Source of the DNA: Acidobacteriota bacterium
GTDB lineage: Bacteria; Acidobacteriota; Terriglobia; Terriglobales; Acidobacteriaceae
Reading direction: 5' to 3'
Assembly: GCA_016196065.1 (NCBI GenBank)
Contig: JACPYL010000012.1
Location: forward strand, 620,001 to 684,000
Length of the DNA: 64,000 nucleotides
Part shown: positions 1 to 64,000 of the stretch, piece by piece
Layout of the letters: each line of letters begins with the position of its first letter
Position numbering within the stretch: the stretch's first letter is position 1
Translations under genes and position numbers: made by a program
Notes under the pieces: generated by a model
The model's input: the letters and a program-made list of their open reading frames with translations, nothing else
What the model was told of the DNA's origin: nothing
The model's database searches: none

Positions 1-254
1 AGTTCCGCGCCTTCGGTGAGAAAGTCATCGACACGCGCCAGCCACAGTGACTCCAGATCGAGCAGATGCCCTACATGCTCCTGCGCCGACCACTTTTCTC
101 CTGGCTTCCTCGCCAGAACTTCGCGAGATGCCCCGCGAACCAACTCCTCGATCCGCGCCGGTGTGCCACGCAACCGCGCACACAGATTCGGAAGCAACTC
201 GACCGGAAACGTGAACTCGAACTTCCGCTCAAACCAGATGGGTGCCTGTTTCAT
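1..254 (-). CDS. DinB-family protein, N-terminal fragment
   Basis: The frame opens with ATG at 254-252 on the minus strand and runs off the left edge, so only about 84 N-terminal residues are visible. The translation begins [20 protein letters not shown] and contains [15 protein letters not shown]. That W-x-x-x-E-H-x-G-H-L-x-D-L pattern is the first metal-ligand helix typical of DinB_2 four-helix-bundle proteins, which are putative metal-dependent, often thiol-linked enzymes. Substrate unknown. The gene diverges from the aldo/keto reductase at 411. A second, unrelated-looking DinB protein lies at 45306-45788. The family call is fairly secure; the function is not known. Confidence 0.75.
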
Positions 255-410
255 GAGGACTCCAGAGTTTTGCCTGTCACGGAAATGATGCCGCAGAGAA
301 GCGTCCCGATTCACCATTTCCCGCAACGGGCACGCCGGTCCACGAATCGATTAAACTGGAAGCCGACGATCCACTCCTTGAACCCTGCTACCTCCCCGAA
401 AGGAGCCCTC

Positions 411-1400
<990 letters not shown>

Positions 1401-1629
1401 TCCGGCTTGGTTGGAGAAGAAGCGTTTACTGTGACGAGGCGTCAATGGGAAAGAAAGTGCATCTCAAACCTGTTCATTCCCCATTACTCAGCGGCGCAGT
1501 TGCGGAACGCGTGGAAGCCGACCATGAGTAGACTCGGACTCTGGTTCGCGGTTCGTGATGAGCCACGATCCCATCAACCATTCGGTAGTCTTTCAAAGAC
1601 TCCAATGGTCACCCGAGGTTCGTGTCAAA

Positions 1630-3420
1630 CTATTTGGGAGTGTCACGGGAAACCGGCCGAATCCGCTCGGCTGGAACGATCCCTTCCCCTTCCAGCAGAG
1701 CATAGAAGCGATCGGCGGCCAGGTTCGTGATCGTCTCAATTTTCCCGGAAGGCCAGCGGACCTCCAGCGACTCAATCTTCTCTGCCGACCCCAGCCCAAA
1801 GTGCAAACGAAAATCGTTCTGGGAGATGTAGCTACCGCCACTGTGAACCTCGTCGGTCTGCGTCATCCCTCCGGCGACGACCTTGACGCGCGCCCCGATT
1901 GCCATGCGATTGCTCTTCGTACCCGCCAGTTCCAGACTCACCCAGTGCCGGCCGGGAACACCGTGGTTCCGCAGGATCATCGGCGCGCTATCGAGATCCT
2001 CCACCACGACGTCCACATTGCCGTCGTTGAACAGATCCCCGATCGCCAGGCCCCGTGACACGCGCTTTTCTTGCAGAGCCGGTCCGGCCAGATTGCCGGC
2101 ATCACAGAAGGTGCCATCTTTCTGGTTCATGTGGAGCAGCTTCGGCTGCGCGTAACCACCGCTGGCAGGAACTTTTTCCATTTGCGGATAAACGTGACCG
2201 CTCACCGCCACCAGATCCAGCCAGCCATCGTTGTCGAGATCCACGAATGCATCGCCCCACTTCACAAGAGGAAAGGAGGGCAAGGCTACCCCTGAAGCAT
2301 AGGAGACATCCGTAAACATCCAGTTCCCGTCGTTGCGATACAGGTCGCTGTAGTCGTCGCCGAAATTTGTTACGTAGAGGGAAGGACGGCCATTGTGCAG
2401 GTAGTCGCCGAGAGCAACTCCCATGGAGGCTTGCTCAGATCCCGTCTCGCTCAACGCGGTGCCGGACTCGAGTCCCATCTCAGTGAACTTGCCTTTGCCG
2501 TCGTTGCGGTAAAGAAAGTTAGGCAGCGTGTCGTTGGCCACGTAGATGTCAGGCCAGCCGGTGTTGTTGAAGTCGGCCCAAACGACACCCAGACCGAAGT
2601 AACCGTGTGGGTCATCCACGCCGGCGGCCTTGGAAACGTCGGTAAACGTGCCATCGCCGTTGTTGTGGAACAGCGAATCGCCCGCGCCCTTCAATCCGCG
2701 CGGTCCGCAATAGACATCGATACCGCGATATTTGCAGAGTGACTTGCCGCCAAACGGGGGCAGATGGTCGAGTTGGAAGTCGACATAGTTGGCCACCATC
2801 AGGTCCACGAATCCGTCGCGGTCGTAATCTCCGAAAGCCGCACCCGCAGACATGCGGCCGTCCGCAACGCCGGCTTTCGCGGTGACATCCGTAAACGTGC
2901 CATCCCCGTTGTTGCGAAACAGCACATTTCCGCCGAGACACGTCAGGTACAGATCTGGCCAGCCGTCGTTGTTGTAGTCGGCCACTGCGCCGCCCATGGC
3001 GAAGCAAGGCGCTGCCAGGCCTGACTTGTCCGTCGCGTCGCTGAACGTGCCGTCGTGGTTGTTATGGTAGAGCGCTCCCCGAGCCGATTCCTTGCGCAGG
3101 GCCATCTCGACGGTAGGCGCGTTCGTGAAATAGATGTCCAACCAGCCATCGCGATCGTAATCCCACAAAATGACGCCGCCGCTCATCGACTCGACAATGT
3201 ATGTGCTCAGCGGATTGGCGGTATGCCGGAAGCGAATACCGGCCTTCTCCGTGATGTCCTCCAGTTGCGGTACTGGACGTCCTTTGCACTGAACCTTTTT
3301 GGCGTTCGGCGGCGGCGGAGGCGCGGCCGGATGCTGCTCCTGACTCAAAGCCATCGGTGCAAGCAGCACCGCTGCGCCGACGAGTAGGACGCGAATGCAA
3401 CGTAATGGTTGCGGATTCAA
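1630..3420 (-). CDS. Secreted FG-GAP/VCBS repeat protein with ASPIC/UnbV domain
   Basis: This protein of about 596 residues carries an N-terminal hydrophobic signal segment (VLLVGAAVLLAPMALSQ) followed by a long beta-propeller of FG-GAP/VCBS repeats. The repeats show as recurring D-Y/F-D/N-x-D-G-W-x-D motifs and NNGDGTF-D/TDV blocks. The C-terminus (SGGSYISQNDFRLHFGLG then VRWPSG) is the ASPIC/UnbV domain. The family is common in Acidobacteriota and Planctomycetes and is thought to be extracellular or cell-surface, probably calcium- and ligand-binding. I chose the TTG at 3420 because the ATG further upstream (3540) would overlap the TPR gene by about 100 bases. It lies 22 bases behind the TPR gene and is probably co-transcribed with it. 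The exact ligand is unknown. Confidence 0.9.
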   Translation of the reverse strand: MNPQPLRCIRVLLVGAAVLLAPMALSQEQHPAAPPPPPNAKKVQCKGRPVPQLEDITEKAGIRFRHTANPLSTYIVESMSGGVILWDYDRDGWLDIYFTNAPTVEMALRKESARGALYHNNHDGTFSDATDKSGLAAPCFAMGGAVADYNNDGWPDLYLTCLGGNVLFRNNGDGTFTDVTAKAGVADGRMSAGAAFGDYDRDGFVDLMVANYVDFQLDHLPPFGGKSLCKYRGIDVYCGPRGLKGAGDSLFHNNGDGTFTDVSKAAGVDDPHGYFGLGVVWADFNNTGWPDIYVANDTLPNFLYRNDGKGKFTEMGLESGTALSETGSEQASMGVALGDYLHNGRPSLYVTNFGDDYSDLYRNDGNWMFTDVSYASGVALPSFPLVKWGDAFVDLDNDGWLDLVAVSGHVYPQMEKVPASGGYAQPKLLHMNQKDGTFCDAGNLAGPALQEKRVSRGLAIGDLFNDGNVDVVVEDLDSAPMILRNHGVPGRHWVSLELAGTKSNRMAIGARVKVVAGGMTQTDEVHSGGSYISQNDFRLHFGLGSAEKIESLEVRWPSGKIETITNLAADRFYALLEGEGIVPAERIRPVSRDTPK

Positions 3421-3442
3421 TTGATGTCCGTCGCGCTCAAGT

Positions 3443-5125
3443 TCATGGCTTCTTGTCTTCCTTCTTTTGCGGAACCTGCGCGGGGACAGTCGCCCCCAGT
3501 TCTCGCAGAGCCGAGCGAGCCGCATCATCACCCGGAGCAAGTGCCAGCGCCTTTCGCAAGGCCCGGATTGCTTCTGGCTGGTTCCCGGCGCGATAGGCCG
3601 TGAACCCGAGATTGCGCATCAGGTTGGGTACTTTGGGATCCCATCCCTCCGCTTCCTGGTAGTGTCCGAGAGCTACGGCATACCGCTTCTGCATTGCTTC
3701 GATCGTGGCCAGATCATTGAAGGCAACGCCCAGAACAGAACGCAAGAATTCCTCCTGGGCCGCTGCCTGTCTCTTCTGGTCCTGCGTCAGCTTGGCGTGC
3801 GACAGCGCGTTGCTGCCTAACGGCGTGGCCGCATCCTTGCCCGTCGCTCCCAGAGGAACCGGCGGCTCGTTTTGCGCAAGGCTGGGGACATCGGCTGAAG
3901 AAACTCCGGATCCACCCGAATCACCCATGCCGCTGCCTTCCTGGTTGTCGGCGATGATTTTTTGCTGAATCGCGCGCGCCTTTTCGAAGTATCGCTCCCC
4001 TTCCGCCGCTCGTCCGGAAGCAATGAGGATCCGGCCAAGACTGGTGTAGGCTTTCCGGATATCGGTGTGAGCGTCTACGCCGCTACGCTCGGCGAGTGCA
4101 ATTGCCTTGCGGAAGAGCCGCTCCGCGCTCTGATTTTCCTTGCGGCGGTAGGCATTCAGTCCCAAGTACAGCCAGGCTTCCGATGAAGACGGATTCAATC
4201 TCGCCGCCTCCCCCAGATAGTGATCCGCCTCCTGCGGCTGGTTCGAACTGAACGCCGTATAGCCCAGGAGATAGTTCGCGAAAGAATTTCCAGGGTCAAC
4301 TCGCAGTTGCTCGAGAAATTGGCGGCGGGCCTCCGGCGTGAGCACCCATTCGTTCTGCATCAAGTAGGTCAGGCCGAGAAAGTAGTGGCCGTTTGGAACC
4401 TTTGGATCGAGTGAGAGCGCACGTTGGAACTCCCGGATAGCGTCGTCATACAGGGAGGCATTTCGATAAGCGACGCCGAACAAGAGATGCAGGCTGCTGC
4501 GATCACCGGACGCCACCGTGATCTGCTGGAAAATGGCCGCGGCCTTTTCCTTCTCTTTCAATCGGAGCAAACAACTGGCGAGACCGTAGCTGGTTTCGCG
4601 GTCAGGACGAATCTCGAGGGACTTCTGGAAAGACTCGACCGAGGCGCGGTAGTCCTTTTTCTTGACCTGCGCCTGGCCCTGAATGGTCCAGGCCGCGGCG
4701 TTGCGCGGATCGGCGGCAAGAGCCTGGCCGATCTCTTTGAGTGCTTCGTCCAACCGGCTGGTAAACAAGTTGGCCGCGGCGAGATCGACGCGCGCATCGG
4801 CAACATCCTCGAACTCGAGGGACCTGCGGGAGAACCGGGCGGCCTCGGGATATGCGGCTTCAAAGAGGCGCAACTTTCCCATTTCGCGGAGTCCGAGGGC
4901 GACGATCTTCTCGCTGGCGGCAGCGACAGCGGGCATGTCTCCCGCCTCCTTCGCCAAGTTCACAGCGGCAAATCGCGGCTCAAATTCGTCGACGAGTGAC
5001 GAGTGCTTCTGTTGCGCGCTGGCTTGCAGGCACCCCAAAACGGCAAGCAGGAAAAGGCACCCGCCCCGCGCAGACCGTCCCCAGAGAGTGAAGTTAGAAG
5101 ACCGGGAAAGTGGGGTGTGGATCAA
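3443..5125 (-). CDS. Secreted tetratricopeptide-repeat protein
   Basis: This is a TPR protein of about 560 residues. A signal-peptide-like segment (CLFLLAVLGCLQASA) is followed by many 34-residue TPR units, such as AAAWTIQGQAQVKKKDYRASVE and PNGHYFLGLTYLMQNEW, then a low-complexity linker (NQEGSGMGDSGGSG) and two more TPRs near the C-terminus. It most likely works as a scaffold in the periplasm or outside the cell. I prefer the TTG at 5125, with GGGA about nine bases upstream and the signal peptide close behind; a GTG at 5236 would add 37 residues with no evident ribosome site. It lies directly upstream of the ASPIC/UnbV gene, a pairing often seen in this phylum. Confidence 0.88.
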   Translation of the reverse strand: MIHTPLSRSSNFTLWGRSARGGCLFLLAVLGCLQASAQQKHSSLVDEFEPRFAAVNLAKEAGDMPAVAAASEKIVALGLREMGKLRLFEAAYPEAARFSRRSLEFEDVADARVDLAAANLFTSRLDEALKEIGQALAADPRNAAAWTIQGQAQVKKKDYRASVESFQKSLEIRPDRETSYGLASCLLRLKEKEKAAAIFQQITVASGDRSSLHLLFGVAYRNASLYDDAIREFQRALSLDPKVPNGHYFLGLTYLMQNEWVLTPEARRQFLEQLRVDPGNSFANYLLGYTAFSSNQPQEADHYLGEAARLNPSSSEAWLYLGLNAYRRKENQSAERLFRKAIALAERSGVDAHTDIRKAYTSLGRILIASGRAAEGERYFEKARAIQQKIIADNQEGSGMGDSGGSGVSSADVPSLAQNEPPVPLGATGKDAATPLGSNALSHAKLTQDQKRQAAAQEEFLRSVLGVAFNDLATIEAMQKRYAVALGHYQEAEGWDPKVPNLMRNLGFTAYRAGNQPEAIRALRKALALAPGDDAARSALRELGATVPAQVPQKKEDKKP

Positions 5126-5260
5126 AGCCGAATGTCCCAGGTTGGTACCTAAAAGTACACGCTTGGTGGCGAGTTGTTCAAGTCGCGGGATTGGGCAAAA
5201 AAACGCCTCTCTAACTAATGTCGCAACAGGAGTCACGGCGGCATCGATGATCTGATCCGA

Positions 5261-6589
5261 TCAGTGTGCGGATCGCCCCTGTTTAAGCCGTTGAAGACCG
5301 AGGATACCGCTTAGGAAGAACAACGCCGTGAGGCTACTTAGCGCAATCTTCGAGGTGAAGGTCATCTCGTGCCACCAGGCAGCAGGGTCCCACAGCGGGA
5401 CCTCCTTAAAATCGGGATGCTTGTCGGACAGAGTCTCTGCCGTAATCGTACGAGCACGCCCTGACTTCTTGTCCAGCGCGGCTGCAGTTCGTTGCAGCAG
5501 CTTTGTGACGATCTTGTCGTAGGCTGCCACTTTGGCCTTTCTGCGCTCCTCCCACTCAACCTTGCGGCTGGCGTCGTAGTGTGGCAGTTTGTACTCCGGG
5601 ATTGATTGCACCTCGAGTAATGCCAGAGTCTCTATGAGGTTGTGAGTAACCGGCCGTCTCGGATCTTCGATTGCCGAGTTAAGTTCCTGAATAGCGATTT
5701 GACGATGGGGCGACGCGATCAAGCCCGCTTCGAAATCCCAGTCGTCTCCCTCAAAAATTCGAGGCCAGAATCTTCGCGCAAGCTCACGGGTTGCAGCCTC
5801 CGAGCCGAGGAATCTCAAGATTCGCGCCGCATGTTGTGCCTGCTCCATCAGTACTACGGATACACCGGTCGAGTGTGAGCGATCGAGCACGGAAGTTGCG
5901 AGCGTGAGCTGCCTGGCCTGCCATTCGGGGGTCGCGGCAATGACTTGAAACGAAATGGGGTTGGAAACTACGAAGACGAAACCGATGATAGATCCTGAAG
6001 ACACTGAGTGCGGCGTGTCGACTCGGTGACTGACGACCCTTAATGTATAGCTGCCCGGCGGCAGCGTCTTCCATTCGTTCAGCTCTTCCTCAATGACCAA
6101 GGGCTTGCGGCCCAGCACGCGGTCTGGGGCACTGAGGCCGCCAGCGCCGAAGTTGCTCCAGATCCCGGATCCGTAATAGTCCTCCAAAAGATCACGACCG
6201 ACATCGGGGGTGACGCAGAACGTTTCCATGTTCAAACGCCCGCTGCGGTCGCCGAGGCGCGTGCTGGCCGTGTATTTCCGATTTGAATTTGACGTGAAGG
6301 CGAGGTTCATTGGGACGATCTCCCCTTCGTGGTAGACGGTCTTGCCATCTTTAAGGGACAGTCGGAGGATTACGTCCTTGGCAATAGGTACATACCAATC
6401 TCGTATTTTGACAACTGCGTTTGACGATACGCCAGTAATTCCTTGCGACGCCAAGGTACAAAGAGAAACGTCAACCTCTGCTTTTGCCGGTAACGCCATC
6501 CAGCAGTACGACAAAAGGATGGCACTGTAGCAATACCGTTTCGGCTTCCCGATCATACTTACCAACTTCCGGCGAAGAACCACGCCCAT
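5261..6589 (-). CDS. Hypothetical secreted protein with C-terminal membrane anchor
   Basis: I do not recognise this 442-residue protein. The N-terminus (YCYSAILLSYCWMALPAKAE) looks like a signal peptide ending near residue 38. The middle part contains beta-rich segments (KTLPPGSYTLRVVSHRV, GFVFVVSNPISFQVI) that resemble an immunoglobulin-like or DUF-type domain. A helical region follows (ATRELARRFWPRIFEGDDWD), and a hydrophobic segment near the end (IALSSLTALFFLSGILGLQ) with a basic tail is a probable membrane anchor. Start ATG at 6589; a second in-frame ATG at 6556 is possible. It lies 24 to 135 bases upstream of the TPR gene on the same strand, depending on the TPR start chosen. Confidence 0.75.
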   Translation of the reverse strand: MGVVLRRKLVSMIGKPKRYCYSAILLSYCWMALPAKAEVDVSLCTLASQGITGVSSNAVVKIRDWYVPIAKDVILRLSLKDGKTVYHEGEIVPMNLAFTSNSNRKYTASTRLGDRSGRLNMETFCVTPDVGRDLLEDYYGSGIWSNFGAGGLSAPDRVLGRKPLVIEEELNEWKTLPPGSYTLRVVSHRVDTPHSVSSGSIIGFVFVVSNPISFQVIAATPEWQARQLTLATSVLDRSHSTGVSVVLMEQAQHAARILRFLGSEAATRELARRFWPRIFEGDDWDFEAGLIASPHRQIAIQELNSAIEDPRRPVTHNLIETLALLEVQSIPEYKLPHYDASRKVEWEERRKAKVAAYDKIVTKLLQRTAAALDKKSGRARTITAETLSDKHPDFKEVPLWDPAAWWHEMTFTSKIALSSLTALFFLSGILGLQRLKQGRSAH

Positions 6590-6699
6590 CTTCAGGAGCT
6601 ACTCGTTAACACTATGCGACCGTATTGGAAGTTTTGATATAGCACCTTAATGCCAGCGCGCCACGTTACGGTCCGTTAGAATCCTGCAAAGGCCGACCA

Positions 6700-7053
6700 A
6701 TGAATATTCGCCCTGAGAGCCTCCGTGCTGACTTGAGTCAACTTGCTGAACTCCTGCACCGGTATGGTCACGATGGTCAGGCCGCCGTGGTGGACGAAAT
6801 TCTGGCTACTCTTGAAACGCCAACCCCGGACTACACACACTTGGCGAGTATCGACATGTGGGGAGGCTCAGGAGCGGTCTGGGAGGTGTCCCTCATCCCC
6901 TCCACAATGCAGGCGGCAGTCCGCGCCGACGAGATAATCTTCCGCAACGCGATCATCCGAATTGCAGCCGCTATGGATCAGATGAAAATAGGAACTGAGC
7001 GCACTCGTTTCATTGCGAAGACATTCCAAGGATGGCTGGACAAGGGCCTCTGA
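6700..7053 (+). CDS. Hypothetical small cytosolic protein
   Basis: This is a 117-residue protein with no signal peptide or membrane segment. It is mostly helical by inspection: an amphipathic N-terminal part (LRADLSQLAELLHRYGHDGQAAVVDEIL), a Gly/Trp-rich turn (ASIDMWGGSGAVWEV), and a basic helical end. The layout recalls small bacterial proteins of unknown function that carry a GG-M/A-GS turn, but I cannot name a family. It is divergent from the gene at 5261-6589, with about 110 bases between them. It lies in the accessory stretch of unknown genes and has no operon partner. Confidence 0.65.
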   Translation: MNIRPESLRADLSQLAELLHRYGHDGQAAVVDEILATLETPTPDYTHLASIDMWGGSGAVWEVSLIPSTMQAAVRADEIIFRNAIIRIAAAMDQMKIGTERTRFIAKTFQGWLDKGL

Positions 7054-7134
7054 GCGTGCCCAATACGGACGAGGGTTAGAAACTGTAGTTGGTGAAATCG
7101 CCTGATTACAACCGTTAAGACAACGACCGCTTTG

Positions 7135-7437
7135 CTAGAGAGACCGCTGCGGCTGATTGTCGGCCGGAAAATGCCTCTTCCACATCCACGCGCCGAACCA
7201 ATAGCCCCCTGCTAGCCAGATAGGCAGCCCGACAAGGAGGCTAAAGCCGATTTCGTGCGGCGGCGGCAGGGTCCATCCGAATTTGTTGTGCCATTGGTGG
7301 ATCGTCGTTATGACGAAGCAAAATAGGCCCCAACCCAATCCCCTCGTGAGTATGAACTTCTTGCGACCTTCGGCGAGAGTCTTGATGTGCCATGCGATTT
7401 GTCTCGAACTCAGTGGCGACGAACTAAATAGTCTCAT
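7135..7437 (-). CDS. Hypothetical two-helix membrane protein
   Basis: About 100 residues from the ATG at 7437; a longer frame begins at 7506. A basic N-terminal part (HIKTLAEGRKKFILTRG) is followed by two hydrophobic segments, LGWGLFCFVITTIHQW and IGFSLLVGLPIWLAGGYWFGAWMW, separated by a Pro-rich turn, and ends in a polar tail. It is probably an inner-membrane protein. Family not recognised. The codon pattern and clean hydrophobic segments suggest a real gene, but nothing around it gives a role. Confidence 0.55.
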   Translation of the reverse strand: MRLFSSSPLSSRQIAWHIKTLAEGRKKFILTRGLGWGLFCFVITTIHQWHNKFGWTLPPPHEIGFSLLVGLPIWLAGGYWFGAWMWKRHFPADNQPQRSL

Positions 7438-7534
7438 GGGGTTAGTTACGAAATCCTTTTGGCTCTTGACCACTCTATGACGACGCGATTGTACACGCGA
7501 TGGCAACTCGGGTCACTTGTTGGAGTAACATCGG

Positions 7535-7590
7535 CGGGTGGCCCAGACGCTCGAGGGGCACCCCTCCTCCGGAGTTAACTGGGCCACCCG
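7535..7590. repeat. Hairpin repeat, copy 1
   Basis: CGGGTGGCCCA at 7535-7545 pairs perfectly with TGGGCCACCCG at 7580-7590. The loop reads GACGCTCGAGGGGCACCCC followed by ..GGAGTTAACT. A close copy lies at 9437-9491 in the same orientation with the same loop start, and the two bracket the genes at 7703 and 8065. It looks like a REP/MITE-type palindromic repeat. Confidence 0.8.
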
Positions 7591-7702
7591 TAGGCCTCCG
7601 ATGCGGACGACTCCATGAGTGTAGTCGCCAGTTTCCGTCACCTATCTAGGACTTGGAGCAGCCAACGAGATACCTTGGCGTATACTTTCCGAGGCGAAGA
7701 GT

Positions 7703-8059
7703 ATGAAATTACAAAGGGTTTTTCGCTGTCCCGCTTGCAGTGGCGCGCTGGATTCGCGCATGATCACCCGCATGCTCTTTGATTGCCCTCACTGCGGCGA
7801 GACCATTCGAGTGAACCGGTGGCGCGGGCTTCGATTGATGTCTGCAGCGATTCGAGCTGCAGTGTTCGCTGGGATGGTGGTCGCTGCAGCCAAATTGCGG
7901 GTCTATCACTGGTCGTTTTGGCAGATGTTTGCTGCTTTCTTCGGGGTCTTAACGCTTTCCGACGAATGGGATTCCATTGCTTTCGCTCTATTCCCACCCT
8001 CTGGTCTCGAACGTGTCGAGTCACCCATATTGACTCTTCAAATAGGTCGGACCACTTAG
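7703..8059 (+). CDS. Zinc-ribbon membrane protein, hypothetical
   Basis: This is a 118-residue protein. The first 40 residues hold two CxxC knuckles, CPAC at residues 9-12 and CPHC at about 28-31, so a zinc ribbon is likely. Two hydrophobic segments follow (AAIRAAVFAGMVVAAAKL and FWQMFAAFFGVLTLS), predicting a small membrane protein with a cytosolic zinc ribbon. Its stop lies only five bases before the ATG of the next gene (8065), so the two are very probably one transcription unit. The pair is framed by two copies of a hairpin repeat. Molecular role unknown. Confidence 0.75.
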   Translation: MKLQRVFRCPACSGALDSRMITRMLFDCPHCGETIRVNRWRGLRLMSAAIRAAVFAGMVVAAAKLRVYHWSFWQMFAAFFGVLTLSDEWDSIAFALFPPSGLERVESPILTLQIGRTT

Positions 8060-8064
8060 CGAAT

Positions 8065-9393
8065 ATGGCTTTGCTGGCTGCGGGAGTCGTTAGGACTATC
8101 TGGAGACTTCGCAGTAGAATTCTGCTCGTCGTGAATGTTGTCTTTCGCCGTCGACTTCATTGCTGCATCGTCGCCACGATTCTCTGCGCGGCCCCGTGTG
8201 CCCTCACTGAAATCAACCCACCATTAGAGGGCCCCGCCGAAACCTGGTTCAATGGACCCGAACGCCAAGACTTCCCGTGGCGCGTGAAACTCAGCCAGAC
8301 CGAATTGACGTTTCAGCAGCGGCATTATGTTCGAGTCGGAATTGGTTTTCGTGTTGCCGACTTGATTCGGGCGGGCGCTTCTTTCAACGATCTCTACCTG
8401 GTCGTCAGGTTGTCAGACAAAGATGGACACTGGCTTCCCGGTCAGTCCTATGGCCATTTTCATGTTCCTGCCGACGCTTCGCCGAAAGATGGCCTTCAGT
8501 CCACAACCCACCTGTTTGTCCGCGCAGGCGATTACAAGATCGCTGTCATGGCCTACGACTCCGTTCATCGTCGCGGAAATCTTTGGAGAGGGGACCTTCA
8601 CGTAAGCACACCCGGGAGTGATCCTCTGCCGGGCATCGAAGAAGATCTGCCAGCAGTACAGTTCCTGACCTCGGATGCACTCACACGGCTACCACCCGAA
8701 ACCACAATCTCTTCCGTGGTCAGTCTGTATCCCCGGCCGTTGGGTGAGGGAGAACTTCGGCTGACCGTGGCGAATGCTCATCCAGTGCTGGTTGACATCG
8801 TCGTCGTAAATCCGATGTCCTACCTATCGGAGCTGGTCCCCATCAGCAATGTGCTATCGCAAATGCGGTTGAAATCGGGGTGCGTTCGCGCCAGCGCGCT
8901 TGATCTTTTCAGCCGCATTGTTCTTCCCGATCGCCAGGACGCGCGCACAGTCGACTGGGCGATGGTTGCAAAAGCGATGCCTCCCTACCCCATTTCACCG
9001 TATGCGAACGATGCCAAAGTGCTTATTGGCGAGTCCCAGGAGCCAGCGTTCTTTGTTCATAGTCTGGAACAGTTATCCGACACGTCGAAGGCTTGCCAGA
9101 TAGCCGATCCCGCGCCATTGCACGTTCTCATCATCGTCAGTGAGTCGTACCATTTCGTCCAGAGGGCCGAAAGGCTACGGGTAAACCCCTCGCGACTGCC
9201 GGGGGTCCTGTGCTACAACCTTAGGCATCGCGCTGATGCAGTGTTTGGCTGGGAGGAGCTTTCGAAGGTTATCGAACCATTGCATCCGGTTACTCTCACT
9301 GTCTCCAACCCCTTGCAATTCCGTAAGGCCTTAGCCAATCTCATCGCCGGAATCGAAAGAGCATCCCGGGAACTGCCGCCGGCGAAACGGTGA
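8065..9393 (+). CDS. Hypothetical secreted/membrane-anchored protein
   Basis: This 442-residue protein starts at the ATG at 8065, just behind the zinc-ribbon gene. A longer open frame reaches back to 7783 but only reads the wrong frame of that gene. The N-terminus has basic residues followed by a hydrophobic stretch (CCIVATILCAAPCALTE), so it is probably exported. The body has beta-rich segments (YVRVGIGFRVADLI, DLYLVVRLSDKDGHWLPGQS, GDYKIAVMAYDSVHRRGNLW) and a C-terminal Rossmann-like part (PLHVLIIVSESYHF). The DKDGHWLPG stretch is reminiscent of acidobacterial VWFA-related proteins, but no MIDAS motif is evident and I do not assign it. Confidence 0.72.
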   Translation: MALLAAGVVRTIWRLRSRILLVVNVVFRRRLHCCIVATILCAAPCALTEINPPLEGPAETWFNGPERQDFPWRVKLSQTELTFQQRHYVRVGIGFRVADLIRAGASFNDLYLVVRLSDKDGHWLPGQSYGHFHVPADASPKDGLQSTTHLFVRAGDYKIAVMAYDSVHRRGNLWRGDLHVSTPGSDPLPGIEEDLPAVQFLTSDALTRLPPETTISSVVSLYPRPLGEGELRLTVANAHPVLVDIVVVNPMSYLSELVPISNVLSQMRLKSGCVRASALDLFSRIVLPDRQDARTVDWAMVAKAMPPYPISPYANDAKVLIGESQEPAFFVHSLEQLSDTSKACQIADPAPLHVLIIVSESYHFVQRAERLRVNPSRLPGVLCYNLRHRADAVFGWEELSKVIEPLHPVTLTVSNPLQFRKALANLIAGIERASRELPPAKR

Positions 9394-9436
9394 CCCTCAC
9401 TGCTGACACGTTCCATTTTCAACTTCCATGCCTTGG

Positions 9437-9491
9437 GCGGGTGGCCCAGACGCTCGAGGGGCACCCTCCAAAGTTAACTTGGCCGCCCGCC
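9437..9491. repeat. Hairpin repeat, copy 2
   Basis: Second copy of the 7535-7590 element. GGCGGGTGGCC (from 9437) pairs with GGCCGCCCGCC (to 9491) with one G:T-type mismatch, and the loop starts with the same CAGACGCTCGAGGGGCACCC. It lies right after the gene ending at 9393, so it may also act as an RNA hairpin or terminator. Confidence 0.75.
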
Positions 9492-9566
9492 AATCCGCAG
9501 TCGGCAAAGAGCCAATGCGTAACCTGTTAATAACAGTTAGTCAAAAGTGGTGATACGCTACCGTTC

Positions 9567-10034
9567 ATGGCAGAGGTGAAACGCTTCGCAGTAATTCAAT
9601 TGCCAGAGTTGAAATGGTCCGCACCACTTCAATTGCCCTCTAGCCGGTTTCGTCTATTTGTCGCCGCCGATAGCAGCGCCACTAGCACCGATGCGATTTC
9701 CGAATTTACCTCAGCGGCTCTGAGCAGAGGGATGGTCTACTTTTGTGCTTGGGGCCCCGGCTGCGAGAGGTTTCACGACATCGTGGACGAGGTTATAGTC
9801 ATGGACGACATTGACGAGCGTAGATTCGTCGGGCCGACCGGAAGTGACCATGTGATGACTACTTGGCACAACGATCAATCCTTAGAAGTAGCGCTCGATT
9901 TCTTTGCAACTTGGGCCATCCCCACGGACGGTTTCAAGGTCGATAGCGGTTTTCGACTCGTGATATGTGTGGGCAACCAAGTCTGGGCAGAAACTGCAAC
10001 CCGATTTCTTCAATCGATCGAGTCTTTCGCTTAA
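9567..10034 (+). CDS. Hypothetical protein (WGPGCER-motif family)
   Basis: This 155-residue protein has no signal peptide or membrane segment. The core has alternating hydrophobic strands (SRFRLFVAADSS, GMVYFCAWGPGCERFHDIVDE) and an acidic tract (VIVMDDIDERRF). The CAWGPGCERFHDIVDE segment is distinctive. I believe similar sequences belong to a small bacterial domain of unknown function (possibly the one named DUF7684), but I could not check this. It is the last gene of the accessory stretch, preceded by a hairpin repeat, and converges on the PEP-mutase-like gene. Confidence 0.68.
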   Translation: MAEVKRFAVIQLPELKWSAPLQLPSSRFRLFVAADSSATSTDAISEFTSAALSRGMVYFCAWGPGCERFHDIVDEVIVMDDIDERRFVGPTGSDHVMTTWHNDQSLEVALDFFATWAIPTDGFKVDSGFRLVICVGNQVWAETATRFLQSIESFA

Positions 10035-10067
10035 TTGTTGAAATATCGCGGAGTTATCGCAAACTGT

Positions 10068-10895
10068 TCAAGCCAGCATCTTGTTCATCTCGGCATGCGG
10101 CACTCCGCTGTCGAGAGCACTATACGTGCCGGACGCTTTCAGTTCTTCGGCCATTCGCACCAGCAGTCCGAGCGTAGCGCGCATCGGCCCTGAGCCCAGA
10201 CTCACCCGCGCCACGCCGAGCGCTTCGAGTTCGGGGATCGTCGGCGATCCCGGCATGGCCAGAATGTTCACTGGACATTGCAGGTCTTTCACCAGCCGTC
10301 CTATTGTCTCCGGATCAGTCACGCCGGGGGCGAACACGCAATCCGCGCCGGCATCGCGATACGCGAGTAACCGGCGGAGAGCCTCGGGATATTGGATCTT
10401 CGGATCGCCCGCTCCCTGCAGGTACACGTCGGTGCGGGCATTGACCACGATCGGCACGCGCATTTCGGCAGCGACCACGCGCACCGCTTTGATCTTTTCG
10501 ACTGCCACGGGAATCTCGAGCAGCGACCGGTCCGAATCGCCTGTCCGATCTTCAAGGTTCATTCCAATGGCTCCCGCATCAATTAACGCGCGTGTCGTGC
10601 GTGCTGCGTCCTCGGGTGTCCGCCCATAGCCTGCCTCGATATCGGCGGAAACCGGCAAGTCCACGGCGCGGGCGATCCGAGCGATCCGGGCAATCATTTC
10701 TTCGGGCGAAATCTTCTGGCCGTCGGGATAGCCCAGCGAAAACGCAATGCCCGCCGAAGTCGTAGCCAGCGCTGGAAATCCAGCCGCAGCGATGATGCGT
10801 GCGCTGGCCACGTCCCACACGTTAGCCAGCACCAGTGCGCGTGGACCGCGATGCAACTGCCGGAACTGCAGAGCTTTTTCGGTTTGCGAACTCAT
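10068..10895 (-). CDS. Isocitrate lyase/PEP-mutase superfamily protein
   Basis: This is a 275-residue TIM-barrel enzyme of the isocitrate lyase/phosphoenolpyruvate mutase superfamily. Visible family features are the N-terminal LVLANVWDVASARI, the LPVSADIEAGYG metal/substrate loop, the GMNLEDRTGD acidic motif, VNARTDVYL, and a C-terminal LGSGPMRATL. The K-K-C-G-H motif of true isocitrate lyase is missing, so this belongs to the short '2-methylisocitrate lyase-like/carboxyvinyl-carboxyphosphonate phosphorylmutase' group. C-C bond cleavage of an oxaloacetate-type acid is the likely chemistry; the substrate is unknown. It stands alone, about 75 bases downstream of the thioesterase gene on the same strand. 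Confidence 0.88.
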   Translation of the reverse strand: MSSQTEKALQFRQLHRGPRALVLANVWDVASARIIAAAGFPALATTSAGIAFSLGYPDGQKISPEEMIARIARIARAVDLPVSADIEAGYGRTPEDAARTTRALIDAGAIGMNLEDRTGDSDRSLLEIPVAVEKIKAVRVVAAEMRVPIVVNARTDVYLQGAGDPKIQYPEALRRLLAYRDAGADCVFAPGVTDPETIGRLVKDLQCPVNILAMPGSPTIPELEALGVARVSLGSGPMRATLGLLVRMAEELKASGTYSALDSGVPHAEMNKMLA

Positions 10896-10970
10896 AGGGA
10901 TGTTGATGTCAGGAATGGCCGGTCGGTTTCACTTTCCGCCAATGTTGATTGCTGGGTTCGCGAGATTGGT

Positions 10971-11372
10971 CTACTCGCCGCGCGCTTTCTTTTTCATGCG
11001 CTCGACAAAACTCGGAACATGCACCACCGCGCGGCCAACCGTTCCGCGCCCGATTTCCTGCACTCCGTCGTGCGCCTCGACCCGCATGATGTAAAACCGT
11101 CCATCGAACGATTCCAGTTCGGCCGTCGCTCGTATCTGCATTCCGATGCCGCTGGCAGCACGGTGTTCCACGTGGATCGAAATGCCGACTGTGATTTCCC
11201 CTTCGTCACAATATGGCTGGAGCGCTTTGAAACACGCCGTCTCCATCAGCCGGATCATGTCAGGAGTGGAATACACCGGAGGCAGTTCCGGATGATGCGC
11301 GGACAAAGTGTGCTTGAGTTCAACAATCTCCCGAGCCTCAGCGCGCGCACGGATTGGAATCGGAACCGCCAT
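10971..11372 (-). CDS. FlK-type hotdog thioesterase
   Basis: This 133-residue single hotdog domain resembles the fluoroacetyl-CoA thioesterase (FlK) family. The FlK catalytic triad Thr-Glu-His (42, 50, 76) is matched in spacing by Thr36 (YSTPDMI), Glu44 (RLMETACF) and His70 (GISIHVEHRAA). It should hydrolyse a short acyl-CoA; real FlK substrate specificity cannot be inferred, and most acidobacterial members are general thioesterases. It follows the CPBP protease gene by only four bases, so the two are probably translated from one message. Confidence 0.87.
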   Translation of the reverse strand: MAVPIPIRARAEAREIVELKHTLSAHHPELPPVYSTPDMIRLMETACFKALQPYCDEGEITVGISIHVEHRAASGIGMQIRATAELESFDGRFYIMRVEAHDGVQEIGRGTVGRAVVHVPSFVERMKKKARGE

Positions 11373-11376
11373 AGCC

Positions 11377-12081
11377 CTACACCACCACCCCCTGCTTGAG
11401 TTCCTGCTGTTTCGCGAATTTACAGAGGATCGGCAAGGCGATCAACCCCACCATTAGATCGTAAACCGCATGCACCATGATAGCCAGGTAAAGAGACTTA
11501 GTTGCATACACGAGCGCATGCATAAGAAGAGCCATGACGGCAGTTGTAAGAATTCCGCGCCACCCTTGGATTGCATGCGCCACCGCGAATGCGAGTACGC
11601 ACAGCGACAAAGCAAGCCAGAACGAGCCGTTGTTGCCAGTCAGGAATCGCATGGCCAGGCCTCGATAGGCGCATTCCTCCGAAATCCCGGCCATCGCGGA
11701 AATTACTACCCACCACGGTATTTGTGAAGGATGATCGGGAAGAACCAGACGAGCTCGTTCCAACCACAGTGGACTCAGATTGGCCCGCACGTGGCGCAAG
11801 CGTAGGCCCATGATTGCCAAAGTGACAACAGCCAGCACGCAGAAAATCGCGCTGGGAAATGGACCCGACAGAAGCGACACTCGCTCCTCCCGCGCGGCCA
11901 AAAGCGTGACGACCAGAAACACGACCTGTCCCACAACCGCGCGGCGATGACGGAATGGATAGGGACGGGGTGCCTTCTTCCCGCGAGTCTGGATGTAGCG
12001 GAAAATTTCAAATCCGGGTATTAAAATCAACACCCAGATCATGAACTGCTGGCCAAAGAATCCCAGTTCGGTGGTTGGCAT
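11377..12081 (-). CDS. CPBP-family intramembrane metalloprotease
   Basis: This is a 234-residue polytopic membrane protein of the CAAX-protease/bacteriocin-processing (ABI) family. Conserved motifs are EECAYRG (Glu135, Glu136, Arg140), the second-helix FAVAH (His169) and a third His in MVHAVYD (His204), which make up the intramembrane zinc site. About six to seven hydrophobic segments are visible. The ATG at 12081 has GGAG ten bases upstream; a TTG at 12099 would add six residues. It lies between the CADD-like gene (about 33 bases upstream) and the thioesterase (four bases downstream) on one strand. Substrate unknown. Confidence 0.88.
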   Translation of the reverse strand: MPTTELGFFGQQFMIWVLILIPGFEIFRYIQTRGKKAPRPYPFRHRRAVVGQVVFLVVTLLAAREERVSLLSGPFPSAIFCVLAVVTLAIMGLRLRHVRANLSPLWLERARLVLPDHPSQIPWWVVISAMAGISEECAYRGLAMRFLTGNNGSFWLALSLCVLAFAVAHAIQGWRGILTTAVMALLMHALVYATKSLYLAIMVHAVYDLMVGLIALPILCKFAKQQELKQGVVV

Positions 12082-12114
12082 CGAAACGGGGCTCCGCAAT
12101 GCGGTGAATTTGAT

Positions 12115-12822
12115 CTAAGCTGCGACTTTCGACTGCCGCCGCGCCTCGATCCCGTCGAGTGCGCGCCACAATGCTTTCGCAGCATTCTCAGCCGCCGCGA
12201 TAGCTTTCTCCGCCGTTTCCGGATTCGCCTGAACGCGCTTCTCCAACTGCTTGCGCCAGACCTGCGAGTGATAGACGTCGGCAGTTGTATGCAGAGTGAA
12301 GTAGGTGCGAGTCTTCGCGTCCGCGCCGTACAGGTCGCGCAGGCCGCGATCTTTTTCCGCTGCAATCCGTGGCACCTGCGACTCGTAAGCATAAAACGCC
12401 GCGAGCGCTTCTTCTGGAGTCGCTTCTGCCGCCACGTCCTGAAAATGCGCAATCAACGCGCGAATCTCAGCGATCGGCTGACGATGAGGAAGCCGTCGTC
12501 CGCCCATGCCCTCGACGAAGTCGAGCCACAACTCCGCGTGTGAAGTTTCTGGTTCGCCAAAAGAATTCTCGCCGCCTTTTTCGTCCGTCATGTTCGCAAG
12601 CACGGCGCGGCGCAGATCGCCATCTTCCAGCCGGATACCCAATTCCGCCAGGTACATGGGGAACGCTTCCACATGATGGTAATAATCTTCGGCATATTCC
12701 CGCAGATCGTCGCGCGTCAGCTCACCCGCTGACCACGCTTTGTAGAAAGGATGGCAAAGTAAATCATATTTATGAATGGATTCGTCGAGTCGAGAGAGAA
12801 AAGTAGCGCAGTTCATAGTCAC
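12115..12822 (-). CDS. CADD-family putative folate (pABA) synthesis protein
   Basis: This is a 235-residue all-helical protein of the heme-oxygenase-like/PqqC fold. The N-terminal [32 protein letters not shown], the central HAELWLDF and the C-terminal [15 protein letters not shown] are typical of the CADD group. Chlamydial CADD is a di-metal self-sacrificing oxygenase that makes p-aminobenzoate for folate from its own tyrosine. That activity is established for the chlamydial protein and is only inferred here. It heads a same-strand run with the CPBP protease and FlK-like thioesterase. No pabA, pabB or pabC is present in the window. Confidence 0.85.
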
Positions 12823-13028
12823 CTCAGGAGTACCTCATTCTACGGACGGTCCGCCGGTCTGACAAGGTATTCCCAAAACCGTTGAGACGTACCGAGATAC
12901 CGGGCGTCATAATCTATTTTGCGGCACGCTTTTCTCTTACGAAGGCCCAAACAACCCCTGTCCACCGAAGATTGTTACAATCGATGCACAGCTTTCCCTC
13001 CTTGTTGTGGACCCTGGGAATCGCCTCA

Positions 13029-15245
13029 ATGCAGCCGTTCAACGAACATTTCGATGTGGTCGTAGTCGGCGCCGGCCATGCCGGATGCGAGGCCGCGATG
13101 GCTTCCGCGCGCATGGGACTGAAGACCGCCCTCTTTACCTTGAACGTCGATCTGATCGCGCAGATGTCCTGCAATCCCGCCATCGGCGGTATCGCAAAAG
13201 GACACCTCGTCCGCGAAGTCGACGCTCTCGGCGGCATCATGGGTGAGATTACCGACGCGGTGGGAATCCAGTTTCGCCTGCTCAATACTTCCCGCGGCCC
13301 CGCCGTCTGGTCGCCGCGAGCGCAATGCGACAAGCAAGCCTACCGCCTGAAAATGCGGGAAGTTCTCGAATCGCAACCGAATCTCAGCATCAAGCAGGCT
13401 GAAGTAGCGGATGTGATTCTGGAGTCGTCGTTGGTCGATCGTCCTTCGCCATTCGCGGATCCTCCTCAGCACAGTCATCCCGATCGAAGCGAAGGATGTG
13501 CAGGAGCGAACAGCGAAGGGCGAACAGCGAACGACGCTCTAGGCGGCCGCATCATCCGGGGTATAGCCCTGCGCGACGGCCGCCGCGTGGCTGCGCGCGC
13601 CGTCATCATCACCACCGGCACGTTTCTCAACGGGCTCATCCATTGCGGCGAACAACAATATCCTGCTGGACGCTCTGGCGAGCCGAACGCCGTCCTACTC
13701 GGCGAAGCATTGAAGAATCTCGGCCTGCGTGGATGCCGCCTCAAGACCGGCACTCCGCCCCGCCTCGACGGGCGCACCATCGACTGGTCGAAGTTCGCCG
13801 AGCAACCCGGCGACATTGATCCCACGCCCTTCAGCTTCCGTACCAAACGCGTAGCGCATCACGACACGCAAGTCCCATGCTTCATCGCGTTCACCACCGA
13901 AGAAACGCACAGGGTCATCCGTGAAAACGTTCATCGCTCGCCGATGTATAGCGGGCAGATTCAATCCGTCGGACCGCGTTACTGTCCCTCGATCGAAGAC
14001 AAGATCGTAAAATTTCCCGACAAACTCACGCATCAACTCTTCCTCGAGCCGGAAGGCCTGAACACGCACGAGATCTACGTGAACGGCATGAGCACGTCGC
14101 TGCCAATTGACGTGCAGCTGGCGATTCTCAAGTCGATTCCCGGCCTCGATACCGCCGAGATGATGCGGCCCGGTTACGCCATTGAGTACGACTCGATCGA
14201 TCCCACCGAACTGCATCGCACGCTCGAGACGAAGAAAATCTCCGGACTCTTTCTCGCCGGGCAAATCAACGGCACCTCCGGATACGAAGAAGCCGCCTGC
14301 CAGGGACTGATGGCCGGAATCAACGCTGCCCTGCAAGTCAAAGCGGAGCCGCCGCTGATCCTAGATCGCACCGAAGCCTATACCGCGATCCTGATCGACG
14401 ACCTGATTTCAAAAGGCACGAACGAGCCGTACCGGATGTTTACGTCCCGCGCCGAGTTCCGCTTGCACCTGCGAATCGACAACGCCGACCGCCGCCTCAC
14501 TCCCTACGGACGCCGCGTCGGTCTGATCAACGACCAGGCATGGTCCGATTTCGACGCCAAGCAGAAGCGTCTGGAAGGCATGCGCGCGTTGTTGGAGAAG
14601 ACGCGATTTACATCGGGCATGCTCGACCTGATTTCGGCAGAGCCTGGGAGCCAATCACCCGAAACGGGAGGGCACGACTCTAGTCGTGCCGCAAAGTTCC
14701 CTGATTCGACTGCGGCTTTAGCCGCCGGGGCTGAAGCCCAATTCATGGGGAGCGCTATTAGCACGGCTGAAGCCGTGCCCTCCCGTTCTCTGCGCGCCAC
14801 TCTGGGCCAACCTCTTGCGCAACTCCTGAAGCGCCCTGAAATCACGATCGAAACTCTGGTTCCCGCGTTGCGCACACTCGCGCCAGATTTTTTTGACGAG
14901 TCTTCCTCCGTGAACCCCGTGACCTCCGTGGTTAAGATTTCGTCGTCCGTCCGCAACGAACTCAAATCCCTCGAAACCGAAATAAAATACGCCGGCTATC
15001 TCGACCAGCAGCAACGTGCCATCGACCGCCTGAAGAAATCCGAACAGCGCCGCATCCCCGAATGGTTTGACTATCGCGCCGTTAGCGGCCTTTCCCGCGA
15101 GATGCAGGAAAAACTGGGCCATGTAACGCCGCAAACCCTGGGACAAGCCTCCCGCATTCCCGGCGTAACTCCCGCCGCCGTGTCGCTCATCAACGTCTTT
15201 ATCGAAATTCAAGCGAAGCGCCGCGAACAGGCGTCCGCGCTGTAA
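13029..15245 (+). CDS. mnmG: tRNA uridine-5-carboxymethylaminomethyl(34) synthesis enzyme MnmG, with insertions
   Basis: MnmG (GidA) binds FAD and, with MnmE, modifies U34 of certain tRNAs. This copy starts at the ATG at 13029 with the FAD-binding [13 protein letters not shown] at residues 10-22, followed by family blocks [65 protein letters not shown] and a C-terminal [10 protein letters not shown] / [13 protein letters not shown]. It has 738 residues against about 620-630 for typical MnmG. The extra length comes from three in-frame, repeat-derived segments near nucleotides 13441-13545, 14645-14800 and 14897-14950, all in surface-loop positions. No MnmE gene is in the window. The core motifs are intact, so it is probably functional. 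Confidence 0.95.
13474..13504. repeat. GTCATCC-type repeat fragment inside mnmG
   Basis: GTCATCCCGATCGAAGCGAA and the following GGATGTGCAGG match the form of the intergenic repeats at 45257-45283 and 50028-50088 (GTCATCCTGAGCGA../ATCATCCTGAACGA..). It codes for [11 protein letters not shown] in an extra loop of MnmG. Confidence 0.6.
14663..14787. repeat. REP/BIME-like palindromic array inside mnmG
   Basis: This 125-bp element has a perfect 14-bp terminal inverted repeat (AACGGGAGGGCACG at 14663-14676, CGTGCCCTCCCGTT at 14774-14787). Four hairpins lie inside: 14671-14690, 14712-14725 (GCGGCT-TT-AGCCGC), 14728-14739 (GGGCT-GA-AGCCC) and 14761-14778 (GCACGGCT-GA-AGCCGTGC). It is read through in frame as part of MnmG. 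The GGCTGAAGCC core matches the hairpins at the RAYT gene at 61.8 kb. Confidence 0.85.
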
Positions 15246-15359
15246 CCCGTCCAATCAAACTCACTAGAAACGCAATATTCGCGCGCAGGCCTACATTCTG
15301 GATTTGACTGGCACTCACCGAAGTACTCCGCCATCGAGAGTTTAGAATCATCTCGATCT

Positions 15360-16097
15360 ATGCCCAACAACTTGGAAGGCCAAACCGCCCTAGTCACCGG
15401 CGGATCGCGCGGCATCGGCCGAGCGATATGCCGGGCTCTTGATTCGAACGGGGCGCGAGTGATCGTCCATTACCACCGCAACCGCACCGCCGCCGAGGAA
15501 GTACGCGCCATGCTGTCGCGGCCACCCACCTTGGTGCAGGCCGACCTTGGCTCTGCGGATTCAATCTCCCAAATGGTCGCGTCGCTCGCAGACGATAGCC
15601 TCGACATTCTCATCAACAATGCGGGCATTTGGAAACCTACGCCGCTTGGGTCCACGAGCGAGGCACTCCTCGACGAAGTTCTGAGCGTGAATCTGAAGGG
15701 CATGTTCTGGCTCACGCAAGCGGCGATGCCCAAACTGCGCGACGACGCGCGGATCGTGAACATTTCGTCCACCGCCGGCCGGGTCGGCATTGCGGGTGGA
15801 CGCAGCCTCTACAGCGCGACCAAAGCAGCCGTCGATTCGTTTACAAAGAGTTGGGCGCTGGAACTGGCGCCGCGAAAAATCCGCGTCAACGCCGTCGCCC
15901 CCGGCTACGTGGAAACCGATATGACCGCGGAGCACCTGGGCAACCCGAAGACAAGGGAGAATGCGCTGAGCCGCCATCCCCTGGGACGACTTGGAACGCC
16001 TGACGACGTCGCGAAAGGCGTTGTCTTTCTCTGCTCGGAGGAAGCGTCATTCATTACCGGCCAGTCGCTGAACGTGAGCGGCGGCTTTGTAATCTGA
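15360..16097 (+). CDS. SDR-family oxidoreductase (FabG-like)
   Basis: This is a 245-residue classical short-chain dehydrogenase/reductase. It shows the NAD(P)-binding TGGSRGIGRAI (residues 13-23), the NNAG motif (86-89), catalytic Ser137, Tyr151 and Lys155 (YSATK), and the PGYVETDM segment. The C-terminus SFITGQSLNVSGGFVI is like 3-oxoacyl-ACP reductases. Arg and His following the third strand (VIVHYHRNR) suggest NADPH rather than NADH. Substrate not determinable. It stands 114 bases behind mnmG and about 260 bases ahead of dnaB, with no fatty-acid genes nearby. Confidence 0.92.
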   Translation: MPNNLEGQTALVTGGSRGIGRAICRALDSNGARVIVHYHRNRTAAEEVRAMLSRPPTLVQADLGSADSISQMVASLADDSLDILINNAGIWKPTPLGSTSEALLDEVLSVNLKGMFWLTQAAMPKLRDDARIVNISSTAGRVGIAGGRSLYSATKAAVDSFTKSWALELAPRKIRVNAVAPGYVETDMTAEHLGNPKTRENALSRHPLGRLGTPDDVAKGVVFLCSEEASFITGQSLNVSGGFVI

Positions 16098-16355
16098 TTT
16101 ATTCCCTCTTGCAACGCGCGCCACTTCAGTCCGGCAAGCAAGGCGGCTGATTATTGTGTCAGGAGCATGATCATGCCGGGACTTGTAGCTGGGCCGTATC
16201 TCGACCTTCTCTTTTTCTTCGCTCTGTGGCATACTCCGCTGATGGTGACTGAATCTCGTCACCGGCATCCTGCAATGGAAGCATAAAAATAAATCTGATT
16301 TCGGACGAGTTTTCCATCGCCATCACCGAACTTCCACAGGCGCAAAAGGGATACG

Positions 16356-17744
16356 ATGCAACGCACTCACTTAAACATCGTGGCGACCCTAGAGACAACC
16401 ATCAGCCGCATGCCGGCGAACGTCGAAGCGGAACGTTCGATCCTGGGCGCGATCCTGCTCGACAATCAGGCTTATAACGACGCCGCACAGCACCTGAAGC
16501 CCGACGATTTTTCCATCGACGCGCATCGCCGTCTCTATTCCCGCATGATCGATCTCGCCGAGTCGTCCCGGCCCATCGACATCATCACGCTCGTCGAAGA
16601 ACTCGACCGCCGCAAGGAACTCCAGGCCATCGGCGATGTGGGATACGTTTCCAGCTTGCTCGACGGCGTGCCCGATCGCCCATCGATCGAACATTACGTC
16701 AAGATTGTCCGCGACAAAGCCATTCTCCGCGGACTGATTCACGTCGCGAACTCCGCGATTGCCAAAGCTTCCGAACAGGCTGACTCGGCGGACGAAATTC
16801 TCAACGAAGCCGAAGCGGCTGTGTTTCAACTCTCCGAAAAGCGCATTGGCAAAGGCTTTCAGGGGATCACGGAAATTGTTCGCAACTCCTTCGGATCGGT
16901 CGATGCTCTTCTGCAACGCGGCCAGCGCATCACCGGCCTCGCCACGCATTACACCGACCTCGACGAGATGACCAGCGGATTTCAGAAGGCCGATCTCGTG
17001 ATTCTTGCCGCTCGTCCCTCCATGGGCAAAACTGCGTTCGCGATGAACATCGCCGAGAACGCTGCCATCGATGACGGAAAAGTTGTCGGCATCTTCTCGC
17101 TCGAAATGTCGAGCGAAGCGTTGCTGCAACGTCTGCTTTGTTCGCGAGCGATTGTCGACGCGCAGAAGATGCGCACGGGATCCCTGTGGCGTGATGATAT
17201 GCAGAAAGTTGTGCGCGCCATGGAGGAGTTGTCGCAGTCGCAACTGTACATCGACGACACGCCTGGACTTTCCATCAGCGAGATGCGTGCGAAGGCTCGC
17301 CGCCTCAAACAATCCCAGGGACGCCTCGACATGCTCGTCGTTGATTACCTGCAACTGATGTCGGGCGGCAGCAAGCGTTTCGAAAATCGTACGCAGGAAG
17401 TTTCTTCCATCTCGCGCGGACTGAAAGCTCTCGCCAAGGAACTGGAAGTACCCGTGCTCGCGCTCTCCCAGTTAAGCCGCGCTCCCGAAAGCCGCGGCGG
17501 CGACCACCGTCCGCAGCTCTCGGATCTGCGTGAATCCGGCTCCATCGAGCAGGACGCCGACCTCGTGATGTTCATTTTTCGCGAAGAGGTCTACAAGCAG
17601 GACGACCTCGCGCTCCGAGGCCGCGCCGAGATCATCATTGCTAAACAACGCAACGGCCCGATCGGCCGTTTTGACCTCGCTTTCCTTCACAATTCGACCC
17701 GCTTTGCCAACATGGCTGAAGGCAATAACGAGCCCGGAGAATAG
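16356..17744 (+). CDS. dnaB: Replicative DNA helicase DnaB
   Basis: This is a 462-residue hexameric helicase that unwinds DNA at the replication fork. The N-terminal DnaG-interacting helical domain (NVEAERSILGAILLDNQAYND) is followed by a linker and the RecA-like domain. That domain has the Walker A ARPSMGKTAFA (Lys225), FSLEMSSEAL, the Walker B-like LVVDYLQLM, the conserved LSQLSRAPE and DLRESGSIEQDADLV. The length is normal and there is no intein. AAAGGGA lies just before the ATG at 16356. The 3' side holds a hairpin at 17839-17856 and two DnaA-box-like nonamers. Confidence 0.97.
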   Translation: MQRTHLNIVATLETTISRMPANVEAERSILGAILLDNQAYNDAAQHLKPDDFSIDAHRRLYSRMIDLAESSRPIDIITLVEELDRRKELQAIGDVGYVSSLLDGVPDRPSIEHYVKIVRDKAILRGLIHVANSAIAKASEQADSADEILNEAEAAVFQLSEKRIGKGFQGITEIVRNSFGSVDALLQRGQRITGLATHYTDLDEMTSGFQKADLVILAARPSMGKTAFAMNIAENAAIDDGKVVGIFSLEMSSEALLQRLLCSRAIVDAQKMRTGSLWRDDMQKVVRAMEELSQSQLYIDDTPGLSISEMRAKARRLKQSQGRLDMLVVDYLQLMSGGSKRFENRTQEVSSISRGLKALAKELEVPVLALSQLSRAPESRGGDHRPQLSDLRESGSIEQDADLVMFIFREEVYKQDDLALRGRAEIIIAKQRNGPIGRFDLAFLHNSTRFANMAEGNNEPGE

Positions 17745-18055
17745 GCCCTGAAAGAGGCATCCCACGGGCCAAGTTCGGCGCCCCTCCACCTGTGGAAAAT
17801 GTTGTGGATGCTAAGGACCCGTTCTGTAACAATCCATAACCGACCCAGTGGTCGGTCATTCCCGCACCCCCTGCCCGTGACCTAAGAGCATGTTTCTAAA
17901 TTGGTTAACCACACTCCGCGCGGGTGTTAACTAAAGCGGTCCGGGGTCTACACTTTCGTCACAATTATTAGGATTTGCACATTTCGGAATCAAGCGTCTA
18001 CGCCGGAAAGCCCTGAAATCGCGAATTTTCGCGGCCATCTTCCCGCTCCTGCTTC
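17745..18055. other. 311-bp intergenic region after dnaB
   Basis: There is no credible gene. It holds two sequences close to a DnaA box (TGTGGAAAA at 17791-17799, one mismatch to TGTGGATAA; TGTGGATGC at 17803-17811, two mismatches), the hairpin at 17839-17856, and an imperfect GTTAAC inverted repeat at about 17905-17935. It separates two convergent genes. Confidence 0.5.
17839..17856. terminator. Possible terminator hairpin after dnaB
   Basis: ACCGACC at 17839-17845 pairs perfectly with GGTCGGT at 17850-17856 across a CAGT loop. There is no clear T-tract behind it, so a rho-independent terminator is possible but not certain. Confidence 0.4.
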
Positions 18056-19108
18056 TTACGCCGGATTGGCCTGTTCCGGCGCGCCCCGCGTCCACCAATC
18101 CGCAACGCTGATCCCAACCGCGATCATCGGCTTCTCGACGGTGTGATACAGCACAATCGGGATCGCAATCAGCAATCCGGCCAGCATCGGGAACTTGATC
18201 CACGCCGGCCACGAACTGAAGACGTCCGCCACCAGCCAGATACAAAATTGATGCGACAGATAAATCCCATAGGAGTACGTCGCGATCCAGTGGCTCGTCC
18301 AACGCAACCAGGAGGTTTGTATTTCCCCGAAGTAGGGAATCGCAACTCCAAGGATCAGGCAGAGAACCCAGGCCGCTCGATTGAGCGGAGCAAGCAGGTA
18401 CACGCCCACCAGGATCAAAAGGAAAGGAAGCCAGAAAATGGATTTGAATTTTGGAATGTGCGGCAGAACAAACGCAATCACGCCCGGCAGAAAACAGGGC
18501 ACGAATAGCACCAGCCCAATTCGGTCCCACGGAAAGGTCCCGGCAATCTGCTTGTAAAGGATGGCCACGATGACCGCGATCACCCACAGCACACCCAGCA
18601 TCCGCAATGCATTTTGCTTTCCGCGAATCCACAGAAATAAAAACGGAAGAAAGACGTACATCTGCACTTCGTAGGGGAGCGACCACAACACGTTGACGAT
18701 CGATCCGGGCTTGATCACATTCTGGATCAATAGCAAATTAGAAATGATGCGTCCCGTGGGAATTGCCACCACGTGCGAAAGCCCGGTAATGCCATTCGCC
18801 ATCGAATCCAGGTGCAGAGCGACCGCGGCCAGAACTGCAATCATGCTGAGCGGGTAGATGCGAAAGATGCGGCGAATATAGAAATTTTCAACCAGGGCAC
18901 GGCCGTTCAAGTGACTGCGTTCCATCGAGTACATCAACACCAGGCAGGTGTGGACAAAGAAAAGATAAACGCCAAACGTCCCCATGGTGGGAGCGCCGAT
19001 GTGCAGCGCATCAGCCCAGTGAAAACGAACCAGAAGATGCTGTGCCAGGACCAGCAGCACAGCGACCGCGCGTAGGAGATCCAGATTGGCTGACAGCCGC
19101 GTTGGCAA
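18056..19108 (-). CDS. Acyltransferase 3 family membrane protein (OafA/YrhL type)
   Basis: This 350-residue inner-membrane protein has about ten hydrophobic segments. The N-terminus NLDLLRAVAVLLVLAQHLL carries the Arg/His pattern of acyltransferase-3 enzymes, and FYIRRIFRIYPLSMIAVL is the family's R-x-x-R-I-x-P motif. NVLWSLPYEVQMYVFLPF and SYGIYLSHQF complete the signature. Such enzymes transfer acetyl or succinyl groups to surface polysaccharides, lipids or antibiotics; the acceptor is unknown here. It is followed on the same strand, about 67 bases upstream, by lepA. No glycan cluster is in the window. Confidence 0.92.
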   Translation of the reverse strand: MPTRLSANLDLLRAVAVLLVLAQHLLVRFHWADALHIGAPTMGTFGVYLFFVHTCLVLMYSMERSHLNGRALVENFYIRRIFRIYPLSMIAVLAAVALHLDSMANGITGLSHVVAIPTGRIISNLLLIQNVIKPGSIVNVLWSLPYEVQMYVFLPFLFLWIRGKQNALRMLGVLWVIAVIVAILYKQIAGTFPWDRIGLVLFVPCFLPGVIAFVLPHIPKFKSIFWLPFLLILVGVYLLAPLNRAAWVLCLILGVAIPYFGEIQTSWLRWTSHWIATYSYGIYLSHQFCIWLVADVFSSWPAWIKFPMLAGLLIAIPIVLYHTVEKPMIAVGISVADWWTRGAPEQANPA

Positions 19109-19174
19109 AAAAGCTCCGCGAAAAATTCCGCCTCAGACTATCAACCGGAGCATCGCTTGGCAACGGCGTGCCGG

Positions 19175-20983
19175 CTAACTACTGCCTTCGCCGATTTTCA
19201 GCACGGCGAGAAATGCTTCCTGAGGAATATCCACCCGGCCAATGCGCTTCATGCGCTTCTTGCCTTCTTTTTGCTTTTCGAGAAGTTTTCTCTTGCGAGA
19301 AATGTCGCCGCCGTAGCACTTCGCAATTACATTCTTGCGGATCGCTGGCACCGTCTCACGAGCGATGATTTTCGCGCCGATCGCCGCCTGGATTGCTACT
19401 TCAAACATCTGGCGGGGGATCAGTTGTTTCATCTTCACCGCCAGAGCCTTGCCGCGTTCATATGCGAAATCACGATGGATGATGGTCGAGAGCGCGTCGA
19501 CCGGCTCGCCTGCCACCATGATGTCGAGCTTCGACATCGGCGATTCCCAATTGCCCGACAGGTGGTAGTCGAGCGAAGCGTAGCCGCGCGAGACCGATTT
19601 CAGCCGATCATAAAAATCGAGCACGATTTCATTCAGCGGCAACTCATACTGCAGCATCACGCGCGCCGAGCTCACATACTCAAAACTTTTCTGCTTGCCG
19701 CGCTTTTCTTCCACCAGCTTCAAGATGCCGCCGACATATTCTTCATTGGTCAGGATCACCGCTAGAATCACCGGTTCTTCGACCTTGGCGATCTCACTTG
19801 GGTCCGGCCAGCGGGAAGGATTATCAACTTCGATTTTGCTGCCATCCGTCTTCGTAATCTGGTAACGAACGCCCGGAGCGGTCGTGATCAGTTCCAGGTT
19901 GTACTCGCGCTCCAGCCGCTCCTGGATGATTTCCATGTGGAGCAGTCCCAGAAATCCGCAGCGAAATCCAAATCCCAATGCCGCTGAACTTTCCGGCTCG
20001 AAGAAAAATGAGGAATCGTTGAGCCGGAGTTTTTCCAGCGCCTCGCGCAGGCGAGTGTGTTCATGGGCGTCCACCGTGTAGAGTCCCGCAAACACCATCG
20101 GCTTGATGTCTTCAAATCCCGGCAACTGCGCGATCGCCGGCCGATCATCATCGGTAATCGTGTCGCCGATTTTCGTATCGGCCACATTCTTGATATTCGC
20201 GATGATGAATCCAACTTCTCCTGCGACCAGCTCACCAATCTCCACCGGCTTGGGCGTGAGCACACCAAGCGCTTCCACCTGAAACACCTGTCCGTTTGAC
20301 CACAGGCGAATCTTCTGGCCTTTTTTCAACGTGCCCTGAAAAACCCTAGCCAGCACGACAACTCCGCGATAGGGATCGAACCAGGAATCGAAGAGGAGCG
20401 CCTGAAGATGGGCTTCGGGCTTGCCTTTTGGAGGCGGGATTCGTTTGACGATCGCTTCGAGGACATCGGGTACGCCCTGCCCAGTTTTGGCGCTGATCAG
20501 CAAAGCGTCGGTGGCATCGAGACCGACCGCGCTCTCGATCATCTCTTTCGTGCGCGGGATATCTGCGCTCTGCAAATCAATCTTGTTGATGACCGGAATA
20601 ATTTCCAGTCCATGATTGATGGCGAGATAGGAATTCGCCAGCGTTTGCGCTTCGACTCCTTGCGAAGCATCGACAATCAGCAATGCGCCTTCGCAAGCGG
20701 CCAGCGAGCGCGAGACTTCGTAGGAAAAATCTACGTGCCCGGGAGTGTCGATCAGGTTGAGTTGATAGATCTCGCCATCGTGCGCGGGGTACAACATGCG
20801 GACGGCATGGGCCTTAATCGTAATGCCGCGTTCGCGTTCCAGGTCCATCGAATCGAGGACCTGTTCCTGCATTTCGCGCATGGCGAGGGATCCGGTCAGT
20901 TCCAGCAGTCGATCGGCGAGCGTGGATTTGCCGTGATCAATGTGCGCGATGATTGCAAAATTTCTGATGCGTGTTGCTTCCAT
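19175..20983 (-). CDS. lepA: Elongation factor 4 (LepA)
   Basis: LepA is a ribosome-associated GTPase that acts on stalled or mis-translocated ribosomes. The 602-residue protein starts at the ATG at 20983 ([20 protein letters not shown]). A longer frame upstream has no family similarity and would cross the parS-like palindrome. The G domain shows AHIDHGKST (G1), RGIT (G2), DTPGHVDF (G3) and NKIDLQ (G4). The LepA-specific C-terminal domain is intact ([23 protein letters not shown]). Confidence 0.97.
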
Positions 20984-21030
20984 GGGATACGTTGATTCTA
21001 ACAGGTGCAGAGGGCCAGAAGTTTTTGCGA

Positions 21031-21054
21031 CAAATGTTCCACGTGGAACATTTG
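21031..21054. promoter_or_regulatory. Candidate parS (ParB-binding) palindrome
   Basis: The 16-mer TGTTCCACGTGGAACA at 21035-21050 is a perfect palindrome and differs from the parS consensus TGTTTCACGTGAAACA only at the symmetric pair of variable positions. The palindrome extends four bases further on each side to 24 bp. It lies in the 117-base gap between lepA and the BrnA-like gene. ParB binding is inferred; no parAB is in the window. Confidence 0.7.
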
Positions 21055-21100
21055 TACGTGCGATAATATAGGTATTAATCAATACATACAGTGATGACAA

Positions 21101-21331
21101 ATGAAACAACGGAAAGCAGTTTCGAAGAAAAAAGCAACCACGCTCCGGGCGTCGGCTGACGAGCGAAAACGCTCCAAAGAAAAGACGCCGGAGTGGGCCG
21201 AACTCTTCAAGCCGATCAAGAAGCCCATTACTCTACGTGTGGACGCCGACGTCTTAGCGTGGTTCAAGAAACAGGGACGGGGCTACCAGACGAGGATCAA
21301 TCGGGCGCTGCGAAAAGCGATGGAAGAGTGA
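21101..21331 (+). CDS. BrnA-like antitoxin (orphan)
   Basis: This is a 76-residue basic protein. The C-terminal half ([34 protein letters not shown]) is the ribbon-helix-helix segment typical of BrnA/DUF4415 antitoxins, which repress their own BrnT-BrnA operon. The N-terminus is a Lys/Arg/Ser-rich tail. A BrnT toxin would normally be just upstream, but the 117-base gap to lepA holds none and none follows, so this is a solitary antitoxin or a remnant DNA-binding protein. ATG at 21101; the upstream sequence is AT-rich (GATAATATAGG), a plausible promoter. Confidence 0.78.
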
Positions 21332-21334
21332 AGG

Positions 21335-21367
21335 AAGGTCAGAGGTGAGAGGTCAGATTGCAGAGGT
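21335..21367. repeat. GGTCAGATTGCAGAGGT repeat, copy A
   Basis: GTCAGATTGCAGAGGT at 21352-21367 is identical to 36712-36727 and close to a copy at 47401. Each sits at the edge of an intergenic region. A GC-rich stretch (GCCGCGGCGAGCCGCGTCTC, about 21430) follows on the way to bamD. Confidence 0.65.
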
Positions 21368-21463
21368 ACGATTCACTACCCACGTAGTTTTCAGCTTCGC
21401 AATCTGAGCGGGCTCAGTTTCAGCCGGGAGCCGCGGCGAGCCGCGTCTCTACAGCTCACTTTT

Positions 21464-22888
21464 CTAGAACGGGTTGAGTTTTCCCAAGCCCTTTTTCTTT
21501 TTCTTGCTGGTGGAGATGTCGGCTAGTTCTTCGTCTTTCGCAGCCGAAGTAGTGGGCGTCGCAGTTGCGGGAGCAGCGGGCGTGCCTGCCAATTCGTTAT
21601 TCTGCTGGAGTGGCGGCAAGGCCGTGGGATCAACGATCGGCTTCAGTTCGTTGGGATCCGGTGCGGCGCTGGGTGTCGGATCAGCGGTTGCCTGTTCTGC
21701 AGGCGCTGGCTGTTCGGCGGGCGGTGCGACGGCAGCCGGCGGATTCGTGACGGCTGGATTATCCGACCGTGGCGGCTCCTGGTTCGGTGCGGGCGTTCCG
21801 TTGATGGTTTGCACGCTCACTTTGTTGTCGCCGCCAACACTGCCGCCGATAGCTCGATTAACCGCTTGCAAGACGTCCTTGGCATTCACCGGGGTCGGAT
21901 CAGTCATGGTTGGCTCGCCAACGCGGGACGCTCGTCCCGTATCCGGATGCCTGTTGATTGACCCCATCACGCTTGACATCATGCTGGGTTCGCGCCGGCT
22001 GGCGATTTCCTTCTTATTGAGTTCGAGAGCAGCACGCGTAGGCCGGGGCACGGGCTGATTCAACGCTTCGAGGCGCGCCTTGGCATCGAGGGCGCGGTCC
22101 ATCGCGGGATAGCGCTGGATGATCTTGCGATACGCGGCCGCCGCACCTTTTTCGAACTCCTCAATCATTTTGGCTTTGGGACCTTCCGCCACTTTGGGAT
22201 TTGACTTGATCATGGCGATCTCGCCCTCGTAAGTCTGTCCCAGCAAGAAGAGAGTTTCGTCGGCGCCGCTGTAAAGGGGATAGCGGTCGACCAGGGTCTG
22301 CAGGCGCGCGATCGCTGCAGGAAAAGCCTGGCGCAGATAGTAAAAACGTCCGATGTTGTATTCACGTTGCGCCAGAACTTCCTGCACTTCGCGCAGACGC
22401 TGCTTGGCTTCCTTGAGCAGCTTGCTGTCGGGATACTGCAGGATCACTTGCCGGTACTCTTCTTCGGCGCGCATCGCGTGCGTGTAGTCGCGATCCGCTT
22501 TTTCCATCTGCTGAAAGTGGATGTTCGCGACTTTCAGGGCAGCCTCGGCGGCTTCCGGCATGTTTGGAAAGAAGGTGCCGAAATCCTTGTATTCAATTTC
22601 CGCCTGTTGGAGAGCGGTGGACCCGCCTTCGGCGTACCAGGAATCGGCCACGGCCAGCTTGGCGCGGGCGATGAATTCGGAATCCGGATAGGTGTTGATC
22701 AGGGTTTGCAGGGTCATGCGTGCGACGTCGAAGCGGTTGTGCTTCATCGCGTCCATGGAGCGGTCGAACAGGACCTTGTCGGGCTGTTTCGAACCCACAT
22801 TCGCGAGCGGATTGCTGACCTTCTTGTTGGTGCAGGCTACCGAAACTGCCAGGAGCGCGAGTAATCCGGATATCAAAACACGACGCAT
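21464..22888 (-). CDS. bamD: Outer-membrane assembly lipoprotein BamD, extended
   Basis: BamD is the essential TPR lipoprotein of the BAM complex that inserts beta-barrel proteins into the outer membrane. The 474-residue protein starts with a lipoprotein signal (LLALLAVSVAC, lipidated Cys19), then TPR-like repeats (NRFDVARMTLQTLINTYPDSEFIARAKLAVADSWY, YRQVILQYPDSKLLKEAKQRL) over roughly residues 40-280. It is much longer than the usual 240-270 residues. The C-terminal ~190 residues are Pro/Ala/Thr-rich and low-complexity, ending in KKKKKGLGKLNPF. A 16-bp perfect palindrome (21924-21939) lies in the tail's coding sequence. Confidence 0.9.
   Translation of the reverse strand: MRRVLISGLLALLAVSVACTNKKVSNPLANVGSKQPDKVLFDRSMDAMKHNRFDVARMTLQTLINTYPDSEFIARAKLAVADSWYAEGGSTALQQAEIEYKDFGTFFPNMPEAAEAALKVANIHFQQMEKADRDYTHAMRAEEEYRQVILQYPDSKLLKEAKQRLREVQEVLAQREYNIGRFYYLRQAFPAAIARLQTLVDRYPLYSGADETLFLLGQTYEGEIAMIKSNPKVAEGPKAKMIEEFEKGAAAAYRKIIQRYPAMDRALDAKARLEALNQPVPRPTRAALELNKKEIASRREPSMMSSVMGSINRHPDTGRASRVGEPTMTDPTPVNAKDVLQAVNRAIGGSVGGDNKVSVQTINGTPAPNQEPPRSDNPAVTNPPAAVAPPAEQPAPAEQATADPTPSAAPDPNELKPIVDPTALPPLQQNNELAGTPAAPATATPTTSAAKDEELADISTSKKKKKGLGKLNPF
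21924..21939. repeat. Palindrome CGGGACGCTCGTCCCG inside bamD
   Basis: CGGGACG at 21924-21930 pairs with CGTCCCG at 21933-21939 around CT. It codes for part of HPDTGRASRVGEP in the BamD low-complexity tail. It looks like a small REP-type insertion. Confidence 0.55.
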
Positions 22889-22901
22889 AGAAACCTCAAA
22901 A

Positions 22902-22970
22902 GGCTGCTGGCTACTAGCTTCTGGCTGCTAGCGACCAAAGCGATTTTGTTTGCCAGCAGCTAGCAGCTGT
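22902..22970. repeat. Intergenic CTGGCTGCTAGC inverted repeat
   Basis: The gap between rpe and bamD is made of related words: GGCTGCTGGCTACTAGCTT, CTGGCTGCTAGC and GCCAGCAGCTAGCAGC, with the last being roughly the reverse complement of the first two. This makes an imperfect hairpin. Confidence 0.55.
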
Positions 22971-22973
22971 TGT

Positions 22974-23648
22974 TCAAACTCTTTGCAAATTGGCGCTGCG
23001 GGCGGCTTCCAGCAATGCAGAAGCATTCGCCTTGGGATCGCCTTTACCGAACACTGCGTTGCCGGCCACCAGAATTTCCGCGCCGGCTTGTACTATCTTG
23101 CTGACCGTATCCATCGCGACGCCGCCATCGACTTCGATTCGATAGGAGTATCCGCGGGCCGCGCGTATTTCTGCCAGTTTCCTCATCTTACCGAGCGATG
23201 AGGAAATAAACTGTTGTCCGCCAAACCCAGGATTCACACTCATCACGAGCACATAATCCACGACATCCAGAACCTCAGACAGCGTTTCCACCGGCGTCGC
23301 AGGATTGATCACTACGCCCGCCCGGCAGCCGTGACTCTTGATGAGATGCAGAGTCCGGTTCAGGTGCCGGCAAGCTTCCTGGTGCACGGAGATCCAGTTG
23401 GCACCCGCCTCAGCGAAATGCCCTATGTAGTCGTCGGGGTTCTCGATCATGAGATGGCAATCGAGTGGGAGCCGGGTTGCCTTGCGCAGAGATTTCACGA
23501 CCGGAGGGCCGATGGTCAAATTGGGCACAAAATGGCCGTCCATGATGTCGACATGGATGACGCTGCCGCCGCCCGCCTCGGCCTGAGACACCTGGTCCGC
23601 GAGATGAGCAAAGTCAGCCGAAAGAATCGACGGTGCAAGTTCGATCAA
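22974..23648 (-). CDS. rpe: Ribulose-phosphate 3-epimerase
   Basis: Rpe interconverts D-ribulose 5-phosphate and D-xylulose 5-phosphate in the pentose phosphate and Calvin pathways. I chose the TTG at 23648, which gives MIELAPSILSADF, exactly the canonical N-terminus, and 224 residues, the normal length. Earlier in-frame starts (23699 GTG, 23747) add sequence without family similarity. Motifs present: HVDIMDGHFVPN with the metal-ligand His32, Asp34 and catalytic region, DCHLMIENPDDYI, VMSVNPGFGGQQFI and VDGGV. It lies upstream of bamD on the same strand with a repeat between. Confidence 0.93.
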   Translation of the reverse strand: MIELAPSILSADFAHLADQVSQAEAGGGSVIHVDIMDGHFVPNLTIGPPVVKSLRKATRLPLDCHLMIENPDDYIGHFAEAGANWISVHQEACRHLNRTLHLIKSHGCRAGVVINPATPVETLSEVLDVVDYVLVMSVNPGFGGQQFISSSLGKMRKLAEIRAARGYSYRIEVDGGVAMDTVSKIVQAGAEILVAGNAVFGKGDPKANASALLEAARSANLQRV

Positions 23649-23760
23649 AACCGGGAACCTGGACTTAACAAAGGAGATAACCTGCGAAGATTCTAGCACG
23701 TGCGGGGCAAAGGGAAAGGCTACGAAAGAGCGGTAGCAGTGGCTCAATTTGTCGAGCTTT

Positions 23761-23858
23761 TACCACGAAGGTCACGAAGGGTCGCACGAAGGTTCACGAA
23801 GGAAATCCTGGCCCAAGCCTTTGTGATACTTCGTGCGGAACTTCGTGGCCTTCGTGGT
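23761..23858. repeat. Inverted ACCACGAAGGTCACGAAGG repeat
   Basis: ACCACGAAGGTCACGAAG at 23762-23779 pairs with CTTCGTGGCCTTCGTGGT at 23841-23858 (17 of 18). Further CACGAAGG words lie between, so the ~98-bp region is a long cruciform-capable repeat in the 280-base divergent gap between rpe and mtgA. Confidence 0.8.
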
Positions 23859-23928
23859 TTTGCTTCTGCGAGCGGACTCAAAATGACCCACTACCCACGT
23901 TTCCCGGTATGAGTCGCGAGTCCCGGCT

Positions 23929-24657
23929 ATGATCTTGAAGGTGACGGCAAGTCCAGATATGCAGCCCGCCCTTCCGCGTCGAAAGGGATCCCGCCCAATC
24001 CTCAAGTTCTTTGTTCGATGGCTACTCACGGGTGTGGCACTCCTTTGGTTGCTGGCCGCGCTGACGTTGCTGGCCGCCCGGTGGATCGACCCGCCGTCAA
24101 CGGCGGTGCATGACCAGCGCCGGTTGCAGGCCTGGATTCAGGGCAAGCCGTATCACGAACGCTACCGATTCATTCCGCTCGAGCAAATCTCGCCCGATCT
24201 CCAGCACGCGGTCGTCGCTTCGGAGGACGCGCGCTTCTACCAGCACCATGGGTTCGATTGGCACGAGATCCAAATCGCTGCCGAAGACGACCTGGATGGC
24301 GGGCGCTCGCGAGGCGCCTCCACCATTACGCAGCAACTCGTAAAGAACCTGTTCTTCGGAACCGGCCGCTCGATCCTCCGCAAGGGGGCGGAGGTCACAC
24401 TGGTGCCGGTGGCCGAGCTTGTCCTCGGCAAGCGCCGCATTCTGGAGATTTACCTCAACGTGGTCGAATGGGGCCCGGGGATTTACGGTGCAGAGCCGGC
24501 GTGTCGTTACCACTACGGAACGGCCGCCCGGAATATCGACCGGCAACAGGCGGCCCGTCTCGCCGCGATTCTGCCGGCTCCCCTGAAGCGGCGGCCCGAC
24601 CGCATGAACGACGCCAGCACGCGCATCCTCGAGCGGATGCGCCAGATGGGCTGGTAG
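23929..24657 (+). CDS. mtgA: Monofunctional peptidoglycan glycosyltransferase MtgA
   Basis: This is a 242-residue GT51 glycosyltransferase that polymerises lipid II into glycan strands. One transmembrane helix lies at about residues 24-50 (ILKFFVRWLLTGVALLWLLAALTLLAA). The catalytic region follows: SEDARFYQHHGFD with the essential Glu99, SRGASTITQQLVKNLF, KRRILEIYLNVVEWG and AARLAAILPAPLKRRP. There is no transpeptidase domain, so it is MtgA rather than a bifunctional PBP. The start could also be the in-frame ATG at 23959. It is divergent from rpe. Confidence 0.95.
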   Translation: MILKVTASPDMQPALPRRKGSRPILKFFVRWLLTGVALLWLLAALTLLAARWIDPPSTAVHDQRRLQAWIQGKPYHERYRFIPLEQISPDLQHAVVASEDARFYQHHGFDWHEIQIAAEDDLDGGRSRGASTITQQLVKNLFFGTGRSILRKGAEVTLVPVAELVLGKRRILEIYLNVVEWGPGIYGAEPACRYHYGTAARNIDRQQAARLAAILPAPLKRRPDRMNDASTRILERMRQMGW

Positions 24658-24834
24658 TCGCGACCGAACTCATCTCTAACGCTACACTCCTTCCTGTATT
24701 GCCTCGACCTCGGCGACCGCCTATGTTCGTTTAAATAGCATTGAATTTGGATTCTGTAGCCTTCCCTCGTTGCCGTCCGTTCCCTCGGAATCGTTCCCGG
24801 CCAGCAACCTGCCAAGGCAGATCGGGTACGTCAG

Positions 24835-25212
24835 ATGCCGCTCAAGATCCTCATCGCCGACGACAATGCAACTGTCCGGCGCCTGCTGCGAAGAACGATT
24901 GAGGACAATGCGGAACTGAATATTTGTGGAGAAGCTGAGAACGGCCGGATCGCCGTCGAGCAGGTCAGACAATCCAATCCAGATGTCGTGATCCTGGATT
25001 TCCAGATGCCGGTCATGAATGGACTGGAAGCGGCTCGTGAGATCGGGCGAATTGCTCCGAAAACCACGCTCGTGCTGTTCACCTTGTATGCCCACGCGGA
25101 GGTACTGAAACAAGCGGAGGCGGTCGGTATCCGCCGCGTTTTCTCAAAACCCGATTCCTTCTCCCATCTGGTCGCATGGCTACGAACCATGGCGGTGGTC
25201 GGACCGTCATGA
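24835..25212 (+). CDS. Single-domain response regulator (CheY-like)
   Basis: This 125-residue protein is a receiver domain only. Acidic pocket Asp9-Asp10 (LIADDN), phospho-acceptor Asp55 (VVILDFQMPVMNG), Thr in LFTLYAH and Lys in FSKPDSF are all present. There is no output domain, so it must act by protein contact or phosphorelay. No histidine kinase is adjacent. The end (SHLVAWLRTMAVVGPS) stops 31 bases from the convergent pseudouridine synthase gene. Confidence 0.9.
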   Translation: MPLKILIADDNATVRRLLRRTIEDNAELNICGEAENGRIAVEQVRQSNPDVVILDFQMPVMNGLEAAREIGRIAPKTTLVLFTLYAHAEVLKQAEAVGIRRVFSKPDSFSHLVAWLRTMAVVGPS

Positions 25213-25242
25213 CACTGCGGTGTTGTAAGCGAGGGAAATGCT

Positions 25243-26196
25243 TTAGCGACTGCGGGATCGCGAGTGCGTAGGCGCTGGCCGCCCATGCGGAGCCTTGGAT
25301 CGTGCTCCAACCTTGCCCGGCACTGACTTGCGAACCGCAAATTTCTTAGCGGGTGCATGGCGCTGCGGGCGCTCGCTTGAGAATACTTTTGGTTTGCTAA
25401 GCGGCAATACTTTTGGTTTGCTGAGCGGGAATACTTTTGGCTTGCTTAGCGGGATCACCTTTGTTCCCGAGGCCGCCGCCTTCAGGCGCGAAATCTCTTC
25501 CAGCGTCAGGCTGCGAAATTCTCCCGGCGGCACATCGAGCGCCAGTGGACCATACTGCACGCGCCGGATCTTCTCCACATGGTGTCCGACTTCTTCGAAC
25601 ATTTTGCGGACTTGGCGGTTGCGCCCTTCGATAATCGTCACTTCGAACCAGGGATTGTCGGACTCGCGGATCAGTCGAATCTTCGCGGGCGCAGTTCGCA
25701 CCCGTCGTCCACCTTTCTCCGCGATCGAAACTCCCTTGCGCAGCTTTTCGATCTTCCCTTCGTCTGGCTGCCCCGCAACTTTGACCACGTAAACCTTCGG
25801 CACACTTGACGACGCCTTCATTAGCCCGTTGGCCAGCGCGCCATCGTTCGTCAGCAGCAGCAATCCTTCACTAGCCCAATCCAGCCGTCCCACCGGATAC
25901 AGGCGCGCCTTGGCTCCGCCGATTAGATCCATCACCGTCGGCCGATTCTCGGGATCGCTCACCGTCGTGACATAACCCTTCGGCTTATTCAGAACGATGT
26001 AGGTATGGCGCTCCGGACCCCGCAGCAACTTGCCATCCACGCGGATGTGGTCCTGCTCGGAGTCAGCTTTCGTGCCCAGTTCGGTGACCATCTTGCCGTT
26101 CACCTGCACGCGTCCGGACGTAATCAGCTCCTCAGCCTTCCGGCGAGAAGCGACTCCGGCAGCAGCGATGATCTTTTGTAAACGTTCGATGGGCAT
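25243..26196 (-). CDS. RsuA/RluB-family rRNA pseudouridine synthase
   Basis: This is a 317-residue enzyme converting uridine to pseudouridine in rRNA. The ATG at 26196 gives MPIERLQKIIAAAGVASRRKAE, an S4 RNA-binding domain (residues 1-60). The catalytic domain shows LNKPKGYVTT, LYPVGRLDWASEGLLLLTNDG with the catalytic Asp, and EGRNRQVRKMFEEVGH, all standard for RluB/RsuA. The C-terminus is unusual: after about residue 240 it becomes a basic tail with four SKPKV(F/L/I)PL repeats and a run rich in Arg, Lys, Pro and Ser, encoded by a 24-bp tandem repeat. It follows mutS2 by 28 bases on the same strand. Confidence 0.9.
   Translation of the reverse strand: MPIERLQKIIAAAGVASRRKAEELITSGRVQVNGKMVTELGTKADSEQDHIRVDGKLLRGPERHTYIVLNKPKGYVTTVSDPENRPTVMDLIGGAKARLYPVGRLDWASEGLLLLTNDGALANGLMKASSSVPKVYVVKVAGQPDEGKIEKLRKGVSIAEKGGRRVRTAPAKIRLIRESDNPWFEVTIIEGRNRQVRKMFEEVGHHVEKIRRVQYGPLALDVPPGEFRSLTLEEISRLKAAASGTKVIPLSKPKVFPLSKPKVLPLSKPKVFSSERPQRHAPAKKFAVRKSVPGKVGARSKAPHGRPAPTHSRSRSR
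25382..25453. repeat. 24-bp tandem repeat (three units) in the pseudouridine synthase tail
   Basis: Units at 25382-25405, 25406-25429 and 25430-25453 read AATACTTTTGG(T/C)TTGCT(A/G/T)AGCGG(C/G), with a decayed fourth unit after. The period is a multiple of three and encodes the octapeptide KPKVFPLS in tandem, a coding minisatellite. Confidence 0.9.
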
Positions 26197-26224
26197 TGAT
26201 TTCAGACTACCAGAAAGAGTACCG

Positions 26225-28684
26225 TCACACCCGCAACTCGACCACCGTAGCCCCGCCTCCACCTTCGTTCTGCGGAGGCTCCGTCACGGTCGCGACGTGC
26301 GGATGCTTTTGTAGATATTGTCGTAGCGCCTTGCGCAATATTCCCATACCGCTGCCATGAACGATGCGGACGCGCGGCATTCCGGCGAGAAAGGCGCGGT
26401 CAACGAAGCGTTCCACGTCGCGCGTGGCATCGTCGACGTTCTGGCCGATGACGTTAATCTCCGTTGGCGTATTCAGATCGCTTGTGTCGTCCTGCAACGA
26501 CACGTTAACGCCCCGCGCCCTGGCGGCTTGCACCGGCGAATCCGAGACGCGGCTGACCACCTCTGCAATATCTTCGCGAGCGATGCGCATCTTCATCGAG
26601 CCGATTTCCACTTCGAAGTGGCTGTCATCAATCTTCTTCTTCACCACCCCCGCGCGGCCCATGGACTTGAGCTTCACCGTGTCGCCTTCCGCTACATGCT
26701 TCACCAAGGCGGGTTGCGCGTTTGGATCGCCCCGGTCTGCGCCCGTCGCGGCCGCTACCACCGTGGAGTCGAATTGCTCGCGGAATTCGCGGCGCATTTT
26801 CGCGATGCGGCGTTCCGCATCCTTCGACAGTTTTTGCGCGGCGGCGCGATCCTGCACAGCATTGACCGCTTCCCGTGCGTGATACTCGAAATCCCGAAAC
26901 ATCATTTCGAGTTTCTTTTCCATCTCGCGAATCTTCGCTTGCTGTTCCTTGCGGCCTTCTGCGGCCAGTTGCTGTTTCTCGCGGTCCAGTTCCTGCTCGC
27001 GCGCCTGCAATTTCGCACGCTGCGTATCGGACTCGCGCAACCCCGCATGCAGGCGGTCGAGGAACTTTCCCACGTCCTGCACTTGCGTGCTCAGCCGTCC
27101 GCGCGCGGATTCGACAATTGCGGGATTCAACCCCAGTCGCTGTGCAATGTTGATTCCTGCGGACGCGCCCGGCACCCCGATTTTCAATTCGTACGTTGGC
27201 TGCAACGTGACCTCGTTGAATCCGACCGAGGCATTGATCACTCCCGCGGTGTTCGCCCCATACACTTTGAGCGACGTGTGATGAGTCGAGATCACGCTCA
27301 TGCAGCCGATCGTGCCAAAGTATTCGGCGATCGCGACCGCCAGCGCGGCACCTTCCTCGGGATCGGTCGCGGAGCCGAGTTCATCGAGGATCACCAGCGA
27401 ATCTCGCGTCGCCGTGCGGGAAATGAAATCGATATTCGTGACGTGCGCAGAGAACGTCGAGAGATTCTGCTCGATCGATTGATAGTCGCCGATATCGGCG
27501 AGGATCGCATCGAATACCGGCATATCTGCGCGGTCGGCGGGAACCGGAACGCCCGCTTGCGCCATCAATGCCAGTAAACTCACCGTTTTGAGTGTGACTG
27601 TCTTGCCGCCGGTGTTGGGGCCGGTGATGACCAGTTGGCGGCGATTGCCTTCCAGTTCCACCGTAACCGGCACGACGTCGACCTTCTTCAACTTCAGATT
27701 TCGTTCCAGCAATGGATGACGCGCTCGATGCAGCAGCAACCGGGAACCAGTTTGTGCCCCGTCCCCACACAAGCTCACCGCAACACAGTTGTAATCTTCG
27801 GCGAAGCGAGCCTTGGCGAACTGAAGTTCCAATTCCGCAAGAATATTCGCCGCCGCGAGGATCGCTTCGGAATTTTCGCCAATCCTCCGCGTCATCTCCA
27901 GCAGGATGCGATGGATCTCCGCCAGTTCTTCATCAAGCAGCCGGACAAGTTCATTGTTCTGCTCGATCGTCTCCAGCGGTTCAACGAACACCGTTTGTCC
28001 ACTCGAACTTGCGCCATGAACCACGCCCTGCACGCGGCGTTTCTGCTCCACCTTCACCGGGATCACAAACCGTTCCCCGCGAATGGTGATGAGTTCGTCC
28101 TGCAGGGATCCACCGTCTGACAGGCGCCGCAAATATCCGCGTAACGATTCCTGGATCGTGCGTTTCTGTTTCTCAATTTCACGCCGGATACGGGTTAGCT
28201 CTGCCGAAGCACGGTCATCAAGTGTGCCGTCCGGCATGATCTTGTTGCGAAAATATTTCAGGAACTCGCCGAAATCCTGGATCTCAGCCGACAGCGCGCC
28301 CACCGCTTTCCATTCCGACCGCATCGCCGCCGGGGGCTGTTTTACAATCTCGCGCCATTCCGAAGCGCGATCCACCAGCAACACGATGTCGCGGATCTCA
28401 GTGGTCTCAATGGCCGCACCGCGAATGCGCGATTTCTCCAGCAGCTTGCCGACTTCCGGCAATCCACCGAATTCAAATCTCCCGCCGACGCGGCGATACT
28501 CCCGGATTTCCGTCGTAAGCTGGTGCTGGGTTTCAATCCACTGTCGGTCGAGTGACGGCTCCAGTTCCGCAACCCGCCGCCGCCCCAGTGGCGAAGAGGC
28601 GTAGCCCCCCAGCAATTCGCGCAGCGTCTCGAATTCCAGCAAACGCGCGCTGCTGTGGTGCATCGGATTGGGCACAAAGGACAT
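26225..28684 (-). CDS. mutS2: Endonuclease/ATPase MutS2
   Basis: MutS2 is the MutS paralogue that suppresses homologous recombination and, in some bacteria, rescues collided ribosomes. From the ATG at 28684 it has 819 residues. Core and clamp helices precede the ATPase domain with Walker A ITGPNTGGKT (residues 355-362 for GPNTGGKT), VFDAILADIGDYQSIEQNLSTFSAH and VILDELGSATDPEEG. A long coiled coil follows (REQELDREKQQLAAEGRKEQQ), then the KOW-like linker and a C-terminal Smr domain (VRIVHGSGMGILRKALRQYLQ). The Smr motif LDLHG/LDLRG is replaced by INVIGQ. A TTG at 28729 is an alternative start. Confidence 0.94.
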   Translation of the reverse strand: MSFVPNPMHHSSARLLEFETLRELLGGYASSPLGRRRVAELEPSLDRQWIETQHQLTTEIREYRRVGGRFEFGGLPEVGKLLEKSRIRGAAIETTEIRDIVLLVDRASEWREIVKQPPAAMRSEWKAVGALSAEIQDFGEFLKYFRNKIMPDGTLDDRASAELTRIRREIEKQKRTIQESLRGYLRRLSDGGSLQDELITIRGERFVIPVKVEQKRRVQGVVHGASSSGQTVFVEPLETIEQNNELVRLLDEELAEIHRILLEMTRRIGENSEAILAAANILAELELQFAKARFAEDYNCVAVSLCGDGAQTGSRLLLHRARHPLLERNLKLKKVDVVPVTVELEGNRRQLVITGPNTGGKTVTLKTVSLLALMAQAGVPVPADRADMPVFDAILADIGDYQSIEQNLSTFSAHVTNIDFISRTATRDSLVILDELGSATDPEEGAALAVAIAEYFGTIGCMSVISTHHTSLKVYGANTAGVINASVGFNEVTLQPTYELKIGVPGASAGINIAQRLGLNPAIVESARGRLSTQVQDVGKFLDRLHAGLRESDTQRAKLQAREQELDREKQQLAAEGRKEQQAKIREMEKKLEMMFRDFEYHAREAVNAVQDRAAAQKLSKDAERRIAKMRREFREQFDSTVVAAATGADRGDPNAQPALVKHVAEGDTVKLKSMGRAGVVKKKIDDSHFEVEIGSMKMRIAREDIAEVVSRVSDSPVQAARARGVNVSLQDDTSDLNTPTEINVIGQNVDDATRDVERFVDRAFLAGMPRVRIVHGSGMGILRKALRQYLQKHPHVATVTEPPQNEGGGGATVVELRV

Positions 28685-28740
28685 GCTTCTTGATGGTACA
28701 ACGAACGGCCTGATTGCCTTTGGCGACAAGAATCCAAGAC

Positions 28741-28761
28741 TATTTAACTTTCAGTTAAATA
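28741..28761. promoter_or_regulatory. Perfect AT-rich inverted repeat between mutS2 and photolyase
   Basis: TATTTAACT at 28741-28749 pairs with AGTTAAATA at 28753-28761 across TTC. It lies in the 125-base divergent gap and could be an operator serving both genes. No regulator is known. Confidence 0.5.
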
Positions 28762-28809
28762 GGCGCAAAGAATGCGCATGGGTCCCACGTTTACCTCTAT
28801 AACCAATGT

Positions 28810-30192
28810 ATGGACGTGTTGAACAAGCTGATGGTCCAGGACCGCGTCCGCCTCCGCCGCTCCGGCTGGCCCGACCCGGACGGCACCTGCGTCGTCTACT
28901 GGATGCAGCGTTCGCAGCGCGGAGTGGATAATCCCGCTCTCGATATCGCCGTTGAGGCCGCGAACGCGCTCGGCAAACCGTGCGTCGTATTTTTCGCGCC
29001 CGTCCCGTTCTATCCCAACGCAAACCTGCGTCACTACCGCTTCCTCGTGGAGGGCATTCCCGACATCGCCGAAGCGCTCGCCAAACGCGGCGTTGGATTT
29101 GTCCTACGACGCTTTCCCGATCACAGCCTCTTGAAGTTCTGTGCGGAAGTGCGTCCCGCGCTGGTTGTGGGCGATGAGAATCCGCTTCGCGAAACGGAAC
29201 ACTGGCGCGACCTGGCTTCGAAGAAGCTGCGTGTGCCGTTCTGGACGGTCGATTCCGACGTCATTGTCCCTTCGCGCCTGATTGAAAAAGAACAATACGC
29301 TTCGCACATCATTCGCAAGAAGCTCGAAGCGCACCTGGACACGTTCCTCGTGAATCCGACCAACGTGCGTGCGAAAGTCGCTTGGAAACCTCTCGCGCAT
29401 CTGCACTCGCTGGCGCCGGATTTCGACATCACCGATGGCTGGACGCTGGACCGCACTGTCCAGCCGGTGAGCACATTTAAGGGTGGCACTAAGGAAGCGC
29501 TTAAACTGCTGCGTGAGTTCGTCAAGCAAAAGCTCGAAACGTACGGTCATCGCCGCAACCATCCTGAAACCGACGGCACCAGCCGCCTCTCTCCTTATCT
29601 TCATTTCGGACACATCGGCCCACTCACCATCGCCCTCGCAGTCAAGAACGCGGACGCACCCCAGGCAGCGAAAGATTCCTACCTCAACGAGTTGTTAGTC
29701 TGGCGCGAGCTGGCGATTAACTTCGTCACCTACAATCCCAACTACGACAATTTCGAGAGTGGTGAAAATTGGGCGCACCGCTCGCTCGCCGCGCATGCAG
29801 CCGACCTTCGCCCAGTCCTATACACCGAAAAACAGTTGGAGAACGCCGAGACCTACGACCCGCTCTGGAACGCAGCGCAGAGTCAAATGGTGAACGGCGG
29901 CTGGATGCACAACTACGTACGCATGTACTGGGGCAAGAAAATCCTGGAGTGGAGCCGCACTCCGGCGGAAGCCTATCGCGTCGCGGTGGCGCTGAACGAC
30001 AAGTACGAACTCGATGGCCGTGATCCCAACGGCTATTCCGGAATCGCCTGGTCGATCGTTGGCAAATTCGATCGTCCCTGGTTCGACCGGCCAATTTTCG
30101 GGACCATCCGCTACATGTCGGGGCATAGCACCGGAAGAAAATTCGACAGCCAGAAATACATCGAGCAGCAAAATCAGCCGGTGCTTTTCTAG
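28810..30192 (+). CDS. phr: Class II CPD photolyase
   Basis: This 460-residue flavoprotein uses blue/near-UV light to split cyclobutane pyrimidine dimers. The N-terminal Rossmann domain begins with CVVYWMQRSQRGVDNPALD, typical of class II enzymes (which keep the MQRxxR/NxAL motif). The FAD domain shows GTSRLSPYLHFGHIGP, ELLVWRELAINFV, TYDPLWNAAQSQMVNGGWMHNY, MYWGKKILEWS and DPNGYSGIAWSIVGKFDRPW. Length is normal. It is divergent from mutS2, so two DNA-damage genes share one control region. Confidence 0.95.
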   Translation: MDVLNKLMVQDRVRLRRSGWPDPDGTCVVYWMQRSQRGVDNPALDIAVEAANALGKPCVVFFAPVPFYPNANLRHYRFLVEGIPDIAEALAKRGVGFVLRRFPDHSLLKFCAEVRPALVVGDENPLRETEHWRDLASKKLRVPFWTVDSDVIVPSRLIEKEQYASHIIRKKLEAHLDTFLVNPTNVRAKVAWKPLAHLHSLAPDFDITDGWTLDRTVQPVSTFKGGTKEALKLLREFVKQKLETYGHRRNHPETDGTSRLSPYLHFGHIGPLTIALAVKNADAPQAAKDSYLNELLVWRELAINFVTYNPNYDNFESGENWAHRSLAAHAADLRPVLYTEKQLENAETYDPLWNAAQSQMVNGGWMHNYVRMYWGKKILEWSRTPAEAYRVAVALNDKYELDGRDPNGYSGIAWSIVGKFDRPWFDRPIFGTIRYMSGHSTGRKFDSQKYIEQQNQPVLF

Positions 30193-30355
30193 TTTGACCG
30201 TCACATGTTTGCCGGCCGGTTCAACATCATTCCCAGGAGGAGCAAGGCTTCCGGAGGGCTGCGCGGACTTTGGGCTCACCAAAAGGCAACCCTGCAGCAG
30301 TATTGAATGACCTTCGTAACTTGGTTGGTGTTTACATCGCCGTAGAATTTCAAAT

Positions 30356-32032
30356 GTGACAGTGTGTCTTTCCAGAGGCCAGAAAGTATGGCTGGCGATG
30401 GCTTCCGCATGCGTGTGTCTTGCGCTAGTCGTGTCTCTGGCGTGGCGGCCTTCTTCCTCTCTCACCACAGCTGGAGACTTGATTCAATCCTTGCTGCTGT
30501 CTTCTCTCCTGGTCGCTGTTGCGATCAATATGCGTGTGGGCGAGCGTCCTGAGCGTATCTTCTGGCTGTTCATGTCGATCGGTACAGGGTTATGGCTTTC
30601 TTCCCAGTTGCTGTGGACATATTTCGAAGTGATTCTAAGAAAGGAAGTGCCAAATCCATTTATCGGGGATGTGGCGATCGTCTTGCACTTGGTCCCGATC
30701 GTCGCGGCGCTCGCGATACGTCCTGACAGGGAAGGACAGAGATCGCAACTCCGATCACTCGATTTCGTCCTCCTCTTTAGTTGGTGGCTATACCTCTATC
30801 TTTTCTTTGTCATCCCGTGGCAGTACGTAATTCCCGATGCCCACACCTACGGCATCAACTTCGATGTGCTGTATTTTGCGGGGCATGTTGTCGTACTTTT
30901 CGCAGCCGCTGATGCCTGGCGAAACGGCGTGGGAATGTGGCGCGCAATATATGGACGAATCTTCCTGGCATCCCTCGTGTACGCGACTGCCTCGATTGCT
31001 GCCAGTGTGGCGATTGACTATGGCGTGTACTACACAGGTTGCCTCTACGACATTCCTCTGCTCTTTTCTATCGTGTTATTTACGCGGATGGCTCTGCTCG
31101 GCAGTCATACGAGATCCACGGCGAGCCCGACAGGCACGCCCGCTGGACATGGACAACCCCGGGTGACAGCCCTCGCCATTCTGGCTGCGATGAGTCTTCC
31201 GATCCTGGCGGCCTGGGGAGTTTTTCTCAGCGACGCGCCGGATAGAATTCGGCAATACCGACTTGGCTTGACGCTCGCGATGATCGTCTTCATCGGAGCA
31301 TTGCGATCCATAAAACAGTACACGGCGGACAAGGAACTCGCGCACGCCAACGCGGAACTGCAGGAAGCCTCGGTGACAGACGCGCTGACGGGAGTGCGCA
31401 ATCGCCGTTTCCTGACAACGACAATCGACAAGGACGTGCAGCAAGCTCTTCGCTTCTATTCGAGCGGTGACACGATGAATCGCAACCGCGATTTGATCTT
31501 TTATCTCATCGACGTCGATCATTTTAAATTCGTGAACGACCGATTCGGACATCAACAGGGAGATGTTCTCCTGGTGCAGGTTGCGGCAAGAATCAGCTCC
31601 GCGATTCGATATTCCGATGTCTTGATCCGATGGGGCGGCGAAGAATTTCTGGTCGTCTCGCGATTCACTGATCGGGAGAATGCTGAGATTCTGGCCAAGC
31701 GAGTCCTGGAAGCAATCGGAGGCGAAAATTTTCAGCTCACTTCCGAAGGAATACGCCGAACCTGCTCGATTGGATGGGCAGTGTTTCCGTGGTCGCCCGA
31801 AGAACCGGAAGGCGTTTCATGCCAGGAGGTTCTCCGCCTGGCAGATCAAGCTCTCTATCAGGCAAAAAATGCTGGCCGCAACACGGCAATAGGGCTGCTT
31901 TCGATGCCTGCGGTGTGCCATTCTGAAAAGAGGGGTCAAGTCTCCGGTAACCAGCCTGGCGAGGAGACTCAGGCCAGAGTGGTTGCCACAAAGGGGCCTG
32001 AGAACTTGCTGCCGCACGATGGTAAGCACTGA
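30356..32032 (+). CDS. Membrane diguanylate cyclase (GGDEF)
   Basis: This is a 558-residue inner-membrane protein that makes c-di-GMP from two GTP. It starts with GTG at 30356. About nine or ten hydrophobic segments fill residues 10-320, an uncharacterised multi-pass sensor region. A short coiled coil (DKELAHANAELQEA) then leads into the GGDEF domain (from VTDALTGVRNRRFL). The active site is GGEEF at residues 427-431, and the inhibitory RxxD (RYSD, 418-421) sits exactly five residues ahead, so product inhibition is expected. The C-terminal ~45 residues are polar and unassigned. No EAL domain. Confidence 0.95.
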   Translation: MTVCLSRGQKVWLAMASACVCLALVVSLAWRPSSSLTTAGDLIQSLLLSSLLVAVAINMRVGERPERIFWLFMSIGTGLWLSSQLLWTYFEVILRKEVPNPFIGDVAIVLHLVPIVAALAIRPDREGQRSQLRSLDFVLLFSWWLYLYLFFVIPWQYVIPDAHTYGINFDVLYFAGHVVVLFAAADAWRNGVGMWRAIYGRIFLASLVYATASIAASVAIDYGVYYTGCLYDIPLLFSIVLFTRMALLGSHTRSTASPTGTPAGHGQPRVTALAILAAMSLPILAAWGVFLSDAPDRIRQYRLGLTLAMIVFIGALRSIKQYTADKELAHANAELQEASVTDALTGVRNRRFLTTTIDKDVQQALRFYSSGDTMNRNRDLIFYLIDVDHFKFVNDRFGHQQGDVLLVQVAARISSAIRYSDVLIRWGGEEFLVVSRFTDRENAEILAKRVLEAIGGENFQLTSEGIRRTCSIGWAVFPWSPEEPEGVSCQEVLRLADQALYQAKNAGRNTAIGLLSMPAVCHSEKRGQVSGNQPGEETQARVVATKGPENLLPHDGKH

Positions 32033-32160
32033 ACAATGATTTGAGCGGTTCATCGCGCTCACGATCAAACCGCCATCCGACGCTATCCCAATACAAACTT
32101 TACGATTGCCGCGAGAGAAAGTTTTTTTTCGAACTCCGATAGTTGTGGCAATGTAGATGA

Positions 32161-32418
32161 ATGCCAAAATCCTTCCGAATCGATCTACTCGGCAGTCCGA
32201 AATTTCAGGGAGAAATTGGGAAGTCGAAGAGCGGTCCCGCACCGGAACGAGTGCGCTGTCCGATCGAGGGTTGCGAATGCGCTTACGAAATGTTCGGCTC
32301 CCTGCCGGCAAATCGCACGGGCGATGTCACGATCTTGCTGGAACGGGTGCAGCGGGAACATCCCAGTCACACCAGCGAGGTGCTGTCGGTAAATCAGTTC
32401 CGCAGACCTCGTAAGTAA
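32161..32418 (+). CDS. Hypothetical small Cys-containing protein
   Basis: This 85-residue protein has a central CPIEGCECAYEMFG, where C-x4-C-x-C could bind metal, followed by ANRTGDVTILLERVQREHPSHTSEV. The arrangement (Cys pair, then a helix with Arg and a His-containing C-terminus) is zinc-finger-like (C-x4-C ... H-x2-H). No signal peptide or membrane segment. Two overlapping frames are open here; I chose this one because it has the patterned Cys/His residues and a helical segment. I do not recognise the family. Confidence 0.6.
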   Translation: MPKSFRIDLLGSPKFQGEIGKSKSGPAPERVRCPIEGCECAYEMFGSLPANRTGDVTILLERVQREHPSHTSEVLSVNQFRRPRK

Positions 32419-32448
32419 TGGCCCAGCACTGGAATCACTGTGATCGCA

Positions 32449-33312
32449 TCAATACAGAATCAGCTTGCCGAAAAACGCCGTGTTCCGCCAGAACAAATCG
32501 TTCATCCCCGACCAATGTAGTTCCTGCTTCAGAGGGCCAGCGCCCGCGTCATTGTCGTTAACGGCCAGATCGAACCCGATCGCGGCGCCACCCGCATGGA
32601 TCGGTTTCATTTGCGCACCGGGCAACGCCATCAGCAGTTCCAGGTTGTAGCCATCGGGTGTTCGTTTGAATGCGAAGGTTCCCCGGTAGGGCGGTTTGCT
32701 GAAAACCGCCGTCACATCGTTCTTTGCCATTACCTCGTCGGGATAGGCAAGCGGTTCTTTACTGCCGTCCGGAAGGGTGAACATGGGTTGGGTCGCGTCC
32801 GGCTGGTTCTTCCAGAAATTGTCGAAGACGAAGGGATGTTTTTCGCTGAACACAAAATGAAATTCATGGTGCATCGGATCGCCGATGTAGTAGCGCGCCA
32901 TATTCGATCCGTCATTGTCGAACATCAACTCGATCCCATCGTCATCCCACGAGCCGGTGTCATTGGTTTGGATCAGCGACCCGTGGGGCTCCGTCACTTT
33001 GTCGTCGACCACGTGGACGGCCACGTAGATGTACTGCTCGTCCCACGCCAGCTTGAAGGTGGCGGAAAGATCCTTCGGACCACCCCAGGATTTCGACGAC
33101 ATACCCTGGCCGACAAAAAAGAATTTCTCCTGGTCCATCGTGAAAGCCTGCACCGAAGCCCACTCGGAAAGATCGCCATCGATGGTGATCGGGAATATGC
33201 GCCGGGGAGCATAGTAAGTCGCCCAGGAATAAGGGGACGAACCCTGTAACCAAACGGGAATCGTTATCACGGCGAAGAATACCGAGAGTTTCAGGGCGCG
33301 GGAGATGTTCAT
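32449..33312 (-). CDS. Secreted CBM9/DOMON-like sugar-binding protein
   Basis: From the ATG at 33312 the protein has 287 residues. A signal peptide (LKLSVFFAVITIPVWLQGSS) is followed by a single beta-sandwich domain resembling carbohydrate-binding family 9 or DOMON domains. Visible features are ITIDGDLSEWASV at the start, FKLAWDEQYIYVAVHVVDDKVTEP, SWDDDGIELMFDNDG, RGTFAFKRTPDGYNLELLMAL and GFDLAVNDND. These patterns are typical of CBM9-like proteins, often fused to xylanases, but here the domain stands alone. Ligand unknown. Confidence 0.82.
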   Translation of the reverse strand: MNISRALKLSVFFAVITIPVWLQGSSPYSWATYYAPRRIFPITIDGDLSEWASVQAFTMDQEKFFFVGQGMSSKSWGGPKDLSATFKLAWDEQYIYVAVHVVDDKVTEPHGSLIQTNDTGSWDDDGIELMFDNDGSNMARYYIGDPMHHEFHFVFSEKHPFVFDNFWKNQPDATQPMFTLPDGSKEPLAYPDEVMAKNDVTAVFSKPPYRGTFAFKRTPDGYNLELLMALPGAQMKPIHAGGAAIGFDLAVNDNDAGAGPLKQELHWSGMNDLFWRNTAFFGKLILY

Positions 33313-33447
33313 TGAGAGGATCTCGTCGACTCCGGGGTCGGCGCTGATTGTACAAGGCGACGAATCGACTCTCGGGGTGATGTGGCGACTCAGGACTGTC
33401 CCGGCAAGGAAGACGGGTTCTCCCAACTACCCAGTGGGCCTCAAGGC

Positions 33448-33588
33448 CTAGGATGCGTCATCGTCTTGGCCGAACAGCGTTTTGACGTCTTCAACAGCGG
33501 TCAAGATCAGCACTACAACGCAGCCTACTGAGCCCACGATGAATATTCCTTCCAGCAGGCGAACCATCAACACGATCGTGGCGTTCAT
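33448..33588 (-). CDS. 46-residue single-span membrane protein
   Basis: A short gene from ATG at 33588 with GAGGG six bases upstream. It encodes MNATIVLMVRLLEG then IFIVGSVGCVVVLILTAV and an acidic end (VEDVKTLFGQDDDAS): one transmembrane helix and a short charged tail. It is similar to the 53-residue protein encoded divergently at 33690: both have RLLE, F-x2-G-x2-GC-x2-V, TA, K-x-L and a DD tail. The pattern argues that both are real. Function unknown. Confidence 0.6.
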   Translation of the reverse strand: MNATIVLMVRLLEGIFIVGSVGCVVVLILTAVEDVKTLFGQDDDAS

Positions 33589-33689
33589 ACGAAGCCCTCA
33601 AATCCCAGTTCAGCACAAAGGGCATAAGGATTTCGTAAGGGAACCCGCGTTCCGAGGTAGAATCGAGGCAGCGATTCGGGGTGTGCACT

Positions 33690-33851
33690 ATGAGCGTTGT
33701 GTTTCTCTTTGTGTTTCGCCTGCTTGAGGTTATGTTCGTCATCGGACTATTGGGTTGTCTGTTCGTGATCCCATCGACTGCCTACATGATGTTCAAGGTC
33801 CTCGCCGGCGGCGATGATGGCTCGCCCGAAGAGCCGGAACCTGCTCCATAG
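33690..33851 (+). CDS. 53-residue single-span membrane protein, paralogue of the 33448 gene
   Basis: Translation from ATG at 33690 (GGGG seven bases upstream): MSVVFLFVFRLLEVMFVIG, LLGCLFVIPSTAYMMFKVL, then AGGDDGSPEEPEPAP. One transmembrane helix with an acidic/Pro tail. It shares RLLE, F-x2-G-x2-GC-x2-V, TA, K-x-L-x-G-x-DD with the 46-residue protein on the other strand, with about 100 bases between the two starts. Function unknown. Confidence 0.62.
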   Translation: MSVVFLFVFRLLEVMFVIGLLGCLFVIPSTAYMMFKVLAGGDDGSPEEPEPAP

Positions 33852-33923
33852 GTTCGAGACCGCGTTTCCCTCTGCATCCAGCGAATCTTGGATCAATGAC
33901 CGTTGTAAGCAGGCCTATCCCAT

Positions 33924-34535
33924 TCATTTAGCTGGCTTTTCTTGCATACTGGCATTTTCCGCATGCCCCAGATGGGCACAGTCCCTTTGCTGTTCCGGAG
34001 TGATCGGGGTGGGGGTTTCACCGGCGGGGACAGAATTGCAGCGCATCGTATCCTCGAACCCCGGCGCAGAGAAGATGAACATCAGGCTGATCGGCTCGGT
34101 GCCCGTGTTCTTTGCACTGACCCAGGTTTGAGCCGGAATAAAAACCAATCCCCCCGCATGGAGATCGCTCTCCTCGTCGCCGAGCCAAACGTGAGCCTTG
34201 CCGGTTTGAATCAGCAGGATTTCATCCTGATCCAAGTGCCTGTGCTTCGGTATCGCGGCTCCGGGCGCAAGTTCCTCGGTGCCCGCGACAAGATGCTGAG
34301 AACCGTTGTTTTTGGGACTCACTTTCAGCATGAACTGAGAGGAAGCCGGGCGGCTGGAGTCAGTGTGAACGCGGCGAGTTCGCAGTTCGCCTTGGTCCTT
34401 TTCCAACAGAAGCGGCTTAGCCTTGGTCTCTGGGCCTGGAACTGCGTTGGATTGACTCGATTGAGAGAACGCACTGGACAGCCCGACCACTACTACGACC
34501 GCCGTAACCGCACGCTGTATTGATGTTGATTTCAC
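33924..34535 (-). CDS. Secreted cupin-domain protein
   Basis: This 203-residue protein has an N-terminal signal segment (AVTAVVVVVGLSSAFSQ) and one cupin domain. The first cupin motif appears as GAAIPKHRHLDQDEILLIQTGKAHVWLG (metal-ligand His-x-His and Glu), and the second as LHAGGLVFIPAQTWVSAKNTG, where the usual second His is replaced. The C-terminal PAGETPTPITPEQQRDCAHLGH resembles heme- or redox-type extensions in secreted acidobacterial cupins. It may bind metal or a small ligand outside the cytoplasm; the substrate is unknown. No operon partner. Confidence 0.85.
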   Translation of the reverse strand: MKSTSIQRAVTAVVVVVGLSSAFSQSSQSNAVPGPETKAKPLLLEKDQGELRTRRVHTDSSRPASSQFMLKVSPKNNGSQHLVAGTEELAPGAAIPKHRHLDQDEILLIQTGKAHVWLGDEESDLHAGGLVFIPAQTWVSAKNTGTEPISLMFIFSAPGFEDTMRCNSVPAGETPTPITPEQQRDCAHLGHAENASMQEKPAK

Positions 34536-34665
34536 GCGTCACCTCTAGTGGGGAGTCTACGCGGAGCACCTGTGGAATACACTTCGGCAAAAGAGGACGG
34601 ATGAGAAGGCCGATCACGTACACGCAACCAGCCGTTTCTTGGACTTCGCTGCTCTCTTGATAGGC

Positions 34666-35697
34666 CTAGCGTTTTGCTTCCGCGATCATCGGCAGGCGGG
34701 CGGCGCCGAATAATCCTGCATCGCTTCCCAGCAAGGCTCGCGTGATGATTGTCTTCCGGCCGGGGCCGGGATCGACATGCGAGGAGGCTCCTCCACTTAG
34801 TGCCAGAGCGTCGGCGGGTGCAGTGGCCGCATAGACCATGCAGCGCTGCCGAAGTTCCTCGAAGACGGCGGGTGCAAAGGCCTCCCACCCGCTGGCCACT
34901 CCGCCTCCCACCACATAAATCGGGAGGTTGAGGGAATTGACGAGGGTGGAAAGGACGATGCCCAGAGCACGTCCCACGCGGCGGTAAATGCGTTTTGCGT
35001 CGTCATCGCCTTGCAGGGCGAGATTAAAAATGGATTTCGCGCTGAACTCCGCATCGGTGTGCGCAGCGCGTGCCAGCGTGCAGGATTCGTTCTGGGCGAT
35101 GGCTTCCCGTGCCATGCGCACGATCGCGGTGGCGGAAGCATACTGCTCGAGGCAGCCGCGATTCCCGCAGCCGCAGGGATGCCCCTCGGGCTCGACGGTG
35201 GTGTGTCCAAACTCGCCCGCCATGCCGTTCATGCCATGCCAGATCTTGTTTTCCATCACCAGGCCGCCGCCTACTCCAGTACCGAGTGTCAGCATTGCCA
35301 TGTCGTCATATTCTTTGGCGGCGCCCAGCCATTTCTCGCCGAATGCGGCAACGTTGGCGTCGTTCTCCAAAATCACCCTGGTGTTGAGGCGGCGCTCGAT
35401 CTCGGCGCGTACGGGGTAGTCGGCCCAGCCCGGAAGGTTGGGAGATTCGCGAAGGAGACCAGTTTCCATGTCGATAATGCCGGGCACGCCGATGCCGATG
35501 CCGAGCAGGGCAGACGAATTCTTGTACTTGCCGGACAAATGCTGGATGGCCTCACACATATCGTTCAGGACATGATCGCGGCCGAGTGAAACTTTTGTGC
35601 CGAGCGTGACCTTCTCTACCAGGTGGCCATCCACATCGACTGCAGCAATCCGCAGGTTGGTGCCGCCCAGGTCGACTCCGATCGAAAAATCTTTCAT
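34666..35697 (-). CDS. ROK-family sugar kinase (glucokinase-like)
   Basis: This 343-residue cytosolic kinase probably phosphorylates glucose or a related hexose with ATP. The N-terminal SIGVDLGGTNLRIAAVD is the phosphate-binding motif. GIGIGVPGIID, ILENDANVAAFGEKW, TLGTGVGGGLVM and the ROK zinc motif CGCGNRGCLEQYAS (with the upstream GEFGHTTVEPEGHPC) are all present. The C-terminal YVVGGGVASGW closes the ATP site. There is no N-terminal helix-turn-helix, so it is a kinase and not a ROK repressor. It lies about 130 bases downstream of mutM on the same strand. Confidence 0.93.
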   Translation of the reverse strand: MKDFSIGVDLGGTNLRIAAVDVDGHLVEKVTLGTKVSLGRDHVLNDMCEAIQHLSGKYKNSSALLGIGIGVPGIIDMETGLLRESPNLPGWADYPVRAEIERRLNTRVILENDANVAAFGEKWLGAAKEYDDMAMLTLGTGVGGGLVMENKIWHGMNGMAGEFGHTTVEPEGHPCGCGNRGCLEQYASATAIVRMAREAIAQNESCTLARAAHTDAEFSAKSIFNLALQGDDDAKRIYRRVGRALGIVLSTLVNSLNLPIYVVGGGVASGWEAFAPAVFEELRQRCMVYAATAPADALALSGGASSHVDPGPGRKTIITRALLGSDAGLFGAARLPMIAEAKR

Positions 35698-35826
35698 AAG
35701 TTGAATTCTCTATGGAAAAGTGCGTTGATCTTCAGTCCTTGATAGTAGTCCTTTGAAGGACGGCAAGCCATCTGTTTTGTACACGGGGCTCTTCGGCGAC
35801 GTCAATATTAAATCGTTCTACTAGGC

Positions 35827-36678
35827 CTATTTTTGGCATTTTGCGCAATAGTGACTGCTGCGGCCGATCAACACGACTCGTTTGACAGGGGTGCGGCACA
35901 CCAGGCACGGTTCGCCTTCGCGGCCATAAACCCGGTGCTGGAGTTGAAAGAAGCCTTCTTCTCCGTCGGCGTCCACGTAGTCGGAGACGGAGGATCCGCC
36001 GAGCGCGATGGCCTCCTGCAAGACTTCGCGTACGGAAAGGTAGAGCCGGTGAAGGTCGTCCCGAGTTAAGGAAGAGGCACGACGGCGCGGCCGGACCCCG
36101 GCCCGAAACAAACCTTCGTCCGCGTAGATATTCCCCACACCGCGCAGGAGTTTTTGGTTCAGGAGCGCGCTTTTGATGGGAGTCTTGCGTCCACGAAACA
36201 ATTTCACAAATGCTTCTTCTCCAACTTCGAGGGGCTCGACACCGCCGGGATCGAATCCGCCGGGGTGGACACCGAGCTTTCCGAACATGCGTGGGTCGAC
36301 GAACCGAAGCTCGCGACCGGAAGCGAGTTTGGCAATCAGGTGAGTGTGTTTGGCGATCTCGTCGCCGGGTTCGCAGACCGTCATGCGGCCCGTCATGCCG
36401 AGATGGACGATCCACTGTGCCGGTTGGTTATTGTTAGAGGCCGTGGCGCGGCGGGTACGCTTCTCCCCCGGCGCAGGGCCGTCGAGGTCGAAGAGGATGT
36501 GCTTGCCGGCCCGGTGCACGCGCAGGATTCGTTTGCCCTCCAGCGTAGAAGCAATTTTGGCAGCCGTCGACTTCAGAGGCTGTTTTCTCGAGCCAATCCA
36601 AACGGAATCGATCGTGTCTCCGGCGACTCGCTTTTCCAGGCCGCGGACAATGGTTTCAACTTCGGGGAGTTCGGGCAT
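35827..36678 (-). CDS. mutM: Formamidopyrimidine-DNA glycosylase (Fpg/MutM)
   Basis: MutM removes 8-oxoguanine and formamidopyrimidines from DNA and nicks the strand. The 283-residue protein begins MPELPEVETIVRGLEKR with catalytic Pro2 and Glu3 after Met removal. Other features are HLGMTGRM, DPRMFGKL, LLNQKLLRGVGNIYADE with the H2TH helix, and a C-terminal zinc finger (CLVCRTPVKRVVLIGRSSHYCAKCQK, four Cys). A slightly expanded loop after AGKHILFDLDGPAPGEKRTRRATASNNNQ makes it about 10 residues longer than usual. The gene is complete. Confidence 0.96.
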   Translation of the reverse strand: MPELPEVETIVRGLEKRVAGDTIDSVWIGSRKQPLKSTAAKIASTLEGKRILRVHRAGKHILFDLDGPAPGEKRTRRATASNNNQPAQWIVHLGMTGRMTVCEPGDEIAKHTHLIAKLASGRELRFVDPRMFGKLGVHPGGFDPGGVEPLEVGEEAFVKLFRGRKTPIKSALLNQKLLRGVGNIYADEGLFRAGVRPRRRASSLTRDDLHRLYLSVREVLQEAIALGGSSVSDYVDADGEEGFFQLQHRVYGREGEPCLVCRTPVKRVVLIGRSSHYCAKCQK

Positions 36679-36711
36679 TGAGTCAGGATATCGTAAGGGC
36701 AGAGGTTAGAA

Positions 36712-36786
36712 GTCAGATTGCAGAGGTGAGAACTCATGACGCTGACGGTTTTTACCTTTTCAATCGGACCTTTTACCTCTGACCTT
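36712..36786. repeat. GTCAGATTGCAGAGGT repeat, copy B
   Basis: GTCAGATTGCAGAGGT at 36712-36727 is identical to copy A (21352-21367). The element closes with TTTTACCTCTGACCTT near 36771-36786, which is the rough inverse of the AGAGGTCAGA words, so a long hairpin is possible. It lies in the 261-base divergent gap between mutM and purA. Confidence 0.65.
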
Positions 36787-36939
36787 ACGATTGCTCGCGG
36801 GCATGGCAATTCGGTATGCTAGAGCGTACACACCGGCTGTCGCCGAAGATCCCAGTTTCCAGTCAATTTTTCCCGAGTCGCGTGAGACGTGTGTGTGCGA
36901 ACTTGGCAGGCAAGTCACATCCATTCCACGGAGCATGAA

Positions 36940-38280
36940 TTGAGCAGAGGCAAAACCGCGGTCATTGTTGGAGCCCAGTGGGGCGATGAAGGCAAAGGCA
37001 AGATTGTCGATGTATTGACACAGACTTTTTCCGTGGTCGCCCGCTATGCGGGCGGACACAATGCCGGACACACGGTCATCATTGAAGGAAAGAAGTATGT
37101 GCTGCAACTGGTGCCGGGTGGCGTCCTGCGCCCGACCTCCATCAATGTCATTGGCAACGGTGTGGTCTTCGATCCGATCGCATTTCTCAAAGAGGTGGCA
37201 ACCCTGCGCGCTGGCGGCGTGAAGGTCGACGGCAATCTCTTCATCTCGAATCGCGCGCAAGTGATTCTTCCTTACCATCGCCAGATGGAACTGGGGTCGG
37301 AGAATGCCCCCGGCCGCGTGAAAATTGGGACGACCTCGCGAGGGATTGGTCCGGCTTACGAGGACAAGATGGGACGCCGTGGTTTGCGCGTCGCGGACTT
37401 GCTCGACTCGGCCCTGCTGCGGACGCACATTGAAAATGCGGTTCGGGAAAAGAACATGATCGGGCACGCGCTGTTTAACTCCGATCCACTCGATGCCGAC
37501 AAAATGTTCAAGGAATATTCGGAAGCGGCGGAACAGATTCGACCGTTTGTCTGCGATACCGCGTGGCTACTGAACAAAGCGATTGCAGACGGCAAGTCCG
37601 TGGTATTCGAAGGCGCGCAGGGGACGATGCTCGATATCGATCACGGCACGTATCCATTCGTGACGTCGTCGAGTGCGACGTCCGGAGGAGCGGTGACCGG
37701 AACGGGCGTTCCGCCGACGTCGATCGATACCGTGATCGGCATCACCAAGGCGTACTGTACGCGCGTGGGAGAAGGACCGTTCCCGAGCGAACTGCTCGAC
37801 GAGCAGGGCGAAGACCTGCGCAAGCGGGGCAACGAATTTGGCGCGGTGACGGGACGTCCGCGGCGCACGGGCTGGCTGGATTTGCCTCTGTTGCGCTACG
37901 CTGGCATGATTAACGGCATCGCCTGGCTGGTGGTGACCAAGCTCGACGTGCTCGACCATCTCAAGGAAATTCCGGTTTGCGTGGGATACAAGATCAACGG
38001 GAAAGAGACGGTCGAAGTTCCGGCACAGGCCTGCGGTTACGAGAAGATCGAGTGCGTGTACAAGAAGATGCCGGGCTGGGCCACTCCCACGCAGGACATT
38101 CAAACGGTGGAAGGATTACCCAAGGCGGCGCGCGAGTATCTTGCTTTCATCGAAAAGGAAACCGGAGCGCGTGTCGGCATGATTTCGACCGGGCCCGATC
38201 GCGAACAGACAATTCTAGTGCCGGAATTTGTGAGCCAGTTGGGCCTGCAACCAATCAAGCGCCCGGCGGCTCGATCCTGA
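36940..38280 (+). CDS. purA: Adenylosuccinate synthetase
   Basis: PurA makes adenylosuccinate from IMP and aspartate with GTP, the first step to AMP. The TTG at 36940 is chosen because GGAG at 36930-36933 sits six bases upstream and the protein then begins MSRGKTAVIVGAQWGDEGKGK, the canonical start. 446 residues. The P-loop GDEGKGK with catalytic Asp16, GGHNAGHT, the IGTTSRGIGPAYEDK IMP loop, EGAQGTMLDIDHGTYPFVTSS and GRPRRTGWLDLP are all present. Confidence 0.96.
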   Translation: MSRGKTAVIVGAQWGDEGKGKIVDVLTQTFSVVARYAGGHNAGHTVIIEGKKYVLQLVPGGVLRPTSINVIGNGVVFDPIAFLKEVATLRAGGVKVDGNLFISNRAQVILPYHRQMELGSENAPGRVKIGTTSRGIGPAYEDKMGRRGLRVADLLDSALLRTHIENAVREKNMIGHALFNSDPLDADKMFKEYSEAAEQIRPFVCDTAWLLNKAIADGKSVVFEGAQGTMLDIDHGTYPFVTSSSATSGGAVTGTGVPPTSIDTVIGITKAYCTRVGEGPFPSELLDEQGEDLRKRGNEFGAVTGRPRRTGWLDLPLLRYAGMINGIAWLVVTKLDVLDHLKEIPVCVGYKINGKETVEVPAQACGYEKIECVYKKMPGWATPTQDIQTVEGLPKAAREYLAFIEKETGARVGMISTGPDREQTILVPEFVSQLGLQPIKRPAARS

Positions 38281-38316
38281 ACCTATAATCAAGAGAGAGC
38301 AAGAACGGAGCGACGG

Positions 38317-38604
38317 ATGGTGGTCCTGGCAGTGACGTGGATGGCGAAGGTCGGACGCGAGTCCGAAGTGGCAGCACTCTTTGAGAAGCTAACCGCCGAG
38401 TCGCGCAAGGAGCCCGGCTGCGTGATGTACCAGGTACACAAGCACAAGACCGAAGCGCGGCGCTTCTTCATCTACGAACAATACAAGGACGACGCGGCGC
38501 TCGAAGCGCACCGCTCCACTCCACATTTTCTCCAGCTTGCGAAAAAAGAATTGCCCAAGGTCGGGGATCGGACCGAAGGGCATTTGTTCGAACCGCTGGG
38601 CTGA
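38317..38604 (+). CDS. Antibiotic-biosynthesis-monooxygenase (ABM) domain protein
   Basis: This 95-residue dimeric alpha/beta-barrel protein has the ABM pattern: VVLAVTWMAKVGRESEVAALFEKLTAESRKEPGCVMYQVHKHKTEARRFFIYEQYKDDAALEAHRSTPHFLQL. The EPGC-x-x-Y and EQYKDDAALEAHRSTPHF motifs are typical of YgiN-like quinol monooxygenases, which act on small quinones or heme-like substrates. Biological substrate unknown. It follows purA by 36 bases on the same strand, though a functional link is not obvious. Confidence 0.88.
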   Translation: MVVLAVTWMAKVGRESEVAALFEKLTAESRKEPGCVMYQVHKHKTEARRFFIYEQYKDDAALEAHRSTPHFLQLAKKELPKVGDRTEGHLFEPLG

Positions 38605-38613
38605 TTCGAGTTA

Positions 38614-39078
38614 TTACTTTCTGACTTCGGTCTCCAGCGACGACATGCCACCGATGATCTGCCAACTGTTCCCGACCCTTATCCAGGTGTGAGTGATGCG
38701 GGATGTCTTTGGTTCGCCGTGCCGGTCTTTGTCGGTCCAGGCCGACGTCAACCAGTAATGCACGACCACCAGATTCTCAGTCGCCTCGCTATCTGCGGGT
38801 TCTAGAACGTAGGACTCCATGTGAAGTCCTTTCGTCGTATTTGCGGTGATCCAATCGGTGATGTGGTCCGTGCGAACAGGCTTAGGGCTCATGTAGGGCC
38901 AACCGACAAAGTTGGGATGCCACAATGCGCGGTAGGCCGGCAGATCCACCGCCTTCACCTCTTCCCAGTAGGAATGCTCCAGCTTCCAAACCGCCGTTTC
39001 TGCAGTGGACTGTTGAGCGAAACAGAACGCAGCCATGCAATGCAAGAGGACGGCGGCCAACGCGATATTCCTGGTCAT
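38614..39078 (-). CDS. Secreted NTF2-like (SnoaL/DUF4440-type) protein
   Basis: This is a 154-residue protein with a signal peptide (IALAAVLLHCMAAFCFAQQ) and one NTF2-like cone-shaped domain: the WKLEHSYWEEVKAVDLPAYRALWHPNFVGWP helix-strand start, a central NLVVVHYWLTSAW strand and the terminal HTWIRVGNSWQIIGGMSS. These domains bind small hydrophobic ligands or act as simple enzymes; no catalytic residue is obvious. It lies just upstream of the convergent ABM gene and downstream of the tautomerase-type gene. Role unknown. Confidence 0.8.
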   Translation of the reverse strand: MTRNIALAAVLLHCMAAFCFAQQSTAETAVWKLEHSYWEEVKAVDLPAYRALWHPNFVGWPYMSPKPVRTDHITDWITANTTKGLHMESYVLEPADSEATENLVVVHYWLTSAWTDKDRHGEPKTSRITHTWIRVGNSWQIIGGMSSLETEVRK

Positions 39079-39121
39079 GATGTTGTCCTTAGGGCAACGC
39101 CGTTTTCCCTGAAGGGAGCGG

Positions 39122-39313
39122 TTACTTGCCCTTGTCGATCATCAATTCCCCGCCCGACGCGTAGCTTTCCTTCGAGAGCTCCACGAAGGTCACAACGATC
39201 GCTTCGCGCCGCGCGCCTGCTTCTTCCACCATGGTGTCGGTAATGCGTTGTGCGATCTTGCGCTTCTGATCGGCAGTGCGGCCTTGCAGCATAGTGACTT
39301 GAACTAGAGGCAT
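39122..39313 (-). CDS. 4-Oxalocrotonate tautomerase family protein
   Basis: This is a 63-residue protein beginning MPLVQVTMLQGRTADQKRKI. After Met removal the N-terminal Pro1 is the catalytic base of the tautomerase superfamily. The RTADQKRKIAQRITDTMVEEAG helix and the following VVTFVELSKESYASGGEL are family features. Such small proteins form hexamers and isomerise keto/enol dicarboxylic acids; the true substrate is unknown. It is divergent from the PadR gene and lies 43 bases upstream of the NTF2-like gene. Confidence 0.88.
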   Translation of the reverse strand: MPLVQVTMLQGRTADQKRKIAQRITDTMVEEAGARREAIVVTFVELSKESYASGGELMIDKGK

Positions 39314-39398
39314 AGAAGAAACCTTCCGGATAGGGCTTGCCTGCTCAGGCTAGCAGGGGCATGTCCCTTTCGTCACCTTGATTCACGCAAGTTTTTCT

Positions 39399-39417
39399 TA
39401 TATAGACATTCTATATA
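39399..39417. promoter_or_regulatory. Likely PadR operator
   Basis: TATATAGA at 39399-39406 and TCTATATA at 39410-39417 form a perfect palindrome with a CAT spacer, 17 bases before the PadR start at 39435. This size and AT-rich palindrome fit PadR-family operators, so autorepression is likely. Confidence 0.65.
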
Positions 39418-39434
39418 CAGGAAGGCAGGCTCAT

Positions 39435-39773
39435 ATGACCTCGATCGACGCGCAGATTAAGCGGGGGAGCGCCGAACTTGCCGTTCTCACACTGCTCGCG
39501 GAGAACCCGCTGCACGGCTACGAAATCGCCAAGCGTATCGAAACCGAGAGCAAAGGCGTGTTGCGGTTCGATATGGCATCACTCTATCCCATGCTTTACC
39601 GCTTTGAACGAAAGGCCTGGGTCAAGGCCGAATGGCAAACGCTGCCCAACGGTCGTCGCCGTCGCTGCTACCGACTTACACCAGCGGGCAGGAAGCAAAT
39701 TGAGCCGCTGCGCGCCCAGTGGCGTGCTTTCTTCCAAGCGCTTCAGAACGTCACGGGGTTTCAAAATGCCTGA
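39435..39773 (+). CDS. PadR-family transcriptional regulator
   Basis: This 112-residue winged-helix regulator starts at the ATG at 39435 (MTSIDAQIKRGSAELAVLTLL); the longer upstream frame reads through the operator. KRGSAELAVLTLLAENPLHGYEIAKRI is the classic PadR N-terminus. SLYPMLYRFERKAWVKAEW and RRRRCYRLTPAGRKQIEPL make the recognition helix and wing. It overlaps the next gene by eight bases, so the two are translationally coupled. It probably represses its own operon through the palindrome at 39399-39417; the inducer is unknown. Confidence 0.93.
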   Translation: MTSIDAQIKRGSAELAVLTLLAENPLHGYEIAKRIETESKGVLRFDMASLYPMLYRFERKAWVKAEWQTLPNGRRRRCYRLTPAGRKQIEPLRAQWRAFFQALQNVTGFQNA

Positions 39774-40449
39774 CTGGAAAAAACTGATCCGGAAACACGT
39801 GGTTGCACTGCGAGTTTGCCCTGCTAGCTTTGGCGACGAACTCGTAAATGAATGGGCGAATCATCTTGAAGATTCCTTCGAGATGTTCCAGAACGAGGGA
39901 TTGTCTAGGGAAGATGCGTTGGGCCGGAGCCTGGATCAGATCCGCCAGTTCTCGGGGATAGGTTCACAGCTGCGGATCTTAAGGGAGGCACTCATGCGTG
40001 GCTTTACGAAGCAAGTTGCACTGCCAGGCGTGCTTACGTTTGCATTGGCAACGGCTATCGGCGCAGCACTCGATTTCGCTAATATCAGGCCGAAAACCAT
40101 TCTTTTCAGCGATGGACTATTCCTGTCGCTGCCCCTCCAGTTGCTCAGTTTGCTTCCACTTTGTGGAGCGATTGGCGCGTACCTCTCGCATCGCAACGGT
40201 GGTTCGGCTCTTCAGCGCATTGCTGCGTCTATGTTCCTCCCCGCGATCATGGCGGTGCTATTCGTCGCCACCGCCGTTGCGGGAGGGATAATGTCGCGAT
40301 TGGTTCCAAACTATGGATGGAATGCCTCGTTGGTTGTTCGAGGCCTTGCACTCTGGCTGACAACCTATGCAATCTTGCCGGCAATTCCCCTTCTTCTGGG
40401 GTCTGCCGCCGAGATCAAGGTCAGTTCGATGCGCACACACCCGATGTGA
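39766..40449 (+). CDS. PadR-linked membrane protein with permease-prefix-like N-terminus
   Basis: The ATG at 39766 overlaps the PadR stop by eight bases. The 227-residue protein begins MPDWKKLIRKHVVALRVCPASFGDELVNEWANHLEDSFEMF, a short helical prefix domain like those on PadR-associated permeases in Acidobacteriota, with DALGRSLDQIRQFSGIGSQL. Four or five hydrophobic segments follow (LPGVLTFALATAIGAAL, LFLSLPLQLLSLLPLCGAIGAYL, ASMFLPAIMAVLFVATAVAGG, LALWLTTYAILPAIPLLLG). The long FtsX/MacB periplasmic region is absent, so it is a small companion protein rather than a full ABC permease. Role unknown. Confidence 0.85.
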   Translation: MPDWKKLIRKHVVALRVCPASFGDELVNEWANHLEDSFEMFQNEGLSREDALGRSLDQIRQFSGIGSQLRILREALMRGFTKQVALPGVLTFALATAIGAALDFANIRPKTILFSDGLFLSLPLQLLSLLPLCGAIGAYLSHRNGGSALQRIAASMFLPAIMAVLFVATAVAGGIMSRLVPNYGWNASLVVRGLALWLTTYAILPAIPLLLGSAAEIKVSSMRTHPM

Positions 40450-40475
40450 ACGGGGCAGCGCGCGGCAAAACCGCG

Positions 40476-40901
40476 CTACTGCGCCAGTTCGTATCCGGCA
40501 AAAAAGAAACTCAACTCAAAGCGAGCGGTGTCTTCCGCATCCGATCCGTGGATCGCGTTGTATTCGATGGTGCTCGCCCACTTTTTGCGGATGGTGCCTT
40601 CTTCGGCATTCGCAGGGTTGGTAGCGCCCATAAGTTTGCGCAGATCGGCGATGGCATTTTCTTTTTCGAGCGCCAAGGCGACGACGGGGCCGCTTGACAT
40701 GAAATCCGTCAGCGAGCTGTAGAACGGGCGGGCCGCATGCACGGCGTAGAACTGCTCGGCCTGATGCTTGGAGATCTCCAGCATCTTCATGGCGAGGATA
40801 TGGAAGCCGTTCTTTTCGAACTGCTCGATGATGTCTCCGATCGCGTTCTTCTTGACCGCGTCCGGCTTGATGATGGTGAGAGTACGCTGCAGGGTTTTCA
40901 T
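40476..40901 (-). CDS. ndk: Nucleoside-diphosphate kinase
   Basis: Ndk transfers the gamma phosphate between nucleoside triphosphates and diphosphates via a phospho-histidine. The 141-residue protein has [13 protein letters not shown] with Lys12 near the nucleotide, [24 protein letters not shown], and the active site [14 protein letters not shown] with His118. It is complete and of normal length. It lies downstream of sucC-sucD on the same strand, about 77 bases from the sucD end, with a TTGGTCGTTGGTC repeat in the gap at about 40918-40950. Confidence 0.97.
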
Positions 40902-40977
40902 GGAATTTGTCGTTTGTCCTTGGTTCTTAGTCGTTGGTCGTTGGTCATTCGCTTAAAATCTCGATCTCGCGCGATTC

Positions 40978-41862
40978 CTACGCCTTTGCGGTCGCACCAA
41001 TCGCGGCCGCAAGTGTTTCGCCGATGTCGGCGGGGGATTTCGCCACCCGGATACCGCATTTTTCCATCGCCGCAATTTTTTCGGCGGCCGTGCCTTTGCC
41101 GCCGGAGATGATCGCTCCAGCATGGCCCATACGGCGGCCGGGAGGCGCAGTCTGTCCGGCGATGAATCCGACGACTGGTTTCTTCATGTTGGCTTTCACG
41201 AAGTCGGCGGCGAGTTCCTCGGCGTTGCCGCCAATTTCTCCGATCATGACAACCGCTTCCGTTTCCGGATCGCGATTGAACAGATCCAGCGCGTCGATGA
41301 AGTTCGTTCCGATGATGGGATCGCCGCCGATGCCGATCGCGGTCGATTGTCCGATGCCGCGCTGCGTCAGCTGGTGCACCGCTTCATAGGTCAGCGTGCC
41401 AGAGCGCGAAACGATGCCGACGTTGCCTTCTTTGTGAATGCTGCCGGGCATGATGCCGATTTTGCATTTGCCGGGAGAGATGATGCCGGGACAATTCGGA
41501 CCGATCAGGCGCGAGCGGCGGTCTTGCAGAAATTCCCAGGCGCGGACCATGTCAAGCGTCGGGATGCCCTCGGTGATACACACGATGAGCTCGATTTCGG
41601 CATCGGCGGCTTCCATGATGGCGTCCGCGGCGAATGGAGGCGGAACAAAAATCACGGTCGCGTTGGCGCCGGTTTTGTCGGCCGCTTCCTGCACGGTGTT
41701 GAAGATCGGCCAGCCTTCGTGGGTCGTGCCGCCCTTGCCGGGAGTGACTCCGCCGACTACCTGCGTTCCGTACGCGGCGGAGGCCTTGGCGTGAAATGTT
41801 CCTTCGCGTCCGGTCAGGCCCTGCACGATCAATCGCGTCTTCTTGTTAACCAGAATTGCCAT
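40978..41862 (-). CDS. sucD: Succinyl-CoA synthetase alpha subunit
   Basis: SucD with SucC converts succinyl-CoA to succinate with substrate-level phosphorylation in the TCA cycle. The 294-residue protein has the N-terminal CoA-binding Rossmann domain ([36 protein letters not shown]), then [20 protein letters not shown] and the phospho-histidine in [16 protein letters not shown] normal alpha subunit. The gene starts 20 bases behind sucC, so sucC-sucD is one operon, likely with ndk further down. Confidence 0.97.
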
Positions 41863-41882
41863 GATTGCTCTTTCCTGAAAAA

Positions 41883-43055
41883 CTAAGCTTTTGCGGCTGC
41901 CACTACTTTGTCGGCTGCATCCTTCATCGTCTCTGCGATCAGGAAGTTCAGGCCGGATTCTTTCAGAATCTTCTTGCCTTCTTCAACGTTGGTGCCTTCG
42001 AGGCGCAGCACGACCGGCAACTGAATATTCGTTTTGCGAGCTGCTTCGACGACGCCGCTGGCGAGCGTATCCACGCGGAGAATCCCGCCAAAGATGTTGA
42101 TCAGCACGGCTTTCACGCTCTTGTCGCTGAGCAGGATTTCGAACGCATGCGCCACTTGTTCGGCATTGGCGCCGCCGCCGACGTCGAGAAAATTCGCCGG
42201 CAGGCCTCCCGCATACTTGATGATGTCCATGGTGGCCATGGCGAGACCGGCGCCGTTCACCATGCAGCCGACGCTGCCATCAAGCTTGATGTAGTTCAGG
42301 TTGTACTTCGAGGCCTCGACTTCGAGCGGGTCTTCTTCCGTAAGATCGCGCAGGTCGCGGATGTCGGGATGGCGGAAGAGTGCGTTATCGTCGAAAGTCA
42401 TCTTCGCGTCCAGCGCAAACACGCGTCCATCGGTCGTCGTAATAAAAGGATTGATCTCGACCAGCGACGCATCTGTTTCCAGGAATGCACGGTAGAGGCC
42501 AATGAGAAATTTCACTGCGGGATTGATCTGGGCGCCGGTGAGTCCGAGGGCGAACGCGATCTTGCGCGCCTGGAAAGCTTCCAGTCCCATGCCCGGATCG
42601 ATGTGCTGCTTCAGGATCGCTTCGGGATTCGTGGCCGCCACCTGCTCGATGTCCATGCCACCCGCTGCGGATGCCATGAAAACGGGCTTGCCTTCCGCGC
42701 GGTCGACGAGGATGCCGAGATAGAGTTCCTTCTCGATGGGCAACGTTTCCTCAATCAGCAAGCGCCGTACGACTCGGCCTTCGGGTCCGGTCTGGTGCGT
42801 GACGAGTGTCATGCCGAGGATTTTGCCGGCGAGTTCACTGGCTTCCTGCACGGACTTGGCAATCTTGACGCCGCCGCCCTTGCCGCGCCCGCCGGCATGG
42901 ATCTGCGCTTTAACGACTACGCCTGTGGCTCCAGCGTTGAACAATTCCTGCGCTGCAGCTTCGGCCTGTTCGCGGGTTTGCGCCATGGTGCCGCGCGGCA
43001 CCGTCACACCGAACTTCCTCAGGATTTCTTTCCCCTGATACTCGTGAATCTTCAT
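41883..43055 (-). CDS. sucC: Succinyl-CoA synthetase beta subunit
   Basis: This is the 390-residue ATP-grasp beta subunit. It begins [22 protein letters not shown], followed by the ATP-grasp domain with [35 protein letters not shown] and [14 protein letters not shown]. The C-terminal CoA-ligase part shows [30 protein letters not shown] and [14 protein letters not shown]. Transcribed together with sucD. A long open frame on the opposite strand across the gene is a shadow. Confidence 0.97.
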
Positions 43056-43199
43056 AATGATTCCTGGATTGCGTACTCGCTCGATTTCAAACTGAGAGAA
43101 CCCCGCTTGCAGATTCGGAGAGCAGTCAGCAAACTTCCAATTTTATAGGACGTTCCGGCAATCGGCAAAGGATGACGGCACAAGCAGGCGTGATCACGG

Positions 43200-43406
43200 T
43201 CACTGCCGGGGCCGGAGCCAGATGGATATTGCCATCAGTCCCGAACCAATCAACAAGTATTTCCAGGCTTGGCCATCGTGCGCTTGGTAGCTTCGAAAAA
43301 CATAAACGACGGTAAAGAGGGCGATCAAAACGTACGAGCACCAGTGCGTTTTAGATTGAAAGCGCTCATACCACGTCTGCTTGCTGCCACCATCCATCAG
43401 AACCAT
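43200..43406 (-). CDS. 68-residue two-span membrane protein, hypothetical
   Basis: From the ATG at 43406: MVLMDGGSKQTWYERFQSKTHWCSYVLIALFTVVYVFRSYQAHDGQAWKYLLIGSGLMAISIWLRPRQ in outline, with two hydrophobic segments (SYVLIALFTVVYVF and YLLIGSGLMAISIWL) and short polar ends. An in-frame start at 43397 is also possible; an upstream extension to about 43472 would add residues that look less coding. It lies in the gap between the MOSC gene (divergent) and sucC. Family not recognised. Confidence 0.58.
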   Translation of the reverse strand: MVLMDGGSKQTWYERFQSKTHWCSYVLIALFTVVYVFRSYQAHDGQAWKYLLIGSGLMAISIWLRPRQ

Positions 43407-43508
43407 GATGTGCGTCTCTTTGGTGATTTGCTTTGTCAGGATAATTATCACCCCTTTTGCAACAGAAACCTGCATCGCGTCACCGACCGCGGTAGTCTGA
43501 TAGGCAAT

Positions 43509-44168
43509 ATGAAACTGGTATCCGTGAATGTCGGCATGCCGCGTCTGCTGAGCTCGAAGGGCGCAACTTTCAAGACCGGGATATTCAAGAAGCCCGTTGC
43601 CGGGCGGATCATGCTGCGAAGAACCAATCTGGACGGCGACCGCCAGGCCGACCTCTCCGTGCATGGCGGGCCGGGCAAGGCGGTGTACGGCTATCCGTCG
43701 GAACATTATCCCTTCTGGCGCAAGGAATTGTTGCTCGACGAATTGCCCTGGGGATCGTTGGGTGAAAACTTCACGACCGAGGGTCTGCTCGAGACCGGGG
43801 TGAGTATGGGGGACCGGTTCCGCCTCGGGTCAGCGGAGATCGTCGTCACTACTCCCCGCATGCCTTGTTACAAACTGGCGGCGAAGTTTCAACGCGACGA
43901 CATCATTCAGAGCTTCCTGCGCAGCGGGTTCAGTGGTTTTTACTTTTCTGTGGCGGAGGAAGGCGAAGTGGGTGCGGGTGACGACTTCCAGCTTCTTGGA
44001 AAAGAAACTCCCAGCCTGACGATCGCCGAGATCAATCATATTTACTTCACCCCGTCGCCGGATGTTGCGTTGCTCAAGCAGGCAGTGGAAATCAAGAGCT
44101 TGCCCGAAAGCTGGCGCGAACGCTTTCAATCGCGCATCGAAGCAGCCCACCACAAACAGCGGATTTGA
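43509..44168 (+). CDS. MOSC-domain protein (YiiM-like)
   Basis: This is a 219-residue protein of the MOSC superfamily, which includes molybdenum-cofactor sulfurase C-terminal domains and the YiiM N-hydroxylated-base reductases. The ATG at 43509 gives MKLVSVNVGMPRLLSSKGATFKTGIFKKPV. The MOSC core is seen in NLDGDRQADLSVHGGPGKAVYGYPSEHY, LPWGSLGENFTTEGLLE and the invariant Cys in TTPRMPCYKLAAKF. Family members are thought to carry sulfur to the molybdenum cofactor; the substrate here is unknown. It is followed after 36 bases by trpD on the same strand. Confidence 0.9.
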   Translation: MKLVSVNVGMPRLLSSKGATFKTGIFKKPVAGRIMLRRTNLDGDRQADLSVHGGPGKAVYGYPSEHYPFWRKELLLDELPWGSLGENFTTEGLLETGVSMGDRFRLGSAEIVVTTPRMPCYKLAAKFQRDDIIQSFLRSGFSGFYFSVAEEGEVGAGDDFQLLGKETPSLTIAEINHIYFTPSPDVALLKQAVEIKSLPESWRERFQSRIEAAHHKQRI

Positions 44169-44204
44169 AAGGATGTGTCTGCTGGAGTAGTTTGGAAAAC
44201 AGAA

Positions 44205-45266
44205 ATGATCACCGAAGTCCTTCACCGGGTAGTGAACCACCGCACCTCTCTCTCGCGCGCTGAAGCACGAGAGGTGATGGCGGAAATCCTTACGGGGAAG
44301 TGCACCGACGCGCAGATTGCGGCGTTGCTGGTTGGCCTGCATATGAAGGGCGAGACGGTGGAAGAGATCGTTGGATTCGCCGAGGCAATTCGTGGAGCGG
44401 CGACGCATCTGGAACTGCATGGAAATTCCGTCCTGGACGCGAGCGGCACGGGTCGCGATGCGCTCGTGGATACATGCGGCACGGGCGGCGATGCCAGCGG
44501 CACATTCAATATCTCAACCGCGACGGCGTTTGTGGCGGCGGGTGCAGGCGTGCGGGTTGCAAAACACGGCAATCGCAGCGTCACCTCGAAGTGCGGCTCG
44601 GCGGATGTGATGGAGTCGCTGGGCGTCAACATCAACTTGTCGGCGGCGCAGGTGGCGGCGTGCCTGGATAAAGTCGGCATTGCCTTTCTGTTCGCGCCCG
44701 CGATGCACTCCGCGATGAAGTATGTGCAGCCTGTCCGTCGAGACCTGCGGCTACGCACGGTCTTCAATCTGCTTGGGCCGCTTACGAATCCGGCGCGCGC
44801 GACTTGCCAGGTGGTTGGCGTCTATGCGGACGATCTGGTGGACAAGCTGGCGGAAGCCCTGAGCATGCTGGGATTGCGTCGGGCGCTGGTTGTCCACGGG
44901 AGCGACGGGCTGGACGAAGTCACGATCTCGGGGCCTACGCGGATCGGCGAAGTACGCAACGGCAGCGTACATACGTACGAAGTGACACCAGAGGAATTCG
45001 GCCTCAGTCGCGCCGCGCTCGATGACATCGCGGGCGGAGATGCCGCGTTCAACGCATCATTAATCCGCGATGTACTAGCCGCGAAGCAGTCGGCTCACCG
45101 TGATGTCGTGATCCTGAACGCGGGCGCCGCACTCGTGGCCGCTGGTCGAGCTGATCATTTAAGGGATGCAGTGCCGCTAGCGGCGGAGGCGATTGACTCA
45201 GGAGCGGCCCGCGAAAAGTTGCAGGCCCTGGTTAATTTCTCCGGCCATCCAGAGTTGTCATCCTGA
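44205..45266 (+). CDS. trpD: Anthranilate phosphoribosyltransferase
   Basis: TrpD joins anthranilate and PRPP in tryptophan biosynthesis. The 353-residue protein starts at ATG 44205 with GGA eight bases upstream; a GTG at 44175 would add ten residues. It has the N-terminal helical domain ([31 protein letters not shown]), the PRPP loop [17 protein letters not shown] (GTGGD at 92-96), [51 protein letters not shown] and [11 protein letters not shown]. The last four codons and the stop lie in a GTCATCC-type repeat. No other trp genes are in the window. Confidence 0.95.
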
Positions 45267-45283
45267 GCGATGCCAAGGACCTG
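45257..45283. repeat. GTCATCCTGAGCGA repeat spanning the trpD stop
   Basis: GTCATCCTGAGCGATGCCAA followed by GGACCTG at 45257-45283 is the same form as 50028-50053 (ATCATCCTGAACGAAGCAAGGGATCT) and 13474-13504. Its TGA is the stop codon of trpD (45264-45266). Confidence 0.65.
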
Positions 45284-45305
45284 CTGCCTCACTAACTGCT
45301 ACTGA

Positions 45306-45788
45306 CTACTTCCCACTCGCCTGTTGTTTCAGTTTCTCAATCTGCTGCAGGTGGTTGGCACCGTGGATGCCGATCCGTTGGATAATTTCGGCGACGTTCA
45401 TTTCTCGTTGAAATTCGGGGCGGTGAGCAGACTTCTTAAGGTCGGCTGCGTTGACTTGCTTCAACAGGCGCAGGTTGTGATGGCGCGCGATTCCATAAAA
45501 GGCGACGAGTTCGGCCGGAGGCGTATCCATGTAGTGCAGGTTGCGTGCCCATGCATCCTGATCGAGAGGCGCGATGACGGGCTTTTCATCAGCGAGCATT
45601 TGGCGCATACGATATCCGACGACGATCTCCATGTCGGCGAGGTGACCGAGAATTTCGAGTACGCACCATTTGTCAGGCGATGGTTTGTAGCGCAAAACCT
45701 TATCTGGCAGGCCTGAGACGGCAAGCGCGATCTCTTTCGGGCTTTTTTCGGCAGCGTCGAGGAGCTTCTTGATTTCGGTGTCAGTCAT
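45306..45788 (-). CDS. DinB-family protein
   Basis: This 160-residue four-helix-bundle protein of the DinB_2 group shows the three His-containing helices typical of the metal site: WCVLEILGHLADMEIV, FYGIARHHNLRLLKQV and IGIHGANHLQQIEKL. Its family usually has a nickel or zinc site and unknown or thiol-transferase roles. The length is complete. It converges on trpD. The other DinB protein, cut at the left end of the window (1-254), is a different subtype. Confidence 0.87.
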   Translation of the reverse strand: MTDTEIKKLLDAAEKSPKEIALAVSGLPDKVLRYKPSPDKWCVLEILGHLADMEIVVGYRMRQMLADEKPVIAPLDQDAWARNLHYMDTPPAELVAFYGIARHHNLRLLKQVNAADLKKSAHRPEFQREMNVAEIIQRIGIHGANHLQQIEKLKQQASGK

Positions 45789-45922
45789 GGGGTGAACTGG
45801 TCTTCATAGTTATTGGTAAATGTTAGGGGGGCGCTCGCTGTTCGTCCTTCGCGGTCGCTAACGCAAACCGCATATGGAGAGCGCGCGGGCACCAGATTAG
45901 CAAGTACAAATTGCAAATTGCT

Positions 45923-47356
45923 TTACTTTACTTCCACCTTCTCCAGGTACGCTGCCACCTGTACGTTCCATCCCAATTCTTTCTTCATCGTATCTTGCAG
46001 TTGGGACGAGGCAGCAGGTTCGCCGTGCACGAGGTACGTTACGCCTGGTTGATTGGTGAAGGTGTGCAACCATTGCAGCAGTTCAGGTGTATCGGCGTGG
46101 TCGCTGAACTGTTCGAGAGCCGCGATCTGCGCACGGATGGGTACGAACTGTCCAAAGATTTTGACTTCCGGCGCTCCACTCTTGATGATTCCGCCGCGCG
46201 TGCCCGGAGCTTGAAAACCGATGAAGAGGACCAGGTTCTTTGGGTCGGGAAGGCGCTGAGCAAGATGATGCAGAATGCGTCCGCCGGTGACCATGCCGCT
46301 GGAAGAGATAATGATGCAGGGAAACTGGCTCGCGTTAATCTTCTTTGATTGTTCCGCAGTGAGTGCGAACGTCAATCCTGGCCAGTCGAGGGGCGATCCA
46401 TATTTCTTGATCAGATCGGCGGCTTGCGGCGTGTACTCCTCGGAATGCTTCAAGTAGACGTCGACGGCCTTGATCGCCATCGGACTGTCGCAATAGACGG
46501 GCACGCGCGGAATCTGTCCCGACTCCATCAACTCCTTCAGCATGAAAATAAATTTCTGGGTTCGTTCGACTGCAAATGCCGGGACTACAACGCTACCGCC
46601 GCGTTGCACAGTTTCACGAATCAACCGGGCAAGTTCGGGGCGCGGGTCAGTGTCAGGATGTTTGCGATTGCCATAGGTGGATTCCATGACCAGAACGTCG
46701 GTGGCTTCGCCTTCCTGAGGTCCGGAGTGCACGATTTTTCCGGGAGCAATCTGACTGTTACGCACGCGTCCAATGTCGCCTGTAAAGAGCAGGCGGCGCG
46801 ATTGACCGTCGGTCTTGAGCGTAAGCTCCGCCATGGTCGAGCCGAGGATGTGAGCGGCGGGTACGAAGCGGAATGAAAGTTCGGGGCTCACTTGCGTCGT
46901 CTGACCGACGACGACCGGCTTGAAATATTGCATGCAGTTCTGCGCATCCAGCAGCGTGTACAGAGGCAGTGCCGGATCGTGCTTGGATGCTTTGGTCTTG
47001 TTGTAGTACGCCGCATCTTCTTCCTGCAGGTGACCGGAATCGGCGAGCACGATCGAGCAGAGTTCGATGGTAGCTTGCGTTGCGTAGATGGGGCCGCGAA
47101 ATCCTTCTTTCACCAGGCGGGGAATCCAGCCGCAGTGGTCGAGGTGCGCGTGCGTAAGGATAACAGCATCAATTTGTGGAGACGGAACTGGAGGTTCCTG
47201 CCAATTGCGCTCGCGCCATTCTTTTTGTCCCTGAAATAGGCCGCAGTCGATCAGGACCTGAAGGCCCTGTTTGCCGGTCGAATCAATCGTGGTGTTGATC
47301 AGGTGTTTCGAGCCAGTCACGGTGCCGGCGGCGCCGAGGAATTGAATGTAGGACAA
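45923..47356 (-). CDS. MBL-fold beta-CASP RNA-processing exonuclease family protein
   Basis: This 477-residue metallo-beta-lactamase/beta-CASP nuclease has the same architecture as archaeal CPSF-like and bacterial YshA/MBL proteins. Metal motifs: HAHLDHCGW (His69, His71, Asp73, His74), GSTMAELTL with the upstream AAHILGS, the GDIGR motif, and the beta-CASP domain ending SSSGMVTGGRILHHLAQRL with VHGEP near the C-terminus. It should cut RNA; the physiological substrate is unknown. It has no signal peptide. An intergenic copy of the GGTCAGA repeat lies upstream at about 47399-47490. Confidence 0.9.
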   Translation of the reverse strand: MSYIQFLGAAGTVTGSKHLINTTIDSTGKQGLQVLIDCGLFQGQKEWRERNWQEPPVPSPQIDAVILTHAHLDHCGWIPRLVKEGFRGPIYATQATIELCSIVLADSGHLQEEDAAYYNKTKASKHDPALPLYTLLDAQNCMQYFKPVVVGQTTQVSPELSFRFVPAAHILGSTMAELTLKTDGQSRRLLFTGDIGRVRNSQIAPGKIVHSGPQEGEATDVLVMESTYGNRKHPDTDPRPELARLIRETVQRGGSVVVPAFAVERTQKFIFMLKELMESGQIPRVPVYCDSPMAIKAVDVYLKHSEEYTPQAADLIKKYGSPLDWPGLTFALTAEQSKKINASQFPCIIISSSGMVTGGRILHHLAQRLPDPKNLVLFIGFQAPGTRGGIIKSGAPEVKIFGQFVPIRAQIAALEQFSDHADTPELLQWLHTFTNQPGVTYLVHGEPAASSQLQDTMKKELGWNVQVAAYLEKVEVK

Positions 47357-47394
47357 GAGTTCCTCCAGTCGAGATGATCAAGAGAATCTAACAC

Positions 47395-47490
47395 GAGGGC
47401 AGAGGTCAGAGGTCGGATTGCCGAGGTGAAAATCCAAAGCTGTGAGGCCGGTACTTATCTTTGCATTCTGACCTCGAACCTCTGACCTCA
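47395..47490. repeat. GGTCAGAGGTCGGATTG repeat, copy C
   Basis: AGAGGTCAGAGGTCGGATTGCCGAGGT begins at 47401, a diverged copy of the 21.3 kb and 36.7 kb elements, and TGACCTCGAACCTCTGACCTCA at about 47469-47490 closes it as an inverted repeat. It fills the gap between the beta-CASP and gluzincin genes. Confidence 0.65.
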
Positions 47491-47495
47491 GGCTA

Positions 47496-49226
47496 CTACT
47501 CGGAAATCTTGAATACGTTGTTGGTCAGGTCGCTCTCCGGCACACTGCCATCATTGACGACGACTTCGGTGGCGGTGCCGGGCACTTCTACGCGAGTGGT
47601 GGCGGTGGACTTGGCGCGAACCTCGATCCGGCGCGTGATTTCGCCGGTACCGAAACGAATCGTGAAGGGAACTTCAGCTCCGGCAGAGCCCAGATTTTCG
47701 ATGGTGACGGTCGCGAGTTGGATGTCTTTCGCGCCCTTCCACAGATGCACGGACAGCACGCGGAGGTCAGGTAAGCCGCGATCGTGATCGACCCAGTCGT
47801 CAAAGAACCAGTCTAGATCGCGCTTGGCTGCTGCTGTGACGAGTTGCTCCAGATACCTGGGGTTGGTGTCGTCCGCGGCGCGATATTTGTGGAGCACCTG
47901 CTTGAGTGCATCCTCGCCGATCATGTCGCGCAACATCCACCAGACGTAGGCGGCTTTGCTGCGGTAATAACTCTCATCAAAGGTGGTCGTCAGTGGCTGA
48001 CCGGAATTTTTACCTTCTGCCACGGTCACTTCTTTTTCTACTTCTACGAAAGTGGTGCGATGCAGATTCAGAAAATCGATGGCAGCGGACCGGCCGTTCT
48101 GCTTTTGTTCGCGATACAACGCTTCTGCGAAATGAGCGAGGCCTTCGTGGACCCAGGGACGCGGAGAAGAGAATGCAGAGTGCACGAGTTCGTGAACCAG
48201 ATTGATCTCGGCCTGCTTACCATCCTCGCGCGCCAGGGACGTCAGCAGCAGCGTTCCGCTCTCGAAGGGCGCTGCCTTGGGATCGAGCAGGTCTGCTATT
48301 GCGATGACCGTGTTGGGTGTACCAAACCATTCGGTCACGAACTTCGTGGCAGGGGCAACCGAGTCTCCGTAGATTGCAGCGCCCTCTTCGTGGCCCGGCA
48401 TCGTGTAAACGCTTACCTTCGACGAATCACCAGCGGAGACATGCTTGTAATTCGCCACGACGAAAGAAGGAGTGATACAGGCAACGGGCTCAAACCGGCG
48501 CTCGGAGCAAAAATAAGACGATGAGGGGTGATCCTTTTCTCCCGCTGCGCTGCCTCGAACTCCACTAACGGCATCGCCCATGAGCACTGCTTCCGCGGCC
48601 GCCGGACTTTCCGAAGTGCAAAAGCGGACGATCATTGAACTGGCAGCGGCCCGTGCTCTCCACCGGTCTGCCACCTGAAACATGCTGTTGCCTTCGGAGA
48701 AATCCGCCGCCTCGGTCGCAATCGGATACCACGCTACGTAGCCTGCTCCGCGCACGGCGGTGAACTTCGGACTGATCTGGTCCCAGCTGGCGTGTTTGGC
48801 GATGTCTTCGGGGACGCCAATCTGCGTGAGCCGGGATGAGTCCTGGGCAATGGTGCCCTCGTAGCCGACTTCCAGTTCCACGGAATCCTTCGGCTTGATC
48901 TCGGCCGGTAACGTGACGATGGCTTCAGAGAGCGCGCCGGTGTGATCGATGTCGGAAACGTAAGGCTGCGAGACGTACTGGAGGGCTTTGTCCCCTGCCT
49001 TGATGGAACGCCAGGCAAGCGATGCCGAGATTTGCAGGACGGCTATTTTCTGGGGTTGGGTGGAATCGTTGCGGAGCGTGATTTTACCGCGCGCGCCGAG
49101 GCGTTGCTGCTCAGGTTCGAGACGAATCTCCAGATCGTATTTTGTGAAGGCAAAGGCTTCACGATCGATGGCCAGGGCAGAAGAGCTCAGGCAGCAGAGC
49201 AGGACGAGCGCCCAAAAGAACCTCAT
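47496..49226 (-). CDS. Secreted gluzincin (M1-like) metallopeptidase
   Basis: This is a 576-residue protein with a signal peptide (WALVLLCCLSSSALA). An N-terminal beta-sandwich (YDLEIRLEPEQQRLGARGKITLRNDS) resembles the M1 aminopeptidase N-domain. The catalytic motif is HELVH at residues 345-349 with a following Glu at 361 (WVHEGLAHFAE), a HExxH-x11-E arrangement. The GAMEN motif of true M1 aminopeptidases is absent. A C-terminal beta domain (VTIENLGSAGAEVPFTIRF) follows. It is probably a periplasmic or secreted peptidase. Its start is two bases behind the rlmB stop. Confidence 0.83.
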   Translation of the reverse strand: MRFFWALVLLCCLSSSALAIDREAFAFTKYDLEIRLEPEQQRLGARGKITLRNDSTQPQKIAVLQISASLAWRSIKAGDKALQYVSQPYVSDIDHTGALSEAIVTLPAEIKPKDSVELEVGYEGTIAQDSSRLTQIGVPEDIAKHASWDQISPKFTAVRGAGYVAWYPIATEAADFSEGNSMFQVADRWRARAAASSMIVRFCTSESPAAAEAVLMGDAVSGVRGSAAGEKDHPSSSYFCSERRFEPVACITPSFVVANYKHVSAGDSSKVSVYTMPGHEEGAAIYGDSVAPATKFVTEWFGTPNTVIAIADLLDPKAAPFESGTLLLTSLAREDGKQAEINLVHELVHSAFSSPRPWVHEGLAHFAEALYREQKQNGRSAAIDFLNLHRTTFVEVEKEVTVAEGKNSGQPLTTTFDESYYRSKAAYVWWMLRDMIGEDALKQVLHKYRAADDTNPRYLEQLVTAAAKRDLDWFFDDWVDHDRGLPDLRVLSVHLWKGAKDIQLATVTIENLGSAGAEVPFTIRFGTGEITRRIEVRAKSTATTRVEVPGTATEVVVNDGSVPESDLTNNVFKISE

Positions 49227-49228
49227 GA

Positions 49229-49969
49229 TTACTTCGATGCGGCCGGACGCCGCTGGCGCACCACTTCAAACAATACAATTCCTGCCGCTACCGACACGTT
49301 GAGTGACGGAACCTGTCCCAGCATCGGGATGGAGACGAGAAAATCACAGTGTCGCCGGACGAGGTCATGCAATCCCTTGCCTTCGGCTCCCAGGACTACG
49401 GCGCAATGCATCTTGTAGTCGACTTTGTCGTAAGTTTGCGGACCGCGTTCGTCGAGTCCAACGACCCAGATGTTGTTCGATTTCAATTCCTCGAGTGCGC
49501 GCGAGATGTTCGTCACTTTCGCGATCGGAAGATGTTCGCTGGCCCCGGCAGAAACTTTGGCGACGACGCCTGTAACGCCGGCGGCGCGACGATCCGGGAC
49601 TACTACGCCGTCGGCGCCGGCAGCGTCGGCGGTCCGCAGGATTGCTCCCAGGTTGTGCGGATCTTCGACGCCGTCCAACACAACGATCAGCGAGTGTTCG
49701 GCGCGGCGCGCAGCCAGCAGGTCGTCGAGGTCGTTGTATTGCTTGGCGGAGGTTACGGCGACGAGTCCCTGATGCGCGGCGTTGCCAGCCAGTTGGTCGA
49801 GTTCAGTTCGCGTCAGGAAGCGAACTTGCACGCCGATCTTGCGGCACTCGTCGATCACGCGCTTGAGGCGGATGTCCTTGCGTTCGGAGGCGACACCCAC
49901 CCATTGAAAATTGCGGCCTCGGGCTTTAAGTGCTTCGACGACGGTATTGATTCCGTAGAGAACGTTCAT
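49229..49969 (-). CDS. rlmB: 23S rRNA (guanosine-2'-O)-methyltransferase RlmB
   Basis: This 246-residue SPOUT/TrmH-class methyltransferase methylates Gm2251 of 23S rRNA with S-adenosylmethionine. The N-terminal substrate-binding domain begins MNVLYGINTVVEALKAR. The catalytic part shows VVLDGVEDPHNLGAILRTADAAGADGVVVPDRRA, CAVVLGAEGKGL and the trefoil-knot motif IPMLGQVPSLNVSVAAGIVLFEV. Normal length; the family-level name could also be TrmH-like, but the N-terminal domain favours RlmB. It lies directly upstream of the peptidase with only two bases between. Confidence 0.93.
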   Translation of the reverse strand: MNVLYGINTVVEALKARGRNFQWVGVASERKDIRLKRVIDECRKIGVQVRFLTRTELDQLAGNAAHQGLVAVTSAKQYNDLDDLLAARRAEHSLIVVLDGVEDPHNLGAILRTADAAGADGVVVPDRRAAGVTGVVAKVSAGASEHLPIAKVTNISRALEELKSNNIWVVGLDERGPQTYDKVDYKMHCAVVLGAEGKGLHDLVRRHCDFLVSIPMLGQVPSLNVSVAAGIVLFEVVRQRRPAASK

Positions 49970-50027
49970 GGCGAAGACTTAGTTTACTCTCTGCCCGATG
50001 CTCTGACTTGAAACCCCTGGAAACTAT

Positions 50028-50088
50028 CATCCTGAACGAAGCAAGGGATCTGTACTGCGGTTCCCTCACTTCGTTCGGGATGACAGTT
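50028..50088. repeat. GTCATCC-type inverted repeat
   Basis: ATCATCCTGAACGAAGCAAGGGATCT at 50028 pairs with CCCTCACTTCGTTCGGGATGACAG at about 50064-50087, a ~60-bp imperfect hairpin in the divergent gap between rlmB and the thiolase. Confidence 0.7.
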
Positions 50089-50160
50089 CCTAGGGTTCGA
50101 ACACCGGCGTCAGCCCGTCCCGCTACAGCCTGCTAGACTAAAAACTTGGGAGAAGAACCG

Positions 50161-51339
50161 TTGAACAGTGTCTATATCGTGTCGGCGGTGCGTACGCCGA
50201 TCGGAAAATTCGGGGGTACGCTGGCTTCGCAGACCGCGGCTGACATGGGTGTAGTCGCGGCCAAAGCTGCGATGGAGCGGGCTGGAGTTCGTCCGGAACA
50301 GGTCGAAGAGGCGATCTTCGGCAATGCGCGGCAGGCGGGCGGCGGGCCGAATCCAGCGCGGCAGATTTCGATCCGCAGCGGCGTCCCGCAGGAGGTCCCG
50401 GCCTACACGGTGAACAAAGCGTGCGCTTCGGGAATCAAGAGCATCGCACTCGGCTTTCAGGAAATTGCCACTGGGAATCTGGAATGTGTTCTCGCGGGCG
50501 GCACCGAGTCGATGTCGCGGCTTCCTTATTATCTTGAGGGCGGGCGATGGGGATACCGGATGGGCCATCAGGAACTCGTCGACGGCATGTATCGGGACGG
50601 ATTTTTTTGTCCGCTGGCAAAAATGTTGATGGGAGAAACGGCGGAGGTGTTGGCCGAGCAGTACAAAATTTCCCGCGAAGTACAGGACGAGTTCGCATTG
50701 GTTTCCCAAAGGCGTGCGGCGACGGCTCAATCGAGCGGACGCCTGGACGCGGAGATTGTGCCGGTCACGATCGAAGGGAAAAAAGGTTCTACGATTTTCG
50801 CGCGCGACGAACATCTGTTTCTTGAAGCGACCCCGGAAAAGATGGCCAAGCTTGCGCCGGTATTTTCAAAGACGGGCACGATTTCAGCAGGCAATTCGTC
50901 AGGCATCACGGATGGCGCGGCGGCAGTTGTGCTCGCCAGCGAGAATTTCGTGAAGAAAAACAATCTGAAGCCATTGGCGAGGATCATGGCGGCTACTTCC
51001 GCCGGTGTCGACCCGAAAATCATGGGCATCGGGCCGGTCCCCGCGATTCGCAAGATGGAAGCGAAGCATGGCCTGAAACTCGCCGACTTCGATCTCGTTG
51101 AACTCAACGAGGCATTTGCTGCGCAAGTGCTGGCCTGCGATCGAGAATTACATTTCAACCGCGAGAAGTTGAACGTCAACGGTGGCGCCATTGCACTGGG
51201 GCATCCGATTGGATGTACGGGAACGCGGATCACGGTCACGCTCGTTCACGAAATGTTGAAGCGCAAAGCGAAGCGCGGTCTCGCCACTCTGTGCGTGAGC
51301 GGCGGCATGGGGATGGCGCTGGCGATCGAAAATGTCTGA
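50161..51339 (+). CDS. Acetyl-CoA C-acetyltransferase (thiolase)
   Basis: This is a 392-residue biosynthetic-type thiolase condensing or cleaving acyl-CoAs. I chose the TTG at 50161, which has GGAG eight bases upstream and yields MNSVYIVSAVRTPIGKFGG; a TTG at 50146 is possible. The nucleophile is Cys88 (NKACASGIKS), with the catalytic His and Cys in GGAIALGHPIGCTGTRI and LCVSGGMGMA. Adjacent motifs GGTESMSRLPYYL and NELNEAFAAQ fit the thiolase family. It could serve beta-oxidation, ketone or PHB metabolism; there is no partner gene to decide. Confidence 0.94.
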   Translation: MNSVYIVSAVRTPIGKFGGTLASQTAADMGVVAAKAAMERAGVRPEQVEEAIFGNARQAGGGPNPARQISIRSGVPQEVPAYTVNKACASGIKSIALGFQEIATGNLECVLAGGTESMSRLPYYLEGGRWGYRMGHQELVDGMYRDGFFCPLAKMLMGETAEVLAEQYKISREVQDEFALVSQRRAATAQSSGRLDAEIVPVTIEGKKGSTIFARDEHLFLEATPEKMAKLAPVFSKTGTISAGNSSGITDGAAAVVLASENFVKKNNLKPLARIMAATSAGVDPKIMGIGPVPAIRKMEAKHGLKLADFDLVELNEAFAAQVLACDRELHFNREKLNVNGGAIALGHPIGCTGTRITVTLVHEMLKRKAKRGLATLCVSGGMGMALAIENV

Positions 51340-51424
51340 ACGTCACAGGTAGTCCCCTTCGGGGGTTCCGTTCGTTTCAGCGCTATACTCAACGGAGATA
51401 TTGTTCGCCTGCGGCCAAGTGCTT

Positions 51425-52204
51425 ATGCCCATTTCTGCCGTTATCGTCGACGATGAACAACTGGCCCGCGATGAACTGGCGTTTCTTGTCCAGAGTGGTG
51501 GAGAGGTCACGGTTGTGGCGCAGGGCAAGAACGGGCTGGAGGCAGTCAGCCTGATAAAAGAGCACAGTCCCGACCTGGTTTTTCTGGATGTGCAGATGCC
51601 GGGGCTCGATGGCTTTGGAGTCATCAAGAAATTACTCGACCGCAGGTTGCCTCTTCCCAAGATCGTGTTCGCTACCGCTTTCGACCAGTACGCGGTAAAA
51701 GCGTTCGAAGTGAATGCGGTGGATTACATCCTGAAACCTTTTGACAAGAAGCGAGTGACGCAGGCGGTGGAAAAGGCACGTGCGCAGATTGGCGAGAATT
51801 CCGGGTCGGATGAAAAACTGGACGCGCTGGTTCGCATGCTGGAGTCGCAGAAGTCGCAGACTGCCAAGATCCTGATCAAGGCGGCAGGACGGTTGCTGCT
51901 AGCCGATCCGAAGGACATTTGCTACGCAACCATCGATGATGGAGTGATCACTGTGGTCACCACCGGGCACGCCGGCATGGAAGGACAGAGTAACTGCCGC
52001 ACGCTCGAAGAACTCAACGAGAATCTGAATCCCAGCCTGTTCTGGCGGGCGCACCGTTCGTTTCTGGTCAACATTCATCACATCCGCGAAGTGGTGCCGT
52101 GGTTCAAGAGTTCCTACCAGCTCCGCATGGATGATAAGAAGCAGACAGAAATTCCCGTCAGCCGCGCACAGACCCGCCGCCTTCGCGAACTCTTCAACCT
52201 CTAG
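51425..52204 (+). CDS. LytTR-family response regulator
   Basis: This 259-residue transcription regulator starts at ATG 51425 (MPISAVIVDDEQLARDEL). The receiver domain has Asp9-Asp10, phospho-acceptor Asp55 (LVFLDVQMPGLDG), Thr in FATAFDQYAVKAF and Lys in YILKPFDKKRV. A linker with low-complexity residues (GENSGSDEKLDAL) leads to a C-terminal LytTR DNA-binding domain (FWRAHRSFLVNIHHIREVVPWFKSSYQLRM, then RRLRELFNL). There is no neighbouring histidine kinase. Confidence 0.94.
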   Translation: MPISAVIVDDEQLARDELAFLVQSGGEVTVVAQGKNGLEAVSLIKEHSPDLVFLDVQMPGLDGFGVIKKLLDRRLPLPKIVFATAFDQYAVKAFEVNAVDYILKPFDKKRVTQAVEKARAQIGENSGSDEKLDALVRMLESQKSQTAKILIKAAGRLLLADPKDICYATIDDGVITVVTTGHAGMEGQSNCRTLEELNENLNPSLFWRAHRSFLVNIHHIREVVPWFKSSYQLRMDDKKQTEIPVSRAQTRRLRELFNL

Positions 52205-52210
52205 GAATCC

Positions 52211-52252
52211 AAAAAAGAAAAAACGGGCGGCCCAAAAGTGCGCGGGGCCGCC
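52211..52252 (-). terminator. Rho-independent terminator for the Crp/Fnr gene
   Basis: On the minus strand GGCGGCCC (52252-52245) pairs with GGGCCGCC (52233-52226), 8 bp with an 11-base loop, and is followed by a U-tract complementary to the A-run at 52211-52223. The hairpin lies between convergent genes and the U-tract fits only the minus strand. Confidence 0.82.
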
Positions 52253-52267
52253 GCGGGGGAGGAATTT

Positions 52268-52978
52268 CTATGAGGCGATGGCCTGCAATGCGATCCGATT
52301 CGCGATCACGAGGGTTGAGCCTTCCAGGCGGATCAACTCTTTTCGTTTCAGATCACTCAGCAGGCGGGTCACGGTTTCTCGCGAGGATCCGATCATTTGA
52401 GCGATTTCTTCATGGGTGAAATTTGAGGCGACGCGCACCTCCAAGTTGCGTGGCTCTTTCGCGGCCCACGAAAGTAGAAGGCGAGCTAGTTTCTCGGTGG
52501 AACTGCGCGCGAGGAGAAGATCGTGGACATCGTGGAAGGCCGATCCGATCTCCTGCCCCAGAAGCCGCGCGCATGCCAGCGCGGCGTGACTATTGCAGCT
52601 GACCAGGTTGAGAAAGCTTTCGCGGTCGACGAATTTGATCTGACAAAGCTCAAGCGTGGTTGCTTCGATCGGGGAGGGCGTACCGGAAACGACTGCACTC
52701 AAGCCGAGCACCTGGCGATCGCCCGCGACCTTGAGAATGACGGTCTTGCCGTCTTTCGCTTGCACGGAAAGTTTTACGCGGCCGGAGCAGACGATGAAAA
52801 CGCCGCGTGGCGATTGTCCTTCCGTCATCAGCAGGGCATCGGGCGGGTACAGTGTGAGGTGTCCCATGCCATGTAACTCGGCCAGGAGCGGATCCGGCAG
52901 GGAGCAGAAATCGCCCTCCCGGCGCAACGTGCAGCTTAGACAACCGTCGGAAAACATGAAGCGGCGAGGCACACGCAT
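52268..52978 (-). CDS. Crp/Fnr-family regulator with N-terminal Cys cluster
   Basis: Of the possible starts I use the ATG at 52978 (236 residues); an upstream ATG at 53074 and one at 52957 are less likely. The N-terminus has Cys13, Cys16 and Cys25 (GCLSCTLRREGDFC), a C-x2-C-x8-C array like the iron-sulfur ligands of FNR. A cNMP-binding beta-roll (RGVFIVCSGRVKLSVQ, AGDRQVLGLSAVVSG) and a C-terminal winged helix (FTHEEIAQMIGSSRETVTRLLSDLKRKELIRLEG) follow. The E-x3-R DNA-reading residues are in SSRETVTRLL. A metal or redox sensor is plausible. Confidence 0.88.
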   Translation of the reverse strand: MRVPRRFMFSDGCLSCTLRREGDFCSLPDPLLAELHGMGHLTLYPPDALLMTEGQSPRGVFIVCSGRVKLSVQAKDGKTVILKVAGDRQVLGLSAVVSGTPSPIEATTLELCQIKFVDRESFLNLVSCNSHAALACARLLGQEIGSAFHDVHDLLLARSSTEKLARLLLSWAAKEPRNLEVRVASNFTHEEIAQMIGSSRETVTRLLSDLKRKELIRLEGSTLVIANRIALQAIAS

Positions 52979-53188
52979 AGAATTCCTGCTCGCCACAATC
53001 GGGCCAGTCGATGTCGCGGTCGCGGAGAAACTGAAGGTGCCGAGCATGCTTCGACGGTGCACCCTAACAGCCATCTCGCCGGCATTCGCGAATCAAAGAA
53101 AGCAGGCTAGTTACTGCGGAACTAGAGTTCGATGAAGGAGTTCACTCGACGGAGGGTTGGCAAGATTGCCCAAAAACTCGGCAGGGCA

Positions 53189-55300
53189 TCAATCCAAATA
53201 TTCAGTACGCGATATGCCAAGTTTCTGAAGCTTGTATTGAAGGGTGGTGCGTTTCAGTCCCAAACGGGCTGATGCTCCGCGCGGGCCGGAGAGAACACCT
53301 CGGGTCTGGCGCAGGATGTCGATGATGTGGTCCCGCTCGCGGTCGCGCAGGGTGCCTTCCGAGCCATTTTGCCGGCGAGCAATTTCTTGTCGTAACTCGG
53401 TCAGGGGAGCACGTAGCACCGAGCCTTCGGAAAGGATTACAGAGCGTTCAATGAAATTCTCCAGTTCTCGAATGTTGCCCGGCCAGTTCCACTGCATCAT
53501 GGCGTCCAATGCTTCCTGGGGAACGGTTTCAATATGGCGGCCTAACCGTGCCGAGGACTTTTCAACGAAATGGCGAACCAGCGCCGGAATGTCTTCGCGG
53601 CGTTCACGCAGTGCAGGGAGATGGAGCGGAAAAACATGCAGCCGGTAGAAAAGATCGCTGCGAAACTGTTTCTGTTCCACCGCGAGCGACAGATCCCGAT
53701 TGGTGGCGGCAATCAGACGTGTGTCCACGCGAATGGTCCGCGTGCCGCCCAGACGTTCGAACTCCTGATCCTGCAGTACCCGGAGCAATTTGGGCTGCAG
53801 TTCGAGAGCGATTTCGCCGATCTCGTCGAGAAACAGAGTGCCCTTGTCGGCCAACTCGAGCCTGCCAATCTTCTGGCTCACGGCGCCGGTGAAGGCGCCT
53901 TTTTCGTGTCCGAATAACTCACTCTCGAGCAGGCCGGTCGGAATGGCGGCGCAGTTCAGTTTGATGAGGCTACGCTCCTTGCGCCGGCTCATGCTATGGA
54001 TTGAGCGCGCGATGCGTTCTTTGCCGGTGCCGGTTTCGCCGGTGATCAGCACCGTGGAATCGGTCGCCGCAACAATCGAGGCGTAGTCCAGAACACTTTT
54101 CAGCGCAGGGCTACGGCCTACAATTTCGTTCCACCGCATCTCGCCGCGGATTTCACCTTCGAGCTGGCGCTTATCGCTGGCCAGGCGGTGTTTTAACTGC
54201 GCGATTTCGCGATGGGCACTGGCATTCCGGATTGCGGAGGCAATCAGGTTCGCTACCTGCTGCAGGTATTCGATATTGGCCGGACTGAATGCGTTCTTCT
54301 CCGTACTCCCCAAGTTGAGGGTTCCCCACGGCCGATCGGCGGCAATCAGGGGGACGTTGACTAACGACTGTACTCCGGTCGTACGCAAGGTGTTGCCGAG
54401 TGGCGTATCCAGCCGGGCCAGGTCTTCTGCGGTCCAGACGACCGCTTTGCGCGTTTCGAGAGCGCGCCGCGAGAGAGCTTGTTTCACTGGTACATGATCG
54501 CCCTGAGCGTGATATGCGTCCCAGGGATGGGTATCGGCGGCATATCGACGCAACGACGTACCATCTTCTTCCAGCAACGTGAGTGCGGAAAAGTCGTGAC
54601 GGATGATTCCGTGGAGGTCGGCGAGAATATTCGCAGACAGATCCTCCAAGTCCAGGTTTGTGCCGAGATCCCTGCCGATTGTGACCAGGCCCTGCAGTCG
54701 TTCGAGCTGAATCTCCGTCGCATGATAAGCTTCCCGATTTTCCAGAGCGAAGGCGAGCACGTATGCGATGCGCCGCAAGAATTCCAAGTCCGCCGCGTCG
54801 GGAACACCGGGACGAGTTGTGCCGATGCCGAGCGCTCCGAAACGGTTTCCCGGTGTGGTCAGGGGCTCCGCGGAATAGGAACGCACGCCCTGTTGACGGA
54901 GTTCCTCCGTGCAGAGCGGGAAGCGCTTCTCCGATTCTACGTCGGCGATGGTCACCGCCTGCTGATGCGTCCAGATCCACCCGCCGAAACAGTCTTCTAC
55001 CGCAAAACCATCGAACTGTCCGTGGTCTTCGGGTCCCTTCCAGTAGTGGGTGATCATGCAGTTCTGGATAGGGTCATAGAGGGCGAATTTCAGGTAGTCG
55101 CAAGCGGTGACGCTGAGAATGCGGGGGGCTAATTCTTTGAGGATGTCGGGAAGGCTGGGTGCCCGAACGACGAGTTCGGTGGCCTCAACAAGCAACTGAT
55201 CCCGATTAACAACTATTTGTTCTGAGGCTGGCCGTTGAACGTACGGCAGGTCGGTTTGGCGACGCGCATCTTCTCCTGTGCGAGGAGAGTTCTCCGCCAT
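53189..55300 (-). CDS. Sigma-54-dependent regulator with two GAF domains
   Basis: This 703-residue bacterial enhancer-binding protein is FhlA-like. Two GAF domains occupy about residues 35-180 and 210-370; a short coiled coil ([22 protein letters not shown]) leads to the AAA+ domain with Walker A GETGTGKE, the sigma-54 contact loop GAFTGA (468-473), Walker [10 protein letters not shown] and the R-finger region. The C-terminal Fis-like helix-turn-helix is [21 protein letters not shown]. The GAF ligand is unknown. The divergent gene at 55601 or distant operons could be targets; no -24/-12 promoter was found nearby. Confidence 0.95.
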
Positions 55301-55600
55301 GTGCGTACCTCATCAATTCTTCCGCACGGTTACAGCGCCGGGCAGCAGATTTGGAGCGTCAGATTATCGGGTGGTCGCCCTCCGCTTTGTAAGGCGGTGC
55401 GACGGGAGTTTCTGGAACATCTGGCACGCAGTCGCCAGTTCCTCAGTTGGGAACCGGTCGTTCTCTCCCGGACGGGAGCCCCCTCAGGTCAGCGTCACCA
55501 GTTTTTCGGATCGTGCTTATAAAACCAAAACACTGTATCTTAGCTGTTAGTAATTAGCAAACCAAGGATTTTCAAGGGTTTATCGAATAGGATTCCCGTT
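55301..55600. other. 300-bp intergenic region upstream of the GAF-sigma54 gene
   Basis: No gene or clear repeat is visible. The last 60 bases are AT-rich (TAGTAATTAGCAAACC, TTATCGAATAGG) and probably hold the promoter of the small gene at 55601. Confidence 0.4.
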
Positions 55601-55843
55601 ATGGCACGCGGCTTTGAAAGTAAGTCGGTGGAGCAACAGCAGGCTGAGATGCTGGATCGCCGTCCTCGGAACGGTCCACCCCCGACTTTGGCCGAGCAAG
55701 ACAAGAACCGCAAGCGGCAAGGCCTTTTGTTGTCCCGAACCAACCTGGAGCGACAACTGGGAGCGGCTGCGAATCCCCGACATCGCCAGATGTTAACTGA
55801 GGGTATCGCCGAACTCGACCGGCAACTGGCTTTACTGCAATGA
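55601..55843 (+). CDS. Hypothetical small helical protein
   Basis: This is an 80-residue hydrophilic protein: MARGFESKSVEQQQAEMLDRRPR then LAEQDKNRKRQGLLLSRTNLERQLGAAANPRHRQMLTEGIAELDRQL. It is highly charged and Gln-rich, with a probable long amphipathic helix or coiled coil and no membrane segment. I believe similar short proteins occur in other Acidobacteriota, but I do not know their role. It sits ahead of purS, with about 100 bases between, and is divergent from the GAF-sigma54 gene. Confidence 0.6.
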   Translation: MARGFESKSVEQQQAEMLDRRPRNGPPPTLAEQDKNRKRQGLLLSRTNLERQLGAAANPRHRQMLTEGIAELDRQLALLQ

Positions 55844-55946
55844 TTTACGCTTGAAAGAGGAATTCTTCCCTCCGTTCCTTTCGATACCCGCTATAACGAA
55901 AAGCAGAGTCGAGAAGCGCATGTCTCACGTTATAATGAGGGTGCTC

Positions 55947-56192
55947 ATGAAGGCCTACGTTTACGTTTCGCTAAAGAAGAGCGTGCTCGATCCCCAGGGA
56001 AAAACCATCCAGGGTGCGCTCCATAAGATGGGATACAAAGGGTTGCAGGACGTGCGACAGGGTAAGTACTTTGAATTGTCGCTGAACGGCGGCCTTTCCA
56101 AGGATCAAGCCCATGCCGAAGTCGAGCGGATTGCGCGCGAAGTCCTTACTAACCCGGTGATCGAAGAGTTTCGTTTCTCCCTCGAAGAATAG
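55947..56192 (+). CDS. purS: Phosphoribosylformylglycinamidine synthase subunit PurS
   Basis: PurS is the small subunit of the three-part FGAM synthase (PurS-PurQ-PurL). The ATG at 55947 with GAGG seven bases upstream gives 81 residues, the usual size, beginning MKAYVYVSLKKSVLDPQGKTI; an ATG at 55935 would add four residues. The PurS pattern is GALHKMGYKGLQDVRQGKYFEL and TNPVIEEFRFSLEE. No purQ or purL is within the window; the next gene is glmS, 93 bases away. Confidence 0.93.
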   Translation: MKAYVYVSLKKSVLDPQGKTIQGALHKMGYKGLQDVRQGKYFELSLNGGLSKDQAHAEVERIAREVLTNPVIEEFRFSLEE

Positions 56193-56285
56193 TTTTCAGC
56201 TCTTACCCTAGCGGCGAGCCGAAGATCGTCAAGAAGACCCGAAAGAATACCGTCCCCCAACCATTGAACGAAGGAGTCATCATCC

Positions 56286-58160
56286 ATGTGCGGCATTGTC
56301 GGATATGTGGGGAAGAAGGATGTTGTCCCGGTCATCATCGAAGGCCTGCGGCGTCTTGAGTATCGCGGGTACGACTCTGCCGGAATTGCCGTAGCCGGCA
56401 ATGGCGAAGGCTTGCAGATCCGGCGCGCCGAGGGCAAACTGCGGAACCTGGAAGAAGTGATCCGCGCAAAGCCGCTGGATGGAACGTTTGGCATCGGGCA
56501 TACGCGCTGGGCCACGCATGGCCGTCCGACAGAAGAGAACGCCCACCCGCATCGGGATTGCACCGGCCAGATCGTGGTCGTGCATAACGGGATTGTCGAA
56601 AATTACCTTTCGCTCAAACGCAGGCTAAAAGAAGAAGGCCACAAGTTCACGACCGAAACCGATACGGAAGTGATTGCCCACCTGATCGAGAATCATTACT
56701 TGAAAACTGGTAATGGACATCGTCCTACGCTCGAAGATGCCGTGCGAAAAACCGTGAAGGAACTGACGGGCGTGTTCGCGCTGGTCGTGATCGCGGTCGA
56801 TGATCCAAACAAGATTGTGGCGGCTCGGAATGGTCCGCCGGTTGTGATCGGAATTGGCAAGGACGAATATTTTGTGGCGTCCGACGTGCCCGCGCTGCTG
56901 GAACACACGCGCGATCTTTTCTTTCTGGCCGACGGGGACCTGGCGGTGATTACGCAGTCGGGAGTGAAGGTTTCCGATTTCGACGGCAAAGCCGTGGATC
57001 GCCCGGTGCAGCGCATCACCTGGGATCCGATCATGGCGGAAAAGGGCGGATTCAAGCATTTCATGCTCAAGGAAATCTACGAGCAGCCGCGTACGATCCG
57101 CGACACGACCATTGGGCGCGTTTCGCAGGACACGGGAAGGATTTTTCTCGACGAGATGCACGTCAGCGACGCTGAGTTCAAGGCGCTGAAGAAAATCAAT
57201 ATCACTGCCTGCGGTACCAGTTGGCACGCAGGGTTGGCGGGCAAGTTCATGATCGAGAGTTTGGCCAGAGTCCCCGTCGAAGTCGATTATGCCAGCGAGT
57301 GGCGTTATCGCGATCCCATCATGGGGCCGGACACGATGACGCTGGTGATCTCGCAGTCCGGTGAAACGGCCGACACGATCGCCGCGCAGCGGGAAGCAAA
57401 AGCCAAAGGCTCGAAGACCCTCGCCATCTGCAACGTGGTCGGATCGATGATTACCCGGGAAGCGGCGGGAACGATCTATACGCATGCCGGCCCGGAAATT
57501 GGCGTTGCGTCGACCAAGGCGTTCAGCGGGCAACTTACTGCGCTGTATCTATTCGCGTTGTATCTCGCACAAGTGCGCGGCACGTTGGCTCCGGAACAAG
57601 CCAAAGCACTGGTGCAGGAACTCACCCACATTCCCGGGAAACTGGAACAGCTTCTTACGCACGACCAGGCCTGTGAAGATCTCGCCAAAATTTACGGACG
57701 GGCACAGGACTTCCTCTTCCTCGGCCGCGGCATTCACTATCCCATCGCTCTCGAAGGGGCGCTTAAGTTAAAGGAAATTTCCTACATCCACGCGGAAGGA
57801 TATCCGGCGGGAGAAATGAAACACGGTCCGAACGCGTTGATCGATGAAAACCTGCCGGTAGTGATCATTGCGACCCGTGATGTGAACAGTCCTGCATCGA
57901 TGACACGCTACGAGAAAACGATTTCGAACCTGCAGGAAGTCAAAGCGCGCTCCGGCATTGTGATCGCGCTCGCGACTGAGGGCGACGACGAAATTGCCGG
58001 GAACGCCGATCATGTCCTCTATGTTCCTCCGGCGCCGGAAGAGTTGTCGGCGATTCTGGAAATTGTTCCCCTGCAACTACTGGCGTATCACATCGCGGTG
58101 CGCAGAGGATGCGACGTGGACCAGCCGCGAAATCTGGCAAAGTCGGTGACGGTAGAATAG
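56286..58160 (+). CDS. glmS: Glutamine-fructose-6-phosphate aminotransferase (isomerizing)
   Basis: GlmS makes glucosamine 6-phosphate for cell-wall and LPS precursors. This 624-residue protein begins [16 protein letters not shown] with the catalytic Cys2. The N-terminal class II glutaminase domain shows [36 protein letters not shown] and [12 protein letters not shown]. Two SIS domains follow ([76 protein letters not shown]) and the C-terminal [13 protein letters not shown]. The length is normal. No glmS ribozyme is evident in the 93-base upstream gap. Confidence 0.97.
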
Positions 58161-58203
58161 CGAGCGGGCGATTTCCGGCCGTATCGGCAGAGCGACGCAG
58201 GGT

Positions 58204-58659
58204 ATGCAAAAGATCCACAGAACAATTGCGTTGGCGGTGGTGCTATATGTTGGCACTCCACTGCTTTTGCGTGGCCAGGCTGCACCGGAGAATTTGATCC
58301 ATGTAGAAATCGCCGGGTTGCGCAGCGAAAAAGGCCAGGTTCTGTGCGCGCTGTTTTCCTCTGCTGCTGATTTTCCGAGGCGAGGCGACAAGGCAGTCGC
58401 ACACGCCGGCTCCGGGATATCGCAGGGCCGCGCGGTTTGCGATTTTCCGAACATCGCGCCGGGAACTTATGCGGTCTCGGCTTTTCACGACGAAAATTCT
58501 AACTCCAAAATGGACTCCAATTTTCTGGGAATTCCCCGGGAGGGCGTCGGTGCCTCGAACGATGCCAAGGGCCGCTTTGGACCGCCGAAATTTGATGCTG
58601 CCTCCTTTCGTTTTGCAGGCGGTCGCGCTGACCTCAAGATCACCCTCAGCTACCTGTAG
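58204..58659 (+). CDS. Secreted DUF2141-domain protein
   Basis: This 151-residue protein has a signal peptide (AVVLYVGTPLLLRGQA) and one DUF2141 domain. The family pattern is HVEIAGLRSEKGQVLCALFSSAADFP ... CDFPNIAPGTYAVSAFHDENSNSKMDSNFLGIPREGVGASNDAKGRFGPP. A Ca-binding-like D-x-N-x-N-x-K-x-D stretch lies in the middle. Such proteins are exported; their function is not established. It follows glmS by 43 bases on the same strand and is probably transcribed with it. Confidence 0.9.
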   Translation: MQKIHRTIALAVVLYVGTPLLLRGQAAPENLIHVEIAGLRSEKGQVLCALFSSAADFPRRGDKAVAHAGSGISQGRAVCDFPNIAPGTYAVSAFHDENSNSKMDSNFLGIPREGVGASNDAKGRFGPPKFDAASFRFAGGRADLKITLSYL

Positions 58660-58728
58660 CTGACCGCCCGCACGCCCTGTTCGCCCCTTGAGGCCTTACA
58701 ATACTTGCGATTCCAAGGAGATCTCCCC

Positions 58729-59724
58729 GTGTACGTTGCCGACAGCCATCGCTACGATTCCATGCAATATCGCCGCTCGGGACGCAGTGGCATTCACCTT
58801 CCCGCCATTTCGCTTGGCCTGTGGCACAACTTCGGCGGTGTGGATAATTTCGAGAACGCGCGCGCCATGTTGCGCCGTGCATTCGACTTGGGTATCACGC
58901 ATTTTGATCTGGCGAACAACTATGGTCCTCCCTACGGATCGGCGGAAGAGAATTTCGGCCAGATTCTGAAAAAGGACTTCCTCCCGTACCGCGACGAACT
59001 GATTATTTCGACCAAGGCAGGCTGGGACATGTGGCCGGGGCCTTATGGAGATCTCGGCTCGCGGAAATACATCCTGGCGAGCCTCGATCAGAGCCTGAAG
59101 CGGATGGGGCTGGAGTATGTCGACATTTTTTATCATCACCGTCCCGACCCTGATACGCCCATGGAAGAGTCACTGGGCGCGCTCGATACGGCTGTTCGTT
59201 CGGGAAGGGCGCTCTATGCCGGGATCTCGGCTTACAACGCGAAGCAGACAGCCGAAGCAATCAAGATCATGCGTGCGCTGGGGACGCCCTGCCTGATTCA
59301 CCAGCCGAAGTATTCCATGCTGGTGCGCGATCCTGAGCAGGGACTGCTCGATGAGCTGGGAAAAGAAGGCGTGGGTTGCATCGTATTCAGCCCTCTGGCG
59401 CAAGGACTGCTTTCCGATCGCTATCTGCAGGGCATCCCCACCGACTCGCGGGCGGCGCGCGATTTTTTTCTAAAGAAGAAAGACATCGACGAGCGCAAGG
59501 TCGCCATGCTGCGTGAGTTGAACAAACTGGCGCAGCAACGCGGGCAATCGCTGGCGGAGATGGCTGTTTCGTGGGTGTTGCGCGATCCGCGCGTCACCAG
59601 CGCCCTGGTTGGAACGAGCAAAGTGCAGCAGGTGGACGACAACGTGGCCGCGCTCAAGAACCTGAAGTTCTCGAGCGAGGAGTTGAAGAAGATCGACGGC
59701 ATTCTCGCGGGGACGGGGGCTTAG
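58729..59724 (+). CDS. Aldo/keto reductase (YghZ/Gpr-like)
   Basis: This 331-residue oxidoreductase starts with the GTG at 58729, with AAGGAG eight bases upstream. The AKR tetrad is Asp60 and Tyr65 (FDLANNYGPPYG), Lys96 (ISTKAG) and His137 (FYHHRPDPDTPMEE). The SGIHLPAISLGLWHNFG and FYHHRPDPDTPMEES segments are like E. coli YghZ (L-glyceraldehyde-3-phosphate reductase) and the AKR14/AKR6 group. Its substrate is therefore likely a small aldehyde, though not proven. Hairpin repeats follow before the next gene. Confidence 0.94.
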   Translation: MYVADSHRYDSMQYRRSGRSGIHLPAISLGLWHNFGGVDNFENARAMLRRAFDLGITHFDLANNYGPPYGSAEENFGQILKKDFLPYRDELIISTKAGWDMWPGPYGDLGSRKYILASLDQSLKRMGLEYVDIFYHHRPDPDTPMEESLGALDTAVRSGRALYAGISAYNAKQTAEAIKIMRALGTPCLIHQPKYSMLVRDPEQGLLDELGKEGVGCIVFSPLAQGLLSDRYLQGIPTDSRAARDFFLKKKDIDERKVAMLRELNKLAQQRGQSLAEMAVSWVLRDPRVTSALVGTSKVQQVDDNVAALKNLKFSSEELKKIDGILAGTGA

Positions 59725-59748
59725 GTGGAGCCGACGCGTTCTTTGTAA

Positions 59749-59819
59749 AGACGCGGCTTGCCGCGTCTCCGGGCCACCGAAACGTTGTCAATGTAGAGGG
59801 CGACGGGGCAAGCCCCGTC
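59749..59819. repeat. Two REP-like hairpins after the aldo/keto reductase
   Basis: AGACGCGG-CTTG-CCGCGTCT at 59749-59768 and GACGGGGC-AA-GCCCCGTC at 59802-59819 are perfect hairpins in one 150-base gap, flanked by GTAGAGG and CTCTACG words. They look like acidobacterial palindromic repeats and may also terminate the aldo/keto reductase transcript. Confidence 0.75.
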
Positions 59820-59882
59820 TCTACGTCAAGAATCATCGACTTGCCTGATTCGAAACGCGACACCGCGTCATCCAAACAAATA

Positions 59883-60605
59883 ATGGCACAATTTCAAACT
59901 CTACGGGCTAGGCTGGCGCGCGCTACTGCTCTCTCCGATTTCACCAAGCACCTCGAATTTGAAGTGATCGGTATGCAGCGACTCGGCTTTGTTCCGGGCC
60001 AGTGGCTTTCGCTGAAGGCTTCGACTCCGGAGGGCGAAGAAATTACCCGTGCATATTCGATCGCGTCGGCGCCTTCGGAAGACGCTCGTTTCGCATTCTG
60101 CCTGAATCGCGTGCAGGACGGCTTCATGTCGAACCATCTCTGTAGCATGGCCGAGGGCGAGGAGATTACTTTTCAAGGGCCGTTTGGGAATTTCATTCTG
60201 CGTCCGCCGTTGCGGGATACAGTATTCATCGCGACCGGGACCGGCGTCGCTCCCTATCGGTCGATGCTGCATTGGCTGCTGGCAGATCCGCATCGACATG
60301 AGGGAAAGCAATTCTGGCTGCTGTTCGGTGTGCGTTCTGAGCAGGACCTCTATTACCGGGAAGAGTTTGAACGGCTCGCCGCCGAACACTCTAATTTCCA
60401 TTTTCTGCCCACCCTCAGTCGGGGAGAGTCGGAATGGAAGGGCCTGCGGGGATATGTCCAGCAGCATTTGCTGGAAATTGTCGGCGACCGCACCGATATG
60501 CACGCCTACATCTGCGGTCTCGACAAGATGGTGAGTGCGAATCGCGAATTGTTGAAATCGCGAGGCTGGGATCGGAAGCAGATTCTGTACGAGAAATACG
60601 ACTAG
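59883..60605 (+). CDS. Ferredoxin-NADP-reductase-type flavoprotein
   Basis: This is a 240-residue FAD/NAD(P)H oxidoreductase of the FNR/flavohemoprotein-reductase fold. ATG at 59883 gives MAQFQTLRARLARATALSDFTKHLEF. FAD motif: TRAYSIASAPSED (R-x-Y-S). NAD(P)H motif: FIATGTGVAPYRSMLHWLL, FGVRSEQDLYYREEF, and CGLDKMV near the end, with C-terminal KQILYEKYD. No ferredoxin or [2Fe-2S] domain is attached, so its partner is elsewhere. It may serve an electron-transfer chain or a P450. The next gene is 53 bases downstream. Confidence 0.9.
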   Translation: MAQFQTLRARLARATALSDFTKHLEFEVIGMQRLGFVPGQWLSLKASTPEGEEITRAYSIASAPSEDARFAFCLNRVQDGFMSNHLCSMAEGEEITFQGPFGNFILRPPLRDTVFIATGTGVAPYRSMLHWLLADPHRHEGKQFWLLFGVRSEQDLYYREEFERLAAEHSNFHFLPTLSRGESEWKGLRGYVQQHLLEIVGDRTDMHAYICGLDKMVSANRELLKSRGWDRKQILYEKYD

Positions 60606-60658
60606 CAGCAGTCAGTACTCAGCATTTAGCCAAACTCTAAAACCCTGGAGCCCGCGCA

Positions 60659-61243
60659 GTGTCCACGAAAAAATCTGTTGTCCGATGTGCGTGGGCCAGG
60701 AACGATCTCGCCATTGCTTATCACGATGCGGAGTGGGGAGTGCCGCAGCATGATGACCGTGTGCTTTTCGAGTTCCTGATTCTGGAAGGTGCGCAGGCCG
60801 GTCTCAGTTGGGACACCATCCTGAACAAGCGAGAGAACTACCGTGCGGCTTTCAGTGGTTTTGATCCCGAGAAAATTGCACGCTATGACGGGCGAAAACG
60901 GCAGGCGCTGATGCAGGATGCAGGCATTGTCCGCAACCGCTTAAAGATTGCCGCGGCCGTACAAAATGCCAAGTCATTTCTGGCAATACAAGAAGAGTTC
61001 GGATCGTTTGACAAATATATCTGGCAGTTCGTCGCAGGTAAGCCTCGTCGCAACGCATGGAAGGCCGGACAAAAGCTTCCAGCCAGCACTGCGGAGTCGG
61101 ATGCGATGAGCAAAGACCTTAAGAAGCGCGGGTTCACGTTTGTGGGCACGACGATTTGCTACGCGTTTATGCAGGCGATGGGGATGGTGAACGATCATGC
61201 CGTCGAGTGCTTTCGATATCGCGAGGTCGGCCGTCAGGGTTAG
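60659..61243 (+). CDS. tag: DNA-3-methyladenine glycosylase I
   Basis: Tag removes 3-methyladenine from alkylated DNA. The GTG at 60659 follows TGGAG by eight bases. The 194-residue protein shows the Tag zinc site: Cys10 and His22 (VVRCAWARNDLAIAYHDAEWGVPQ) plus C-terminal His and Cys in VNDHAVECFRY. FEFLILEGAQAGLSWDTILNKRENYRAAF, KFVGTTICYAFMQAMGMV-type motifs and the helix-hairpin-helix core are present. It is complete. Confidence 0.95.
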   Translation: MSTKKSVVRCAWARNDLAIAYHDAEWGVPQHDDRVLFEFLILEGAQAGLSWDTILNKRENYRAAFSGFDPEKIARYDGRKRQALMQDAGIVRNRLKIAAAVQNAKSFLAIQEEFGSFDKYIWQFVAGKPRRNAWKAGQKLPASTAESDAMSKDLKKRGFTFVGTTICYAFMQAMGMVNDHAVECFRYREVGRQG

Positions 61244-61307
61244 TGGGATGAGAATGGTTCTCATCTAAATCCCGAATGCTGTGGACGTTGAACGATCGGA
61301 GAAACCA

Positions 61308-61775
61308 ATGAACGCTTTATTACTTGCACTCGGCATCGGAATCGTAGCCGGACTGCGGGCCATGACCGCTCCCGCAGTTGTGGCGTGGGCGGCTTATCTG
61401 GGCTGGCTCAACCTGACGGGATCCTATTTTGCATTCATGGGATCGAAGTGGACTGTGGCGATCTTCACACTCGCTGCGCTCAGCGAGTTTGTAACCGATC
61501 AGCTTCCGCGGACACCGGCCCGCACAACCGCCGGACCGCTCTCCGCGCGAATCGTAATGGGCGCGCTGACCGGATCGTGCGTGGCCGTATCAGGAGGGAA
61601 TTCCCTGATAACAGGAGCGGTAATCGGCGCAATCGGGGGCGTCGTTGGCGCTTTCGCCGGATATAAGGCGCGCGTCGGACTAGTGAAGAGTCTCGGTGTC
61701 CCGGATTTTGCGGTTGCCATCCCCGAGGATCTGTTGGCGATTGGGTTGGCGCTCCTGCTGGTCCGGCACGGATAG
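61308..61775 (+). CDS. DUF4126-family membrane protein
   Basis: This 155-residue inner-membrane protein starts at ATG 61308 with GGAG seven bases upstream. Four or more hydrophobic segments (ALLLALGIGIVAGLRAMTAPAVVAWAAYLGWL, TVAIFTLAALSEFVTDQL, LITGAVIGAIGGVVGAFAGY, VAIPEDLLAIGLALLLVRHG) match the DUF4126 pattern, including GLRAMTAPAV and DQLPRTPART. Function not known. It precedes the RAYT element. Confidence 0.87.
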   Translation: MNALLLALGIGIVAGLRAMTAPAVVAWAAYLGWLNLTGSYFAFMGSKWTVAIFTLAALSEFVTDQLPRTPARTTAGPLSARIVMGALTGSCVAVSGGNSLITGAVIGAIGGVVGAFAGYKARVGLVKSLGVPDFAVAIPEDLLAIGLALLLVRHG

Positions 61776-61792
61776 CGCCGGAGACCGGCTGG

Positions 61793-62494
61793 CGCAGGGA
61801 TTCGTATCAGGATACGGCTTCAGCCGTATCGCTCAAGCGGCGAAATTGACGGGCTTCAGCCCCTGCGGTGGCGGATCGAGTGCGAATCCCGGATGCGCCG
61901 ACGAAAACGCATACTGATCCGGTGTCAGGACCAATCGTCGCTTTACGGGATTGTTGCGAATGTACTCTTGAACCTGCGCGAACGCTGATTCGTCCACGAT
62001 TCGGACTTCGGAAAAACCTTTCTGCCAGAATGGCGCTTTCACGCCCAGTTCCTTGCCAGCTCGGAACGCGAATCTGCCCTTGATGAACTGGACAGCCTTC
62101 TCAATACTGATCTCGCTTCCCACCGTGAGCAGCATATGAAAGTGGTCTGGCATGACCACGAATTCATGCAGTCGGAACTTCCCCTGTGCGCGATATTCGT
62201 AGAGCACTGTGAGAAACAATCCTGCAGCGCCGTTAAATTGAAGCAAGTTGCGTTTGTCCCACGTGGAAGAGGTCACGAAGAAGGTGCGGGCGTTGGATGC
62301 GATCTGCTCAGGTTCAGCGTTGCGCGGAGGGATGGACATTGGACGAAGATGAATTGTGGCGGGCTGGGTTGTATGTGACCCGCGTACGAGAGAAATGTGA
62401 TGATTCCGAAACGAGCCCCAGCGCCTGAAGGCGGGAATCTCTTTGGCGCTGTTGCGGCACGCCTGAAAGGCGTGCCCTGATACGAACCTGCGCG
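61793..62494. mobile_element. RAYT element with REP-like hairpins and terminal inverted repeat
   Basis: A perfect 10-bp inverted repeat (TTCGTATCAG at 61801-61810, CTGATACGAA at 62477-62486), extended on both sides by CGCAGG-type flanks to about 61793 and 62494, encloses the RAYT gene. Left hairpins: GATACGGCT-TC-AGCCGTATC (61811-61830) and GGGCT-TC-AGCCC (61851-61862). Right hairpins: CGCCT-GA-AGGCG (62422-62433) and GGCACGCCT-GAA-AGGCGTGCC (62456-62476). Total length about 0.7 kb. Confidence 0.8.
61833..62339 (-). CDS. REP-associated tyrosine transposase (RAYT)
   Basis: This is a 168-residue single-strand HUH nuclease of the Y1/TnpA-REP group, which mobilises REP palindromes. ATG at 62339 (MSIPPRNAEPEQIASNARTFFVTSSTWDKRNLLQ). 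The His-hydrophobic-His motif is MPDHFHMLLTV, and the catalytic Tyr is probably the one in QEYIRNNPVKRRLV. The N-terminal FFVTSSTW strand is like RAYT proteins. The 3' end of the gene includes the GGGCTTCAGCCCC hairpin of its own left REP (GLKPVNFAA end). Intact by inspection. Confidence 0.92.
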   Translation of the reverse strand: MSIPPRNAEPEQIASNARTFFVTSSTWDKRNLLQFNGAAGLFLTVLYEYRAQGKFRLHEFVVMPDHFHMLLTVGSEISIEKAVQFIKGRFAFRAGKELGVKAPFWQKGFSEVRIVDESAFAQVQEYIRNNPVKRRLVLTPDQYAFSSAHPGFALDPPPQGLKPVNFAA

Positions 62495-62603
62495 GCCAGT
62501 TCATCCCATTCTTCAAACCGTGCGGTCCATTCAAACATATCTCCGGATCGCAAAGCCTTCCTAGTTTCATCTTGCAACTTCAATCGTAATCAAGCATCCA
62601 ATA

Positions 62604-62633
62604 CTTGACAGCAAGTCACTCAAGTTCTAGCAT
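62604..62633 (+). promoter_or_regulatory. dnaK promoter with HAIR-like HspR operator
   Basis: CTTGACA at 62604-62610, seven bases, then ACTCAAG at 62618-62624 matches the HAIR spacing CTTGAGT-N7-ACTCAAG (12 of 14). The left half contains a perfect -35 TTGACA (62605-62610), with a 17-base spacer to TAGCAT (62628-62633) as -10. dnaK starts 63 bases downstream with AGGAGG at 62684-62689. Confidence 0.6.
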
Positions 62634-62696
62634 GGATTCGAACGCAATCATGTTTACATTGATTATAAAGCACTTATCAGTCTAGGAGGACGCGAT

Positions 62697-64000
62697 ATGG
62701 GGAAGATTATTGGAATTGACCTGGGTACCACCAACTCCTGCGTGGCGGTTATGGAGGGTGGCGAGCCCAAGGTGATTGCCAACGAAGAGGGTGGCCGGAC
62801 TACGCCTTCGGTGGTTGGATTCACGAAGACCGGCGAGCGGCTGGTGGGGCAGGTTGCCAAGCGGCAGGCCATTACCAATCCGGAGAACACGATTTTCTCG
62901 ATCAAGCGGTTCATGGGACGTCGTTTCGATGAAGTGAATGAAGAAATGAAGATGGTCCCGTACAAGGTCGAGCGCGATGGCGATAACGTCGCGATTGACG
63001 CGCAGGGGAAGAAGTATTCTCCGCCGGAAGTCTCGGCCATGATCCTGCAGAAGTTGAAGAAGGCGGCGGAAGACTATCTCGGCGAGAAAGTGACCGAAGC
63101 GGTCATCACCGTGCCCGCGTACTTCAATGACGCACAGCGGCAGGCGACCAAAGATGCCGGCAAAATTGCCGGACTCGATGTGAAGCGCATCATCAACGAG
63201 CCGACGGCGGCGGCGCTCGCGTACGGGCTCGACAAGGGTAAGGACGAGACGATCGCGGTCTATGACTTCGGCGGCGGCACGTTCGACATTTCCGTGCTCG
63301 AAGTCGGCGAAGGCGTCATCGAGGTCAAGGCCACCAATGGCGACACCCACCTGGGCGGCGACAACATCGACCAGCGGCTGGTGGAGTGGCTAATTGACGA
63401 GTTCAAGAAAGATGAAGGTCTCGACCTGCGCGGCAAGGGCAACGAGATGGCGCTGCAGCGTCTGCGTGATGCAGCCGAGCGGGCCAAGATCGAGCTTTCG
63501 ACCACGATGGAGACGGAAATCAATCTGCCGTTCATTACGGCGGACGCTTCCGGTCCGAAGCACCTGGTGAAGAAGCTGACGCGGGCGAAGCTCGAGTCGA
63601 TGATCGAAGACTTGATTCAGAAGTCTGTCGGGCCTTGCAAGCAGTGCATGAAAGATGCGGGCGTCGATGCCAGCAAGATCAATGAAGTGGTGCTGGTTGG
63701 CGGCCAGACGCGTATGCCGCGCATTCAGGCGCTGGTGAAGGAATTGTTCGGTCGCGAGCCTCATAAGGGCGTGAATCCTGATGAAGTCGTGGCCATCGGG
63801 GCGGGGATTCAGGGTGGCGTGCTCGGCGGCGAAGTGAAAGACCTGCTGCTGCTGGATGTGACTCCGCTGACGCTGGCGATTGAAACATTGGGAGGCGTGG
63901 CAACGCCGATGATCCCGCGCAACACGACGATTCCGACCAAGAAGACGGAAACGTTTTCTACGGCGGCTGACAGTCAGACGTCGGTTGAAGTTCACGTGTT
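62697..64000 (+). CDS. dnaK: Chaperone DnaK (Hsp70), 3' end missing
   Basis: DnaK is the ATP-driven chaperone. The window holds the first 434 residues; the gene runs off the right edge. The ATG at 62697 has AGGAGG upstream. The nucleotide-binding domain shows [39 protein letters not shown], the [16 protein letters not shown] loop, [25 protein letters not shown] and [13 protein letters not shown]. The interdomain linker [18 protein letters not shown] and the start of the substrate-binding domain are at the end. In this [25 protein letters not shown] form it is a standard bacterial DnaK. Probably under HspR control. Confidence 0.98.

Follow-up and report, generated by a model that had tools for sequence, protein, structure and literature searches.

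How does a conserved gene come to carry palindromic repeat DNA as part of its own coding sequence? This question is raised by the mnmG (gidA) gene of a soil acidobacterium (genome G000), which we analysed within a window of 64,000 nucleotides, that is, the whole stretch of DNA under study. The gene lies on the + strand, from an ATG at position 13029 to position 15245, encodes 738 residues in one uninterrupted frame and contains three extra loops that resemble repeats dispersed in the genome.

The mnmG gene and the array in its second loop

The product was identified by the equivalog model TIGR00136, which matched above its cut-off in three stretches (807 bits), and by three MnmG Pfam domains in a Pfam scan. 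The initial annotation, which placed an in-frame array within an intact-looking MnmG of 738 residues, was thus correct. The protein exceeds the median of a named set (629 residues) by about 109 residues, about 42 of which are accounted for by the array of loop 2; the earlier figure of some 40 extra residues therefore suits the array and understates the total surplus. In the AlphaFold model (numbering equal to that of MnmG + 1), which was built on a shallow alignment of 29 sequences and has low pLDDT in some core stretches too, pLDDT falls below 50 at residues 138–172, 541–582 and 627–635, and each of these stretches is flanked by regular secondary structure (helices or strands). The predicted core superposes on MnmG, as expected of a member of this fold. 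As modelled, the three extra loops fit disordered, permissive segments.

The array occupies positions 14663–14787 (+ strand, residues ~545–587). As initially described, it is bounded by a perfect 14-nt terminal inverted repeat, whose left arm (AACGGGAGGGCACG, 14663–14676, + strand) pairs with the right arm at 14774–14787 (− strand). No other perfect 14-nt inverted pair within 130 nt was found in the window, and such pairs were present in 1 of 100 triplet-shuffled windows. Between the ends lie two copies of a two-hairpin repeat unit that we call R1: unit 1 at 14665–14730 (+ strand, 66 nt, 68.7 bits), where the frame reads GGHDSSRA..., and unit 2 at 14722–14785 (− strand, 64 nt, 67.3 bits), where it reads ..STAEAVPSR. 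The units stand tail to tail with a 9-nt overlap, forming a BIME-like pair. Four hairpin cores had been described as all of the GGCTGAAGCC type; all four are present, the wording being slightly loose since three are GGCTNNAGCC (14714, 14729 and 14765) and one, near 14680, is GACTCTAGTC. When compared with 200 shuffles, the array folded better than all of them, both as DNA (z −5.45) and as RNA (z −7.66; −75.1 kcal/mol). No Rfam family was found at gathering score in the 64-kb window, and at the array the coding strand shows no terminator-like site. The array is real; however, since 125 is not divisible by 3, the inserted block cannot equal exactly these 125 bases.

The R1 repeat and its distribution

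To define the repeat we used a covariance model built from 18 copies of the G000 genome, among which were both mnmG units. The R1 unit measures about 64 nt, comprises two hairpins and reads CGGGAGGGCACGGCTTCAGCCGTGCCGC, about 20 variable bases, GGGGCTTTAGCCCCTGAGG; the consensus of the 18 units starts with CGGGAGGG and finishes with CTGNGG. Both stems covary, 95.3% of the cells being paired compared with 27–51% when the stems were slid. The unit looks like the two-hairpin ends found around a Y1 transposase. The array had been called REP/BIME-like, and the inverted arrangement and the many copies agree with this, whereas the consensus has neither the GTAG nor the CGTC tag of classical REPs.

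Searching the genome with the whole array gave 22 DNA matches, itself included, and the hairpin pattern gave 27+28 matches on the two strands compared with 2+0 for the reversed control; as the pattern is almost a palindrome, most of these sites appear in both counts. The covariance model gave 100 matches at E <= 0.01 (150 of 2062 candidates scored). The initial annotation had made its reading depend on the existence of other genomic copies, and these clearly exist. R1 was also present in 23 of the 24 genomes of a genus search, the acidobacterium itself included, with a mean of about 73 matches per genome. The exception, G022, belongs to the same genus and is 95% complete; in this genome glmS is present and no MnmG match was found at E <= 1e-80.

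We then looked at the position of the copies relative to genes, using 99 of the 100 matches (the weakest, C18:290771, was left out). Sixty of the 99 had no spanning ORF, defined as an ORF of at least 100 codons that extends 15 residues beyond either side of the repeat. Pfam was run on 32 of the 44 distinct spanning ORFs, the other 12 being short, nested or antisense, and a Pfam-negative spanning ORF may still be a gene. Five of the 99 units lay inside Pfam-recognised genes: the two of mnmG and one each in a valS-like gene, a histidine kinase gene and a penicillin amidase gene, the last being a weak match (25 bits). Where a unit lay close to the start of a gene, at loci L095, L179 and L110 (a TPP/POR, a BPD transporter and an amidohydrolase gene), it was not counted as lying in that gene. 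R1 is thus a high-copy dispersed palindrome found mostly outside recognisable genes, and the expectation that repeats of this kind avoid genes holds for most of its copies. A classifier based on codon usage had a single clear in-gene call, mnmG unit 1, and, combined with a 40-residue rule, missed the valS-like gene; as it was weak, the figures given above come from ORF spans and Pfam instead.

In the valS-like gene (L096, G000:C12:165620-168684; tRNA-synt_1, 358 bits), which we take to be such from motifs such as PPPNVTG, the unit at 1501–1565 is in frame and sits between the N-terminal segment and PPPNVTG. The same gene also holds a second in-frame palindrome, GGCGGGCGGGGGCGCCCGCC. In the histidine kinase gene (L136, G000:C12:455024-458090), an R1-like unit at 1501–1567 (39 bits) lies in frame inside the HATPase_c domain.

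Repeats in the mnmG loops of related species

The phenomenon is wider than the single array first noticed. In a sample of 30 mnmG genes, that of G000 included (7 of 61 genomes gave no match at E <= 1e-80, among them G003, which is rated 100% complete), R1 was found inside mnmG in five, namely in G000 and in four other species. All three loops and both orientations are represented: loop 2 in G000 (both orientations) and G006 (forward), loop 1 in G036 (forward) and G028 (reverse), and loop 3 in G026 (forward). The units of the four other species scored 56–63 bits, and none of them had been used to build the R1 model. The array is not a lone insertion event, given these four species and the repeat-like character of the other two loops. 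None of the 30 genes has a stop within its match, and in all of them the frame continues into the conserved C-terminal segment.

On the phylogenetic trees, one of 37 rows with some loop columns kept and one rebuilt on 30 rows with the loop columns removed, the presence of R1 in mnmG required five changes, at least three of which are forced by supported branches. Joining the two loop-2 cases (L023 and L027) was rejected only marginally (p-AU 0.046), so these two copies might share one origin. In L033, a weak, remnant-like R1 match lies at the loop-2 place (15.8 bits, E 0.05). Among 33 named loci no unit was found inside mnmG, the three matches obtained all belonging to L216 and falling outside its mnmG match (1201–3477).

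As a control we used glmS, in 16 loci from the genus and 14 from a sister family, some of the genes being partial. No R1 unit was found inside glmS in these 30 loci, where the three matches were all outside the gene. Restricted to the genus the contrast is weak (0 of 16 for glmS compared with 2 of 17 for mnmG), the other three mnmG cases belonging to genera with no glmS sample. If about 73 units per genome, a density borrowed from the genus-search genomes, were evenly scattered, roughly 0.9 units would be expected in 29 genes of 2.1 kb, compared with the four units seen outside the window.

The reading frame was also examined. The four forward units in mnmG share one frame, as do both reverse units. 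Those of G000 and G006 are open in no forward frame other than the one used, and their frame is therefore dictated. The 18 other G000 copies scoring at least 60 bits are open 8, 8 and 8 times in the three forward frames. The histidine kinase copy uses a different frame from the mnmG units, and the common mnmG frame is therefore a tendency.

The other two loops of the G000 protein contain other repeats. Loop 1 (approximately 13427–13541, + strand, residues ~134–174) is an in-frame foldback of 7-nt repeats, whose middle (approximately 13473–13502, + strand) is GTCATCCCGATCGAAGCGAAGGATGTGC-like, with pieces that match elsewhere in the genome, and whose centre reads GTCATCCCGA..GAAGGAT. With up to 3 mismatches, the heptamer pattern occurs 66+72 times in the genome compared with 7+4 for the reversed control. 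Besides mnmG, 7-nt foldbacks of 66–154 nt were outlined at 8 further places, 5 of which have no spanning ORF; the 7-nt foldback of L056 lies directly upstream of a gene that is presumably folD-like. In the arrays checked, the TGA of the heptamer motif occurs out of frame only. Loop 3 (14915–14936, + strand) reads CCCCGTGACCTCCGTGGTTAAG, an in-frame copy of a dispersed CTCCGTG repeat. With 3 mismatches allowed, the consensus of this repeat gave 17+14 matches in the genome, the loop-3 copy being one of them, compared with 0 in the control.

The 7-nt period of loop 1 extends to the relatives: identity was highest at lags 7 (0.449) and 14 (0.391), every other lag between 3 and 15 giving 0.21–0.31, and the period was detected at p <= 0.01 in 22 of 27 family members (all except L031, L032, L043, L047 and L051). 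The heptamer type differs among species, yet within a species the two arms match on average. In 29 genes, pairing between a gene's own two arms gave −40.0 kcal/mol compared with −31.0 kcal/mol (sd 1.28) for permuted arms, a value reached in 0 of 10000 permutations; in five genes (L027, L038, L039, L041 and L042) the arm matching ranked 17th or worse of 29. Most species (window 13427–13541, relatives L024–L052) thus display a concerted pattern of the two arms.

Loop 2 varies in every relative compared. No empty site was found among them, and because of this variation neither the boundaries of the insert nor a target duplication could be read. Some of the loops are short. In other species loop 2 contains different palindromes, of GTAGGG..GCCGAGCAAAGCTCGGC types in L024, L030 and L221, GTCCAAGTCGAGCGCAGCTCGAC-like in L028, L029, L034 and L042, and of further kinds elsewhere; with patterns made for two of these palindromes, 8 of the 9 genomes searched had matches beyond mnmG, compared with 0 in the control. 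Loops 2 and 3 were read directly in 22 of 31 genes, and hairpins were counted in all 30 genes via the alignment: loop 2 contains 15 strong hairpins, that is, 8.8 per kb compared with 0.55 per kb in the core, while shuffled loops gave a mean of 0.94 and a maximum of 3. Eleven of the 30 genes have a strong loop-2 hairpin and 19 have none. Relatives, too, have an extra loop 2, which in part of them contains palindromes belonging to other families and in others contains none; the check proposed in the initial annotation, whether close relatives share the loop but lack a palindromic signature, thus has a mixed outcome.

Candidate origin of the loops and known systems

Which enzyme could have moved the repeat? 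The initial annotation pointed to a RAYT element at 61.8 kb. The gene found there (61833–62339, − strand, with a presumed ATG start at 62339 in an ORF extending to 62570) encodes a predicted Y1 transposase (PF01797) of RAYT/TIRYT type, in whose translation HFH is seen. A diverged R1-like unit (61805–61868, + strand, 47.6 bits) covers its 3' end and overlaps the last codons, and a second one, inverted relative to the first (62416–62482, − strand, 41.4 bits), lies upstream of the presumed start. Inverted units thus stand on both sides of a predicted Y1 HUH transposase, as in a TIRYT, for a diverged subfamily. The final codons of this ORF coincide with its own 3' terminal repeat over 61833–61868. 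These units end in TTCGTATCAGG, compared with CGGGAGGG for the mnmG units, and because the terminal sequences differ, the 61.8-kb transposase is a relative and not an established mover. The kinship suggested in the initial annotation was thus confirmed. Y1 transposases were matched 6 times in the genome. In none of these 6 genes are the ends full CGGGAGGG units, the remaining 5 had no R1 unit at their ends (E <= 0.05), and the cognate transposase was not found in this set. Four other Y1 genes (L294, L295, L296 and L299) each have their own long flanking inverted repeats. The diverged units around the 61.8-kb gene link the R1 kind of repeat to IS200-like HUH transposases, in line with what PMC3733652 describes for the TIRtrons of Acidobacteria.

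Altogether, these data make it quite probable that transposase-related repeats were copied into mnmG and are carried there as disordered in-frame loops, with separate recurrences in other species. The array consists of two inverted copies of a dispersed two-hairpin repeat, REP/TIR-like and related to the sequences that border an IS200-like HUH (Y1) transposase in this genome. It would have been copied, either by a transposase or through recombination, to a place where mnmG codes for a surface loop without fixed structure. Cells would have retained it because it was free of stops, or mutated to be so, and of a length that preserved the frame, and in MnmG it would form a disordered stretch of about 42 residues. 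The process would have been repeated separately in other species, in other loops and with other repeats: the 7-nt foldbacks in loop 1, the CTCCGTG repeat in loop 3 and the other palindromes in loop 2. The identity of the repeat, its open frame, its recurrence and its rarity in recognisable genes are established; such a course of events further supposes that the repeats are mobile, that the loops are translated and that the enzyme is unharmed. Much more tentatively, the three loops may, in this acidobacterial family, be standing landing sites at which at least four unrelated families of dispersed foldbacks have time and again been made into protein, the matched loop-1 arms suggesting that the structure itself, as DNA or RNA, would be maintained in addition to the open frame.

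The loops could also have grown in place, by hairpin-templated repair and slippage and with no insertion of a mobile element. The loop-1 heptamers, species-specific in type and with matching arms, are what concerted hairpin change would give, and the 7-nt period is widespread in the family. We nevertheless regard such growth as unlikely, since the 7-nt foldbacks are dispersed in the genome, 5 of the 8 outlined besides that of mnmG having no spanning ORF and the pattern being well in excess of the control, since the loop-2 array fits the fixed two-hairpin layout of R1 (with the reservation that both units are among the 18 model sequences), and since units from outside the model score 56–63 bits in four other species, which slippage does not yield. 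Rather less probable, in our opinion, is that the loops are kept by selection because they are useful, the mRNA hairpin slowing ribosomes or protecting the transcript, or the peptide making a contact. The strong RNA fold, the pairing of the loop-1 arms and the fact that one gene was hit in five species speak for a use; however, neither length nor repeat family nor sequence is conserved, most of the genes do without a strong loop-2 hairpin and some loops are short. That the array results from an assembly or gene-prediction artefact, and lies outside the working mnmG frame, is very hard to believe. The relatives are for the most part draft assemblies that differ in completeness, several genomes gave no match, and a contig-end fragment from G019, which was not among the 30 genes fetched, has an internal TGA. 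The G000 assembly, however, is rated 100% complete with 0.32% contamination, all 30 genes are open as far as the conserved C-terminal segment, and the heptamer TGA stays out of frame in the 7-nt arrays. The copying of transposase-related repeats into mnmG is thus the explanation that we prefer. It offers a single conserved gene into whose coding sequence numerous sister species have taken up unlike, selfish-looking repeats. With such a gene one can test how new stretches of protein arise from mobile DNA that was non-coding, what makes certain enzymes permissive, and whether an mRNA with a strong internal foldback is selected for or just tolerated.

Several known systems resemble this one. The array shares with BIMEs and REPINs two inverted units that form one long foldback, and differs from them by its location inside a gene; the definition of REPINs reportedly comes from Pseudomonas. 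As described in PMC3733652, TIRtrons combine a Y1 transposase with inverted ends, some of which are double palindromes and some families of which are also dispersed, and the TIRYTs of Koribacter and other Acidobacteria make up a separate group; here, the ends of the mnmG units differ from those of the 61.8-kb transposase. The same paper describes intragenic GTAG/CGTC REPs in uvrA of Opitutus terrae, recB of Xanthomonas and genes for tRNA enzymes, DNA-repair and tRNA genes being prominent among the targets of singles and dimers; dimers or groups encode 20–30 residues and larger clusters 43–82. Units and dimers within genes are thus shared with our case, whereas the R1 consensus lacks GTAG and CGTC. 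The main text of PMC3733652, whose list of target ORFs is in Additional file 3, has no occurrence of mnmG or gidA. Among the papers listed in our literature searches, we found no Acidobacteriota case of in-frame palindromes and no gene with three loops colonised by unrelated repeats across a family. Searches for heptameric repeats in Acidobacteria and for palindromic repeats with MnmG gave no relevant literature, and nothing on such repeats was found in the available part of PMC3174227.

A further likeness is to the Rickettsia palindromic elements. According to PMC3767692 and PMC10969869, these elements of 100–150 bp lie inside ORFs without breaking the frame, orthologues carry them at similar sites, and in some genes different groups are found near each other. 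Palindromes are likewise in frame in conserved genes here, in mnmG of five species and in the valS-like gene. The likeness is one of description. The two cases differ in that the phylum is another one, most R1 copies lie outside recognisable genes, and several unrelated kinds of repeat occur in one protein. Our data would add the Acidobacteriota to the published hosts of protein-coding palindromes considered here, namely Rickettsia, Wolbachia and some scattered carriers of REPs, Opitutus among them.
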